This document shows, piece after piece, positions 1 through 64,000 of a stretch of 64,000 nucleotides of DNA. Numbering within the stretch: position 1 is the stretch's first letter; each line of letters opens with the position of its first letter. The stretch covers positions 1-64,000 of the forward strand of contig OOIN01000021.1 of NCBI GenBank assembly GCA_900323505.1, given 5' to 3'. The notes below the pieces were generated by a model, which made no database searches, had not been told where the DNA came from, and was given only the letters and a program-made list of their open reading frames with translations. The position numbers and the translations under genes were made by a program. The DNA comes from Ustilago trichophora (Eukaryota > Basidiomycota > Ustilaginomycetes > Ustilaginales > Ustilaginaceae).

Positions 1-165
1 TAACCCTAACCCTAACCCTAACCCTAACCCTAACCCTAACCCTAACCCTAACCCTAACCCTAACCCTAACCCTAACCCTAACCCTAACCCTAACCCTAAC
101 CCTAACCCTAACCCTAACCCTAACCCTAACCCTAACCCTAACCCTAACCCTAACCCTAACCCTAA
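1..165. repeat. Telomere repeat array (CCCTAA)n
   Basis: About 27.5 perfect head-to-tail copies of the hexamer CCCTAA (TTAGGG on the other strand). The C-rich strand reads 5' to 3' from the left end, as expected for a true left chromosome end with a G-rich 3' overhang. No degenerate repeats were seen. The array stops abruptly at 165 and unique retroelement sequence starts at 166. Confidence 0.99.
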
Positions 166-1468
166 GGTAGATACTATTGATGAGAGATTGGAAGTGTGAC
201 GGCGCATTTGCCAATCCGAATGGCATCACCAGGTACTTGTACAAGCCTAGTTGGGTGCCAAACGCTGTCTTCCATTTGTCGCCTTCTGCAATGCGCACTA
301 GGTTATACGCTGCCTTGAGATCGAGCTTCGTATACACCTTGGCGCTTTGCAGCAAGAACAGCTGCTCTTTGATGAGCGGTAGTGGAGCGCAATTCTTGAT
401 AGTGACCTCGTTGAGCCCTCTGTAGTCCACACAGAGTCGTAACCCTCCATCCTTCTTCGGCACGAAGAGCACTGGTGACCGTGCAGGACTCTTCGACGGT
501 CGGATGAACCCCTTTGCGAGGTTCTCTTCAAGATACTGGCAAAGTTCTTCCATTTCCTTTGGGCCTTTGAGGTACAGTGGTCCTTGAGGAGGCTTGGAGC
601 CCGGTTCAAGCTCGATCCTCAGATTGTGTTCTGTTTGCGGTGGTAGCTGGTCGGCTTCCACTTCATTGAACACCTCTTGGAGGTCTAGATACTTGTCAGG
701 TACCTTCTGCTTAACCTCCTCCTCCTCCTCGACTTCCATCTTGACCCCTTTGTCGGGGCCTGTTGGGACAAAGCCGATCGCAGGAAGCGATTTGGGTGCC
801 ATGTCAAGCAGCATGAACCCTATAGGTCCGTCCTCCCTTGCAGCTCGCAGCAGCTCAATGGCTGACACGAGCTCATTGCCGTGGAACGCTGCTGTCATTA
901 CGGCGCTGCCTCCTCCTGCAATTTCACTTCGAGACTGAGGGGTATTGGTTTCTCAAACTGAGATTGAGTTCGAAAATCCAATTGACGCGTTCTTCAAAGT
1001 GGAGGCCTCTGGACGCGCCGCCGTGAACGTCAGTCTACCTTCCTCCCAGTTAATGCTAGGCTTGAGCCGCTGCAACTGACTGTATCCTATGATGAGGTCG
1101 TAGTCTGCTGCCTGTGCCACGTGCGCCTCTAGTTCTCCAAGCTCCTGTCCGTCTACCGATACTTGTACATCGCCGAGTTGGTCTATATACAGCTTATGAC
1201 CAGTGACGCCGTGAATCGATCTCTTTTTTGTGGGTTTTGTGGGTATGTGATGCTTGATAACAAACAAACTTGAGAGTATGGACAAGCCTGCCCCTGTGTC
1301 GGCGAGTATACGAGCCTGCTGGCCATTGACCAAGCCGGCTAGCTCAAGTACTGGAGCGTTGGCGATAGTAGAGAAACAGAACTGACAACCTGAACTTATA
1401 CACAATGATGGCGATGATGGGTGTAGGGCGAGGCAAGCCATCAATGCCTCGTCCCATCCTCGTTTCCC
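166..1468 (-). pseudogene. Truncated retrotransposon pol (protease and N-terminal reverse transcriptase)
   Basis: One minus-strand frame is open from the gag end to the telomere apart from one TGA at 955-953. The protease part (about 1350-1020) has the catalytic motif LADTGAGLSIL. Reverse transcriptase motifs follow: FVPKKDGGLRLCVDYRGLN near 450, the catalytic-Asp block YTKLDLKAAYN near 330 and the FGLANAPSHFQ block near 200. The YxDD block should come next but is absent because the sequence turns into telomere repeat; the frame stays open into the repeats, reading Arg-Val. Pol lies in the -1 frame relative to gag, with no ATG of its own at the junction. It is dead as an enzyme. Confidence 0.9.
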
Positions 1469-2838
1469 TGCTCTTGACCTTGGTCGACCTCCTCTTGCAA
1501 GGCGGCATCGAGGTCGATCCCCTCATCTTCCTGAGGATCATACTCCAACCCTTCCGCCTCGTGGTCGACCTCTTGGTCAGAAGCAACTACATGGACGCCT
1601 ACTCGAGGGCCTGCAGGTTGTATGACTGCATGGGTGGTCTTCTCTGGACAGTTGTTAGCCCAATGGCCAGGGCGCTTACATATATGGCAAGTGTCGCTGC
1701 CCATGGCCGATGGTCCTTGCGACTGTCTTGGAGGCAGTCTCTGAGCTAGGTGTGGAGGGGGAGGCCTCGTAGCCTCGGGCTTTCGAACTCCAGGTGCTTG
1801 AGTACTTGCCTGCGGGTTCCTAGGCGGGGTGACTACTGTCGACTGGTTGTTCATCCTCCTGGGAATCGACCTATCGGCTGCCTCGAACCTAGCTGCTTGC
1901 TGGTTGACGCCTCTCTGTTGGTCGATTGCCTCGACCTCTTGATACCATCCCCATAATCCCTTGGGAGGGTCACGCTCGAACTTCTCTAAGATGCTTCGAG
2001 TGAGGCCACTACGGAAGAGATGGAACGAGAGCATTGGGTCTTCGACATTGGCCCAACTGTTAAGGTCTCTGAACCGTTTGACATACTTAGTTGCGGTGCC
2101 TGGGTAGTCGTTTGGCATCCTGAGTTTCTGGATCTCATTGAATGCCTCGACTCAAGTGTCCTTTTGGCTATACTGCTCCTTGAGCCGCGTCGTGAAGTGG
2201 CTCCAGTCGTGGAAAAGGATGCCCTCCTGCTCGCAATCGACTCGGAGCTTCGACTTCCACCAATCGCGCACACTGCCTTCAAGATACTGACTCGTATAGG
2301 CAATCATACAACTGTGATTACGAATACCGTGGTTCCTAAACCAGAACTCGGCCTCGACGAAGAACAAGTTGATGTCTTTGGTATCCATCTTTGGGAACGG
2401 GTACTTGAGGATCTTTGTCCAGGCGCCAATGGAGTCCTCGGCGTCCTCCTGCTCCTCCGTAGCGCCTACTGGGTGATGGCGGGTTCCGCCATGTACTCGT
2501 ACGCCCGTGGGTGTAGCATACGTATTGTGCCAGTCGTCTCTTGGTGCCGGGGTCGACGTGGCTCGAGGAGCTGGAGTTGGAGTGACCGGCTCCGACCGTT
2601 GGGCGAGGTCCAGTCGGTCAACGAGACGGCTGACACTCTCGGTGAGCTGTCTCAGGGCTTCGTGGTCAGCCTCCTGCTGTTGGGTCATGGCTATAGCATG
2701 CTGGGCTCGTATCTCCCGGTCGGTGATAGCCCGAGCGCTTAGCCTGGTGACCATTTGCTGGAGTGTAGTGATCTGCTCCTGGAGCGACTCGGGTGTGCTC
2801 CCCAGAGTCGGAGTGGTCTCTATGGGAGGTGAATCCAT
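1441..2838 (-). pseudogene. Retrotransposon gag with one internal stop
   Basis: The frame starts at an ATG at 2838 and ends at TGA 1443-1441. It is broken once, by an in-frame TGA at 2154-2152; both halves lie in the same frame. The upstream half (228 codons) has a Ser/Thr/Pro-rich N-terminus, then a Trp-rich capsid-like block (YLEGSVRDWWKSKLR). The downstream half carries a single zinc knuckle, CHICKRPGHWANNC (C-x2-C-x4-H-x4-C), near 1670, then an acidic C-terminus. This is a standard Ty3/gypsy Gag layout. The rest of the frame looks well preserved, so the element is fairly young or only recently lost function. Confidence 0.85.
1462..1468 (-). promoter_or_regulatory. Candidate -1 ribosomal frameshift heptamer (GGGAAAC)
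   Basis: On the minus strand the heptamer reads G GGA AAC in the gag phase, matching the X XXY YYZ slippery consensus. It lies 18 bases before the gag stop codon. A -1 slip places ribosomes in the protease/RT frame, which has no stop from here to 955. Function is inferred from sequence and phase only. Confidence 0.6.
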
Positions 2839-3140
2839 CGTGGGGTACCACTTGAACGATCCACTCTAATGTCAGGGGTCGTGTGCCTGAGCTCGGATAT
2901 CTAGCGCTGAAGCTTTCTCGAGATGAGATTGAATTCGAGAATGAACCTATGGTGATTCTTGAAATGAGACTTAGGCATGTGTCTCGCGTTGCCCGGTCTC
3001 ACCCACTTCGAGGACACTCAACTTCGAGAATTAGACTGGCACCTCCTCGATGTCACTACAACCTTGAGGAAGACCCTATTAAGATCTTTGAGCTCAACTA
3101 ACTCCTGTGAACACTCCGTTCAGAGGCAATATGTTAAGGC
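2839..3140 (-). other. Retrotransposon 5' leader
   Basis: This lies between the LTR and the gag ATG and has no convincing coding frame. A possible second LTR-like edge pair (TGT at 3060, ACA at 2870 on the minus strand, about 191 bp) lies inside it. I cannot tell whether that is chance, a nested LTR or the true 5' LTR boundary. Confidence 0.5.
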
Positions 3141-3530
3141 TGTAGGGTCTGGTTACCGCCTGGCAGCTACGGTCTGAGGGTAGTCGGGTACGGAGGGGTC
3201 GTAAACACTTGCCGGAGGGGATGGAGGAGTCAGCACTTCAATACTCAAGTTAACAATGAGTGAACTAAGTAATACATGCGACGAGGGTCCGGAGGGAACC
3301 CTCGCCGAGCAGGAGCAACCCTTAAAAAGGGCTGTTGGCCTCTGGAGGGACGCGACGGAAAATTGGTCTGTAGTTTGGCCGAGCCTGTCGCGTCTAGCCC
3401 TCCTGGCCGGTAGGAGGCTGCTGATCGGTGCAGGCCGATCGGCGGATGGCTCCTGATCCAGCGGGCGGCTGTAGCTCTTGTCGGGAATCGGAACAAGGGC
3501 TAACAAAAGGGTTGGGCGACGGTCCCAACA
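3141..3530 (-). repeat. Long terminal repeat of the Ty3-type element
   Basis: On the minus strand the segment starts TGTTGGGACCG and ends CCAGACCCTACA, giving TG...CA ends and imperfect inverted termini (TGTTGGGACC against TGTAGGGTCT). Length about 390 bp, within the usual LTR range. It sits immediately upstream of the leader and gag in the same orientation. The reading frame of the neighbouring P-loop gene loses its character exactly at 3530/3531. The matching target-site duplication cannot be checked because the other end of the element is lost. Confidence 0.7.
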
Positions 3531-4976
3531 CTTGAGCATGTCCACACATGTGGTCGGGCCAGCAAGCTTTCCAACAAAGTTTTTGTGTTGATCAGGGAAT
3601 CGTTGAATCAAGGCGGCTATAGCGGAGGGAGTGGGGTTAGCAAAGTCTTGGCCCCAAACCTTACTGTGAGGACAAATTGGCTGCCGCAGTTGGAGCTCGA
3701 GTTGTGCTAGGAATCCGGGCTTGACGTGGATTGCTGTGGCAAGGGCATGGATGACCAAATTCCAGCACTGAGCAACCTGATGCGTGTCTGTGGTGGCGGA
3801 CGGCGATGAATTGGATGGGTGAGCGGCAGCAGCAAGTCCAAGAAATGAAGATAGGGGAGGGCAGCCCGAGATGAGCATGATCTGGCTCAAGAGGCTATGT
3901 AGCTTGTTGCAGTAGGCAGCGAGAAAAGAGACAATGTAGACGTGGACGTGATTCTGCTCGAGAGTACCCAGCCCAAGGGGTGCGCCGTCGACATCGGTGA
4001 GAAAATATTTTTGATAGCACTCGTTGAAGTAATCAAAAACCTTGGTGCCTTGTGGCGGAAACAAGACTGCCACTTTTGGCTTGGGGCGCATACAAACTAA
4101 CATGCCGGGATGGGAAGCGCTGAGTGTGACGCAGAGCTTGGTCTTGCCAAAACCAGAAGATTGGATGATGGGGAGTACCTTGGCGTAGTACATGTCTTCT
4201 TCCTCGGACGAGGTTGGATTCAAGGTGGAGCTGGGCGCAGTCAGAGCCGTATTGGAAGCTGCCAAAGGTTGTGCAAGAGGCGAGGAGGAGGAGGAGGTGG
4301 ACGCTAAGGCTGGAAGATGGTCAGTGTCTTGCATTTCAACGTCGTCTGTCTCTTCTGCTTGATGGCCTTCTTCTTGACGGCGATGGAGTGCAGCAGCGTC
4401 TCGATGACGCCTGTTACCACGTTCGTGACCCTTGAGGTGTGCCACAAGGAGTTTGACGGCGGGACCCCTGAAAGTGGCAGCGAACGACTGCCAAACTTCT
4501 GAATCTGCCTTGTCCTTGTTGAAGATCTCGGATTTGTTGTGGCTTGATTCAGAATCAGGTGCATCGAACAGAGCATCGGTAAATATGATCAGCAGCTTGA
4601 GATTGTCGAGTGATTTGAGGTATTCAGAGAAGCCATCTTCGTGAGATGAGACAAATTTATCGATTTGGCATTTGGCCTCATCGATAGTGACAGTCTTATG
4701 GACAATCTTGGATACCAGGGGCAAGTCGAGCTTGGGGTTGTTTTGGATAGATTTGCGAAGACCAGTATAGACTGGCGGGTTAGAGATGGCTCTGAGATTG
4801 TGGGGATGATCCGGGGCCTTTTCTGACCATGTGCTAAGCACATACGTGATCTGACTGAGTGCAAAGTTGAGCTTTGCCTTATCCGTAGAGCTATGCCAGT
4901 GCTTGAGGCACTGGTAGAAATTGTTGTCATGATCATCGACGGGGTGATCGTGGCCGTGTTTGTTGACATTAGACAT
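3153..4976 (-). pseudogene. P-loop-like fungal protein truncated by an LTR insertion
   Basis: The open frame is 607 codons, but only codons upstream of 3531 (about 482) look like native coding sequence. The last 125 or so read through the LTR. The native part has a His/Asp-rich N-terminus, a helical region, a low-complexity Glu/Ser linker, then a Walker-A-like SSGFGKTKLCV followed about 30 residues later by a VLFPPQGTK block. That spacing recalls a large, uncharacterised family of basidiomycete NTPase-like proteins; this is from memory and I do not know their function. The native C-terminus is missing. The start ATG at 4976 is the first in frame; a spliced upstream exon cannot be excluded. 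Expression is unknown. Confidence 0.6.
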
Positions 4977-5416
4977 GACGGACGTTGTCTCACCACCTTG
5001 ATGCTGTTAGACATGGTTGTGATGACAATGGTGGTGCGGTGGATGATGATCGTCATGACGAGAAAGGGGACTGAGCAGGTGAATGAATGAATGAATGAAT
5101 GAATGAATGAATGAATGCGTGAATGCGTGCGTGCGTGGCGCAGTAAGTTGTCCGAGTTCCGAGTTTCTCAGACAAGCTTAACATCGTGTTCGCAACTCCG
5201 ATGAAAGAAAGGTGGTTTTGTGAGATCCAGCACTCATGACATCTCTTGTAAGCGACGCTTTCCTTTTCATCTTTCCAAGACACCGCTCAAAGAGACTGTC
5301 CGACAAAGATCCCGAGATCCGATCTGAAGTTTACTCTTTGCCCGAAGAGAGAGACGCACCAGTCACCTGGGATCTTCTCCTTAACTGGCCTCCATCACAG
5401 TATCACCAAAGACAAG
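4977..5416. other. Divergent intergenic region with (GAAT)n array
   Basis: Separates the P-loop gene remnant from ATP11. It holds nine tandem GAAT units at 5081-5117, running into GCGT units to about 5135. No gene was recognised. Confidence 0.7.
5081..5117. repeat. Tetranucleotide array (GAAT)x9
   Basis: Nine copies of GAAT, followed by mixed GAATGCGT and GCGT units to about 5135. Lies just upstream of the truncated P-loop gene. Confidence 0.95.
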
Positions 5417-6610
5417 ATGAGGTCACTGGGGAACACCCTGCGCAGCACGTGCGCCTCCATTGCTTCTGGATCCCATATTTGTGCGATTCACCACGCTAGA
5501 CCTCGCCTCGCGCAGGTGTCACCTCCTCTTCCTTTTTCATGGTCCCATCTTAAGTCCGACGACCAGTCTCGAGGCGTCAGCGAATTCGAAGCAAAAGCAA
5601 CCACATCCTCCATCGGTCAAGATCATCGTGCATCGGTGCAGCACAAGCGCGACCGTAAACTTCGCGAGTATGAAGCAAAGATTAAAGTCAAGGCAATGCA
5701 GGAAGGCTTGTCTCCAGAAGAGTTCAAGCGGCGTTCACTCGAGTCTGCCGCTGTCAAGTCTCCACAGTCAGCCACCACCAACACTGCAGCCAACGAGACA
5801 GTGATGGCCAAGGCTGGCTCCTTATCTGAGGTGGAAAAGCGCGATCGAGCGCTGGCTGAAGCCATGAAACAACGATCGAAAGCCGAAGCAGCCAAGAAAC
5901 TCGCTTCCGGTCAGGTCCATTCAACTCCTACAGGCGCACAACAAGGCCCCATCAAGCCGCTCAGCAAGATTCTAGACGTGGAAAAGCTCATGACGCAAGA
6001 CAGGGAGACCATCACCGAGCTCTGGGCTGGCTATCACACGATCAAGAACAAGCTGTCGGCTGTCATTCCCACGGAAAAGTACCTCGAGATGCTGGCCAAT
6101 GCTCGCAAATATCCTCAATTCGTCCTCCCGCTCCCGCGTCAAGTCATTGATGAAGAATCAGATGCACCAGGTAGCTCCAAGCAGGCTTTCGAGATGCAAT
6201 TCCTCGAATGGGCGGTGGTACCCAACACTGCTGGCGAGGGCCTGCCACCTTCCGCTACCACGCTGTTCACCCCGTTGGCTGAATACAAGCTCAAGCAAGA
6301 TTTCAGCCAACCCGTCCTGATCCTCACTTTCTACACCGATTTATGCCAGAGCAATGGTCTGGTGCTCATGAGGGGCGAGGTGACCGGTCTCAACGAAAAA
6401 ACTGGAAAGGGTGGCCGCATTGATCAGGCGCAAGCACAGCTGCTCGCTCTGACCCTTCAGCGATTCTATCTTCCTTCCTCTTCCTCCGGCACCCCATCCC
6501 AGAGTGAGAGCAGTGATCAGTCGACTTGTGCCAAGCTCTTGCACGACTTCCACCGGCAGCCAGAGAAATTCGACGTCGAGGAGCTTGTCAATGTAGCCTT
6601 CCGTCTTTGA
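5417..6610 (+). CDS. ATP11: ATP11-family mitochondrial F1-ATPase assembly factor
   Basis: 397 codons, apparently intron-less. In other eukaryotes Atp11/ATPAF1 is a mitochondrial matrix chaperone that holds the F1 beta subunit until it pairs with alpha. Residues 1-35 are basic, Ser/Ala-rich and free of acidic residues, as in a mitochondrial presequence. A Lys/Glu-rich helical region follows (about 70-165). The conserved domain starts near residue 178 (PIKPLSKILDVEKL) and continues to the end, including the VLPLPR and LEWAVVPN segments. The length is near the upper end for the family (about 300-400). The start is the first ATG in a frame that matches the presequence expectation. It is the first intact gene from the telomere, only 5.4 kb in, and is convergent with UTP6. 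Confidence 0.92.
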   Translation: MRSLGNTLRSTCASIASGSHICAIHHARPRLAQVSPPLPFSWSHLKSDDQSRGVSEFEAKATTSSIGQDHRASVQHKRDRKLREYEAKIKVKAMQEGLSPEEFKRRSLESAAVKSPQSATTNTAANETVMAKAGSLSEVEKRDRALAEAMKQRSKAEAAKKLASGQVHSTPTGAQQGPIKPLSKILDVEKLMTQDRETITELWAGYHTIKNKLSAVIPTEKYLEMLANARKYPQFVLPLPRQVIDEESDAPGSSKQAFEMQFLEWAVVPNTAGEGLPPSATTLFTPLAEYKLKQDFSQPVLILTFYTDLCQSNGLVLMRGEVTGLNEKTGKGGRIDQAQAQLLALTLQRFYLPSSSSGTPSQSESSDQSTCAKLLHDFHRQPEKFDVEELVNVAFRL

Positions 6611-6857
6611 TTGTCGTCAAGCTGACTTGACGGCCACGTAAAGTTTGTTAGACGCATACAGTACATATCTTGTAATCTATTTATTCCGACCGAAACTCAT
6701 AGAAGGCCGCGACAAGCATCCACGACATAGGGCAAAAGACTGTGGCATTCCGGTGACATGGAGAAAAAAAAAAGACTGATGCAAAAAGTGACGGAGTACA
6801 ACGTGCAATATGTACAGTACACAATCTGGATGTCTTGACAGAAGCAACACGTCAAAC

Positions 6858-9719
6858 TTAGTTTTCCGCCTCGCTGACCTGGTCGTCCCCCTCATCGCTG
6901 AAGATGACACTCGACTGAGCTTGCAGCTCCTCGCAGATGCGTTGCCACTTTTTCTCAACCAGCTTGTATTCGCTCTTCTCCATGATGCTCCTGCAAGTCT
7001 CGAGAGCCTTGAGCGCCTTGGTCATATCTCTGGCCGCCAGATATTGCAGGTAGCTGATCCAGACCTCGACGTCGCCTGACTTGATCTGGAGCAACTTGGT
7101 GAAGATCTTTTCGACCAGCTGAGCATCCTTCTGCGACTTTGGTGACTTGCCGTCGTCATCTTGCTCCTCTTCGGCTCGCAGCTCCGAGATGACGTCAAGC
7201 CAGGCTTGGTGCGAAGCAAAAGAAGACTGGAGCAGCCACGAGATTGAATCGTCGTGCTTGCCGAACGAGCGGCTAAGTCGAACATAGCGAAGCACGCACA
7301 GGTCGTGCACATCTTGGCGGTATCGCTGCACAGCTTCGAGATCGGCGACCCTGTTGTTGCTACGGGAGAGCAAGGAGCCCGTCTCTTGCACCGCCCATCG
7401 ATACTGTTCCGAGCTGTAGCGGAAGGCAGCCTTGGATTCCTTGCGACTCGATTCCCGTGCGCCTACAACACCATAGTCAAGCCAGTCCAAGAAGCGCGTC
7501 CACAAGCTGTTCTCAGCTGAGAGTGTTGAAGATTCGGTATCCACGCTCTCTGAACAAGCTTGCAGCCCTCGACGCCATTCTGCTGCGATCGAGTCTCGGC
7601 TGATTTCGATGCTCTTGTCCGATGTCTTGGCCAATTGGGACAAAACCAGGATGCGGAGTCTCCAGAGTTCGTCGCTTGTGGGAAAGCTGCCACTCCTAGT
7701 GGCATCCTTGAGCTGGTCCTTGAGCTTCGTGAGTTTCTTGTTGCGCTCCTTATCATTTTGGATTGCGATGGCAGCGTCAATCTTCTTGCGCAATGTAACA
7801 GCACGCATCTGAGCAGTCTCGATCGTGGGACCAGCTGCTTGAGCTTCTTTGATCAGCTGCGCTTGCACAGATTCGAGGTAATGCAAGAGATTGGGTTCGT
7901 CGATGCCTGAGCGTGATTCGTCGCTGAGCATCTCGATGAGCAGCGCCGTGGTGGTGTAGAACTCGGACTTTGCGCTCTTGCCTGCTCGCTGTGCAGCGTC
8001 GATGGGTGCTTGAACACAAAGAGCTCGCAGCTGGGTGATGGCGTCACTGACAGCAGTGGGGAGCACGCCCGAGTCTGCCAACTTTTGATAGGCGGGAGAA
8101 GCCCTTGTGCTGGCATTAGTCTGGACAGTCAATAGCGATTGCAAGAGCTGCAGGATCAGGAGAACGGAAAGCGAGGACGATGAGGTTGCGGATGCCTTTT
8201 GCAAGTTTGAGGCAGTGGTGCTTCTGAGCTGCGATGCAAGTTCGAGTAGGCCGTCGGTCTCGTTGGAAAAAGTGGTGCGAAGGAGGCTGGCTGAGGAAAG
8301 GAGTCTGTGCGAGTCCATCTCTTCTGTGTTGGCAACTTGGGCTGCTGTGCGATCGGACTTGTCGGCATAGTAGGAAGTCTCGGGTGTGAAGGATCGGAGG
8401 GAGGATGCGAGTGCGGCAGGGGCAAAGTGAGACCAGCCCCATCGTTGACGATGCGAAAGATGCTGGTAGACGCCATCCAGGAGGCGACGTCGGAGTGCCT
8501 GTCCAGTCTTTGGGGCATCCGGATTTATGGGCTCGGCAAATGGGAAAGTCTGGAGCAGCTCGATGAGAGCAATGAGGAAGACAAAGTGGAGGTGTGGAGC
8601 CATGGATTCGAGAGCGCTGCCGATGAGGAAGAGTGGGATATTGCCTCGAAGGATGGCGATCTGTGTTGGTGGGATTGTGGACATGTTTCTGGGCGTAAAG
8701 GTGTTGGGCTTGGACTTGATGGCTTGGGCGACCTCGGGCTTGGCGTCGTCGTCCTTGTCTGGCACCTGATTTAGCAAGATACGTTCCTGGTCATCGTTGT
8801 CATCATCAGGGTCGACGGGGTTGGTTGCACTGAACGCTGAGTCGATATCGACGGCAGCTTGGTGAGCTTCTACAGACTCGGTGGAAGAGCTGAGGTTGGT
8901 GTCATCGTCGGTGGCTTGAGTGTCCCATTCGAGGCCTAGTACAAGCCATCTCCTGCGAAGGCGCTCGATAAAGACAAGCTCCATACGAATGTATTCGACC
9001 CAAAGGCGAAGTAGGTCAGCTTCTCGAGATGATAAGATGAAAAGGGGAGGTCCAGAAGCGGAGCTGGTGCCGACGTCGGTGGTGGCTACTGAAGCATCGT
9101 GTCGGAGACGCTTGTTGGAGGCGGAAGCATCTGCGTTGCTGGAGCGCTTGCTGCTGCCGGAAGAGGTAGAATCGGTGGTGGTTTGCTTGTTCCATGGAAG
9201 TCGATTTAAGCGAAGAGCGCGCTGCAGAAGTGAACGGGCGGCTGTGGTGGAAGCATTGTCGTTAAGTTCGTGGTCAGCGGCAGCAAGCCAAAGAGGAACA
9301 TTGTTGGGGTGAAGGGAGAGAGCTCGAGCGTAGACGCGAGCTGTGACTAGTCGCATCTTTCTGCTTTTTGCAAATGCGATGTACTGCTGCCATGCATCGA
9401 CATCGTATTTGAACTTGAGCACGAGACGCTCGTAGATGGCGATGATGTGAGCGGTGTGGTGAGTTGCAATGTCGCGGTGGAAAGCGCGAGGCAGACCGAT
9501 GCGGTTAGCCTTTACATTGATGAGATCGGCGAGGTTGCGCTCAAACTGGGCGTATCGTAGGTAATCGTTCTTGTCGGGATCTCTTCGTAGAAGGCGGGCC
9601 TCGAAGGTGTGACGTTGTGTGGTGATGGAACGAAGCTGGTCTTTGGAGAAGACATTGTTGTCGTCGAGCAGCTGGAGCTGTGGAACGGAACGCTCGAGCT
9701 GATACTGCACCCTTTCCAT
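6858..9719 (-). CDS. UTP6: UTP6, U3 snoRNP / small-subunit processome protein
   Basis: 953 codons without an intron. Utp6 belongs to the UTP-B subcomplex that acts on the 35S pre-rRNA in the nucleolus. The N-terminus is diagnostic: MERVQYQLERSVPQL, then HAT-type helical repeats containing W-Y/F...A motifs (DVDAWQQYIAFAKS near residue 110, NNVPLWLAAADHEL near 140). More HAT-like repeats are near the C-terminus (DVEVWISYLQYLA). The protein is much longer than yeast Utp6 (about 440 residues) or the human one (about 600). The extra length comes from Ser/Asp-rich low-complexity insertions (about residues 195-225 and 280-320) and a long middle region. The end is acidic. It is divergent from the SEC4-type gene. 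Confidence 0.88.
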   Translation of the reverse strand: MERVQYQLERSVPQLQLLDDNNVFSKDQLRSITTQRHTFEARLLRRDPDKNDYLRYAQFERNLADLINVKANRIGLPRAFHRDIATHHTAHIIAIYERLVLKFKYDVDAWQQYIAFAKSRKMRLVTARVYARALSLHPNNVPLWLAAADHELNDNASTTAARSLLQRALRLNRLPWNKQTTTDSTSSGSSKRSSNADASASNKRLRHDASVATTDVGTSSASGPPLFILSSREADLLRLWVEYIRMELVFIERLRRRWLVLGLEWDTQATDDDTNLSSSTESVEAHQAAVDIDSAFSATNPVDPDDDNDDQERILLNQVPDKDDDAKPEVAQAIKSKPNTFTPRNMSTIPPTQIAILRGNIPLFLIGSALESMAPHLHFVFLIALIELLQTFPFAEPINPDAPKTGQALRRRLLDGVYQHLSHRQRWGWSHFAPAALASSLRSFTPETSYYADKSDRTAAQVANTEEMDSHRLLSSASLLRTTFSNETDGLLELASQLRSTTASNLQKASATSSSSLSVLLILQLLQSLLTVQTNASTRASPAYQKLADSGVLPTAVSDAITQLRALCVQAPIDAAQRAGKSAKSEFYTTTALLIEMLSDESRSGIDEPNLLHYLESVQAQLIKEAQAAGPTIETAQMRAVTLRKKIDAAIAIQNDKERNKKLTKLKDQLKDATRSGSFPTSDELWRLRILVLSQLAKTSDKSIEISRDSIAAEWRRGLQACSESVDTESSTLSAENSLWTRFLDWLDYGVVGARESSRKESKAAFRYSSEQYRWAVQETGSLLSRSNNRVADLEAVQRYRQDVHDLCVLRYVRLSRSFGKHDDSISWLLQSSFASHQAWLDVISELRAEEEQDDDGKSPKSQKDAQLVEKIFTKLLQIKSGDVEVWISYLQYLAARDMTKALKALETCRSIMEKSEYKLVEKKWQRICEELQAQSSVIFSDEGDDQVSEAEN

Positions 9720-10172
9720 GGCGGATAGAATAGCTTAGACCAGCAAGAGAGTCACGGGTGTGGTGTCAAGGACGAATGGTGTACAGTAGACACACCGAAC
9801 CAACGTTGAACGAGCAGTTGCAAGAGGGTCCAAGAAGAAAGGAGCTGTGAGAATTTTTTTTAATTTTTTTTTTTTTTTTTTTCTTTTTGGAAGCGTGAGT
9901 GGAGGTTGATGTGAAAGTTTCTCGCACGACACGGACAACTCGCTCTCTCGCTCTCTCGCTCTCTCAAAGTCTCAGCGCGAGTTAGAGTAGCAACCCAGCA
10001 CAGCGTGAGCGGGTGCGTCAGATGGCAAGGTGTCACTGTGTTGAATCGTAGGCAGCTCAACCTCCACTGCTCATCTCTACATTTTGTCGCTTGCATCCTC
10101 TACACGTTCGGCCACCATCCATCGTTCCCTCGTTGATTATCAACCTACCTCCTGTCCTTCTTCCAGATAACT
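9720..10172. other. UTP6/SEC4 divergent promoter region
   Basis: Contains a T-rich run at about 9855-9895, a CTCTCGCT-type repeat at 9941-9966 and pyrimidine-rich sequence towards 10172, typical of leaders in this genome. The 3' part is probably the noncoding first exon of the SEC4-type gene. No coding gene was seen. Confidence 0.6.
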
Positions 10173-10870
10173 GTGAGTATACTCTTGCTTGATCGGGTCG
10201 TCCTTCTCAGCCAAAAACAGCTCGCACTTGTCCGGATCTGGTTTCTGGTCTCTGGTCTCGGCGCTTCACGGTACAAGAAACGCCACGCCGACTATGCATC
10301 CGATCCTCCCACACATCCCTTTTCGCTTTGAGCCCCAAGTAAGAGCTCTCGATCATTGGACAGCCACGCCTCGCCGTTGCTCCTTGTCTCGGCAGCTCAA
10401 GTGCGACGCCTCGTCATACTTGAAGCGCCACACGCACCATCTCCCTGACATGAAAAACCATGGCTGACCCGTGCTTTCCTCGTTTCATCCTCTTTCGCAC
10501 TCTTCACTCTTGGCCGCACTGCTGCTCCTTCCGGCGTCACTCTGGCCTACATTTATAACTCATCCTACTTTGTCTCGGCCGCCATGTCATCCAACGCTCT
10601 ATCCACCCATACCGATTCCAATCTACCTAATGCTCACCAACTTGGTCGCACTTGTAGCAATCCGCAGCCGTCGCTCACCAAACCAGAGCTTCCTCAGCGC
10701 AGCCAACAACGTCTACGAACATCGTCGCTCGTCGAACCATCCCAGCTCCCGTCTAGCACAACTCCAAACGCAGCAGCATCCTCGCCCGTTGCAGCTACGC
10801 CTACTTCTGCCACTTGGACCGCATCTCCTTTGCTCACATCTGGTGCCAGATTCGCTTTCACCAACCGCAG
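10173..10870 (+). other. Probable 5'-leader intron of the SEC4-type gene
   Basis: A near-consensus donor, CT|GTGAGTAT, lies at 10173 and a pyrimidine-rich acceptor, CACCAACCGCAG, ends at 10870. The next bases are AATG, the start of the Rab domain. A branch-like TGCTCAC lies near 10840. This would remove a long frame (10584-10871) whose translation looks like noise. The length, 698 bp, is large for a smut intron. Confidence 0.65.
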
Positions 10871-10871
10871 A

Positions 10872-11498
10872 ATGCCCAACCCTCACTACGACTTTCTCAT
10901 CAAGCTTTTGCTTATCGGTGACTCTGGGGTCGGCAAGTCATGCTTGTTGCTTCGATTTTGTGATGACGCCTGGACGCCCTCTTTCATCACCACCATCGGC
11001 ATCGACTTCAAGATTCGCACGATTGAGCTCGACGGCAAGCGCATCAAGCTGCAGATCTGGGACACCGCAGGTCAGGAGCGCTTCCGTACCATCACCACCG
11101 CTTACTACCGTGGCGCCATGGGTATCTTGCTCGTATTCGACGTGACCGACCAAAAGTCGTTTGAAAACGTACGAACGTGGCACGCCAACATTGAGCAGCA
11201 CGCAAGCGAAGGTGTCTCCAAGATCCTCATCGGAAACAAGTCGGATTGGGAAGAGAAGCGAGCAGTGACGAACGAGCAGGCTCAAGAGCTGGCTCAAGAG
11301 CTGGGCATTCCTTACATTGAGACATCAGCCAAGTCAAACTCGAACGTCGAGGAGGCCTTCTTCAATCTGGCACGCGAGGTCAAGACGAGGCTCATCGACA
11401 CGGCTGCCGTGACACAAGCCTCGCCCGCGGCCGCCTCGGGCAACGTCAATGTCAACTCGGCGCCCAAGACTGGCGCTGGCGGTGGTTGCTGCAGCTAG
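10872..11498 (+). CDS. SEC4: SEC4/Rab8-type small GTPase
   Basis: 208 residues from the ATG at 10872, the normal Rab length. Sec4/Rab8 GTPases drive docking of post-Golgi vesicles to the exocyst at sites of polarised growth, the hyphal tip or bud. All G-motifs are visible: GDSGVGKS (residues 16-23), TIGIDFK in switch I, WDTAGQE (63-69), NKSD (122-125) and TSAK (151-154). The C-terminus ends CCS, a geranylgeranylation site. The frame is open upstream to 10584 (304 codons), but that extension has no Rab character and is probably leader intron. Other Rab subfamilies (Ypt1, Rab13) are possible; [18 protein letters not shown] fits Sec4/Rab8 best. Confidence 0.9.
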
Positions 11499-12780
11499 AC
11501 ATTGCGTCGACTCGCAGCTATTTCGCTCAGCGTTTGGGCTACTTGTCTATCCTAGATGGTCGTCTACGACCACCGCTGGTCTTTGCAGTCGAGCCGCGTG
11601 CTGCGTGCTGCGACGCTGCCTCGGAAACCTTGACGTTAGCACCCATGTGGCAGTTTGCGTTCTTGTATATGTACATGTAATGATTTGTTTGGCTTGTCGA
11701 CATGTGCAGCATCGTGCGGATCGTGCGATGCGCTTCGAGTTGTGTGGAACCAAGGTGACTGCAACAGAAGGGCTATGCAGAAGCGGGTTGACTAGATGGT
11801 AATTTGATTATTGGCATCTTGATTCCACATGTTGGTGAGACGGAGGAGGGGAAAAAGTGCGGTATGGTATGGTATGGTATGGTATGATAGCATCGAGATC
11901 GGATGTGGCACAACCGAACACTGAGAAGAAAACATGGGACAAAGGCGATGCGAACGCGCCATCATGTATCGCTCACGTTGCTCCAAGTGAGCATCTGTGT
12001 ATCTCGGACAGGACGAGAAGCTAAGGCCGAGACTGTATGAAAGGGCCGACGAGCTGTATGACTGTATGACGATCATAGAAGCGGAAAGAGAGCCGACAGG
12101 ATTGACGCATCTGATGGAAAACAAGAAGAGGTCAAGAGTCATGCCATGCCATGCCATGCCATGCCATGCCGAAAGCGGATGAGGGCGAGAGCGAGAGCGA
12201 TTCTAGTGATCTGCGATTTGACGCCCAGCTAGAGAAAGAAAGCTGTGCCTGTCTCGCTTGGAGAGAGCTGCGAAAAGAAACACACACTCACACACGAGAC
12301 CTTCTCAACGCTCTTGTTTAAAAATTGTCTGGCCGACGTAGCATCGACGCGAGCCAAGCCGACTCGCTGGGCGTAAAAAAACAAAAACAAAACAAAAAAG
12401 GAAGATCAAGCCTCGGATGATGTTGTACACGACGACTTTGCTAGTTTGGATGCGTGGTGATCAAGACACCGACGCCATGATGTACGCCTCGGGTCAGTTG
12501 GACGCCATCAGGTCAAATATTGCCAACCACCAACTCGAAATTCACCGGCATGTTGGCAGGTCAGCTTTTGAATACAGTAGACAGACTACAGTAGTGTGTG
12601 GTTCTGTTTGTTGGACCCTGGATTAGGGCTACAGTGCTGTCCAGTAAGTTACACTCAACATATGCAGTTTGCGGGCGGGCGGGCGTACCTGTGGTGTGTC
12701 GTGGGAAAGCGTGGCACACGGCTCGCAACTGCAGCACAGCGGCAACCACTCTTTTGAAGCTCGGTCCCACCTCTTTGTGT

Positions 12781-12829
12781 CCTCTGTCCTCTGTCCTCTG
12801 TCCTCTGTCCTCTGTCCTCTGTCCTCTGT
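12781..12829. repeat. Heptanucleotide array (CCTCTGT)x7
   Basis: Seven perfect copies of a 7-bp unit in the intergenic region between the SEC4-type and RhoGAP genes. Confidence 0.95.
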
Positions 12830-12973
12830 CCTTTTGAAATCTATGTACTGTACTGTATACTTCTGCTGTATGCAGATGCAGCGGAAAACGATGGGATCAT
12901 CCCCGGTGATCCATTGAGATAATAAATAAATAAAATAAAAGCGTGCAACCCTAAATGGGCAAAAGAAGCAGCA

Positions 12974-13014
12974 TACTGTACTGTACAGTACTGTACTGTA
13001 CTGTACTGTACTGT
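12974..13014. repeat. Pentanucleotide TACTG/TACAG palindromic array
   Basis: Tandem TACTG units switch once to the complementary TACAG and back, making the self-complementary core TACTGTACAGTA. It is the longest of several members found in noncoding parts of the window. Confidence 0.9.
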
Positions 13015-13571
13015 CTCTGGCTGCATTTGGCTGGATCGCTGTGCTTCACACACACACACACACACACACACCTATGTCCTTATCCCTAACAACCCTCTCT
13101 CTTCTCACCTGCTCGCTCTGACCCCTTCTCGGCCTTCGATACTTGGCAACTTGTCTTTCATCCTTGTTGCTTCTCTTTCACCGCTGGTCTCGGTCTTTCC
13201 TTATTCTTGGTCCTCTTGCATTCCATCACCAGCTCATCGTTATACCTCAACACTTGGCGCACCACACCATCTGCACATCATCACTCTCCTCACAATCCTC
13301 CCAGTCATCGCATCTACCAGCTCCATCCTCTAGTCCACACGCTTCACACCATTCACTCCACCTTGACCGCCTCGCACCACAACCCACGCCATTTTTAACG
13401 CAGCAGTTACCTGCAGTCCCCCCGAAAAAACAGCATCGCCTCGACTCTGATCGTATACCAGCGCTCGCATCTTGAACGCCAAAACTCGTTGCTCACCCCA
13501 ACTCATTTCGCCATCCCGTTTCCTGCGCTCGCTTCCATCCATCCAAGCAGCTACAACCGCGCGACCACAAA

Positions 13572-16500
13572 ATGCCTGCGCTTCTCCAAGACCAAATGGC
13601 CCTTCGCGACCCAGACCCTCTCCACACTCCCTCTGCCCACACCGGCGATGCACATGTCCACAATGTCGAAGATGAGCTTCCAGAAGCCTACTGCGGTGGT
13701 TGTGGCCGTCTCATCGACGAAGAGAGCGTCGAAGAAGGCGTCATTCAGTTCGCAACCAAACTTTGGCATATCGAGTGCTTTCGTTGCGCAAAGTGCAAAA
13801 ACAGAGTCAGCACAGAACGAGACGACATTCTCCTTCTCTCCGATGGCCACCCCATCTGCGGCGAGTGCAACTACTCTTGCAACATTTGCAACCTTCCCAT
13901 CATGGAAGAAGCCATCATGACCGGTGACGAATCCTATCACGCTTCCTGCTTCACCTGTCGCTCCTGCCATTCCAAGATCGAAGAACTCGTCTTTGCAAAA
14001 ACCAGCCAAGGCATCTACTGCATGAAGTGTCACAACGAGCGCGTCGCACGCAGTCGCAAGCATGCAGAGCAAAAACGTGCAAAGGCCCGTCGTGACAAGC
14101 AGCTCCAACAAGCGCAATCCAACGAGCCATCCTATCGCACCAACATGACATCCAACCCTTCCGTAGCCACTCCTTCACCATCAATCGATCAGCCACCCTC
14201 GCTTCCCTCCAAAGAGACCCCGCCGCCTTCCGCATCCCTCCTCGCTTCTCCAGCGCCCAACGGTCCAAGTCTCTCGCCTTGGAGCAATCAAGGAGGCTCT
14301 GCGGCCGCCGCCGCCGCTGCTGCTGCTGCTCGTCCCGGAAGTGCAGGCGGCAAAAGACCTATGCACGCTCCACCGCCGCCATCACGCGAGACTCGCAGTC
14401 CTGCTATTGGCGCCACAGCCAAGCTCGAAGAAAGATTCGCCTACGTCGCCAACAATTCGCAGACCTCCCTCTCTTCCATAGCTGCCGAACAGTCGCTGCC
14501 CATAGAGTACGAGGGGACTGCACCCCTTTCTCCTCGGAAAAAGAACACTGGCAGTGGTCTAACCTCCCCTCTCGGCTCGCCTGCGGGCGCAAAGACGCGA
14601 CTCCCCACCACCGACGATGCCATCTCTCCGAGTCCCACCTCTTCTCCGCTCAAAAAAAATACCCCACTAGACGGTTCACCTCGTGGAGACTCTGGTCGCG
14701 CTCTCCGCCCCTCCGACAGCCGTCAAGGTCTCGGCGTCAGTCTTCGCACTTCTAGCGTCAAGTCCAATGCAAGTTCCGGAGCAGGTTCCAGAAATCCTCT
14801 CAGTGCGTCCGCCTCTTCCTCGCGCCTTTCCAAGGTCTACTCATTTTACGATCCAGACTTTTTGAGCCTCGTCGAGTCCTTTGGCGACTTTGACTCGAAT
14901 GAGGAGCTGCGTTCACAGCCACCCCCGGTACCTGCTCTGCCCACTTCGGTTCCTGCCGCCTCGACTGCCTCCTCTGCGTCAGAGCCGGCACCGTCGTCAC
15001 TGGTGGACCCTCCCGCCACCGAAAAGTCGGGTTCAGGAAAAAGTCCTGTCATGCGAAATGCGGTTCTCAACGGAGACGCCGCCCCAGGCAAAGGGCGGCA
15101 AACCGGCTCCAACGTCGGAGACAGTGTCGACAGCGAAGAGGAGCTTCTGGCTGACGATCGCAAGAACGTCACTGCATCCGGGGGCTCGCTCAAGGAGGTT
15201 TCCTCAAAAGTGCGCGCCTCGATGCAGCAGGCCCGCGATGGCCTCGTCAGCATGGACATTTCCTTTGTCGAGACTATTTTGCAAGACCTTGAGCAGACAC
15301 GCCAACGCATGGAGTCGCTCCAAACCCGCTACGACCGCATCCGACGTGCCAGTCAGCAGGCAGCGCACGGCTTCTCGATGGCCAAGGAGGAATTTGAGCA
15401 TGAGGTCAATGCTAGGCATGAAGCGGAGCTCGAGATGGCGCGTCTGCGCAGGCAACTTGCGGAGCAGGCACTCAAACTCGCCACGGCCAACAGCGAGCGA
15501 CGCCAGCAAGAGCAGCTTGAGCGCCGCTCGCAAGACGTCAAGGCCTCGCTCAAGGGCATGGAACGCGATCTGGCCAAGCTCACCGTGGAGCGAGATTTGA
15601 CCGTGGCCGAAGTGGCCGAGCTGGTTGCGCTGCAGGACGGCGCAGCTGGCTCGTCACCTTCCGCACTCTCGTCCTCCCATGGCGCCCGCTCATCCACGGG
15701 CACCGTTGACGCAGCCATCACGCACAACCTCACCTCTCGTCTCGAGGCAGTCAAGAGCCGCTACCGCAAAGAGATTGATGAACTCACCATCGAGCGCGAT
15801 TCGCTGCTCATCGAAATCGAAGAACTCAAACAATCCAAAGAGCTCTTCCTCGAAGAAGCACAGAGCCTCAACGCAAAGAACGAGGAGCTCAACACCTTGC
15901 TTGGCCAACTCAACCGTAAGATTGAGCTGGCAGCACAGTCGAGGGATCATCTTCCACCACTCCCTGCGCTGCCAAAGGACCTTTCATCGACCACAACCAA
16001 GAGCTCTGGCGGTTTCAACTTTGGCTCGCGCCACAAGCACATTCACAAGCACACGCCGCACAACGCATCCATCTCTTCACACGATGCGCCACCGAGCAGC
16101 GCAGGTTACGACACCGTCTCGGTCGACACAGCCGTTCAGCAGGTGATCAAACCTGGCAGACTCGAGCCAGCTCCCGTCGTCAAAAAGTTCAAATGGATGA
16201 AACCCAAGCTGTCCGAGACGACCAAAGCCAACGTGTACCCACCATCAAATGGCGCCGTGCCACCTGTACCACCCAAGGGCACAGGTTTGGGCGCTGGAGC
16301 ACCGGCAACGTCCATGACCCGCGCCACCTCGCACGACGTTGTGGTGCGCGAACATCTCTTCCAGCCGTTCAACGTTCTCCGACCAACCCGCTGCTTTGCA
16401 TGTCAAAAGAACATGTGGGGACAGTCCGAGATGCGCTGTGCACTCTGCACCCAGGTCTGTCACTCTCGCTGTCTCCAAAATCTCCCCGTGTCGTGCAACC

Positions 16501-17141
16501 AGCCGTATACACGACCCGACGAGGGTCAGGCAGAAAATACGGGCCCATCCATGTTCGGCCGCTCTCTCACCGAGCAGGCCGCCCACGAAGGACGCGATGT
16601 ACCCCTCATCGTCGAGAAATGCATCCAGGCAGTCGAGGCGTTTGGCATGGACTACGAGGGCATCTACCGCAAATCCGGCGGCACTTCGCAGCTCAAAGTC
16701 ATCACGCAACTCTTTGAACGCGGCAACTCGTTCGACCTCGAAGACACGGATCGTTTCAACGACGTCTCTGCCATCACCAGTGTCCTCAAGAACTATTTCC
16801 GCGAGCTTCCTACGCCCTTGCTCACATTCGAGCTTTACGACGATCTCATCCGGGTCGTCGAATCCAAATCAGAGGACATGGCGACCAAGCAAGAGCTTGT
16901 GAAGGAGCTTGTCGACCGCCTGCCGAGACAGCACTTTTGCACCTTGCAGCATCTCGTTCTCCACCTGCACCGCGTTCAGGAACGCAGTGCCGATAACAGG
17001 ATGAACGCTCGCAATCTCGGTGTTGTCTTTGGTCCAACCTTGATGCGTTCGGCGGACCCGACACAGGAGTTTGCCCATATGGGCGGCAAGGCTATGACGA
17101 TCGAGTTCTTTATTGATCATGCTCCGGATCTCTTCATCTAG
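13572..17141 (+). CDS. Rho-type GTPase-activating protein with two LIM domains and a C1 domain
   Basis: 1189 codons, no intron seen. It should accelerate GTP hydrolysis on a Rho-family GTPase (Cdc42, Rac or Rho) and so act on polarity and the actin cytoskeleton. Domains in order: LIM1 (about 41-99, CGGC...HIECFRC), LIM2 (about 103-153, CNIC...HASCFTC), a long Ser/Pro-rich disordered stretch with poly-Ala, coiled coil (about 545-790, Glu/Arg-rich), a C1 zinc finger (about 925-975, HLFQPFNVLRPTRCFAC) and RhoGAP (about 995-1189). The catalytic arginine finger is visible in GIYRKSG (Arg near 1033). The LIM-RhoGAP layout is like yeast Rga1/Rga2; the added C1 domain is seen in filamentous-fungal relatives. 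The target GTPase cannot be read from sequence. It is convergent with RPB1. Confidence 0.92.
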   Translation: MPALLQDQMALRDPDPLHTPSAHTGDAHVHNVEDELPEAYCGGCGRLIDEESVEEGVIQFATKLWHIECFRCAKCKNRVSTERDDILLLSDGHPICGECNYSCNICNLPIMEEAIMTGDESYHASCFTCRSCHSKIEELVFAKTSQGIYCMKCHNERVARSRKHAEQKRAKARRDKQLQQAQSNEPSYRTNMTSNPSVATPSPSIDQPPSLPSKETPPPSASLLASPAPNGPSLSPWSNQGGSAAAAAAAAAARPGSAGGKRPMHAPPPPSRETRSPAIGATAKLEERFAYVANNSQTSLSSIAAEQSLPIEYEGTAPLSPRKKNTGSGLTSPLGSPAGAKTRLPTTDDAISPSPTSSPLKKNTPLDGSPRGDSGRALRPSDSRQGLGVSLRTSSVKSNASSGAGSRNPLSASASSSRLSKVYSFYDPDFLSLVESFGDFDSNEELRSQPPPVPALPTSVPAASTASSASEPAPSSLVDPPATEKSGSGKSPVMRNAVLNGDAAPGKGRQTGSNVGDSVDSEEELLADDRKNVTASGGSLKEVSSKVRASMQQARDGLVSMDISFVETILQDLEQTRQRMESLQTRYDRIRRASQQAAHGFSMAKEEFEHEVNARHEAELEMARLRRQLAEQALKLATANSERRQQEQLERRSQDVKASLKGMERDLAKLTVERDLTVAEVAELVALQDGAAGSSPSALSSSHGARSSTGTVDAAITHNLTSRLEAVKSRYRKEIDELTIERDSLLIEIEELKQSKELFLEEAQSLNAKNEELNTLLGQLNRKIELAAQSRDHLPPLPALPKDLSSTTTKSSGGFNFGSRHKHIHKHTPHNASISSHDAPPSSAGYDTVSVDTAVQQVIKPGRLEPAPVVKKFKWMKPKLSETTKANVYPPSNGAVPPVPPKGTGLGAGAPATSMTRATSHDVVVREHLFQPFNVLRPTRCFACQKNMWGQSEMRCALCTQVCHSRCLQNLPVSCNQPYTRPDEGQAENTGPSMFGRSLTEQAAHEGRDVPLIVEKCIQAVEAFGMDYEGIYRKSGGTSQLKVITQLFERGNSFDLEDTDRFNDVSAITSVLKNYFRELPTPLLTFELYDDLIRVVESKSEDMATKQELVKELVDRLPRQHFCTLQHLVLHLHRVQERSADNRMNARNLGVVFGPTLMRSADPTQEFAHMGGKAMTIEFFIDHAPDLFI

Positions 17142-18374
17142 TTTCGCCGTGATTTTGGCAGTTTGTCCTTAGAAATTACACCTCGGCCATCAGGCCTTCT
17201 ACACAGCATGCACAGCAATCGCAGATCGTTTACTCGCAGCCTCAATAGATTTCTCGAATGTGACCCCTCGGTTTCCGTCCGATCCTGACACTCATATCGT
17301 TAAGAAAAGGAAAAATCCACCTCGGAGCCACCTCCCAGAGCCACCCCAGGTGGCTGCGTTTGGAGTTACCTTTGGAGCCACCCCTGATCAGCTGGCTCCT
17401 CACCGGAGCCACCCTGGGTGGTCTAACATTCTAACAAAAAATACAAACACCATCATCAGCAGGAGTCGGACCCTGACCTCCGACCCAGACACGTGTCTGA
17501 AAATCCTCCCCCTTAAACTGCTGCCTCACCCAGTCTACTTTTGAAGAGGATTGACTGACAACAACATATTCCTTTTTCCACTCAAGTACAATGGCTAGGC
17601 CTCCCAAACCAACAAGAGGTCACAGTTAGACCGACATAGTTGACCAATGACCTCAAACAATTGATGCCAACAGTATCTTGACCGGGAGAGCTGCCTCTCA
17701 AGATCAACAGCATCCAGAGAGTGATGGTGAGCAAGGCACTGGAAGGAGAGGAAGTGGTGGCGACGCACACACCCTCTGCTGACTCACCTGCAACCGGGGG
17801 CTATCAATCGTGCACAGTCTATCAGTCTGGAAAAGCAGATACTTTGGTCTGTGAAGCACACCTATCGGTTCAGCTTGCTCATCACAGTCTACACTGTTGG
17901 TTCGAGAAGATGCTGCCAATCAACCATGTCGGTCGACGTTGGCAGGCTATCGGTTTTAATTGGAAAAAGGAATAAAGACAAATCTGCAAGATCCACCTGG
18001 GAGCCACCCACTGAAGCCACCTTGCAGCCACCCCGCTGCGGGGGGTGGCTTCGAGGTGGATATTTCCTTTTTTCAGAATATGACTGGCCAGCACGCATCG
18101 CCCTCATCGAGCGTCTCATGCACATCATCCTTCGCAGATGCCGTAAAATCATTCTGTGTGACAAGCGAATGCATATTCGCAAACGAGATGGAAATCCTTT
18201 CATGTTGTTTTGACATATGTAACTTTTAATAGCGAAGTGAGGGCGAAGAAACCCTTTTTGAAGTGATGCTGCGATAGGTGCTGTGATTTTGATCGAGTCC
18301 AGTCGAAGCGAACTGCTGACTCATGAAGAAAGAAACGAGATGGAGTCCTAAAAGGACTGGCGCGGAGGGTGTGC
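17142..18374. other. RhoGAP/RPB1 convergent intergenic region
   Basis: Most of this 1.2-kb gap is occupied by a segment bounded by imperfect inverted repeats (17302-18073, listed separately). The flanks hold the 3' ends of the two convergent genes. No intact gene was seen. Confidence 0.6.
17302..18073. mobile_element. Possible non-autonomous element with terminal inverted repeats
   Basis: The left edge (AAGAAAAGGAAAAATCCACC, then TCGGAGCCACC) and the reverse complement of the right edge (AAAAAAGGAAATATCCACC, then TCGAAGCCACC) match at about 27 of 31 positions. Inside each edge the GGAGCCACC/GGTGGCT motif recurs several times in both orientations, so the ends can form branched hairpins. A degenerate frame starting MARPPKPTRGHS at about 17591 is stopped by TAG and then TGA. 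No clear target-site duplication was found, so the exact ends are uncertain. No transposase was recognised. Confidence 0.5.
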
Positions 18375-21300
18375 TCAACGCTGCCATGCCGGCTTGTTCG
18401 ACATACGACTGCGACGAGGCGACGCGGCACCTCCTGCACCGGGACCGCCAGAACCCGAAGCGCCTCCCATTGCGGGACTGGTCGGCGAGTACTGCGGCGA
18501 CGTCGGCGAATACTGAGGCGATGCCGGAGAGTATTGAGGCGACGTCGGCGAGAAGGCAGGCGAGGCAGGCGAATACTGCGGCGAGGTGGGCGAGTAAGCA
18601 GGCGAACTTGGGCTGAAGCCCTTGGCGCCGCCTCGACCTGCCATCGCAGGAGAGGTAGGAGAGTAGACGGGCGAGGTAGGTGTGTACGCTGGACTGGCGG
18701 GACTGTAGTTCGGGCTGGTCGGCGAGAACTTGGGCGATGCAGGCGAGTACTGTGGACTTGTCGCCGCACCGTAGCGACCTGCGGGGCTCGTTGGGCTCAT
18801 GCGCGGGCTCGTTGGCGAGTAGCCTGCACCCGCTGGACTCGAAGGCGAGTAGTTGGGCGAGGCAGGGCTGTAGCTGGGCGACGTGGGCGAGTACGACGGG
18901 CTCGTAGCTCCACCAAAGATGCGCGGCGAAGTGGGACTGTACGCCGGCGAGGTGGCGCCGTTGCCGGTCCAGGGGCTCATTGCACCCAAAGCACCAGCAG
19001 GCGAGGTGGCATAGCCTGGCGAAGTGGGAACGTAGCCGGGCGAGACAGGCGAGAAACCGTATCCAGCTGGACTCTGCGCACCCAGTGGCGTGCGCATGGG
19101 GCTCGTTCCAGTAAGGAGATAATCGTTGTACCCACCCTCGTCGCCACCGGTCTGCGCGAGAGGACTGAACATGGCCTGTTCATGAACACGGAATGCATCG
19201 TCCGAGGCAGGCGAGCTCGAGTCGTAGGGCGTCATGGCACCAGGCGTCTTGCCACCAGCAGCATCGAGCGAGCGAGAAGCAAGGAGTGTGTCGTAAGGCA
19301 GAGCGTGGTTAACAATGGTGTCCTTGAGCATCTCAAGATCGAGGTTGAGGTCAAAAGCACCTGTACCCATGGGCGCCATCTGGCCGAGCAAGACGTTCTG
19401 CGCCACGCCCTTGCAGTCATCAATGTCTCCCATCGATGCTGCCTCGATCAGAAGCTCGACGGTCTCCTCGAAGGTACATCGCATCAAGGCACCCTGATTG
19501 GTGCGATTGATACCGTGACGAGTAATGGCCATCAAGGCACCCTGGCTGGTCATGATATCGCACAACAGCGCCAAGTGGCGGTAGTTGACGTACGAACCGT
19601 CGAACTCGATAACCGCACGTGTCTCCCTGAGTAACGAGTTTCGGGCCGCCTCGATACCAAAGACGCGGAAGATCTCGACAGGGTTGTTGCAGCTGGTTCG
19701 GATGGCGTCAACACCCTCGACGGCGAGCACCTCGGCCAGGTTGCTTCCATCGGTTTCGAGCACCCACTCGGACACAGTGCGCCAATCGCCCGTGACGGGG
19801 TCGATGCGCCTCGTCTTGTTGTCCTGCTGAACAATGTAGACCTTCTTGATACCCTTGATACCCTTGAGGTCGATTTCGGCAAGCATCTGCGAGGCGAGGT
19901 TCTTGAGGAAGATCTCCTCTTCTCCTTGCGCCTCCTTCTCGGGATCGTTGTCGACGACACGAATACGCAGGATGAGGTTTTCGGCGTTGTCTTCCGAGTG
20001 CATCACAAAGATGTCTTGTCCAAACATGGCACTGATCTTGGAAGCAACGTCCGCCATTGTCAGGTTCTTGTCGAGCATCTGAGCACGATCCAGCTCCAGA
20101 CGCAGGAGCCAGGGCGACTGGCGCTCCAGACTGGCTTCGACCTCCTCATCGGGGATGGCAAAGAAGGCCTCCACGAAGTCCTTGTCCTCCTCGATGACAG
20201 TGGCAGACGGATCAGGGTCGTAGTGAACCTCGACCGCCGACGTCACCGTTTGCAACGTAGTGTGAGCCAACGCGGTCTGGATGACCTTGGCAGACTCTTG
20301 CGACTGGCTGTATTGCTCTGTGAGGTAGACGGTCACCGAGGGCGTCTTGATATTCTCGGCGCAGTTGATGATCTCCTTGAGACGTGGCACACCGAGCGTG
20401 ACGTTCTTACTCGACACACCGGCATAGTGGAAGGTGTTGAGCGTCATCTGCGTGGCGGGCTCTCCAATACTCTGGGCAGCCAGAGTACCGCACATCTCAC
20501 CGGGGTTGGCGACCGATCGTGCGAACTGACCCTCGATCTCACCGAGGATCCACTCCCAAGCTTCCTTGTTGATGTGGTGCTGCTCGATGACCATCTTGGA
20601 GCACAGGTATGAGCGCAAGTGGATCTTGAAGAGCAGCGTGGCGTTCATCTGGGCCTCGCGGGAGATGGGGTCGTCGCCACGAATGACAATCAAGCGATCG
20701 AGAACAGTGCGGAGACCGGTGATGACCTCGGCGGGCGAAAGATCGCTAGGCTTGCGCTGGTCGATGTGGAAGATCTGCTGGGCGTTGAGCACCAGACGCG
20801 CGACGTTCATGGGAAGACGAACCTGCACCTGGTCCGACTGGAAGATCTCGGTGCGGAGCAGGTGTCGGTCAAACTCGAGCTGGGCAAACTCCTCGTCGAG
20901 CAAGTCTTGCAACTCCTGCGACCAGTCGCCAAGACCAGGGCGGAGTGTCCCCTTCTTGAAGCCACCATCGTGCAAGTCGACGCGGAACATGTGACGGAAA
21001 TCGGCATCGTTGAGCTTGAGCGTCAAGAGCGTCTGCGTCTCGACCTGGGCACCATCGATACCATCTTCTCCGTAGGCAAACTGGATGACGTTGTTGGTCG
21101 AGTTTCGGACCGTGCCGTCATAGCAGACCATGACATCTTCCAGCGCCTTGACCAGACGTCGCTGGATGTAACCCGTCTCGGCAGTCTTGACGGCCGTGTC
21201 GATAAGACCCTCACGACCAGCCATGGCGTGGAAGAAGAACTCCTGGGCAGTGAGACCTCGCAGGTACGAGTTCTCGACGAAACCACGACTCTCGGGGGTG

Positions 21301-23904
21301 AAGTCGTCCTTGGTGAAGTGAGGAAGACTGCGGTGGCGGAAACCGAAGGGAATACGCTTACCCTCGACGGACTGCTGTCCGACACAAGCCGACATCTGCG
21401 AGATGTTGATGAACGAACCCTTGGATCCGGAAACGACCATCTGCTTGACGTTGTTGAAATCAGGCAAGCTGGTCTCGGCGTGGTTGCCGACATCATCACG
21501 AGCCTGGTTGAGTACACGGTTGACATTGGCCTCAAACGACTCTCGCAACGTCATACCCGCTTCGACCTTGAGCCAATCGTGCCTGGCGTACTTGATGTAG
21601 TCCATGACGGCCGCCTTGGCCGAGGTGATGGTCTGGTTGATGCTGTCCGTGGTAGCCTTGTCTGCCACCGTGTCTCCGATACCGATCGAGAAACCATTGT
21701 GCAAGAGCCAGAAGTTGACGACGCGCTGCACTCCAGAGAAGAAGCGCTTGCAAACCACCGGACCCTTCTCTCGGAAGATAATGTGGATGAGACCACCGGC
21801 CGAAGCACCGACGACCTTCTTGTTGATAACACCGTACATGATCTCACCGTTCTCGATGTAGACACCGTCGTCCTTGAGGAAGTTATTCTTGAGGCCCTTG
21901 TCCTTGTCCAAGAAGACGTTGATGCCCTTGGGGATACACATGGACAGAATCTGCTTGCCCGACCAGTAGGGCTTGGGCTTGAGAATGCAAGGCATGGGGA
22001 CAACGCCATCCCAGTCGGCCACCCACAGCAAAACCTGCTGCACCTGTTGATAGTCCAGGAGACAGTCTCGCAACGAGAACTTTCGGATACCGCACAGTGT
22101 GTCCTGCACAATGCCCATCACAGGCTTGTTGGCCTGGGGCGAGACGATCTGACGGGGGACCCAAGCGATCTGGGAGAGCTCGGCACGAGTCTCTTCGCTT
22201 TGGGGTACGTGCAAGTTCATCTCGTCACCGTCGAAATCGGCGTTGTAGGGAGGCGTGACACTGAGGTTGAGACGAAAGGTGGAATAGTCCATGAGCTTGA
22301 TGCGGTGCGACATCATTGACATCTTGTGCAACGAAGGCTGACGGTTGAAAAGGACGTAGTCGCCATCCTTGAGGTGGCGCTCGACGATCCAGCCGGGCTG
22401 CAGTGCCATGTCGCTGCGCCGGTTGTATTTCAAGTCGATACGTTCGCCCGTGTCTCGGATGACGTACTTGGCACCAGGATAGTCGTTGGGGCCGTTGCGG
22501 ACCAGCTCCGAGAGCCACGCTCGGTTGTAAGGAGTCACTCGCTCCGGGTATGTGAGATTACGGGCGATCGACTTGGGCACACCGACCTCATCGAGCTCGA
22601 GCAGCGGGTCACCGGTAATGACGGTACGTGCCGAGAAGTTGACACGCTTGCCCATCAAGTTGCCACGAAGACGACCCTCCTTACCCTTCAAACGGGCACG
22701 GATCGACTTGATGGGCCTACCACTCGACTGCATGGCTTGCGGCTGACCAGCAATGTCGTTGTCCATGAATGTGGCGCAATGGAATTGGAGCAGCTGCTCG
22801 AAATCGGCAAGGATATGGGCAGGTGTTCCTTCTTGCTCCATCTTTTTCAGGGTAGCATTTGCGCGGATGACGTCGGCGAGCTTGTAGGTCAAGTCATCCT
22901 CACCTCCATCTTGGACGGAAGGTCGAACGGGAGGGGGAGGAACTGGGAGGACGGTCAAGACCATCCAGTCGGGGCGCGCATTCTCCTCCGAGAGACCAAG
23001 GACGGCAATGTCGTCGCTCGACATCTTTTTGAGGATGGTGTGTGCCTCGGATGCTGGTAAGGGACGCTTCTCTGCTTGGGCGATGGCATTCTCCTCGCCA
23101 TCCTCGTCCTCGCCCTTGCCCTTTTTCCACTGGGTGAACAGCTTGAGGCCTTCGCGGCGAATGTTGGGCTGGACGCGACCACAACCTCCGTGACCGGGTT
23201 TTGGCTGCTCCTCGAAGCCCATCTCGTCTTCCTCCTTTGGATCGTCGGCCTCGCAAACCATTTTCTTGGAGCAATATTCCCAGACACGCTGGAAGCGGCG
23301 CTTCCTGCTGCCGCGTGTCGCCTTGACTATCTGATCAAAGACGGGGTCGGTGACGACGTCGGCCTTGAGCTTACCACAATGGAAGCAAACGCACTCGAGA
23401 ATCTTTTTGACCTTGCCGAGGTAGCCGATGTGGAAGACGGGTTTGGCCAAGTCGATGTGACCAAAGTGTCCAGGACATTCTTGATGGCCTTCGCCGCAAG
23501 TTTGACATTTGTAGTTCCTATCGAGCGTACCGAGGCGTGGGTCGGAAAGACCACCGATCCTTGGCTTGCCGGCCTCATCTTTGATCTCGGGCACCTCGAT
23601 TTTGCAAACCGATATAGCTCGCTGTGGGGGGCGGGCGGGAGGAAGGGAGGCAAGGGGTAAGTAGGACGCCAGAGCAAATTCAAGAGTGGTCAGCCATGTG
23701 TACATCGGGACAGGGTGATCTGGACGCGAAGCATGTCTATGTCCGACATGATGGGCCGCGACGGGGACACGATGAGGACGAAAGGATGAGAGCGTGCAAG
23801 ATACCTACAATCTCTTCGGGGCTCAAGATGCCGAACTGCACCTCACGCACGGGGCGTATGGGCGCAGTGGAATGAGCGAAAGATTGACCTGCCTGGGCGC
23901 TCAT
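18375..23904 (-). CDS. RPB1: RNA polymerase II largest subunit (one intron)
   Basis: Exon 1 is 23904-23809 (32 codons, [18 protein letters not shown]...ending SPEEI); the intron is 23808-23622 (187 bp, GTAGGT...CCCACAG); exon 2 is 23621-18375. The join restores [12 protein letters not shown], the usual Rpb1 start. The product is 1780 residues. It forms the catalytic clamp side of Pol II. Visible motifs are the N-terminal zinc site ([17 protein letters not shown]), the Mg-binding [10 protein letters not shown] (near 22230) and a C-terminal domain from about 19100 to 18430. That domain has roughly 20 YSPTSPx-like heptads, many altered (YSPASPx, FSPTSPx), interrupted by Gly/Ala-rich spacers and closed by a basic tail. 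Exon 2 alone opens with 28 codons of intron read-through (MYTWLTT...), which are not part of the protein. Confidence 0.96.
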
Positions 23905-25053
23905 GATGAATCAACGAGTGTATGGATGATGATGGAGGTCAAGGCTAAGTCGAAAGAGAGTATGCTCTGGCTCGAGATGGGTATGGATTGAATTGAAAGA
24001 CGAGAGGTCGCAATATGAGCTGATGCGGGATGGAAAGCGGATCGGGTTTTTGGTTTTCTTTTGTGTGTTTTTGGTATAGGGAGGGATCAGGTGTGGTTAG
24101 GCGGAAAAGAGGACGAGATGAATGCCTTTCGACAGGTCTGTGTCGAGACGCAGACGAGAGGTCGAGATGCGCGGCAAGAAATGAGGCGAGATCAAATGCT
24201 GAGCATGTATGTGGATGTGGGGCGACGGGAAAGGAAACAAACTAGCTGGCAACAGAGACGGTGGAATACGACAGACAAGCAATCAAGGCAATGAAGAAAT
24301 TGCTTTGGTGCGTGCAGGTGGTTGCTGAGGATTCGGGATGGCGTGTAATACGTCGGCTGATCGGGATGGTTGAATGCGCGCGATGTGAATGGGCGACGAG
24401 AAAAAGGCAGGGCGAAACCAAGGAAAGGAATGAGTTGGTGAAAACGTTCTTGTCGACTGCAATGATGTGAGGGGAAGCGGCGACGGAGATAGAGTGGACA
24501 CGAATGAAGACAAAGGAAAGAAGACAGAGGTGATGAAGAGGATGAGGATGAGGATGATGAAGAGGATGATGAAGAGGATGAGGATGGATGGTGGCGAGAA
24601 TGGTGGTGGTGATGGCGACGAGAGAGGAGTTCTTGGGAAAGTAGCGAAAACGCGCAGTAGAAGCCAGATCGCGCTGCGCTTTCTTTTGGGGCCGAGAGAA
24701 AAGGCAGCTCAGCTGAGAAAGCCAAGGCTCGGTCGGCTGTTTTTGTACTGTACTGTACTGTATTGGGCCAACACGGTTTTTGAAATGATCACGCTGTGTG
24801 GTGGATTCAAGATTTGTAGTTTTCTCAAATACGTGATCGACCCTGCTCGCCCTGCTCGTGGCTCCATTCTCGTACTGTTAGTCACTCGCTCTAACATTAT
24901 TTATGTGGATGCACGATGCACATGCTGGCTCAGGCTTGAGCTTGAAATTGGCCGTGCCTGAACTGAGCACAAGCTGAGCTGCAGCAGAGTGCGTCAAGGC
25001 ACAGCTTTGGCGCCACACACAAACAGAGAGCGAGAGCGAGAGAGAGAGAGACA

Positions 25054-25086
<33 letters not shown>

Positions 25087-25436
25087 CTCTCCTTTCCCCA
25101 TCCTTTCTTTTCATCTTGATCCCATCTTGCCCTTCCTTCGCCATCTCAGTCCCGACCTTCCTCCCTCGCCATTCTCATCCACTTCCTCGCACGCAACTCC
25201 TTGCCGTTACATTTTGTGCTACCTTTGTTGCCTCTGTCCATCTTTGCATCGCATTTCACTTTTACGACAAGTACGACATCCGCAGCTGATTCCCTTCAAC
25301 GCACTCCGATCTTTCCCTACCAGCACACGTCTCCGACAACGCGAGGTGGATCGAGACCGGATCCTAGATCCCGCATCAGCTCTTCTAACCATCCTTCATA
25401 CGCTTTGATCTCCAAATTCCTAAAGAGCTGTCCATC
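23905..25436. other. RPB1/VPS27 divergent promoter region
   Basis: Holds GAGGAT-rich sequence (about 24530-24600), a TACTG array (24745-24762), a (GA)n run (25026-25050) and (CA)n (25055-25084). The stretch 25085-25436 is C/T-rich and is probably the VPS27 promoter and leader. No gene was recognised. Confidence 0.6.
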
Positions 25437-28022
25437 ATGTCTGCACTGTGGGGAGCATGGGGCGCCGATGCCTTCACAGAGCAGGTCGAAAAGGCCACCT
25501 CGGAGCTTCTTCCCGTCGGCTCAGAAGACATTGCGCTCAACCTCGAAATTTGTGATCAAGTCCGAGCCAAGCAAGTCCCCGCCAAGCAGGCCATGCAAGT
25601 GCTCAAGCGTCGCGTCAGCCACAAGAATCCCAACGTCGTTCTTCTCGCCCTCGGTCTCACCGACATTTGCATCAAAAATGGAGGCGACCATTTCCTCCAA
25701 CAAGTCGCCTCGCGCGAGTTTATGGACAACCTCGTCTCTGTGCTTCGCAATCCAGCCGGCTGCAACAACGACGTCAAGTCCAAAGCGCTTGGTCTCATCC
25801 AGAATTGGTCTCAGATCGCCCAAGCCAAGCCCGCACACATGAGCTACATCACCCACATCTACAACCAGCTCCAAAACGACTCCAACTTCGACTTTCCCCC
25901 ACTCGACCCCAACGCTGCCGCCTCGGCTGCTTTGGTCGAAACCCTCACGGCTCCCGAATGGGTTGATGGCGAAGTGTGCATGCGATGTCGTACCGCCTTC
26001 ACCACTTTCAACCGCAAACATCACTGCCGTAATTGTGGCAACGTCTTCTGCCATCAGTGCTCGAGCCACAACATGGCGCTTCCTTGGTTCGGAATCGGCC
26101 AAGACGTTCGTGTCTGTGACGGATGCTATGCTCGCAAAGCCCCACCCAAGAATGCTGCCAAGCTCTCCCGATCCAAAAGCGCCAGCTCCCCGTCGTCTTC
26201 CAGCAACCTTCCCCCCTCGGGTCGCGGCGCTTCCTCTTCACATCATCGTTCCGCAACCCTCGGCGCCAGATCCAAGCGCAGTGCTCGTCAGAAGGAAGAG
26301 GATGACGTTGCACTAGCCATCAAGCTTTCCCTCGAGGCTTCCGGTCAAGCTGCTTCCCAATCGTCGCGACCCGAGACCTTTGGAACCCCAAGTCAGCCCT
26401 CGGCTGCTGCGCGCGCAAGCGTACAAAGAGCTCCCAACGGCCGTGTGCTCGAAGGTACAGATGCTGATGACGACCCGGACCTTGCCGCCGCCATCGCTGC
26501 CAGTCTGCGAGACTGGGCGCCCCCTGCTCCTAGTGCACCCGACAGTTTCAACGATGCGGCAGATGCCGCCCCTGCCTCAGGCACTGCGGGTCCAGGTGTC
26601 AACGGCTACGAATCGGCGCAGTCCAATTTGCCGTTGCCACCTTCCCTCGATCTGGCACCTCGCGATGTGGACAATATCCTCACATTCTCGCAAACCATTC
26701 AAGCACAGCAAGCGCACAACCAGCGTAGCGGCACGCTCGGTGCACCCGTGCCCCAGCCTGTGCAGGCTCTGTACGAAAAGGCCTCGGCTGCGCGACCTCG
26801 AATGGCGAGAAACCTCGAAGAAGGCCATCGACGCCACAACGTCTTGGTCTCGATGCACGACAAGCTCACCGAAGCGGTGCGTCTATACGATCGTTTGCTA
26901 GATGCCCAAATGACCCGCCCAGCGCAAGCATATCCTTCCATCGGCTACGCGCAGACCAACTATCCCGCCCAGACTCCGCACGCATATGGGTATGGATACG
27001 AGCAGCATGCGTTATCGCATGAAGCTCCTTATGCGCACATGCAGGCGGGCCCTTCGTCTCTGTACCCACAAGCCCCACAGCAATGGCATGCGCAACAGCA
27101 AAAGCAGCATGAGCCGCAACACGACGCACAGCAGTATCAGCAGCAATCCCAGCAGCCATATGGACTGCAGCCGCCTCAGTCTCATTATCAGCAGCAGCAG
27201 CAGCAGCATCCCAACCAGCAGTATCAGCAGTATGGCGCGCCGAGCCCAGTCGGAGCCTTTTCGAACGGCGCTTACGGTGATCCAAACCAGGCATCCTCCT
27301 CTGCCGCTGCAACGGCCCCAGCTCAGTATGCGACCTATGACTACTCGGGTGCGCCGACAACTCACCCATCGCATCCGCATACAAACGGTGCAGCTTACAA
27401 TGCGACAAGCACGTACACCGAAGCGGGTGCGACATCGGGTTCGCGGGGCGCTCTCTCGGTGCGCACAGATGGCATTATGGGCGGTGCTCCGTCCAACGTC
27501 TCGGGCTCCGCTCCGGTTGAGAAGGTTATCATCGTCGAAGAGAGTCAAGGGGACGACTCGATCGCATTGTCAGCCGACACTTCGGCTTCAAGTCGCAATG
27601 GATGGAATGCAGTACCTATCCAAGCTGTTGCACCGCCCTCGCAACCAGAACATTCAGCTCATCCTGGCCAGGATGCGCCGCAGCAGCAGCAAGCGCAACA
27701 TCAGTATCAAGCTTATCAGCAACCGCAGCAGCAACCGCAGCAGCAGCAACAACCACACTCACCCGCTGCGAGCCGTGTTGCTTCTCACAGCGCTCAGCAG
27801 CCGCCTGCCAAGGCCGACACAAGCTACCTTCCGCTCTTCCCTGTCGCACCCCATCCCGACAACGGATTCGGCCAGGAGCGAGGCACGGCAGAAGGCGCCT
27901 CGCCGATGGCCAGCCCCTACACTAACGCGCCGTCGTCGGCAGGCATGTGGCAGAGTTCGGCGGGCAAGAGTCCAGCTGCCGCGCACACAGCTGCTACTGA
28001 ATCGCCATTGATCGAGTTCTGA
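25437..28022 (+). CDS. VPS27: VPS27/HRS, ESCRT-0 subunit
   Basis: 861 codons, one exon. Vps27/Hrs binds PI3P and ubiquitinated cargo on endosomes and recruits ESCRT-I. Domains: VHS (1-145, starting MSALWGAWGADAFTEQVEKA, with LTDICIKNGG); FYVE zinc finger (about 174-236), with the WVDG start and the PI3P-binding basic motif RKHHCR; two ubiquitin-interacting motifs (about 285-302, DVALAIKLSLEAS, and 344-362, DPDLAAAIAASLRD); a coiled GAT-like helix (about 405-490). A long Gln/Tyr/Pro-rich tail follows. The protein ends with PLIEF, matching a clathrin box (L-I-E-F). It is longer than yeast Vps27 (about 620) because of the Gln-rich tail. Confidence 0.94.
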   Translation: MSALWGAWGADAFTEQVEKATSELLPVGSEDIALNLEICDQVRAKQVPAKQAMQVLKRRVSHKNPNVVLLALGLTDICIKNGGDHFLQQVASREFMDNLVSVLRNPAGCNNDVKSKALGLIQNWSQIAQAKPAHMSYITHIYNQLQNDSNFDFPPLDPNAAASAALVETLTAPEWVDGEVCMRCRTAFTTFNRKHHCRNCGNVFCHQCSSHNMALPWFGIGQDVRVCDGCYARKAPPKNAAKLSRSKSASSPSSSSNLPPSGRGASSSHHRSATLGARSKRSARQKEEDDVALAIKLSLEASGQAASQSSRPETFGTPSQPSAAARASVQRAPNGRVLEGTDADDDPDLAAAIAASLRDWAPPAPSAPDSFNDAADAAPASGTAGPGVNGYESAQSNLPLPPSLDLAPRDVDNILTFSQTIQAQQAHNQRSGTLGAPVPQPVQALYEKASAARPRMARNLEEGHRRHNVLVSMHDKLTEAVRLYDRLLDAQMTRPAQAYPSIGYAQTNYPAQTPHAYGYGYEQHALSHEAPYAHMQAGPSSLYPQAPQQWHAQQQKQHEPQHDAQQYQQQSQQPYGLQPPQSHYQQQQQQHPNQQYQQYGAPSPVGAFSNGAYGDPNQASSSAAATAPAQYATYDYSGAPTTHPSHPHTNGAAYNATSTYTEAGATSGSRGALSVRTDGIMGGAPSNVSGSAPVEKVIIVEESQGDDSIALSADTSASSRNGWNAVPIQAVAPPSQPEHSAHPGQDAPQQQQAQHQYQAYQQPQQQPQQQQQPHSPAASRVASHSAQQPPAKADTSYLPLFPVAPHPDNGFGQERGTAEGASPMASPYTNAPSSAGMWQSSAGKSPAAAHTAATESPLIEF

Positions 28023-29516
28023 GCAGGTTGCAGTTGATTTTGTTGCTTATCCGGCCCCTCACATTTGGTATCTTTTGTTTAGCATCGAATGCAAATCCCA
28101 TGTTTGGCGACTGACGTCCGCTTTGACATTTCACAACTATGCTGTTTGACATTGTGACTGCAAGCCTCGGGATTGGGGAAGAGCAAAGAGCCGTAATATC
28201 CGCGGGAGAGAATCGAGCATGGGGAAGATAGGACGCTCATACTATAAGTGTACAGTACTGTACAGTACACATTGTGTGTGCGTCGACATACTCTTGTCTT
28301 GTTTTTTACAAGGATTTGGTTGGTTCGGCGCAATGTGATCCGCCAGCTGCGTTTCGGATATCAGCGATTTTGCTGCGCACCAAGATTTCTGAAATTTCGT
28401 CTTTGCGAGATTAGAAGCAAGGAGCTCTGTTCCGTGCTCTTTGTTGCTGATAGTAACTAGTGGAGCGACGCTGTGCAACTTATAATCGTATCCGTACGAC
28501 CTTGGAGGACATACAGTAGAGGATGCGTCTGTAAGTTAGGCTTGACTCCCATCATGACTGCTCTTAAACCTAAGGATACGACGTCCACGGACTCTTAGCG
28601 TGACACAATGATTATGACTCGAAGCTGCCTGTGACTCGCATTCCGCTTGCCCCGGTAGCAAAACTGAGCCGTCGGCCACAAGAAGAATAAGAATAAAATG
28701 GCAATAGGGTCCAAATGGTTCTGTGAACGCGATCAGAGTCAAGTTGGAGGAAATGCGAGAATGTCTTGGCCAACGCGATCAGCTGCTGCGTGTTGCATGC
28801 TCTTAGTGTACTGTATTTCTTTTGGTCGTGTTGATGATCAACAGGGTCGAGCCGAGACTGCAGGAGCTTGGTACAAATCCACGGAGAGGTGTTTTTCTCT
28901 GAACCATGACTCGCTTGTCGTGTAATTCGTGATTGTAATGCACGGAAACCGGAATTGAGCGCCCCGATCCTTGAGAAATTTTTGTGTGTGTGCGTATACA
29001 GTATGCGTCAGCGTGGGCGCAAAGAAAAGGAATTTCATGGTTTGGCAACCGGCAACCACTCTCCGCTTTTTCCTTTCTCAAGGTTGATTACAGGTCAAAA
29101 AGTCGAGGCTGACGTTGCTTCCTTGGTTCTTTCCTCTTTCCAAACCTTCTTCCATCCTTTGCGCAACTGGTCCTTCATCCATCTTTCTTGCTTGCCGTCC
29201 ATTCTCACCCCATATCGCATCCCTTCTATCTACCCGCCGGCGCCCGTCTCTGCTCAACATCGTTCGGGTCGTCGGTACTTGTCACTCTTTTAACATCGTT
29301 CAAGGCGTTGCGTAGCGTCTCCTCGTACCACTGCTTCAACTGCAGCTCTTTCAGCTCATCGCACCAATCGATCGCTTCTCGAGACTCTGGATCAATTGCT
29401 ACAACGCCACAGCCCAACCATTGGTCACACATCGTCTAGCGCAACCAGAGTCGGTAGAAAGAACAAAAAAAATCACAACAACCATCTTGTACCGACGCAG
29501 CATCATCCTGCCCATC
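28023..29516. other. Intergenic region upstream of the ABC transporter
   Basis: No gene was recognised in 1.5 kb. It holds a TACAG/TACTG palindrome at 28250-28270 and a single unit near 28806. The 3' third (from about 29130) is C/T-rich and is probably promoter and leader. Confidence 0.6.
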
Positions 29517-32500
29517 ATGCCGCTCTCAAGCAGCTGTGCAGGACGCCCTGTATGGAATGGCATCGACTGGGACGTATGCTTCCAGCAGCACGTTCTCAAC
29601 TCATTGATACCTCTGGCGCTCGTCTTGCTCTCCTTGTTCTCTCTCATCTTGCATCAAGTCCGTAGACGCCGTGCACTGACCGCTTCAGCAAAGCATGTCG
29701 CTACCCTCGACCCGGGCGCTTCCTCCTTTTCCGCCGTGCTACATGCCCAATCCGCGCAGCAACAGAGCGCTTCGCGTCGTGCGACTCCTTCAGGCTTCTT
29801 TGGTCTGCCTCGTAGCCTGCTCAGCGCCATCTTGCCCTGGAACTCGTCCCGAATCCTCCGCAGCAACAGTGTCTCATCAGCTCACTCTTCGACGCTTCCC
29901 TTTGGTTCCACCAACGGTGCTTCCAAGATCGACTCAGCCACCGCCGCATCCCAGGCTGCGCTCCAAGTCTTCCACACCGAAAATGCCGTCATCCTCAACG
30001 AGGTTCACCTTACTCCACCCACAACCCGCGACCAGCACGTTGTTGAGCGACTCCGTCGCCTCGAACTACTGCGTCGTGTCATCGACGTACTTGGCTCGGT
30101 CACTCTCGCTGCGCTGCATGCTGGCGACTGGGCTACCGGATGGCACTCGAGGAGCTACCAGATCTACTGGTCTTTCCTCTGGTTCTACCTCGCCTCTCTC
30201 TCCGCCTACTCTCTCGCCTCCAAGCACTCGTTCTTCTCGCACAAGGCAGCTCTCATGTCCGTCTACGTCGTCGTTGCTCTCTTCAACCTGCGAACCGCTC
30301 TCCTCAACCACCACGCGCACCCTGCTCTTCACTCGAGAGGTGCTGTTGTGCTCACCGCTGTCGAGCTACTCATCGGCTGCATCGTCTTGGCTCCCACCCT
30401 GTTCTTCCCTCTGCAAACCGTGCTCCCTCGCGATCTGCGTGCCATCTACACCACCATGTCGCCCGAAACTCAGCATGGCGTGCCCGGAACTGCATTCCCT
30501 TCGCCGCGCCTCACGGCTGCCGATTGTCTCCAGCCGCAACACGCCGTCGATGCGGCTGCCGATCCGGCTGCCACTGATCTCATCCCCGCGCCAGAGGAGA
30601 CCGCTTCTCTCCTTTCCCGTGCCACTTTCGGATACGTCACCCCCGCCATCGTCAAGCACTACAAGACCCAGTTTACGCTTGCTGCTGTCCCCGATCTGCC
30701 AGTGGCTGACAAGGCTGCCGCTGTTGTAGCCTGTTTCCGTGCCTACACTTCCGCTCGATCCGATGATGCTCATGCCCCCGCTTCACCTTCGCGCCCCACA
30801 CCCAAGCACGGCCTGCATGCCGGCCTGGCACCTTCCACTCGCCCGCTCTGGCGCCGGCTCTTCGGACACTTCAGGTGGTTCCTTGCCCTCCAGTTCTTCT
30901 GGGCTACACTTGAAGCTGTACTCGACCTCGTACCACCCTTCTTCTTGCAAAAGATCCTTGCATTCATCGCTGCAAGGGACGAGCAGAGGCGCACTGGCAA
31001 CACGGACAACCTCGAGCCTCTCCACCTTGGTATTCTCTATGCCTTTGGAATGTTTGTCGGTCAGATCTTTGCGTCTATCTCGGCTTCACGTGCCCTTTTC
31101 ATTGGCAGGCGAATCTGTATCCGTCTGCGTGCCATCTTGATCACCGAAATCGTCACCAAGACTCTCCGACGCAAGGACATTGGTAGCACCGGCGACAAGG
31201 AGGATGCTGACAAGGATGGCGGAGAGGATGACGATGCCGATTCCACCGCTGCTGCCAAAAAGGCAAACGGTCAAGACGCCGACGGTGACAAGCACAGCGC
31301 GACAACCAAGCGCGCAACAGACGGTCAGGTCGTCAACCTCATCTCGGTCGACGTCTTCAAGGTTTCCGAAATCTGCGCCTACCTTCACTTCCTTGCCCCG
31401 CGTGCACCGCTCGTCATTGGCCTCTGCCTCGTCTATCTCATCGTTCTTCTTGGCTGGTCTGCCGTGATTGGCTTCCTCGTCTTGCTGGCCTCGCTTCCCA
31501 TCCAGACCCTCGTCTCGCGCTGGTTTGTCAAGCTGCAGAAGCGTCTGCTCGAGACCACCGACAAGCGTTTGAACCTCGCTACCGAGGTGCTCGGCTGCAT
31601 CAAGACGGTCAAGTTCTTTGCCTGGGAGCGCTCCTTCAACGCCCGCATGGACGAAGCTCGCCAGCGTGAGCTTCACGTCCTCAGTCTCCGCTACCTTGCC
31701 TGGCTCTGCAACACGTTCACGTACATGGGCACTCCCATGCTGGTCACCTGTGCCACCTTTGGTGCACACACAAAGATCTTCCACCAACCGCTTACCGCTG
31801 AAAAGGCCTTTACCGCATTGGCGCTCTTCAACACGCTCCGCAACCCGCTCGATGCGCTCCCCGACATGATTGTCCAGATTCTCAACTCGCTCGTCTCGGT
31901 GCGACGTATCGACACTTATCTGCGTGAGGAGGAGACTCAAAAGTACCAGCAGCTTCTGCGCGATGAAGAGTCAAGCGATTGCGGCGATGCTGATGGCAGC
32001 AGCAGCACCGACGGCACAGCCGCTCCCGCAAGCTCGGCTTCCTACCGACGACTCGGATTCGAGGACGCCAGCTTTACGTATGTCGATGACGACAGCGAGG
32101 TCGACGAGGGTGCATTCTGCCTGCGCGAGATCAACCTGCGATTCCCCGTCGGCAAGCTCAGCATTGTCGCTGGACCCGTCGGTTCCGGCAAGACCACGTT
32201 GCTTCTGTCGCTGCTTGGTGAAACCCGTCAGCTGAGCGGCCGCACATTCATGCCCTGCCCCGTAGCTCGTGCTACCGCCCCTGTCGATCCCACCACTGGC
32301 CTGAGTGAGTCGGTTGCCTACTGCAGTCAGAGCCCCTGGCTGCTCGGTACCACGCTCAAGGAAAACGTCCTGTTTGGCTCCCCCTACGACGAACGCCGCT
32401 ACCGAGCCGTGATCAAGGCATGCGCTCTCGAGCCCGATCTCAAGATTCTCGAATACGGCGATGAGACCGAAGTCGGCGAGAAGGGAACTTCGTTGTCCGG

Positions 32501-35270
32501 TGGACAAAAGGCTCGTATCGCACTTGCGCGTGCCCTCTACTCGTCGGCCAAGCATGTTCTCATTGACGATGCACTCTCGGCCGTCGACAGCCACACGGCC
32601 AAGCACCTCTACCGCCATGCACTCAAGGGCGCGCTCGCCAAGAACCGTACCATTATTCTCGTCACGCATGCCATCAGCCTGTGCCTTCCCGGCGCCGCCT
32701 TCGCTGTCGCTATGGACAATGGCAGTGTCGTGGTGGCCGGAACACCCGATGTCGTCAACGCTACCGGCGTCTTCTCTGAGGAGGGTGAGGCTCTGCAGTC
32801 TAGCCTCAAGGCTGGACACGCAGCCGAGCACGACGGTGAAGAAATGACGATCGAGGAGCTCGCCGCAGGTGGTACCGATGAGGCGGAACGTGAAGAGATG
32901 GCCAAGAAGCTGGAAAAGAAGAAGGCTCACACGAACGAAGAGACCTACAGCTCGGGTGCAGTGGGTACCAAAAACTACGGACTCTACTTGGGATCTGTCG
33001 CGAGCAAGACGAGCTACGCCGTGCTTCTTTGGGGTTCGCTGCTTCTCTTCTTCTTTGCTGTTCGTCTGCTCGATATTGGCTCAGGTGCTTGGCTCATGCG
33101 ATGGGCCAAGTCGCACGACTACCGCGAGGATGAAGCTAGCTTCCGTGTTGCTGCTGCCAGTGCGCCAACCCTGCGTATGCCTCATTTCACGTATGAGCAT
33201 GTACAGACTTTCATGACTACCCCGATCATCGACTCTATCTGGACAAACCGACCGTCGCTGCTCGGAGGGCTTCGATTGGATGACATCCTGCACCGTCTAC
33301 CCGATCCATTCGCGACGGCCAGCCCAGTGCAGATCGCCACCAAGAAGGCATCCGACTACGTGCTGGCCAACCACTACTCGGCAACCGACGGCTTCCAAGG
33401 ACAGCATGTGCTCACTTTGGCGCCTCGTAGCCTGGCAGAATCGGCTGAATTTGCACGAGACCCACGAAACAAGAGCGGAGATCTGGACACGTACTACCTG
33501 AGCATCTACCTGGCCATCTCGCTTGGATTCATGACCATGGCGGTACTGCGAGACGGATACGAGTTCTTTATCTCGCTTCGAGCTTCGCGACGCATCTACC
33601 GACGATTGACGGATGCCATCCTGAACGCCAGACCTCAATTCTTCGACCGCACGCCCGTGGGACGGATCATGAACCGTCTTTCCAAGGATGTTGAGACGGT
33701 GGACCAGGAGATGGCAGTCTGCATGCTCTTCTTGCTGGAATGCACGCTTACGGCCACTGCGATTCTGACGCTGATATGCTGGGCCACGCCGATCTTCTTG
33801 GTTGTTGCGCTGATTGTCATCTGCGTCTACACAGTGATTGGTGCGCTGTACCTGGTCAGTTCGCGTGATTTGAAGCGAATCGAGTCGGTGGAGCGATCGC
33901 CCATCTACACGGTGGTGGGTGAGGTGCTCAACGGGTGCGTCATCATTCGAGCATATGGCGATGCAGGACGCTTCACTCGCCACTGCCTGCGACTGGTGGA
34001 CAAGGCGAACCGGGCGTTCTTTTTCCTGTGGTACGAGAACCGATGGCTTTCGGTGCGTGTGGATATTGCGGGTGCTTCGGTGGCCTTCTTGTCGGCTGTC
34101 TTCCTACTGCTTCGAACGGACATCAAGGCGAGCTTGGCCGGGTTCGTACTGGCGTATGCCATCACGTTTGTCGAGTCGGTGCTGTGGATCGTACGCATGT
34201 ACACGCAGACCGAGATCAACATGAACAGTGTAGAGCGCATCAGCGAGTATCTCGACTTGGAGCCGGAACGGCAGTCGGGGCAGGAGCCTCCGGCGTACTG
34301 GCCTAGCAGCGAGGGTAAGATTGTGATCAAGAATCTGGCGGTTCGATACACACCCGAGTTCCCTCGTGTTCTGGACGGCATTGACCTCGAGTTGCAGCCA
34401 CGAGAGAAGGTGGGTATTGTTGGTCGCACTGGATCTGGAAAGTCTACGCTGGCGCTGTGCTTCTTCCGCTTCTTGGAGGCGGAGCAGGGTTTGATTGAGA
34501 TTGACGGCATCGATATCGCCTCGATCCCGATTCGAACGCTTCGAGAGAGACTGACAGTGATTCCGCAGGATGCTCAGCTGTTCAGCGGTACGGTACGATC
34601 CAACTTGGATCCTTTCAATGTGTACGACGACGGCGAGCTGTGGATGGCGCTCGAGAGATGTCGATTGGCATCGTTTGCTACGCCTGCAGCGTCTCGGGCT
34701 GTCAGCCGTGCTCCGAGCCGTCCTGGATCGCCGGGAGCCGAGGGTGAAGAAGAAGAGGGTATGGTTGGCGACGCCGAGATGTATGGTCGCACCAACATCA
34801 TCACGTCTCTGGAGGCGCCGGTTGAGCAAGGTGGGCGCAACTTCTCGGCAGGACAGAAGCAGCTGCTGGCGCTGGCGCGTGGATTGCTCAAGCTGCGCGA
34901 TAGCCGAATCTTGGTGTTGGACGAAAGCACGGCCAACTTGGACTCTGCATCGGATGCACAGATTCAAAAGACGATTCGACAGGAGATGGCGCCGCAAGCT
35001 ACGATTATCACGATTGCTCACAGGATCAAGACGATTGCCGACTACGACAAGATTGTAGTGCTGGGCAAGGGCAAGGTGGTCGAGTGCGGTTCGCCACTGT
35101 CGTTGATGGAGGATGAATCGAGTGTATTCCATTCGATGTGCCAGCAGAGCGGCGAGATGGGTGAACTGTTGAGGATTGCCAAGGAGGCGGATGCACAGCG
35201 ATCATCCTCCTTGTCGCCGTCTACGAGCGCCACTGCCACTGCCACTGTTTCGGTTGCGGATGACAAGTGA
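29517..35270 (+). CDS. ABC transporter of the ABCC/MRP subfamily
   Basis: 1917 residues from the ATG at 29517; the frame is open upstream to 29421, but with no earlier ATG. Full-length ABCC proteins pump conjugates or drugs across the plasma or vacuolar membrane. Layout: an extra N-terminal membrane region (TMD0), TMD1 (from about residue 440), NBD1 (Walker A GPVGSGKTT near 885, signature LSGGQ near 993, HVLIDDALSAVD), TMD2, NBD2 (Walker A GRTGSGKST near 1636, signature FSAGQ near 1777, ILVLDESTANLD). Asp in place of Glu after NBD1 Walker B is typical of ABCC. TMD1 carries an Asp/Lys-rich insertion (about residues 555-595) and TMD2 a long extracellular-type loop. The resemblance is to fungal Ybt1/Ycf1-like pumps; the substrate is unknown. 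Confidence 0.92.
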   Translation: MPLSSSCAGRPVWNGIDWDVCFQQHVLNSLIPLALVLLSLFSLILHQVRRRRALTASAKHVATLDPGASSFSAVLHAQSAQQQSASRRATPSGFFGLPRSLLSAILPWNSSRILRSNSVSSAHSSTLPFGSTNGASKIDSATAASQAALQVFHTENAVILNEVHLTPPTTRDQHVVERLRRLELLRRVIDVLGSVTLAALHAGDWATGWHSRSYQIYWSFLWFYLASLSAYSLASKHSFFSHKAALMSVYVVVALFNLRTALLNHHAHPALHSRGAVVLTAVELLIGCIVLAPTLFFPLQTVLPRDLRAIYTTMSPETQHGVPGTAFPSPRLTAADCLQPQHAVDAAADPAATDLIPAPEETASLLSRATFGYVTPAIVKHYKTQFTLAAVPDLPVADKAAAVVACFRAYTSARSDDAHAPASPSRPTPKHGLHAGLAPSTRPLWRRLFGHFRWFLALQFFWATLEAVLDLVPPFFLQKILAFIAARDEQRRTGNTDNLEPLHLGILYAFGMFVGQIFASISASRALFIGRRICIRLRAILITEIVTKTLRRKDIGSTGDKEDADKDGGEDDDADSTAAAKKANGQDADGDKHSATTKRATDGQVVNLISVDVFKVSEICAYLHFLAPRAPLVIGLCLVYLIVLLGWSAVIGFLVLLASLPIQTLVSRWFVKLQKRLLETTDKRLNLATEVLGCIKTVKFFAWERSFNARMDEARQRELHVLSLRYLAWLCNTFTYMGTPMLVTCATFGAHTKIFHQPLTAEKAFTALALFNTLRNPLDALPDMIVQILNSLVSVRRIDTYLREEETQKYQQLLRDEESSDCGDADGSSSTDGTAAPASSASYRRLGFEDASFTYVDDDSEVDEGAFCLREINLRFPVGKLSIVAGPVGSGKTTLLLSLLGETRQLSGRTFMPCPVARATAPVDPTTGLSESVAYCSQSPWLLGTTLKENVLFGSPYDERRYRAVIKACALEPDLKILEYGDETEVGEKGTSLSGGQKARIALARALYSSAKHVLIDDALSAVDSHTAKHLYRHALKGALAKNRTIILVTHAISLCLPGAAFAVAMDNGSVVVAGTPDVVNATGVFSEEGEALQSSLKAGHAAEHDGEEMTIEELAAGGTDEAEREEMAKKLEKKKAHTNEETYSSGAVGTKNYGLYLGSVASKTSYAVLLWGSLLLFFFAVRLLDIGSGAWLMRWAKSHDYREDEASFRVAAASAPTLRMPHFTYEHVQTFMTTPIIDSIWTNRPSLLGGLRLDDILHRLPDPFATASPVQIATKKASDYVLANHYSATDGFQGQHVLTLAPRSLAESAEFARDPRNKSGDLDTYYLSIYLAISLGFMTMAVLRDGYEFFISLRASRRIYRRLTDAILNARPQFFDRTPVGRIMNRLSKDVETVDQEMAVCMLFLLECTLTATAILTLICWATPIFLVVALIVICVYTVIGALYLVSSRDLKRIESVERSPIYTVVGEVLNGCVIIRAYGDAGRFTRHCLRLVDKANRAFFFLWYENRWLSVRVDIAGASVAFLSAVFLLLRTDIKASLAGFVLAYAITFVESVLWIVRMYTQTEINMNSVERISEYLDLEPERQSGQEPPAYWPSSEGKIVIKNLAVRYTPEFPRVLDGIDLELQPREKVGIVGRTGSGKSTLALCFFRFLEAEQGLIEIDGIDIASIPIRTLRERLTVIPQDAQLFSGTVRSNLDPFNVYDDGELWMALERCRLASFATPAASRAVSRAPSRPGSPGAEGEEEEGMVGDAEMYGRTNIITSLEAPVEQGGRNFSAGQKQLLALARGLLKLRDSRILVLDESTANLDSASDAQIQKTIRQEMAPQATIITIAHRIKTIADYDKIVVLGKGKVVECGSPLSLMEDESSVFHSMCQQSGEMGELLRIAKEADAQRSSSLSPSTSATATATVSVADDK

Positions 35271-36558
35271 TGATCACGTGTTGGAATCAAGTGGCTACCA
35301 GCGCAGATGCTCGACATGACGCTGCTGTGGTGGTACTAGATTCGGCACTCGTTCGACGTTGTACTGTATATATTGAAATAGAAATGCTATATAGTTGAAC
35401 TATTTTGTTCTGTTTGCAAGTGTAGACTGAAAAAGCGAGCCGATCGAATCAAGGAAGAGGGAGGTGGGAAAAGGGAGGCTGCTGTAAGGAGTCTAAGCGT
35501 GTTCCTGCGGTAGAAGCAGCAAGTCGAGTGAATCTAGCGAGAGATTGCTGCATGTGTGAGCGAGTGGCAGTGGATTGGGAGAGGTGTGCTGCAAGGAGGT
35601 TGAGCAAGACTTTTTTAAAGTTGGCAATCCGACGGGCGAGACTGGTCTTTGCCAAGCTGCAACGGAAGAAAAGAAGCCTTCTCTGGGTGCAAAGCACTCG
35701 AATCGAATACTGTACTGTACTGTACAGTACTGTACTTGGTCAATCCCACCTTTGAGCCGAGTTACTCAGCTTGGCGCTTGTTACCACCATCACCACACGA
35801 GTATGCGCACCAACCTATCCCCCACATTTGGAAGTGAAGGAGAAGGGATCTGATGTTCACTCATAGAGAAGGCAGAATAGAAAAATGTAGTGACGACCGT
35901 GCGATTGATCGAGATGCAAGAGAAGATTTTCAGGCACCGTTCGCTAAGCACGCTTTGCAGTCACAAGCGAAGGCGAGAAAGAAAGGACAAGTACGGCGCT
36001 CAACAGTTGCATGTGATGTGTTGTCAGTAAATAAAAAAAAATAAAAAAAAAATAAAAAAAAAATCATCACAAATTCAGCCAAAAATCGCAAAAACGCTTG
36101 CGCGCCGATCTGTATTCAAACCCAGTCAAGAGCTGCAGTACACAAAACACTGAATTCAAGACAGATTCCACCTCCGCTGCTGCCACCATCTCACATCTTT
36201 GTCTCTGGTGATTCGCTCGCGAGTTCAACTCGGCCTGTCACACTCTGGTCAATTCTGTCTCTTCTGTCACAACTCTCTTTGTCCTCCCCAAACATCATGT
36301 CGCGCTAATCATCTGCCGCTCTGTCTCTGTCTCTGTCTCTCTTTCTCTCCACCCTCGGTCGTCTTACCTCCTTCTTCTCACCTCTCCGCTCTCCACCCAT
36401 CTGTCAACCACCATTCACCGTCCACTTTTACAATCGGCTTTGCTTTTCGCATCCGCGCATCCAAAACATCCCCTCTCCACATCTATAAAGTAGACCTCTG
36501 GTAGATCTTCTTTCGTATACCCTCTCTCTCACACCAGCTCTCGACACCAACACTACAC
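35271..36558. other. Intergenic region upstream of the aspartic protease
   Basis: Contains a TACTG/TACAG array (35709-35737), an A-rich AAATAAAAAA-type stretch (36027-36063), a CTGTCT-rich run (about 36318-36345) and a TATA box (listed separately). No gene was recognised. Confidence 0.6.
36484..36490 (+). promoter_or_regulatory. TATA box of the aspartic protease gene
   Basis: TATAAAG 69 bp ahead of the start codon, after a long C/T-rich stretch. Clear TATA boxes are uncommon in this window; the housekeeping genes show pyrimidine-rich leaders instead. It suggests regulated, high-level transcription of the protease, by inference. Confidence 0.55.
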
Positions 36559-38136
36559 ATGAAGTCCACCGCCGTCATCGTCGGCCTTGCTGCCACAGCC
36601 ACTCTCACCAGTGTTGCCTTTGCCAAGCACCAGCTCGATGTTTCCCACGAGCCCATCACCGCTCTCTTTGCCGCCGACGGAACTCCCTCTCACCCGCACT
36701 TTCTTGCCTCCAGATGGGAGACCTCCGAGCTTCCTCTCGACTTCCGCAAGCGTCACCTCTCCGGTGCAGGCTCCAAGCGCAGCGTAAAGGCTTGTCGCTC
36801 CGAAAATGCCAAAGCTCACTCCAACAAGGAGCATGACCACGACCACCACCGAGGCCACTACAAACATGACACCAAGCACCGCGGTCAACATGCCATCCAC
36901 ACCACTCTTGACCATCTTGGCCACAAGGTCAACAGCTGGATCGACGGCAGCAAGTACCACGACCACTCCCTTGGCATCGTCATCAACAAGGCCACCGACA
37001 ACTCGGCGGACAACGAGTGGCTCGTCAATGTCGGCTTCGGCACTCGCCCTCAGAAGCTCAAGATGGTCTTTGACACGGGTAGCCCCGACACATGGGTATA
37101 CTCCCCCGCCTGCTGCTACGCCAACAATCACACTTTCTTCGATCCTGCCAAGTCGTCCACCTACCATAATCGCACCGTCACCAACGGCACCGCTCAGGCT
37201 GCTCCCGCAGCCACTCCTGCTCAGCCCTGGTCTTCCACCTACGGTTCCGGATCCAGTGTATCCGGCTACGTCGGTCTCGATGACTTTACCTTTGGCCAGC
37301 AGAAGCTCAAGGTTGATCAGCTTCCTCTGGCTTTGACCACCAACATCACTGGTTCGCGTGCTTCGCGTGGCATGGAGGGTCTCATCGGTCTCTCGGCTGG
37401 CAGTGGCTCCTACACCAAGGGTGGCTGGACTACCCCCTTCGAGGCCATGTCGTCGCGCGGTCTCATCAACCAGACCTACATGACTGCCACCCTCATCAAG
37501 GCCAACCGCAAAACTGGCAAGGGCGGTGGAGGACGCTACACTTTTGGTCAAGTCGATGATGACCACCTTGAGGGCAACATCACCTGGACGCGTGCACTTT
37601 CGCCTTTCCTGTGGGCCGGCTACTTTGACAAGATGTCCATGGGCGACACGCTTCTCGCTGCTGCGCCCGGTACCAATGACCGACCTATCCGCTTCATGGT
37701 CGACACTGGTTCGGCTGTGCTCTACCTGCCCCCACCCATTGTCAAGCAGATCAACAGCCAGATCGCCGGCTCGTACATCGCCAACGCCTCGAGCGGCCTT
37801 GCGTTCCCCTACCTCATCCCCTGTGACACTGGTCTCAAGAGGCACGAGAAAAAGTTCAACAACCCCACGTTCAGCCTGCAGGTTGGAGGTACCAACTTTA
37901 GTATTCCTAAAGAGGACTACGTCTTTTACGCCAACCAGCCCGTCCCCGCTGCCGTCGCTGGTGGCCAAGAAAACATGTGCTACTCGGCGTTCCAGACTGG
38001 TCCCGCCCAGATCTCGATCATTGGATTGAGCTTTATCAAGAACCACGTCGTCGTCTTTGACCAGGGTGGCCGCAATCTGACCGCCTCGGCTCGACGCATC
38101 GGTCTGGGTCAGCGCAGCGATGTTCGCTACGATTAG
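36559..38136 (+). CDS. Secreted pepsin-like aspartic protease (family A1)
   Basis: 525 codons, no intron. An N-terminal signal peptide is visible (MKSTAVIVGLAATATLTSVAFA, residues 1-22). The propeptide runs to about residue 150 and has a striking His/Asp/Lys-rich part (about 92-125, KEHDHDHHRGHYKHD). The mature domain starts near VNVGFGTRPQKLK. Both catalytic aspartates are present: VFDTGSPDTWV (Asp near 173) and FMVDTGSAVLYLPP (Asp near 381). Several N-glycosylation sites are present (NHT, NRT, NGT, NIT, NQT). I see no C-terminal GPI signal or membrane segment, so it is probably released. Substrate unknown. A TATA box lies upstream. Confidence 0.92.
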   Translation: MKSTAVIVGLAATATLTSVAFAKHQLDVSHEPITALFAADGTPSHPHFLASRWETSELPLDFRKRHLSGAGSKRSVKACRSENAKAHSNKEHDHDHHRGHYKHDTKHRGQHAIHTTLDHLGHKVNSWIDGSKYHDHSLGIVINKATDNSADNEWLVNVGFGTRPQKLKMVFDTGSPDTWVYSPACCYANNHTFFDPAKSSTYHNRTVTNGTAQAAPAATPAQPWSSTYGSGSSVSGYVGLDDFTFGQQKLKVDQLPLALTTNITGSRASRGMEGLIGLSAGSGSYTKGGWTTPFEAMSSRGLINQTYMTATLIKANRKTGKGGGGRYTFGQVDDDHLEGNITWTRALSPFLWAGYFDKMSMGDTLLAAAPGTNDRPIRFMVDTGSAVLYLPPPIVKQINSQIAGSYIANASSGLAFPYLIPCDTGLKRHEKKFNNPTFSLQVGGTNFSIPKEDYVFYANQPVPAAVAGGQENMCYSAFQTGPAQISIIGLSFIKNHVVVFDQGGRNLTASARRIGLGQRSDVRYD

Positions 38137-39005
38137 AGTGGCTACACATGGATCTGCATTTCTTGCTTGGAGCGCCCAATACAAACAAGGACGTTTTACC
38201 TCTTGGTAGATACAGTATCTCTTTATAGGTCACCGGATAGTTGTTTGCTTTTTTTTGCTTGTAGATATGCTTATCGTTTTGCAAGTCAACCCTTTGTTAT
38301 TCGGTAGGATCGTGTTTCTCAAAGGCCAAGTAATGGCCGCCGGTTCTTTTCTGCCGTCTTGATGACATCTAGGGCTTGTGCTCTTGTGACTGCTTGTTCT
38401 TTGGTGATTGCTCCTGTGGCTCGACACGCAACACGCTCCTCAATGCACAAAAAAAAGTATGCCCAGATTTAAGTGTGGGAGGAAATAATCAGGCTTGGAA
38501 AATCGACTGAAAAACGTAGCTGCGGTACAAAACGTGTGCTGACAGCTTTCACTTCTGCCGCTTGCCGCTTCCCTACACGCGCACTAACTTACTACTCTGA
38601 GTGTGCGTCAGGGTTCACCAAAGCCTAATAGAGTACAGTACAGTACAGTATAGTACAGTACAGTAAATTATGGCTGCAGCTTCTGCCTCACCAATGCGAT
38701 TTCGTTCTCGCCCACATACTGGATACGCTCTTGCATCGACTATCAACTCCTCCGCAGATTCGGTCTAGCACACTGCCACAACAGCTCTCTAATCTACACC
38801 ACAGATACCACTCCGGCTTGAAACGGCGACTCTTCCCAACACGCGACGATGCAAGGCTGAACAGTACATCCAGTCGACATTACAAACAGCCTCGGCTTCT
38901 CTCCACTGCTCAACATTGCTAGCAGCTCGCTTGATTCAGGCTTCAAGCAGCGCTCAAGCAAGTCATCTGCATGTCACTGCAGCTCGCCACGCGATCATAG
39001 CTGCC
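38137..39005. other. Intergenic region with TACAG array
   Basis: Holds the protease 3' end and a TACAG array at 38633-38665 (with one TATAG variant). The sequence from about 38690 to 39005 is probably leader of the next gene; its frame is open from a TTG at 38916 but has no ATG until 39006. Confidence 0.6.
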
Positions 39006-39030
39006 ATGTCCAGCAACAATAATAACAACA

Positions 39031-39062
<32 letters not shown>

Positions 39063-41268
39063 AGCAGCAGCAATGGACGGCCTGCTTTTGCAACATCTTC
39101 CACCGACTTTGCACTCCCTTTCGGCAGCTCAAGACCTAACAACAGTAGCAACTGTGGCGGCGGCAATGTCGGAGGCTCGAGCCACGGCTTCTTTCAGTCC
39201 GCATCCTCATCAGCCCCCATCTCAATCCCTTCCAGCCCATCTCTGTCGCTGAGCTACAATCAGCCAAGCAGCCATCAGAACCCCTTGCTGTCCTTGTCTA
39301 ACGGCATGGCATCATCGCCTTCAAAACTCGCATCCTCGGGAGCAGGATTGGGCATCGGCAACCTGCCATCGCCCTCAGCAAGAGATCACATCAACCCGCT
39401 CGCTCACTCACATTCAAATGCGTTCAACGCTCAGCCACATTCGCCAACTTTGTCTCTTGCAGGCGAAGGATGGCCTCCACCGCCCTTCACAGCTTTCCCT
39501 TCCGCAGCCTCTTCATCCTCATCCGGAGGCGTCACCACACCAGCTGCTTTGCTCAGGCGTGCACAAGCCATCAACTCGCCCGGCTTTGCCATCGCTTCCC
39601 CCGCACGCTTTCGTCGTGCAAGTATGCTGGGGCGTGAAATCACTCCCTTCCATCTCGACCACGACGATCGCTCTGACGACCAAGAGCAAGCCCACAACAC
39701 GTTTTCCGCAACACCCATGCACACCTCGACAGCTCAGCAGCAAGCAAGCGCTCAAACAGATTCCAACCAAGATCCCGACGACGGCGATGATGAGATGATG
39801 CAAATCGAAGACGATGACACCACAGCTTCACGTGCACCCAGCACACCAGTCATGGGCCCTCCACTCTCACTCTTCAGCACGCCCAGCACACCGCCTCCAG
39901 CATCGTCGCATTTACCGCACACACGGCCGAGCATTTCCGCACTCGCACTCGCACGCGCATCTGCGTCCGATTCCGGCCAGGATAGCTCCTCATCCACGGG
40001 TGGTGGTGGAGTCTTTGCTGGTGCTGGTCTGTCACGGACCGTGCCCCGTTCTCCCTCTACAGGCCCTTCAATGGGGTCTCCATTAGGACACGGTGGGAAT
40101 CGATCCCGCTCCTCTTCGCTTCTATCTTCAAACGTGGTCCGCAAAGCTGTCACACGACGAGCCAATCTTCTCCCTAAAGACCGCTCGGTCGCCCGTGTCG
40201 CCGCCTCCTTGCAAGACGAAACCAAACCCCAAGACTCCGAAATCGCCTCGGAAGCCAAGCTGCAGAAACGTCTTGGCGGAGAAGCGACGCTCCCGCGCAC
40301 GCCAAGATTTGGTCCCAACGCCGGCTCCGCAGCTGGCAGTACGGGCGCAAGTGGTAGTACCATGCGCATGTCTAGATCGCCATTCTTCGGTGCGACATCT
40401 GGTAACGCAGCGACGCTGGGTGCGGGATTCTCGAGGAGAAAATACATGTGGGATGACGATGTGGACGATATACGTGGCGTGTTCACTGCTGATGGGTTGG
40501 ACGATGGTGATAGTTCAGCCATGTCGTCCGAGGAAGAAGAGATGATGATGTACTACTCGCGCACCGATTCGCTTTCGGATGAGGAAGATGAGCTGCGTAG
40601 TCGTGCGGGTCTCGATTCGAGCATCATGCAAGATCCAATGTCTTCTTCTGCAACACCGACTGCCGTTAACGACGCAAGCGCTTTCAATGGTATTGCAGGA
40701 AGCAACGGTGCCTTGTCATCCAGCTTTGGCGCCTCCTCTGCCACAACATCCAACGCAGCCGTGACAGCCAGTGGTACTGTAGGATCATTACCCAAGCGCA
40801 AAAACAACTCACTCTGGATGGGATTCCGGGATAAAGGCAACGCGCACAAGTGGTCTCCTAGTGGCTCTGGTGGTGGTGGTGGTGCTTCTGCGCACGCTGC
40901 CGGTGGAGGAGCAAGTGGGGTGTTCAGCGGCGAGAGAGCGGCGTGGCGTCGAGCAGGCGGTGCTTCAGCCTCGGCAATGGGGATGGATCTGGACACGTCT
41001 CCTCGGGTGTTAGGAGCTTCTGGGGCTGGCGCTCGATTATCCAAGAGAAAAACCATGGGTGATGACAGGTATGAACCGTACAAACGTCGCGCTGTCTCGC
41101 CCATGAACCTCGGTTCGAGTCTGGGTACCACTCCCACCAACGCCAGCTTTGCCGCTGCCGCTGCTAACGCCGCCAACGCTGCTACTCAAACTATCGGCGC
41201 CAACAATCCCAACTCACCCTTGATGATGCCCATCTCCTCTCCCTCAGCAGGCATCCTCTATCGAGGCA

Positions 41269-41299
<31 letters not shown>

Positions 41300-41579
41300 T
41301 TTCAACGCCGCATATGCCTCTCGCTACTCGACCTCGCCTACCATTTCAAGACCGTGCACACCGGTCAATTCCGCCTCGGCTGCAGCAGGCCCAGCGGCGA
41401 TGGGATCCTTCTCCCCCGCTGCAACGGGCAGTGGCCCTGGATACGGTTCGGGTGCACTAGGCCTGAGCATCTCGGCAAATAACAATCCGCAGAGTCTGGA
41501 GAGTAGAGTTCAGATGGAACAACTCCAGGAAAACGAGGCACTGATGGATCAACGCGTGGGCATGCTTGGGTTGTCGTAG
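39006..41579 (+). CDS. Unrecognised low-complexity, probably nuclear protein
   Basis: 857 codons from the ATG at 39006. I do not recognise the family with confidence. It is mostly Ser/Asn/Gly/Ala-rich and predicted disordered. It begins with an Asn/Ser repeat (residues 2-25) and has an uninterrupted ten-His run near residue 760. Three more ordered islands stand out: a basic block VRKAVTRRANLLPKDRSVAR (near residue 378); an aromatic/acidic block around YMWDDDVDDIRGVF (near 480) followed by a Glu/Asp-Ser stretch; and KRKTMGDDRYEPYKRRAVSP (near 680). The two basic islands could be nuclear localisation signals, and many SP sites could be CDK targets. A regulator of transcription or the cell cycle is a guess only. 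Confidence 0.75.
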
Positions 41580-41850
41580 ATGCTTTTTGTTTTTGTTTTT
41601 GTTTTTGTTTTTGTTTTTGTTTTTGTTTTTGTTTTTGTTTTTGTTTTTTGTATTTGTATCTGTTTGATTTTTGGTCGCATTACGGTCGTACTTTGCAGGA
41701 TGTCTGTTTGCCTGACGCTCTTTGTAGAGGTGAGGTAGAGGGAGTGTGTGTTGACGGGCTGGGGGATGCTACGGTTGCAGTGAGTCAAAAATGTATGATA
41801 GAAGACGAGCTTTTAAAGGGCAAGATTAGATGGACAAGACTTTTGTGGGA
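41580..41850. repeat. (TTTTTG)n array between two convergent genes
   Basis: About eleven copies of the 6-bp unit TTTTTG at 41584-41650, directly after the stop of the low-complexity gene, then a short convergent gap to HIS7. Confidence 0.9.
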
Positions 41851-43713
41851 TCACTGCTTGGAAATGGCACCGGCACCAGCGGCCACATCCTCCCTTCTGA
41901 CCTTGAATCCTTGCTGAAGCAAAGTGGTTTTAACCTCGTCGATGGAGCATTCTTTCCTGTGAAAGATGCCCGCTGCGAGAGCAGCCTCTACCGTACCCTC
42001 GCCTGGGCTTGTGCCTTGTTTGGGGTTGGTGAAAACGTCGACAAAGTGCTGTGCAGTTCCGGCACCGGAAGAAGCAATAACGGGGATGTCGACTGCGTTG
42101 CGGACGAGCTCGACGAGCTGTCTATCGAAGCCCTTGTTGGATCCATCGCGGTCGATCGAGTTGAGCAGCACTTCTCCTGCTCCCAATCGCTGGACACCAC
42201 AGGCAAGTTGGATCACATCGACATCACGATCCTCTCGACCACCTTTGACGGTGCAACGATACCACCAGCGCTTTCCTTCATCTTCGGTACCCTTGACACC
42301 GGAAACAACACAAGGTGCGTGTTTGGCATCTACCTCTTCCCCCTCACCAACGTACACGCGACGAGGGTCGATCGAAACAACCACCGCCTGAGCACCGTAC
42401 CCTTTGCTAATAGTTTCGATACCCGTCTTACCGGTCAAACACGCATCGTCAAATTTCAACGCATTCGTCTCTCCTTCCTGTCCCTTCTCCGCCGCACGTG
42501 CATACAGCTCCTCTACAGCATATACGGCTTCAGATCCAATGGATACCTTATCAGCTCCCGCACGGAAATATGCATCCGCAACCTCTTTGGCAGGTCTAGG
42601 TGTTCCATCAGGATCGACACTATCCTTAATTCCGCCACCGATGGTGAGAGGAACAAAGATCTTGGCGGCGGCAGCTTCGAGGAGGCTCAACATGGGTTGG
42701 TCTTGCAAGGCGCAGGAACGGAACGAGGTGATGTTGAGGAAAGTTACTTCGTCGGCGCCTTCGAGGTAGTAGCGCAAAGCCAGGTCGACAGGTTTGCCGA
42801 GGTTGCGGACTTGACGTTTGGCTGCTGAGGTGGCTGAGGATTGTGTTGTGGTCTCTGAGGGAGTGGGTTCTGCCTTTTCGCGAACGTCGTACGATTCACC
42901 CTTGGTGACAACGAGATCGCCATCGTCGTTACTGCGTACATCGAGGCAGGCTACGATACGCTTTGTCAGACCGTCCTGCGCGCTGGGTACAGCGACTTGG
43001 TTGGGATCCAAAAGCAAGCGCTCTTTGCTAGGGTCGATGGTGCCCGGTTGGCTGAGCCAGGCGCGGAGGAGCTCGAGACCGGCGCGACCGCTCTTTTCGG
43101 GATGGAACTGGGTAGCGAAGACGTTGCCCTTTTGGATGCTGGAAAGGAAAACCTCGGAACCGTACTGTGTAGTGGTGAGCACCCAATCTGCGTGCTTCTC
43201 GGGTTGGTATGCTGCGCGGTAGGTGTGGACAAAGTAGTAGTGGCTCTTTTCGCCCGAAGCTGGGTCTGGGAAACCGTATTTGACTCGATCCTTGTCTCCG
43301 CCGTCATTGCGGGTTTTTACAACCTGGGCAGTGTTCCATCCCATCTGAGGTACACTCTTCTTCGTCTTGGTATCCTTTTCGTAAGGCGAGAATGCCGAGA
43401 CGATACCGGGTACGACACCCAAGCCAGGCACGCCAGGTGCCTCTTCGGAACCCTCAAACAAGGTCTGGAGACCAACGCAGATGCCCATGTACGGCTTTCC
43501 GGAGGCAATGTACTCCTTCAACGGCTCAGCATATCCTTTGTCACGGATGGACTGCATGGCAGAACCAAAAGCGCCGACACCGGGGAAGAGAAGCTTGTCA
43601 GCCTTCTTGAGATCCTCGGGCGACTGGACCCATTTGAACTCGAAGCCGAGCTTGTTGATCGAGTTGGCGAGACTGCGCACATTGCCTGCGCCATAGTCGA
43701 GGAGGTAGAGCAT
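41851..43713 (-). CDS. HIS7: Imidazole glycerol phosphate synthase (bifunctional hisH-hisF)
   Basis: 620 codons, one exon. Makes imidazole glycerol phosphate and AICAR from PRFAR and glutamine (fifth step of histidine synthesis). Residues 1-215 are the class I glutamine amidotransferase: oxyanion/nucleophile region MGICVGLQTLFEG (Cys-79) and FATQFHPEKSG for the His/Glu pair. Residues from about 245 are the (beta/alpha)8 cyclase: start RIVACLDVRS (first catalytic Asp) and VVVSIDPRR (second). The fused layout and the length match yeast His7 (552) with a longer linker and inserts. It is divergent from the PhoD-like gene. Confidence 0.96.
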   Translation of the reverse strand: MLYLLDYGAGNVRSLANSINKLGFEFKWVQSPEDLKKADKLLFPGVGAFGSAMQSIRDKGYAEPLKEYIASGKPYMGICVGLQTLFEGSEEAPGVPGLGVVPGIVSAFSPYEKDTKTKKSVPQMGWNTAQVVKTRNDGGDKDRVKYGFPDPASGEKSHYYFVHTYRAAYQPEKHADWVLTTTQYGSEVFLSSIQKGNVFATQFHPEKSGRAGLELLRAWLSQPGTIDPSKERLLLDPNQVAVPSAQDGLTKRIVACLDVRSNDDGDLVVTKGESYDVREKAEPTPSETTTQSSATSAAKRQVRNLGKPVDLALRYYLEGADEVTFLNITSFRSCALQDQPMLSLLEAAAAKIFVPLTIGGGIKDSVDPDGTPRPAKEVADAYFRAGADKVSIGSEAVYAVEELYARAAEKGQEGETNALKFDDACLTGKTGIETISKGYGAQAVVVSIDPRRVYVGEGEEVDAKHAPCVVSGVKGTEDEGKRWWYRCTVKGGREDRDVDVIQLACGVQRLGAGEVLLNSIDRDGSNKGFDRQLVELVRNAVDIPVIASSGAGTAQHFVDVFTNPKQGTSPGEGTVEAALAAGIFHRKECSIDEVKTTLLQQGFKVRREDVAAGAGAISKQ

Positions 43714-44488
43714 GATAGTGGTGGTGATGATGTATCGCAGCAGCTACTCGATTGCGTGCGGTAGACTTGGTCGATAGAAAGAAAAGGGGGAGATGGTGGG
43801 AGGAAGAAGGTCTAAGTAGAGTTGGATCTTCTGAAAATCAAAAAAGGTGTGTGTGTGTGTGTGTGTGTCGCCTTTGACTCGAACGTGACTCTTTCTGCCG
43901 TCCATTTAACCGCACACGCTCAAAATTGATAGCCGCATATCCAGATCGACAGCGAATCAAGATGTATCGGGAGATGCGCCCACCTCCACAGCAACACTCT
44001 CCATGACGCTGTTCGGATGCGGAGGGCAGAGGACAAGGCCCACATTCCTGCCTGTGACCCGATGGAGAAGCGCAAATCGCTGACTGTCTACTGCCGATTG
44101 TCCGAATGGTTGAGATTCAGTGGCTTGACACCACATCAATCAGGTCCATCCCTGAATCGCCTTCGCCTTTGGATCTGGAACTGGTGAGCGTGGATGTCCA
44201 CCAAAAGGTGATTTGTGATCATCACAAAAATAGCAGGCAAAGTTGGATCGAGCAACGTCAAGTTTTCCGAGAATCATAGCCATTTTTTCTGAGTGTCTGT
44301 TTGCAACCGTGCACCTTCCTCCGCCTCCTCCACACCAAACAGTTTCGAAACCCCATCCGCTTCTCATTGTCCTTCTCTCCATCACCACCATCATCACTCG
44401 ACATCAGGATATCAGCGCGATACCGACATCCCTTCGTATCGCTCTCGGTCGACCATCACCTATCTCTATCCGCTAGCTATCTTCCACC
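43714..44488. other. HIS7/PhoD divergent promoter region
   Basis: Contains (GT)n at 43847-43868 close to the HIS7 start and a C/T-rich leader (about 44310-44488) before the PhoD-like gene. I looked for tRNA-like structure around 44090-44160 and found none convincing. Confidence 0.6.
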
Positions 44489-47005
44489 ATGCCTGGCAAG
44501 CGAGAGCCTGGCGTGATGCCAGACGCTAATCGCCCACACAAGGACCACACACACGACCATGACCATATTTCACACTTGATCCCCCTGCCCTTCCGCAAAC
44601 CTTCCGGTGGTCTCTTGGGTCTCGTCCAAGCAATTTCCTCCCTTCTCTTCAAGTTTGCCGTCTTTGTCTTCCTGCGTTGGATCCCCACATCCCTCGCGTA
44701 CCCCGTCATCCCTGCCTTGTACGCCGTCTATGTGCTTACCTCCATTTACCGCGACTATGTCATCCGTAACGCCATCACCGATCATATTGCCAAACATAAC
44801 CAAGCCGCCGCTCGTGACCTCCAGCAGCTGGCAGAAAAAGTAGAGGTGACCGCCACCAAGATCCAGACAAAGGCCACCGCCAAGCCGGTCGAGAATAAAC
44901 CCTCGGATCAGAACGGAGGCACCCCCGCTAAGCCAGCTTCTTCCTCTGTATCCTATGCAGATATCGCCAAGGGCACCAAAGCACCTCCAGTGTCAGACAC
45001 CTCGACTTCAACTAGCCACCAGGCTGCACACTCAAACCTCCGTCGCACCTCGCCTTTCGAACTGCTCAAGGCTCTTGTCTTTGGTACCTCGACTCGATCC
45101 TCGCGTTTCAACTTTTACGTGATCCTCGCGCACACACTCGCTTTTGCAGTCTTCCTCGACAGCTTCCTCTCGCCGTACTTGTTCCCCTCCCACTGGGACT
45201 ACAACCTGGCTTTCGCCCGCACAGGCGCTCTCGGCCCCACGTATGCCAAGGTTCACGTTCGCTACCCGCCCCCCGAGCTCGCAGGTGCGCCCAACGCATC
45301 GGCTGTCCTTACTCCGCCCCTTGCCAACTCGTTCGACAGCCTTGCTGTCGATACTCCACTCAACCCTGCTGGCTCCGTTCAACAAACTGCTCAGCCCATC
45401 GAGCTGCTCGTCAAGTATCGACGTGCGCTCAACCTCACTGAGGAGGACGATGGGTTCCGCAAGACGACCCGAGCCTATGGCAAGCAGTATCTCGCCAGTC
45501 ACGACAGTCTCTGGCTCAACGGACCACTCGTCACCCTGCGTCCCGAGAACGACTGGACTGCCACGGCGCTTATCGACGACCTGTGGCCCTCTACCACGTA
45601 CGAATGGGGTCTGTCTCAGTTCCAACACGAACACGTGGACCAGTCGGACGAGGTACGCGTCATCGAAAAGTTTGTCGCCAACGATGCTATCAGCCGTCGC
45701 AACTTTTTCACTACGTGGCCTGATCCGAGGCTGAGCTCGTACATGCAGTCCAAGAGCCTTGGATCGCGCCGTATCGAACTGGGTGCTGCCGAGGCAGCGG
45801 AAGAGTCCAACCCATTGGAAGACCCCAACCACTTCACCTTCGCCTCGACTTCGTGCGTCAAGCCCGACTTCCCGTACCACCCAGCCCAGTTCTGGGGCTG
45901 GAACTGGCTGCTTAGGCTCGCCGGCATCGGAACCGAAGAGGGCGGTATCACGGAGCGCAACCGCATCCCCGGCTTCGACTTGCTCTACAAGAGGACAGTG
46001 GCTGGTCGCGAGTCTCATCCCTCGATCCGCTTCCTCCTGCAGCTTGGTGACTTGATCTACGCCGATGTGCCGCACTACGGAGGTGCCGAGACGGGTGCCT
46101 ACCGAAAGCTGTACCGCAATCTGTTTGCTTCGAACAGCTTCAAGCGCTTCTTCAGGCACGTTCCTGTGATTGGAATCTACGATGACCACGAGGTAGTTAA
46201 CAACTGGTCCGGCCGGGATGAGAATGACGAGGAAATCGCCGCATACCCTTCTGCCAACACCGCCTGGAAGGAGTACATTGGCGATGTCAACCCCGAGCCG
46301 CTGAAGGAAGGCGAGAACTACTACACTTTCCAGTACGGTGAATCGGCCGCCTTCTTTGTCATGGACACACGCCGCCACCGCACGCATCACACAGCTGACG
46401 ATGACGAGGACAAGACCATGCTTGGCTACCGTCAGAAGGATGACCTGTACAAGTGGCTCGCGGCAGTCAACGAAACGGTCGCATTCAAGTTTGTCGTCTC
46501 CTCGGTCCCCTTCAACACTTTGTGGGGAGGCGAACTTGACGTAGACGGCCAAAAGGACAGCTGGGCAGCTTACAACACGGAACGACTCGAGATTGCCCAA
46601 GTGCTCCGCTACGTACCCAACGTCATCGTCCTCAGCGGCGATCGACACGAGTTTGCCGCCGTCAGCGTCCTCGATACCATCACCGAGTTCAGCACCTCGC
46701 CACTGAGCATGTTCTACCTCCCCATCCGCACACTCTCGCAGGACCACGGCGATGGCAAGATCGGCGTAGACAAGCTGCTCAAGTACTTGCCCGATGGCAA
46801 TCACAAGTGGACCGAGTTCGAGGTGGATGCACGCGACCCGTACGAGCCGGTGGTAAGAGTCTCGGTGCAGATCGATGGCCAAGAGGCATGGAAGACGACG
46901 TACAAAGGCAAGTCGCTGAGAAAGACACAGGGTGGCATTGGAGGATTGGTGAGAAACTTGCTCGAGTCGTTGGGCTTCCGATTCGACTTTTTGTACAAGG
47001 TGTGA
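44489..47005 (+). CDS. Membrane-anchored PhoD-like metallophosphatase
   Basis: 838 codons, one exon. PhoD-like enzymes are Ca/Fe-dependent phosphatases or phosphodiesterases. After a His-rich N-terminus (DHTHDHDHISH) there are two hydrophobic stretches (about 44-86) and a third (about 205-232, VILAHTLAFAVFLDSFLSP), so the catalytic part is probably held at a membrane. Metal-site motifs are in order: LLQLGDLIYADVPHYG (near 517), GIYDDHEVVNNW (near 563), RHRTHH, and VIVLSGDRHEFAAVS (near 710). These match the PhoD pattern GDxxY/DDHE/GDRH. Fungal proteins of this size are widespread; substrate and compartment are not known to me. Confidence 0.85.
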   Translation: MPGKREPGVMPDANRPHKDHTHDHDHISHLIPLPFRKPSGGLLGLVQAISSLLFKFAVFVFLRWIPTSLAYPVIPALYAVYVLTSIYRDYVIRNAITDHIAKHNQAAARDLQQLAEKVEVTATKIQTKATAKPVENKPSDQNGGTPAKPASSSVSYADIAKGTKAPPVSDTSTSTSHQAAHSNLRRTSPFELLKALVFGTSTRSSRFNFYVILAHTLAFAVFLDSFLSPYLFPSHWDYNLAFARTGALGPTYAKVHVRYPPPELAGAPNASAVLTPPLANSFDSLAVDTPLNPAGSVQQTAQPIELLVKYRRALNLTEEDDGFRKTTRAYGKQYLASHDSLWLNGPLVTLRPENDWTATALIDDLWPSTTYEWGLSQFQHEHVDQSDEVRVIEKFVANDAISRRNFFTTWPDPRLSSYMQSKSLGSRRIELGAAEAAEESNPLEDPNHFTFASTSCVKPDFPYHPAQFWGWNWLLRLAGIGTEEGGITERNRIPGFDLLYKRTVAGRESHPSIRFLLQLGDLIYADVPHYGGAETGAYRKLYRNLFASNSFKRFFRHVPVIGIYDDHEVVNNWSGRDENDEEIAAYPSANTAWKEYIGDVNPEPLKEGENYYTFQYGESAAFFVMDTRRHRTHHTADDDEDKTMLGYRQKDDLYKWLAAVNETVAFKFVVSSVPFNTLWGGELDVDGQKDSWAAYNTERLEIAQVLRYVPNVIVLSGDRHEFAAVSVLDTITEFSTSPLSMFYLPIRTLSQDHGDGKIGVDKLLKYLPDGNHKWTEFEVDARDPYEPVVRVSVQIDGQEAWKTTYKGKSLRKTQGGIGGLVRNLLESLGFRFDFLYKV

Positions 47006-47706
47006 AGAAGCACGACATGCAAGGTGGTCATCTTGTCTGTATTTGTATACCCCATCTGCTCCACTTTTTGCCTTCCTTGTGTAACATGCTTTGCAATCCT
47101 GTGTTAGGAGGAAAGACAACCGATGTCGAGAGTGGCATCTTGTGAGCTGCAAGAATCTCACAAAGCTGTTTTGTTGGCGCAGAGAGGCTGAAAGACGCGT
47201 GAGAAATTGAAATACTAGCGTAGACAGCGATGAAATTGATTGAAATGGGAAATGGGAATTGGATTTGAATTGGATTCTGAATCGGGCAAAAAGGCAGAGC
47301 AGCTCAGATTCGAACAAGCAAGCGCGCTCTCGGCCAGCCAAAGTGAGAACGACGACACGACTCTCAACTCGACGTGCGGGCCTCTGTCTCTCGAGCGAAA
47401 TTCCACAAGACACTCTTCCATCCGTCAACTCGATCATCATCACCATCCTCATCTCAACACCTCACCACATTCTCGTTACCTTCTCAGACATTCTCTGGAC
47501 TGCAGTGTCATTCGTCGCGAATCAGCACGCCGCCCTTCGCTCTTCAGCCTAGTTCTGGCTCACTAGATACTGCTCCCGGCGCGTGTCTTGGCTCGCAACC
47601 CTCCTCGACCTGTCACACGAATCCCGGCAGACATCGACGATTGCACAACACGCCAAGCCACTACCATTCATCCGACTCCTAACCCTACAGCACATCTTTG
47701 TTCACC
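47006..47706. other. Intergenic and leader region upstream of the SWI3/RSC8 gene
   Basis: Contains the PhoD-like 3' end, then C-rich leader sequence (about 47400-47706). The downstream frame is open from a TTG at 47698, nine bases before the real ATG. No gene was recognised. Confidence 0.6.
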
Positions 47707-50700
47707 ATGTCGACGCTCAATCTCACCGGTCACCCTGACCCAAAGCTGCGCGCCGATCCTCTCCTCTTGCAGGCGCTCGAGTCTTACGTTGAACCCATCA
47801 AAAGCGCTCTCACTCAGCAGGGCATTGATTCCAGCGCTATCCCATCCAAATCTGGCTCCATCTCTGCGACCGACCTTGCAGACCTCGTATACGAATTGCA
47901 AAACTTCCAAGAAGAGTCGCTTGGTGTCAACGCACCTCGTCCAGCTGACCCTTCCGCCTCGACTCCACCAGCACAACATCCCGTACGCATCCCCGCAGAA
48001 CTCTTTCTCCCCACAATTTCGCAGCAAAGCACATCCGTCGTCGCTCCGCAAGCCAGCCATCTCAAACTCCTCTTGCAAGAGGCACTTGCTTACCTCGCAT
48101 CCAAGGCCAAGTCGACCTGGAACTTCTCCGATCCTAGCCAAAAGGCCGACAATGTTCAACTCATCGCACATGTCCGACAGCAGCTCTCCAAAGCTGGTGC
48201 ACTGGAACACCCCACCATTGCCGCTTCGCCATCCATCACCGAAGCAGAGGCTGCATCGCTCAAACAGATGGCGGAACAGCTCGAGTGCAAGTGGTCCGAC
48301 AATGTTGCCTCCGCATCCCACGTTCTTTACCCATCCGACGCTACACCTCCATCCTCTCCCAAACTCGGCGAGTCTTCGACCAGCTCCAGCTCCCAAGAAT
48401 ACTTCAGGACCATTGCCTCGAGATCTGGTCGTGCACTCATCCACGTCTGGTACCGCCCCGACTCTTACGACACCTGGCTGCCAGCTGCTGACTTTGCCGA
48501 TCCTGATCCGGCGCCCGAGAAGCGCCTTCCATGGAAGGTCGGTGCCAAGTGGCTCCGTGACAGCGTGCGCTTCAACGAGCTCATGAACCCAGAAGACTAC
48601 GAGCAGGAGGACGCGCTTGAGGCAGCCACCGATGAGGCTGAGGCCGAAGGTGCCGCTGCCCCCGCAGGCGATGTCAAGAAGGGCAAGAAGCGTGGGCTTC
48701 CCGAAGAGATCACGGATGCTTCCTCGGCTGCAGCGGCTGGCGAGTCCAATGGCAAGCGCATCAAGCTTCTCGTCGCAGCCCGTCCCGTCGGCGCTCTTCC
48801 CATCGACCTCTCTGGCTCGCAACCCATTCCAGGTAAAAAGTACGAGAACGAGGCCGTGCCAAGTGGTGTTCTTGGCAACTTGCCCGCTGAGTCTGCTGGC
48901 CCAACAAAGCTCGAAGGAGAGCAGCCGGCTGTCAGGGCTGCCAACGACGGTGATGCCACTATGGCCGATGGCACCAGTGACAAGCCTAAGCAGGCAGATG
49001 CTGCTGTTGAGGAGCCTACCGAAGCGACCGCAGATGCCAACGCACCCGTCATCCAGCCTGACGCAGCCGCTGTCGAACAGCAGCGCATCCGTGCCGAGGA
49101 GATTGCCAAGAAATACCTTGCTTCGCAGACACAGGAAGTCATCATCCCTTCCTACTCGACCTGGTTCGACATGTCTACCATCAACGCCATCGAGAAGCGA
49201 TCGCTCCCCGAATTCTTCAACAACAAGAACCGCAGCAAGACCCCAAGCATCTACAAAGACTACCGTGACTTTATGATCAACACCTACCGTCTCAACCCCA
49301 GCGAGTATCTCACTTTCACTGCATGCCGAAGAAACCTCGCCGGAGACGTCTGTGCGATCATGAGGGTCCACGCTTTCCTCGAGCAGTGGGGTCTCATCAA
49401 CTACCAGATCGATCCTGAGACCCGACCCGCCACGCTCGGCCCCCCTTTCACCGGTCACTTCCGTGTACTTGTCGACACACCTCGTGGTCTCCAGCCTCTT
49501 CATCCTGGCGCCCGCGTCAACCTGCCCACCTCGGCCTCTTTGGCCGGCCCTGAAAGCGCTGCCGCCGGTGCTGCGGCCGTTGCTGGTGCGGACAAGCCCG
49601 ACATGAACCTCGAGCTGCGAAAGACCATCTTCCAGTCCACCATGAAGGGCTCCAAGCCTGTCGACCTTGCCGAGGCCAACTCGCTCGCTGCCCAAGCCGA
49701 CGCTGCTGTAGCTGGCGGAGCCGGTGGTGCTCCCCGCTACACCTGCGACACGTGCGGTACCGACTGCACCCGCGTCCGATACCACAGCATCAAGGCCAAG
49801 AACTACTCGCTCTGCCCGTCGTGCTACCTCGAGGGCCGATTCCCTAGCTCCATGTACTCGGGCGACTTTGTTCGTATGGAGGATAGCGCGCTCAAGCAGA
49901 CTGGCGGTGTCACTGGCGGTGCTTCTGGTGCCCAAGATGACTGGACCGATGCCGAGACTTTGCGCCTGCTGGAGGGTCTCGAGATGTTTGACGATGACTG
50001 GTCCGCCGTTGCCAATCACGTCGGAACGCGCAGCCGCGAGCAGTGCATCACCAAGTTCATCCAGCTGCCCATCGAGGACAACTTTTTGGACGGTGCATCG
50101 CAAGCCGATCTCGGACCGCTGCAGTACGCCCGTCGCGATCAGGTCGACAAGCTCGGCAAACCCATCGTACCCTTCGCTCAGGCCGACAACCCGGTGATGA
50201 GCGTCGTCGCCTTCCTCGCCAGTGCCGTCAACCCCGCCGTTGCGGCCGCTGCCGCACAGAGCGCGCTCGGTGAGCTCACTGACAACCTTCGCAAGCGCCA
50301 GAAGGAAGCCGGTGAGTCTGGCGAGGAGGATGCTGCTGCTACTGAAACGGCTGAGGGTGAGGGTGAGAAGAACAAGGAAAACGGCGAGCCTCACGCCAAT
50401 GGCGGTGGAGACGCAATGGACGTTGACGCCGATCAGCCGGCCAAGACCACCACCACCGTTGGCGTAACCGAACCCAAAGCTGTGCCCCGAAATGCTGTTG
50501 AACGAGCGGCCGCGATCGCGCTTGGCGCAGCTGCCGCCAAAGCCCACGTTCTGTCCTCTTTTGAAGAGCGCGAATGTCAACGTTTGGTCGGTAGCGTTAT
50601 CGAAGCCCAACTTCGCAAACTCGAGTTGAAAATGACTCAATTCGAACAGCTCGAGTCGCTGCTGGAAGCCGAGAGACGCAGCGTTGAAGCTGGTCGACGT

Positions 50701-50916
50701 CAACTGTACGCCGATCGCCTGGCGGTGCAGAAACAGTTGGGATTGGTCAACGAGCTTCTGGCGAAAGCGGCTCAGGCACCGGAAAAGGTTAGTCAGCAGG
50801 AGATCGTACAGGCTTCAAGCGCCGCCAATGGATTACCGCAACAGGGACCCGTGGTTAGAGAGGCTAGTGTCGGGGGAGAAACGCCGAGCGGCGGAAACTT
50901 TGCCCAGATCGGTTGA
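47707..50916 (+). CDS. SWI3/RSC8/SMARCC-type chromatin-remodelling subunit
   Basis: 1069 residues from the ATG at 47707. Swi3/Rsc8 dimers form the scaffold of SWI/SNF and RSC. Domains: an N-terminal module (about 120-300) with HVLYPSDATPP, LIHVWYRPDSYDTWLP and WKVGAKWLRDSVRFNELMNP, resembling the N-terminus of animal SMARCC1/2; SWIRM (about 476-570, IIPSYSTWFDMSTINAIEKR); ZZ zinc finger (about 676-718, CDTCGTDC...CPSC); SANT (about 745-795, WTDAETLRLLEGLEMFDDDW); a C-terminal helix/coiled coil (about 930-1010). Whether it serves SWI/SNF, RSC or both cannot be told here; a ZZ finger plus a single copy suggests a shared subunit. Confidence 0.9.
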   Translation: MSTLNLTGHPDPKLRADPLLLQALESYVEPIKSALTQQGIDSSAIPSKSGSISATDLADLVYELQNFQEESLGVNAPRPADPSASTPPAQHPVRIPAELFLPTISQQSTSVVAPQASHLKLLLQEALAYLASKAKSTWNFSDPSQKADNVQLIAHVRQQLSKAGALEHPTIAASPSITEAEAASLKQMAEQLECKWSDNVASASHVLYPSDATPPSSPKLGESSTSSSSQEYFRTIASRSGRALIHVWYRPDSYDTWLPAADFADPDPAPEKRLPWKVGAKWLRDSVRFNELMNPEDYEQEDALEAATDEAEAEGAAAPAGDVKKGKKRGLPEEITDASSAAAAGESNGKRIKLLVAARPVGALPIDLSGSQPIPGKKYENEAVPSGVLGNLPAESAGPTKLEGEQPAVRAANDGDATMADGTSDKPKQADAAVEEPTEATADANAPVIQPDAAAVEQQRIRAEEIAKKYLASQTQEVIIPSYSTWFDMSTINAIEKRSLPEFFNNKNRSKTPSIYKDYRDFMINTYRLNPSEYLTFTACRRNLAGDVCAIMRVHAFLEQWGLINYQIDPETRPATLGPPFTGHFRVLVDTPRGLQPLHPGARVNLPTSASLAGPESAAAGAAAVAGADKPDMNLELRKTIFQSTMKGSKPVDLAEANSLAAQADAAVAGGAGGAPRYTCDTCGTDCTRVRYHSIKAKNYSLCPSCYLEGRFPSSMYSGDFVRMEDSALKQTGGVTGGASGAQDDWTDAETLRLLEGLEMFDDDWSAVANHVGTRSREQCITKFIQLPIEDNFLDGASQADLGPLQYARRDQVDKLGKPIVPFAQADNPVMSVVAFLASAVNPAVAAAAAQSALGELTDNLRKRQKEAGESGEEDAAATETAEGEGEKNKENGEPHANGGGDAMDVDADQPAKTTTTVGVTEPKAVPRNAVERAAAIALGAAAAKAHVLSSFEERECQRLVGSVIEAQLRKLELKMTQFEQLESLLEAERRSVEAGRRQLYADRLAVQKQLGLVNELLAKAAQAPEKVSQQEIVQASSAANGLPQQGPVVREASVGGETPSGGNFAQIG

Positions 50917-51458
50917 AGAAGAAGATGTGGTGGTGGAATGATGGTTGTTTCCGTAGTGTTTGTTTTTTGCGATTGTTATTGTTTTTCTGAATTGATACTT
51001 TGTTCTCTCCAAGGGCGAAGGATGTGATTGAAGACAAGGACAGCAGATGTGAGCGAAGGTGAGATTGAGAGTGGTGTGGGTTTGGGCATAGATGTGTCTT
51101 GAGAAAAAGGTTTACGATGTGATTTGGGCAAAGTTTGACATCTTGGCCCTAGCACATCAGGGTTGTATCCGTCCTTACAAGTTCGGAAGTTGAGGCCGGC
51201 CATTTGCGCGAGGCGATGCCACTCCTCCTCGTCTGTCTTGATTCAAGTCTTCAACCAAACGAGTAGTTTTGTGCTCTACCCCATCCTGAACCCCCCTTTT
51301 TCACACGTCTTTAGCGACGCCACACACATACACACTGGAGCACCCTACGCACGCCGAATCACAAGCAAGCAAGCAAGATAAAGCTCGAGATAAAAAAACA
51401 AGAGAAAAAGCTGGAATTGAGACCGTTCTGTACTGTATATGTATTGTTAGATGGATTC
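50917..51458. other. Convergent intergenic region
   Basis: 3' flanks of the SWI3/RSC8 gene (plus) and the small complex I-like gene (minus). Has a short CAAG repeat (51363-51376) and a TACTG unit (51430-51440). No gene was recognised. Confidence 0.55.
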
Positions 51459-52095
51459 TTAGTGGTGATCATCGTGGTGCTCGTCATGGTGTCCGTGTCC
51501 GTCCCAGGGGTGTTTCAAGCCCTGTTGTTGTTTTTTTGCAGTAGAGATGCGGTAAGCAGCGTGATACGTGCGAGATTGTGATGGTCGTTGAATGAGAAAG
51601 AGAGAGAAGACATGTTGTCAGTGGTTGTGCTTCTTTTGCGGTGTTGGATCTGGGATGTCGTCTCGGGTGTCTGATGAGAATTCCTTCGTCTACGAAGCTA
51701 TTGGCGAGCTGATCCCCGTCCAACTGAGATTCTATGTTTGCTATTCGTCCATGCTCGGTTGCTCCAAGCCATCAAGGTAACGAGCCTGACATAGACCTTC
51801 TCAGCCCAAAAGCTTCGCTTCCAGCTTGTCCCAGCCTCCTTTTGTTCCTGCACCCTTCGCAATCCCCCTCCTCTCGTCCAAACTTGCCCATCCCACTACG
51901 CTTTCTGCCAGGAGCTGAAACACTTACGAGAAGAACAGCACCATCCTGCTTAGCACGGTAGAAGATCCAGAACCACATGGTGGCACCGAGCAACTTGGCA
52001 CCCCAACGATGCTTGAAAGCGGGTTGGTGGGGATGGAACCCAGGCATGGGCTTGTACCATCGGGATGAAGATGCGGCACCTGCTGGTCCTGCCAT
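51459..52095 (-). CDS. Small spliced gene, probable complex I NDUFB2-like subunit
   Basis: Two exons: 52095-51928 (56 codons) and 51521-51459 (20 codons plus TAA), joined across an intron of 406 bp with donor CTC|GTAAGTG and acceptor ACAACAG|GGC. The 76-residue product starts MAGPAGAASSSRWYKPMPGF, has one membrane helix (about 33-47, GAKLLGATMWFWIFYRA), then DGAVLLGLKHPWDG, and ends in a His/Asp-rich tail. The MWFWI helix followed by HPW resembles the NDUFB2/AGGG accessory subunit of mitochondrial complex I and its fungal counterparts. Exon 1 alone reads through into intron as a 107-codon frame. An additional small internal exon is possible but not needed. Function is assigned from recall, not a search. 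Confidence 0.6.
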
Positions 52096-53350
52096 ATTTG
52101 CTGTGACTTTTCAAGTTGAAACGGATGCGATACGATGAGTTATGATGCCGATCGATGGTGTTTTGAGAAAGCGAGAGAGAGAGGTTCGGGATTGGAGGTC
52201 GATGCGAACAAAAAAGACGTAGGTGTAAGTCTGGCAGATCTTGCTGCTTCTTGGTTATAAGAAGGTCAGGTGGTCAAGGTACCCGTAGTCCCGGCGGAAT
52301 ACTCACAATGTCTTGTGCCAAAAGAGAGGGGGAACCAAGGTTGGTGGAAGCGATCAAAGATGGTGTAGAACGAAGGATGTGAATTATCGTGGTGGTGCAG
52401 CCCCGCGTCAGTACAGCAGTGAGGTTCCAACATCGAAATGAAATCGGCTCCGAGCATATTTTGGAAAAATTTGTTATGTAACACGATCGAACATCTTTGT
52501 CACAAAAATCCGCGTTTGCAAAATCGTTTCGCCTGTCTCACTTGTAGCTGGCACCCAAAGGAAGACCTGTCTCATGACACATACGATCAAGAAGTGAATG
52601 CCACAGAAGATTGTATTGCAAAAAGACGTACAAACAGATCGAAAAATCAGTCGTCTCACAGCGGTACACAAGCTCCTTTGTCCCCCCAGCAACCGTCGTC
52701 GTAGCAACGACACCAGCAACCAAGGAGCAAGCCAGCATGACCCCTGTTCATTCGTACCAACACTTTCCTCACCCGCAACGGTTCTTGAGAATCTCGCAAG
52801 TTGTCGCGCCGAAGAACCAAAGATCGCCTGAACCCAATCGAGAAATTCGAACGACCGCGAAACATGTGTGTGTCAGAGAGAAACAAAAAAAAGTTATCGC
52901 CAGATGGTACGCTTCCACGTTGGGACCACGACCATATTCCGTGCTTGACTCTATGTATTTGGTATTCATCATGTTAAGGGCATGTTTCGCGGGCGGTTTG
53001 AATTTCGACGGATAGGAATCTTTGGGATGAAGGAGGGCAACTGCGGGATTCCAAGAAAGGTTGAGTGGTGTGGTTGTTTATCGGATGTGGTGAAAGGTGC
53101 TGGCGGTGAGGTTGGTGTGAGGAGGAGCTAAGGGGGTAAAAGAAAGGAATGGGTTAGTAGCACAGTCGGATGGGAATGGCGTTGATGTGGTGTGAGGTCT
53201 TGCTATTGCTGAATTATTATGGTCGGTGAGTGACATGGATTGATGGTGTTGGTCGGGAAAGAAGAAGTGTCGCGCTGGAAGAGGGGCTTTTTTTGTGTCG
53301 TCTAAAAATTGTCTGCTCCAGCAAATTTGCTTTTCGACATCTTCGAAAGG

Positions 53351-53386
<36 letters not shown>

Positions 53387-54419
53387 GACGTTGTTAAACC
53401 TCAAAGCAGTGATCGAGTCGATACCACTCTAACATTTTGGCACAAAAATCTCCAACCCATCAAGTTGGGGTTGAGCGAGCATTTTTGCCCCAACTTCTCT
53501 GATGCCTAGTTTGACAAGCCTCATATCCACTCGCCCTTAGACAATGCTTTTCCTTGCTGCTTCGCCATCTACTTTCAATCTGACTGCGAACTATTGTATA
53601 ACTAGGCACCTCTGAACATACTACTACTGAATGTGTTGCACCTGCCAAATCACCGATGCGATCTTGTAGTATCGTGCTCATCAACCTCTGAAAGGGCAAC
53701 CACGCAAAGCAGCCATTTTGAGCGATATCGATGGTGTCGAGGTGTGCTAATCGGCGGACCAATTTCGGCGAAAGCAAGTCAAAGGAGCTTTCCGAAGAGA
53801 TGGACGGAAAAGGAGGACACGGACAAAACGCTCGTGTTTTCGTTGCAAAAACGGTGCACCGAAGCCACACAAAGCAACAACGCAGAGCGCACAGACGGAT
53901 CGATACGACACCAGCCCGTCGCTGCTCTGCTCTGCTCTGATTTTGGAAAGAGTGTGAAGCAGACGCGCGAATTTCCATCGGTCAAATGTCGGGCAGTAAA
54001 AATAAAAATAAAAAGAAAAAGAAAAGAAAAAAAGTTGGGATTCCTACACACAACGCGCAGGTTTGACTGCAGTGCTTGAAAAGAAAAAAAAAAAAAAAAA
54101 AAAAAAAAAAGTTCGGTCAAATTCAAAGAGAGACAGACGTGTCTCGTGGTGTGCTAGGGAAACGAAACCCCCAATCAACTGTATCCCATCCGAGGTCCTC
54201 CAACACCATCCTTACCATCCCCTTCACCCTTTCCTCATCGTCGTCGTCGTAGGCACTCGTCATACTGGTGCGTTATCGCTGCTACTGCAACCAGACCAGG
54301 CTCCATCATAAGTACGGTCGTCCAAACAAGTACTGACAGAAAAATAACATTGCTTCTCGTTTCGAATCCGCCAACCAACACCACACACACAAACAACTCA
54401 TTTCGACCATCAGATCACG
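52096..54419. other. 2.3-kb region without a recognised gene
   Basis: Holds a 33-base A run (53351-53383) and a 27-base A run (54084-54110). Between 52600 and 53010 the minus strand has splice-like signals (GGTTCAG|GCGATC and CG|GTGAGG) around a short frame LWFFGATTCEILKNRCG. This could belong to a small spliced gene, but I cannot build a coherent model. The last 250 bases before 54420 are probably PDA1 leader. Confidence 0.5.
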
Positions 54420-55820
54420 ATGGCTTCCCTCTCCCGCAACCTCCTCCGCACTGCGGGCAAGGCCAACAGCCTCGTACGTACCATTTGCACCATGCAACGC
54501 AATCTGCCTATTCAGCATCGAGCCGTGAAACACGATTACTGACATCAACACTTGTTCTCATTGTCTCGCTATTTGCTATTTGCTATTTGCTATTTGCTAT
54601 TTGCTATTTGCTATTTGCGGCAACTCCCACACCAACAGCCCGCCTACTCGCGCAACGCCATCCCCTCGTCGTCGCGCTTTGTCCAGCTCACCGCAGAGGC
54701 TTCGCGTCCCCAGCAGCAGCTCCCCGAATCCAAGTCGGAAAAGTTCAAGGTCGACCTCAACGCCGACTCGTTCAAGGGTTACAAGTTTGACGTCCCCAAG
54801 CTCGAGTGGGAGACCTCCAAGGATGAGCTCGTCCACCTCTACTCCGAGATGGTCAAGATGCGAAGGATGGAGATGGCCGCCGACCAGCTTTACAAGCAGA
54901 AGCTCATTCGTGGTTTCTGTCACTTGGCCATCGGTCAGGAGGCCGTCGCCGTCGGTATGGAGGCCGGTATGAAGCCCTCGGACAAGCTCATCACTGCTTA
55001 CCGATGCCACCCCTTCACCGTCCAGAAGGGCGGTACCATCAAGTCGGTCATTGCCGAGCTGTTCGGTCGCGAGGCTGGTATCTCCAAAGGTAAGGGTGGT
55101 TCCATGCACATGTTCACCCCCACCTTCTTCGGTGGTAACGGAATCGTCGGTGCCCAGGTCCCCGTCGGTGCTGGTATCGCTTTCGCCCAGCAGTACCTCA
55201 ACACTGGCGACGCCACTTTCGCCATGTACGGTGACGGTGCCTCCAACCAGGGTCAGGTCTTTGAGGCCTACAACATGGCCAAGCTCTGGAACCTCCCCGC
55301 CGTCTTTGTCTGCGAGAACAACAAGTACGGCATGGGTACCTCGGCAGAACGCTCTTCGATGAACACCCAGTACTACACCCGTGGTGACGTTATCCCCGGT
55401 ATCCAGGTCAACGCCATGGACGTCCTCGCCGTCGCCGCCGCCACCAAGCACGCCTCCGACTTCACCCTCGGCGGCAACGGCCCCTTGCTCATGGAACTCG
55501 TCACTTACCGATACGGTGGCCACTCGCTCTCCGACCCCGGTACCACCTACCGTACCCGTGACGAGATCCAAACCATGCGTTCCAGCTCCGACCCCATCCA
55601 GGGCCTCAAGACCCGCATGCTCGACTGGGGCGTCGTCGAGGAGGCCGAACTCAAAAGGATCGACAAGGCCGCAAAGGAAGAGGTCGACCAGGCCGTCGAG
55701 GAAGCCAAGCAGTCTCCACAGCCCAAGGAGGACACCCTCTGGACCGACATCTACTACCCTGGTACCGAGCCTGACTGGATGCGTGGTCGTGACCGCACCG
55801 AGATCCACCGATACCGCTAG
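54420..55820 (+). CDS. PDA1: Pyruvate dehydrogenase E1 alpha subunit, mitochondrial (one intron)
   Basis: Exon 1 is 54420-54473 (18 codons, MASLSRNLLRTAGKANSL, the start of a mitochondrial presequence); the intron is 54474-54638 (165 bp, CTC|GTACGT...CCAACAG|CCC); exon 2 is 54639-55820. Product 411 residues. With E1 beta it decarboxylates pyruvate using thiamine diphosphate. Seen: RRMEMAADQLYKQKLIRGFCHL, the TPP/Mg motif GDGASNQGQVFEA...NN, and the phosphorylation-loop segment YGGHSLSDPGTTYR, whose Ser residues are PDH-kinase targets in homologues. The length matches yeast Pda1 (420). The exon-2 frame is also open through the end of the intron from 54552, which is misleading. The intron contains a heptamer array. 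Confidence 0.95.
54570..54618. repeat. Heptanucleotide array (TATTTGC)x7 inside the PDA1 intron
   Basis: Seven perfect 7-bp copies occupy 49 of the 165 intron bases, ending 20 bp ahead of the acceptor. They fall in the branch/polypyrimidine zone. Confidence 0.9.
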
Positions 55821-56142
55821 ATCATCCCTCTCCTGCTTCGCCCACTCGTTTGGAACTGGCTAGTTTTCAAGCACAATCGAGTGTGTGTGTGTGCCTTTCT
55901 CACTTTGTAATATTTCCCGCCTTTAGCTTGCGTTTCACAGTTTCAGGTGCAACTCTGTGACTTTTTTTTTTCTCTCCTTGTCTTTTCAGGCGGGTGTGCT
56001 TTTGCTAAAGGTGTCTTGATGGATGCTTTGAAAAATTGATTCGTGATCGTGATGAGCTGCCTACATTTCAGGAAGGGGGAAAGGGGGGGAAGAGTATATG
56101 GAAGCAGACTTCGGATTTTAGAGAGGGAGGAATTGGGTTGGT
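55821..56142. other. PDA1/NUP170 convergent gap
   Basis: Only 3' flanks; a short (GT)n at about 55881-55894 and a T run near 55962. No gene was recognised. Confidence 0.6.
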
Positions 56143-59100
56143 CTAGTAGTACAGCTTGAGCAAGTCAACCGCCTTTCTGGCTGTATCTGCTACATGAGCA
56201 CTCGAGCTTTGCTGTCCCGTTTTCAAAATGGTTCCATTCAACAGGTCGAACAGTCTCTGCACCTGGATGGGGTTCAAACTTCCAACATCGGCTGCGAATC
56301 CAAAGCTACCACCTGTGCTTCCCTTACCCAGCGCAGCCAACGCACCTGCACCTGCACCTGCACCTGCACCTGCACCTGCACCTGCACTTGAACCGCTCGA
56401 AGTAGTGGTGGTGGAAAGTTCCACCCAAGTCCTTGTGAATTCTGTCAATTCCGCCTGCAGGTACGCCTGTCCAGCCGGCGTATTCCACGGTTGTGGACTA
56501 GTGGCAAGCGCAGATTCCAAAATGTCGAGGATCAATTCGGGTGCTCCCGTGGCACGAAGCATGGTTTGACTCGCCCAACCGTCGGGAATGTTGGCAGATG
56601 AATCGTTCCGTCTGGCAAAGCTTGCCGGGATGCTGTCTTCGCGACCTGCGTTGGTGGCGCGCGTCTGTTCGTAACCATATCGAAGCAGTAGGTCAAAGAC
56701 GTTATCCACGGGACAGGCTACTTCGCTACGGTCCAATCGAGTAAATAGATCAACGGTGAGGGCGGAAATCGCTTTATACGCCTCTTCGGCTCGACTTGAC
56801 CCATGCTGCTTGGCAATCAGCGCAATCCAGATCTCCGAGACCAGACCAACATCGTTCAACTCGGCAGATGCAATCATGGCAAGCTGCTCTTCCAAAAGCT
56901 CAAATGGCTCCGCCAGATTCTTGTACAACGTAGACAGATCCAACAGCTCCTCGTTGAGCCATTCGATCGAATCTGCCAACAGTGCACTTCGCTCGGAATC
57001 CAACTCGTCCGGCCCGATCTGCTGCAGCGCCTGCAACACTCTCGCTTGGATCTGGGCCACTTCCAACGAGTCTTCGGCTTGCGATAGGAAGGTCACCACA
57101 TCGTTCGCTTCCACGTGAGATGGCGAGACGGATTTGGCGTTTCCTACAGCAAGCGCCAGATACTCGATCCTCTCACGCAGATCCAAGGCAAACTCCTTTG
57201 AGTGCGCCAAGGCATCCAGGACCTGTGCTGCGGCAGAGTATTCGCCATGACGCACGTAGAACTGCCACAAGAGGTTGCGGAGCGTGCGCAGAAATGCAGC
57301 ATCGTGGCCCTTGCTACCCGATGGTCGCTTGACGAGGAACTGCTCGAGATAGGGAGTGCGCATCGAGAGCAGCTGATCGGTCATCTTTCGCTCGATCAGC
57401 CATTCGTAGAGGCTTTCGTGGAAGAGTACATCCTGAGATGCTTCGGCGCGGGCATAGGCTTCAGTGCGGGCCTTGTCGCGAGTGCTGATGGCGAGTCGCA
57501 CCTGTGCTTCGTCCGCTTCGAGGTTGTAAGCTGCATCCAGACGCTCGTCGAGTTGCTGAAGCGTTTCAAAAACGAGCTGGAAGGCTTGCTTGAGTCGGTC
57601 CGCCACCTCTCGACGTGCTCGGTGCTCGGGTCCTTCCGGGCTGCCCTCGGCCAGATACGATGCAGCGATCCCCGCAGGATCCCACTCAGCAGCACACTGC
57701 AGAGCCAGCTCGATGGCACCTGTCGCATAGCCCAGCGCACGGTAGTCTTCGCAAATACCACGCAGCTTCTCCACCGAGAGCTGACTGGCGCCCTTGGCAA
57801 GAAGCTTCTGGCTCATGCGGAGGTTGTCCATCTTGTCCTGCTCGGAGCGAGTCTCCTTTGCGCGGCGGATGCACTCGGTCGCCTTGTACTGTCGGACGTC
57901 GTCGGCAGAGCAGAAGCTTCCACAGCGAGCCTGGAGTGCATCAGCAACAGCGTCGATGCTGACTTGAGCGCCAATGCGGGCCTCGATCAGAGCGGTGACC
58001 AGCTCCTTCGATGCGCGTTTGCCTTCATCCGATGTGATGAGCTGTCCGAAGCGCAAGTTGGCAATCACGTTCTTGGCTTCAGCGGAGCATGCATCGATCA
58101 GAGGCTTGAGGCCGTGGTCGATCAGGAACAGCATAAAGTTGGTAGCCTCCATAGCCCTCGACACAAGCGCTTGCAAACGGCTGAAACTCTCCTGATCCAG
58201 CTTGGCAGCTCGCTCCTGGTCGTACCCAACCCCGTTGACAAAGCTGCGGTTGGCGGAAGAGCCTCCAAGGCCAAATAGCTTGCCACTCTGTTGCATGAAG
58301 TCGTGCAGTGGAATCAAGTCCTGCAGTGTATCCTCGAGATCCTCTTTTCGGAGAGGCAGCTTCGCGCCGGTGGACGGGGCGGCGACTGTCCCGGCGGGAC
58401 GGTATGTAGCGACTGCGTTGTTGGCGGAAGTTGCAGGTTTCGCGCCTGGCTTAGCGGGCTCAGGGGCCATGATGGCGCGATCCCAAACACGCTTCAAGAT
58501 GCATGCAATGTAAAGCGCTAGGCCGTCGTGTCGCGAAGTTCGAGGCGTCGAGAGAGCAGCCGAGACGGTAGTGTCTGCGGGCCAAGACCCATATTGACTG
58601 AAGAAGACGCGAGCAGCGAGGGCGATGACCTCTTCCGAAAGCGTCTGGGCGAGACCTGCGGGTACACCTCCCGAGGATCCAATGGTGACTCGTGGGGCAG
58701 CAACCTGCGAATTGTGTGCGGCAATAGCAAGTGCGCTCTCGCAAGCCTCGATGGAGCCGAACAGACCAAAAAACTGCATCATCGCAGCGCTGTTGACAGC
58801 AGCGCCCGACTCCAGCAAGCCGCGAAGAGTGTCAACGGGACGGCGCTCTACGAGCTCAGTGAGTCCGTTATTGTCGAGGACGAGGAAGCTACGTGGCGGG
58901 CGGAGGTTCTGGGCGTAGGTAGCGCGCACCAGCTCTCCGTTGTCGGTGATGGGAGTCAATGGGCGAGATGCTGGAGCTTCAGCAAAGACGGGTGTGCTTA
59001 GGGCAAGTTCGAGATCGATGAAGGTGGCTTTCTCGGCAGGGCCAGTTGTTGTGGCATTGGCGTTGAGCGCTGGCGTGATGCAGCAGATCTGGCAAGGCAA

Positions 59101-60312
59101 GCTGTTGTAGTTGAAGCCCATCATGAAGACGTCGCCGGCATAGAAGACCGACGAGACGGCGCGTGTGATGGCCTGCTGCTGCTGCTGTTGTTGTTGCGAA
59201 GCCTGCTGTTGAGCGTAGCCGGGTGCCGAGGTTGGAGCCACACCGGGCGGTTGCTGAAGTGCGGGTGGAGCGCGAACAGTGATAGCCGGTTCGGATCGGC
59301 CCTGGAAGTTGTCCAAAAAGATACGATAGCCACGGTCGGTGACAGCGAGGAGAACGACGTTGAAGCGAGCCTCCTTCTCGACAGGCCCAATCCAGACGAT
59401 TGACCCCACATCATGGCGTGCGTGTGGGGTACCTTGTTGGCCTGATGTGCCGATGGTCTGACCGCGTCTTTCTGGTGCTGAAGAGGGGTCTTTGGAAGGC
59501 AAGCTGAATACTTCGATTAAATCGCCTTGTCGGAGAGTGTACACGAGCTGACGAGCATTGTCCACGGTGATATAGAGAAGCTTCTTTTCGGCCTTGACAA
59601 ATGTTGGTAGGAGGTTGGACAGGCGCGGGCTAGTGATGTTGCGCAGGTAGCACTTGTTGGTGAACCAGCCCTCGTTTCGCTGGTAGACAAGCTCGTACAG
59701 ACAATTGTCGGAGCCGGTCGCAAAGACGCGCCCACCGTCGGTTCCAGTGAGATTGTCGAGGATGACACCGTTGGTGTTGGCGTTCATGCCTGCTTCGAGG
59801 ACCTCGACGTTGGACTGAGAGCCATTCTGAGTGTAGGAGAGACCAAGCACTTTGACATACTTGCCTTCCCGCACCGAGGCGCCGACGCTGAGCACGAGAA
59901 CATGAGTGACAATGTCGGCAAATACACCTGGACGGACTGGCACTACACTTGCGGCAATGACGACCTGGTCCTCGGGGACGCAGTAGAACTCGAAAGCAGC
60001 TTGACCCTCGAGGTAGGACCAAAGGTAGACCTTGTTGTCAACGGTAATGCAAGCACGGCGAATCGAAGGGAACAGGGATTGCGTTGCTGTTGGGCTAGCA
60101 CTCTTGATCCCTGTGAAGACATCTGGTGGAATGGGAAGCGTTCGCGACTTGTCGAAGCCTACCCATGGATCGAGACGGTGCTGCTGGTAAGGGGCATCGC
60201 GCGTTGGAGTCCTCTGCTTGACTTCGGGAAGAGCAACACGACCCTGTTCGCATCGTCGAAAGGTCGCCTCGGCCTCGCGAAGAGACTCGAGAGAGTATGG
60301 CTCGGAAGCCAT
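56143..60312 (-). CDS. NUP170: Nucleoporin of the NUP155/NUP170 family
   Basis: 1389 codons, one exon. Structural inner-ring nucleoporin that links the pore scaffold to the membrane. The N-terminal half (about 60-520) is the beta-propeller, with the family start DPWVGFDKSRTLPIP and SIRRACITVDNKVYLWSYL (near 100). The rest is an alpha-solenoid ending VDLLKLYY. Low-complexity inserts: a Gln run (about 375-385, CAG/CTG-type repeat near 59180) and a Gly-Ala run near the C-terminus encoded by a hexamer array (56343-56388). Length matches yeast Nup170 (1502) and human NUP155 (1391). Divergent from PRI2. Confidence 0.93.
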   Translation of the reverse strand: MASEPYSLESLREAEATFRRCEQGRVALPEVKQRTPTRDAPYQQHRLDPWVGFDKSRTLPIPPDVFTGIKSASPTATQSLFPSIRRACITVDNKVYLWSYLEGQAAFEFYCVPEDQVVIAASVVPVRPGVFADIVTHVLVLSVGASVREGKYVKVLGLSYTQNGSQSNVEVLEAGMNANTNGVILDNLTGTDGGRVFATGSDNCLYELVYQRNEGWFTNKCYLRNITSPRLSNLLPTFVKAEKKLLYITVDNARQLVYTLRQGDLIEVFSLPSKDPSSAPERRGQTIGTSGQQGTPHARHDVGSIVWIGPVEKEARFNVVLLAVTDRGYRIFLDNFQGRSEPAITVRAPPALQQPPGVAPTSAPGYAQQQASQQQQQQQQAITRAVSSVFYAGDVFMMGFNYNSLPCQICCITPALNANATTTGPAEKATFIDLELALSTPVFAEAPASRPLTPITDNGELVRATYAQNLRPPRSFLVLDNNGLTELVERRPVDTLRGLLESGAAVNSAAMMQFFGLFGSIEACESALAIAAHNSQVAAPRVTIGSSGGVPAGLAQTLSEEVIALAARVFFSQYGSWPADTTVSAALSTPRTSRHDGLALYIACILKRVWDRAIMAPEPAKPGAKPATSANNAVATYRPAGTVAAPSTGAKLPLRKEDLEDTLQDLIPLHDFMQQSGKLFGLGGSSANRSFVNGVGYDQERAAKLDQESFSRLQALVSRAMEATNFMLFLIDHGLKPLIDACSAEAKNVIANLRFGQLITSDEGKRASKELVTALIEARIGAQVSIDAVADALQARCGSFCSADDVRQYKATECIRRAKETRSEQDKMDNLRMSQKLLAKGASQLSVEKLRGICEDYRALGYATGAIELALQCAAEWDPAGIAASYLAEGSPEGPEHRARREVADRLKQAFQLVFETLQQLDERLDAAYNLEADEAQVRLAISTRDKARTEAYARAEASQDVLFHESLYEWLIERKMTDQLLSMRTPYLEQFLVKRPSGSKGHDAAFLRTLRNLLWQFYVRHGEYSAAAQVLDALAHSKEFALDLRERIEYLALAVGNAKSVSPSHVEANDVVTFLSQAEDSLEVAQIQARVLQALQQIGPDELDSERSALLADSIEWLNEELLDLSTLYKNLAEPFELLEEQLAMIASAELNDVGLVSEIWIALIAKQHGSSRAEEAYKAISALTVDLFTRLDRSEVACPVDNVFDLLLRYGYEQTRATNAGREDSIPASFARRNDSSANIPDGWASQTMLRATGAPELILDILESALATSPQPWNTPAGQAYLQAELTEFTRTWVELSTTTTSSGSSAGAGAGAGAGAGAGALAALGKGSTGGSFGFAADVGSLNPIQVQRLFDLLNGTILKTGQQSSSAHVADTARKAVDLLKLYY
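56343..56388. repeat. In-frame hexamer array coding for (Gly-Ala)n in NUP170
   Basis: About 7.5 copies of CACCTG on the plus strand, read on the minus strand as Gly-Ala dipeptides. Being a multiple of 3, length changes would keep the frame. Confidence 0.9.
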
Positions 60313-60982
60313 GGTGTGCTGTGTGATGCTGGTGCTGATGCTTGTGAAGTTGCTGATCTGTGCGAGCTAAGAGCCCAAATCTGTTAGGAGCAGCACTTGC
60401 CGCTGCGGTGACTTGGCGGCGACGAGCCTAGATCAAAGCTCCGGTGAAAGCGTCAGAGCTACGGTGCTGATCGGAACCTAGCAGTGAAACGAGGCCAGCG
60501 AAAGTGTAGGCAGGTGCGATGTGATGGGACGGCTATGTCGTGTCTTGAGGATGAAAAGATGTCGAAGACAACAACAAAATGTGGATGCAGATCAACCGCA
60601 TCGAAATTTGTGTTAGAGAGAGAGTCTTCTGGCATGTGGCTAATGCGTTGGATCGTGGGATCGGGTGCTGAGTCTATTCGATCCCTGATCCACTCACTTA
60701 ACACGCTTTTCAAGGCGCGACGCGTTGAGCACAGCTGAACTGCAGTTGTGCACATTTTTGGCAGAACAACACCACAGTACGCTCTTTCCGCTCAGGGCTC
60801 CACACTCTTCGTACGAGGACCATCTCGAAAGCCATCTGCTCTTTCTCCACCGCCATCGTCCTATCTGCACATTTACCTCGGTGCGACTTACCTGCTACCT
60901 TCCCATCCACGGTCTGGACTCGCATCTCTCAGCCGCCTCTCTTTTCCGGTGCTTCGGCAAGCAAGTGTCACTTGAACCCAAC
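60313..60982. other. NUP170/PRI2 divergent promoter region
   Basis: Promoters and leaders of two divergent genes. The downstream frame is open from a TTG at 60725, but the first ATG is 60983. No gene was recognised. Confidence 0.6.
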
Positions 60983-62626
60983 ATGTTCCGAACCGCAGCA
61001 CCTCCCTCGGTGCCCTCGAGCTTCGGCAATGTCAGTGGCGCTACAGCGCACGCCAGCTCCTCCGCATCAGGCTCCGTGGCTCGCCATCATACCGACAAGG
61101 CATTGGCAAGGTATCCGCACCGACTCAATTTCTACGCTCTGCCTCCCATCCACGAAGTGACCATCGAGCAGTTCGAGTCATGGGCTATCAACCGTCTCAA
61201 GGTGCTTGCTGAGATCGAGTCCTCTCAGGCTCGCAACCGTACCTACGGCGAAACAAAGGACGCAGTCAATGCGATCGCCAAGCGCTTGCTCCCACTTAAC
61301 GCCAACACCGCCATCAAGACCACCGACTTGCTCGCAGAACGTCTCAAGGATCATGTCAGCCACTTTGTCCTTCGACTCGCTTTCTGCCGTAGCGAAGATT
61401 TGCGCAGACGCTTTGTCAAAGCCGAGTCGCTTCTCTTTCGATTGCGCTTTGAGACGGACGATGCAGCAGAGCGCGAGAGCTTCATGCGCTCGCTCAACCT
61501 CGACTGGAAACCCGTCTCCAACGATGAGAAGAGGATCTACCGAGAACAGCTTGTAGCTACCCACCCAAAGATGGCGTCGACCTTTGAAAGCGAGACCTTC
61601 TTCAAGGTCGACTGGACCCGCGTCACGGATCTTGTCGAGAAGCGTAGGGTCTTCATGCGTGCAGGCCAGGCGTGGGTGCCCATCAAGGAGCAGTCCAGTC
61701 TCGTGCTTGCCGAGTTTCAGTCGCGACTCCTGCGCGATCTCGAGATGACCGCTCGAGCTCTTCCACGTCTCGATGAAGACGACCGTCTCCTGCCGGTACT
61801 TTCGCATCTCAGCATGGGCTTCCTTGCCGGTATCTCGACCGACTACTCGGGCTCCAGCATCACAGCAGATGGCAGCGTCACCATCACCGCCGGTATGGTT
61901 GATGCCCTGGTCAAGACCCACGCTCCTCTCTGCATGAAGAACCTTCACCACACACTCACAGCCACTGGCCATCTCAAGCACTACGGACGCTTGCAGTACA
62001 ATCTCTTCCTCAAGGAGCTTGGTCTTCCTGTCGAAGAAGCGCTCGTCTTCTGGAGGCGAAGCTTCAAAAACATGACCGATGACAAGTTCAACAAGGAGTA
62101 TCGTTACAACATTCGCCACGGTTACGGTCTCGAAGGTCGACGCATGAACTACCCTGCCAAGAGCTGTGCTAGGATTCTCACACAGGACCAGCCCGGACCG
62201 CAGGATTCGCACGGTTGCCCCTTCCGTCATTTTAGCACCACCAATCTCTCGGCTGCCATGGTGCAGCACTATGGTCTCAGTACGGCAGAGCAGTCCGAGA
62301 TCCTGGCTTCGGTCAAGCAGGGTCATTATCATGTGGCTTGCACGCGCATCTTTGAGATTACCCATCAAAAGCAGGGTGTCAAAAAGGGTCAGGGTCTCAA
62401 TGGCAGAGGTGAGACGGTGACACATCCCAACAGGTACTTTGAGAGCAGTTGGAAGCTCTCCCAGACCGAAGGCGGTGAAGGTGCGGATAGCAGCCAGAGG
62501 AACTCGCCCGATCATGAAATGGACGCAAGCTCTCCGACGGCTCCTCAGGATGCAGTACCAGCAGCAGCAGCCACAGAAGCATCCCTCCCAGCTCAAGCAG
62601 CAGCAGACGGCATGGACGAGTCCTAG
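60983..62626 (+). CDS. PRI2: DNA primase large subunit
   Basis: 547 residues from the ATG at 60983. With Pri1 and Pol alpha it makes RNA primers for replication. N-terminal helical domain: YPHRLNFYALPPIHEVTIEQFE (residues about 37-58, the usual Pri2 start). The C-terminal iron-sulphur domain keeps the four expected cysteines: HAPLCMKNLHH (near 316), KSCARIL (near 394), HGCPFRHF (near 411) and HVACTRIFE (near 452). RYNIRHGYGLEGRR precedes the second cysteine. The tail past 480 is Ser/Ala-rich and disordered. The length fits yeast Pri2 (528) and human PRIM2 (509). Confidence 0.95.
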   Translation: MFRTAAPPSVPSSFGNVSGATAHASSSASGSVARHHTDKALARYPHRLNFYALPPIHEVTIEQFESWAINRLKVLAEIESSQARNRTYGETKDAVNAIAKRLLPLNANTAIKTTDLLAERLKDHVSHFVLRLAFCRSEDLRRRFVKAESLLFRLRFETDDAAERESFMRSLNLDWKPVSNDEKRIYREQLVATHPKMASTFESETFFKVDWTRVTDLVEKRRVFMRAGQAWVPIKEQSSLVLAEFQSRLLRDLEMTARALPRLDEDDRLLPVLSHLSMGFLAGISTDYSGSSITADGSVTITAGMVDALVKTHAPLCMKNLHHTLTATGHLKHYGRLQYNLFLKELGLPVEEALVFWRRSFKNMTDDKFNKEYRYNIRHGYGLEGRRMNYPAKSCARILTQDQPGPQDSHGCPFRHFSTTNLSAAMVQHYGLSTAEQSEILASVKQGHYHVACTRIFEITHQKQGVKKGQGLNGRGETVTHPNRYFESSWKLSQTEGGEGADSSQRNSPDHEMDASSPTAPQDAVPAAAATEASLPAQAAADGMDES

Positions 62627-63692
62627 TCGTCTTCCCCCATTAATGCACGTATCCAGTTCTTGATCTTGTCCACGACCCTCTAACACACATGTACAGCATT
62701 TTCTCCGTTGCCGATACCAATACATGCATCTCTCGACTTTTATTCACATCCTCGCCTGACCCTACAGTTTCTATGCTGTGTGAGCAGCCTTGTGAAAGTC
62801 AACATCGCCTCGTCCTAGCAGGGCATCAATGTAGCAGCACGTATCAAAAAAGGAGGAGACCGCTAAAAAAGAAAGGTTTGAGATGATCCCAGATGCGCAG
62901 CTTTCAAGCAACTCCATAGAGAAGTAGATGCTCCCTATCCGCCTTGGAACCCATCGGATACGTGCAGCTGAGGTTCAGTGTGTGAAGTGCTCGGGTGACC
63001 GACTCCTTCGAGCCCGAAGGCTATTGACTCCCAACTCAATGGGCCGCCACACTGGCTTACTTGCTGAGCAGACATCCACTGCTAGACGTGTGCTGGATCA
63101 GCAGCTCCTCAACCATCCGACGGAAAGGCTAACACTTGTGGGGCGCGCTTCGGCAGAGACCTCATTCCAAGGTTGCACCCATTACAGGTGAATACCAAAG
63201 CCCGATTTGGAATGTACAATACGTAAGAAATGCGTCTGCGAGTTTGACAGGCCGTTTTTCGAAGTTGCTAATTTTGCGGGCCAAGCGGCTCTGAGAGGCG
63301 ATGACTCGGCCGTTACAGAGCTCGAATTTCGGGGTCTTTTCTTTCTCTTTTTTCTTTTCCTCGTTGAGAAGAAAATTCAGACACAAGAGACGAAAACAGC
63401 CCTCTCAAATCAAAGCAAAATTGACTCGACCTCTGAAGCTTTGAACGGAAGTGAAGTGAGGGTGGGTCAATGCAGGAAGCGGTGTTGTCGGTGCGGATAG
63501 GGTGGAGCGAGGAGGACAGCCGCGCACACAGCGTAGAGTGCAGGCAGAGAGTGCGGACCGCAGATCCATCAAAAGTGCTCAACATCGTGAGCGATCCACC
63601 TTGCCTTCCTGGGTTTCATCTCTCGGCATCGATTGATCACCAACCCTCCTGTTTCCCCTCGGGAACGACCCTCTTCCTCAACAAACGACACC
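62627..63692. other. PRI2/ADE12 intergenic region
   Basis: 1.07 kb. I checked 62950-63060 for a tRNA because of a GTTCAG...TTCGAGCCC pattern and found no cloverleaf. A pyrimidine-rich block (63336-63360) and C/T-rich leader sequence precede the next gene. No gene was recognised. Confidence 0.55.
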
Positions 63693-64000
63693 ATGGCTGC
63701 AATGCCGAAACCCTCCGACTCCAAGACGGGCGGCAAGGCCACCGTCTTGCTCGGTTCCCAGTGGGGCGATGAGGGCAAAGGCAAGCTTGCCGACATCCTC
63801 AGCGGTCAGATGGATGTCTGCGCTCGATGCGCTGGCGGTAACAACGCCGGACACACCATCGTCGCCGACGTCAACGGCGTCAAGACCAAGTTCGACTTCC
63901 ACCTTCTCCCCTCGGGTCTCGTCAACCCTCGCTGCGCCGGTTTCATCGGCTCCGGTGTCGTAGTTCACGTCCCCTCGTTCTTCGCTGAGCTCGACACCAT
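63693..64000 (+). CDS. ADE12: Adenylosuccinate synthetase, 5' part (runs off the window)
   Basis: The frame starts at the ATG at 63693 ([20 protein letters not shown]) and is open to the window edge, about 102 codons. Joins IMP and aspartate using GTP, the first step from IMP to AMP. The phosphate-binding/catalytic loop [14 protein letters not shown] (residues 21-34) is diagnostic, with the catalytic Asp and Lys. [15 protein letters not shown] (near 43) and FHLLPSG (near 70) follow, as in all family members. The remaining 330 or so residues lie outside the window. Confidence 0.95.

Follow-up and report, generated by a model that had tools for sequence, protein, structure and literature searches.

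Direct capping of truncated chromosome ends with telomere repeats is already well described, and helicase-bearing chromosome ends are also known from smut fungi. In Pyricularia (Magnaporthe) oryzae, two reports describe nested truncations of subtelomeres and telomeric retrotransposons that are capped directly (PMC7367193, PMC8381367). The same sources give an in-frame seed for 17 of 23 truncations of the MoTeR elements, a terminal C in five of the six exceptions, and seeds of 1–4 nt in 19 of 24 events in rDNA. For Plasmodium falciparum, healing is reported at 5 of 28 reference ends, with nine events that all began at one template position, GGGTT (PMC5550746). Ustilago maydis ends (UTASa/UTASb) are described as carrying TTAGGG repeats that adjoin RecQ-like helicase sequence (PMC6167521), and the account of the telomere-to-telomere genome of Sporisorium scitamineum lists 35 helicase genes at 22 chromosome ends, with no junction anatomy described in the text consulted (PMC4466345).

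We analysed a 64,000-bp stretch of DNA (the window) that comprises positions 1–64,000 of contig C20 (717 kb) in a 38.8-Mb assembly of 45 contigs. Because the window starts at the left end of C20, the telomere array at its beginning is a contig end (C20L). On the arrangement of its sequence, we consider it highly probable that this end is a telomerase-healed break in the relic of a Ty3-type retrotransposon, probably formed after recombination between LTRs. As a single event the C20L join is ordinary for this genome; it is the set of joins that deserves attention, together with their possible tie to one base of the telomerase RNA. The features discussed below are collected in Table 1.

Table 1. 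Features near the left end of contig C20, in window coordinates (a slash marks the join).
Feature	Position	Strand	Basis
Terminal telomere array	1–165	-	100% matches; among 29 pure arrays out of 80
Telomere join, ...CTACC/TTAGGG on minus strand	165–166	.	Sequence reading
Ty3-type reverse transcriptase (RT), cut before its end	166–952	-	RVT_1 1–137 of 205; Ty3 structure matches
Retropepsin-like protease ORF, in-frame TGA at 953–955	953–1522	-	ORF translation and domain match
gag with CCHC knuckle, split by in-frame TGA at 2152–2154	1441–2865	-	ORF translation and domain match
Gag-adjoining 262 bp of LTR A, the 952-bp LTR that belongs to the element; 690 bp missing	2870–3131	-	Comparison with genome copies
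LTR B (TGTT...AACA), complete at 399 bp, from a second family	3132–3530	-	Genome copies, flanks
Subtelomeric gene without Pfam match, 5' portion only, ending at the LTR	3531–5006	-	Full to stop on homeologous arm C23
First core gene, ATP11, for a mitochondrial F1 assembly factor	5252–6610	+	Domain match, database relative
Utp6-like U3 snoRNA-associated protein	6858–9734	-	Domain match

A telomere array joined directly to a truncated Ty3-type element

The array consists of (TAACCC)27.5, which reads (TTAGGG)27.5 on the minus strand, and its length lies inside the range of 120–237 bp (median 178) that array zones span at the 80 telomeric ends of the assembly. Reading the window across positions 165/166 revealed no helicase, satellite or transition zone between the array and the RT fragment. 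This confirms the earlier note on this DNA, which had described a direct telomere–RT join free of degenerate, satellite or RecQ-type sequence.

The minus-strand ORF that begins at position 952 stays open up to the join, where it reads ...MPFGLANAPSHFQSLINSIY. Its match to the Pfam family RVT_1 stops at profile position 137 of 205, and the RT is thus cut before its end. Among solved structures, the best matches of the fragment are Ty3 RTs (4ol8, E 2e-35; 7q5b, E 4.5e-35). LTRs, a gag with a CCHC knuckle, a protease and an RT closest to Ty3 together place the element among Ty3-type LTR retrotransposons; RNase H, integrase and a second LTR are absent from the copy in the window, as the contig ends inside the RT. 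The pol frame had been called intact, and this holds for the RT fragment, but in-frame TGA codons interrupt both gag and the protease–RT frame, so the element was, or became, a relic. No long, near-identical match to the 3-kb element exists elsewhere in the assembly, and the longer matches of its coding parts are 71–75% identical (40 of 47 candidates scored).

Members of this element family are terminal at 2 of the 80 telomeric ends. At the second, the right end of C6, the cut lies 30 bp beyond the LTR of the element, at CCCAC/TTAGTTAGGG, and a short stub of satellite separates it from the array. We considered a telomere-targeted retrotransposon of the MoTeR, TRAS or SART kind and rejected it, since the inspected copies of LTR A lie in ordinary sequence, many of them far from contig ends, and 8 of the 18 full-length copies are flanked by ordinary 5-bp duplications.

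The native sequence at C20L ends in CTACC. Relatives at ~72% identity read ATACCGTGAC there; at the join, their ATACC/GTGAC corresponds to CTACC/TTAGGG in the window, with nothing in common past the C. C alone likely served as the seed, in agreement with the minimal microhomology that had been proposed for the join. As in described cases of chromosome healing, telomere repeats stand directly on sequence of non-telomeric origin that is shortened in comparison with a reference (the RT is cut, and the homeologous arm differs), and there is little or no homology beyond a telomerase-compatible seed (C, CT or CTT at joins in this genome; at C20L, none past C against the 72% relatives).

The homeologous arm and the LTR border

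Similarity between C20 and a second contig, C23, begins exactly at window position 3531 and amounts to 87% identity over 3531–9825. Distal to that position C23 has 9,943 bp, in whose place C20 carries 3,530 bp of other sequence. Reading outward, C23 carries the subtelomeric gene through to its stop, a spacer, a 1,692-aa RecQ-like helicase ORF that is read towards the telomere, and the telomere itself. The helicase ORF matches Pfam DEAD and Helicase_C, and its best NCBIfam match is a RecQ subfamily, at a score below the curated cut-off. ATP11 lies 5.3 kb from the end on C20 and, by offset, ~12 kb from the end on C23, so it is near an end anyway; the proposal that the break had brought ATP11 close to a telomere stands as to its present position, but the gene is subtelomeric on the homeologous arm too.

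The 87% identity of the two arms suggests that the assembly, which seems to hold two diverged subgenomes, derives from what looks like an interspecific hybrid, or from a mixed or dikaryotic sample. At the loci compared (C20 with C23, C13 with C14) the subgenomes are 82–87% identical. The closest database relative of the ATP11 in the window (93%) comes from Ustilago trichophora, and another strain of that species is listed with a genome of 20.7 Mb (PMC8951962).

The 262-bp repeat beside gag has 20-odd relatives in the genome. When 20 copies were read onward, 18 of them proved to be 952 bp long (TGTCAG...TGTAACA); the window copy stops at 262 bp. LTR B starts exactly where LTR A stops, and its best copies elsewhere are 93 and 91% identical. 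The sequences flanking LTR B in the window differ, with CAATA on the left (in LTR A) and CTTGA on the right (in the gene). This border reads most simply as the product of recombination between two B LTRs, one in the gene and one inside LTR A; the event would have been either an exchange with another locus or a deletion within the arm. Because a complete LTR B with non-matching flanks stands between the element and the gene, the arm may have been altered by such an event before the RT broke. LTR-mediated recombination, not the RT break, had perhaps already replaced or removed the original arm end.

The force of the LTR B flanks is weakened by the many LTR copies elsewhere that also have no target duplications. 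Exact 5-bp duplications flank 8 of the 18 full-length LTR A copies and not the other 10; for LTR B, seven other copies fetched out of 20 other matches listed (some partial) include three with exact 5-bp duplications, one with a near match and three with none. Target duplications that are old or have mutated could give LTR B the look of a recombination product. That LTR A is truncated precisely where LTR B starts is an argument independent of target duplications. The rearrangements at this arm end are thus probably two, not one, and the earlier claim that a single break in the RT accounts for the loss of everything distal is not borne out.

A search of the genome with the C23 gene end, for a displaced copy of the lost arm, returned complete copies on C41 (99%) and C24 (87–91%) and partial copies on C19 (285 bp, 90%) and C31 (67%). 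None of the gene fragments found in the genome ends at the LTR junction, and a displaced copy of the lost C20 arm was dropped as a candidate. The 99% identity between C41:297462–299322 and C23:8100–9960, which cover copies of the subtelomeric gene, points to recent exchange between arms. The gene family (window 3531–5006; L071:8135–9988) contains an SSGFGKT P-loop-like stretch and has no Pfam match.

Truncated and capped ends across the assembly

All 90 contig ends of the assembly were read; 80 are telomeric and 10 are not. Helicase matches occur at 19 of the 79 telomeric ends tested, and 17 of these are capped inside a RecQ-like ORF, at 15 positions. The 17 leave out the left end of C14, where satellite lies between helicase and array, and the right end of C19, where the cap falls just after the stop. 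At least 44 of the 79 ends are truncated, in that a copy elsewhere of ≥90% identity continues past the join. This count derives from 47 listed ends, after removal of C6R (a self-match) and of C23L and C44R (whose differences are confined to the array). It is made per end, with both members of a pair that has a common junction included, and is a lower bound because the comparison set consisted of 600-base ends and fetched loci only; some joins are located to within 8 bases. The C20L join therefore lacks the exceptional character once ascribed to it: pure arrays stand at 29 of the 80 ends, caps inside a helicase ORF at 17 of 79, and truncated copies of sequence that continues elsewhere at 44 of 79 or more. 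A like origin, by breakage and capping under one rule, seems to apply to many other ends of the genome.

Identical telomere junctions were observed in eight pairs of ends (C4R/C5R, C8L/C8R, C3L/C27L, C13R/C39L, C21R/C30R, C26R/C42L, C29L/C31L and C23L/C44R). Capped ends thus seem either to be passed by copying from one chromosome to another or to predate a split.

A putative telomere-inserted element 'X', recognised by the string TTATATGACTGTCTGGT at 31 sites, was dropped when the left end of C1 showed the string to be part of a 706-bp tandem satellite. The 31 marker sites of this subtelomeric satellite lie within ~11 kb of contig ends, in a single orientation towards the end, and some of them directly follow a TTAGGG stub.

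Base preference at telomere junctions

The 80 telomeric ends reduce to 72 unique junctions. The repeat begins as TTAGGG in 32 of these, and a C precedes it in 27, C20L included; the other five have no preceding C. An initial set of 71 unique junctions gave C before TTAGGG in 26 of 31 (binomial p 3e-8 against 0.35). Under a null of random breaks and random register, C/TTAGGG junctions had a mean of 4.3 and a maximum of 14 in 5000 runs, compared with the 27 observed. Across all registers, C precedes the array at 39 of 72 junctions (null mean 24, maximum 38 in 5000 runs). With the register fixed at TTAGGG, the null yields a mean of 18.9 such C junctions and up to 36, so that 27 alone is not extreme; this null also places ~54 of 72 junctions in the TTAGGG class, only about one third of them with C, and against it the observed C share is extreme.

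The native continuation is known at 14 unique C junctions. The C itself is native, and it is followed by TT in six cases, by T in four and by other sequence in four; the native ends were therefore C, CT or CTT. These ends suggest an alignment in which the broken 3' end (C, CT or CTT) would pair at and just 3' of the telomerase RNA template (3'-GAA-5'). The second base that this alignment predicts (A) is present in 9 of 27 C junctions and a purine in 18 of 27, a weak preference, and only the first base 3' of the template clearly fits the junction bias. In the set of 71 junctions, GGG-start junctions follow T in 7 of 8 cases and AGGG-start junctions follow C in 7 of 11. Pairing with the template flank does not explain these biases (AGGG after C, GGG after T), nor that for AG/TTAGGG.

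Candidate telomerase RNA genes

A published account gives UAACCCUAA as the telomerase template of U. maydis and a template length of 11 nt for other Ustilaginales (PMC10035886). We searched the genome with three template patterns; the prediction of a flanking G preceded the searches. The third pattern, which excludes C after the template and allows A, G or T, gave 74 matches, mostly at telomere ends, with about a dozen in the interior. From these interior matches we chose a pair, because the same 13 bases (TCCTAACCCTAAG) occur at similar contig positions at C13:86965–86977 and C14:91077–91089, both on the minus strand; G after the template is one of the three outcomes that the pattern allows. 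The template followed by G and preceded by a base other than C has 24 matches in the genome, among which no homeologous pair was seen. The 11-nt form of the template flanked by bases other than C was discarded, its five matches being dissimilar and free of CE motifs.

C13 and C14 are 82% identical around the two loci, and the template and the GTTGTT that follows it (GUUGUU in RNA) are identical. As in ter1 genes of Ustilaginales, the template is accompanied by upstream CE1–CE3 motifs and a downstream Sm-like site: CE1 and CE2 lie at approximately -175 and -165, a CE3-like motif reads CCTTGACC, and an Sm motif lies at approximately +1200. A P6.1 search of the genome with two mismatches gave 135 matches, versus 81 for the reversed control; strict patterns gave no match at C13 or C14, and a TTGGGCTCTT stretch is present ~0.6 kb downstream. 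On these motifs, the two loci are probable telomerase RNA genes of both subgenomes, with the template CCUAACCCUAA. Because the probable gene reads CCUAACCCUAA-G in both subgenomes, the C bias at the joins is best explained by alignment of broken ends at the template flank.

A tentative but quite possible extension is that, in this smut and perhaps in other fungi such as P. oryzae, the sites at which broken chromosomes heal are set by the base immediately 3' of the template in the telomerase RNA: ends resected to C, CT or CTT would pair with 3'-GAA-5' and be extended as TTAGGG. Most ends would then be healed truncations, and their joins a natural readout of the primer choice of telomerase.

Origin of the C20 left end

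What is observed is the structure of the end and its homeologous counterpart, an LTR A that is truncated, an LTR B whose flanks do not match, many ends of similar make and the bias towards C; from these we infer an order of events in which recombination and telomerase are the agents. The ancestral arm would have resembled the homeologue C23, with the gene, a spacer, a RecQ-like helicase and the telomere. An element with LTR B would then have inserted into the subtelomeric gene, and the B LTR in the gene may have recombined with a B LTR that lay inside the LTR of a Ty3-type element of the A family. Such an exchange would leave the A element as the terminal sequence and one LTR B, flanked by sequences that do not match. 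A later break in the RT of the A element, perhaps after replicative erosion, would have provided a 3' end that telomerase extended past the native C with TTAGGG. A break inside the element healed by telomerase, as the earlier note had suggested, is the best explanation we can offer for a pure array on a cut RT.

Three other origins were weighed. Telomeric reads or polishing could have placed the array on a contig that in truth continues or that broke in a repeat, and the homeologous arm does run on for ~10 kb with other sequence. We regard such an assembly artefact as unlikely: arrays of similar length stand at 80 of the 90 contig ends, confusion between loci is improbable for a 3-kb element that has no near-identical long match elsewhere, and the junction obeys the genome-wide C bias, which would hardly be expected from an artefact. 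Capture of the array from another end, by recombination or break-induced replication, draws on the several ends with common junctions and long identical flanks, which indicate that exchange between ends occurs in this genome. The flank at C20L, however, is common to no other end compared; only the telomere itself is shared, and it begins where the RT stops. The bias in the preceding base at unique joins is in line with alignment of a primer with a template, and capture seems quite improbable.

The cut in the RT could also mark an incomplete cDNA that was captured at the chromosome end. The orientation of the element, with its 5' part inward and the cut part facing the telomere, is compatible with this, as is the end at C6R, where the same family is cut near its 5' end. 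The inner border speaks against it, since this border is not an element end and instead joins a truncated LTR A to a complete LTR B; the in-frame stops of the element, the divergence of its relatives and the helicase genes that are cut in the same manner do likewise. We therefore hold cDNA capture to be very unlikely and retain the healed break in the Ty3-type relic as the preferred account of C20L.

Comparison with known systems

A single assembly here provides dozens of natural telomere joins, many of them with a near-identical uncut copy elsewhere. These uncut copies reveal the native sequence past each break, and the choice of non-telomeric ends by telomerase thus becomes testable in a fungus. 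The joins further suggest a concrete RNA base as the chooser of healed ends. The sequence next to telomeres in this smut documents breakage for a short time only, and a gene that abuts a telomere here need not indicate a rare event. A search of open-access literature at the level of titles and abstracts showed no report in which a C at telomere joins is related to the base on the 3' side of the template in a fungal telomerase RNA.

The smut ends resemble those of P. oryzae in the direct capping of truncated ends and in the base concerned, as the terminal C of the MoTeR exceptions is the same base as here. The P. oryzae events, unlike those described here, were also seen in new cultures and reads, and they involve MoTeRs, which are telomeric retrotransposons, whereas C20L carries the relic of a Ty3-type LTR element. 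The sources consulted give the P. oryzae terminal C without a tie to telomerase RNA; here it may be linked to the flank of a candidate template. In P. falciparum, as in the smut, repeats are fused inside truncated genes at start sites that fit the telomerase template; the reported start there is the GGGTT position only, and the commonest start here is TTAGGG after C. With its helicase and TTAGGG repeats, the left end of C23 is like the described ends of U. maydis, whereas C20L has no helicase, and the helicase copies of this genome are cut at 15 positions.
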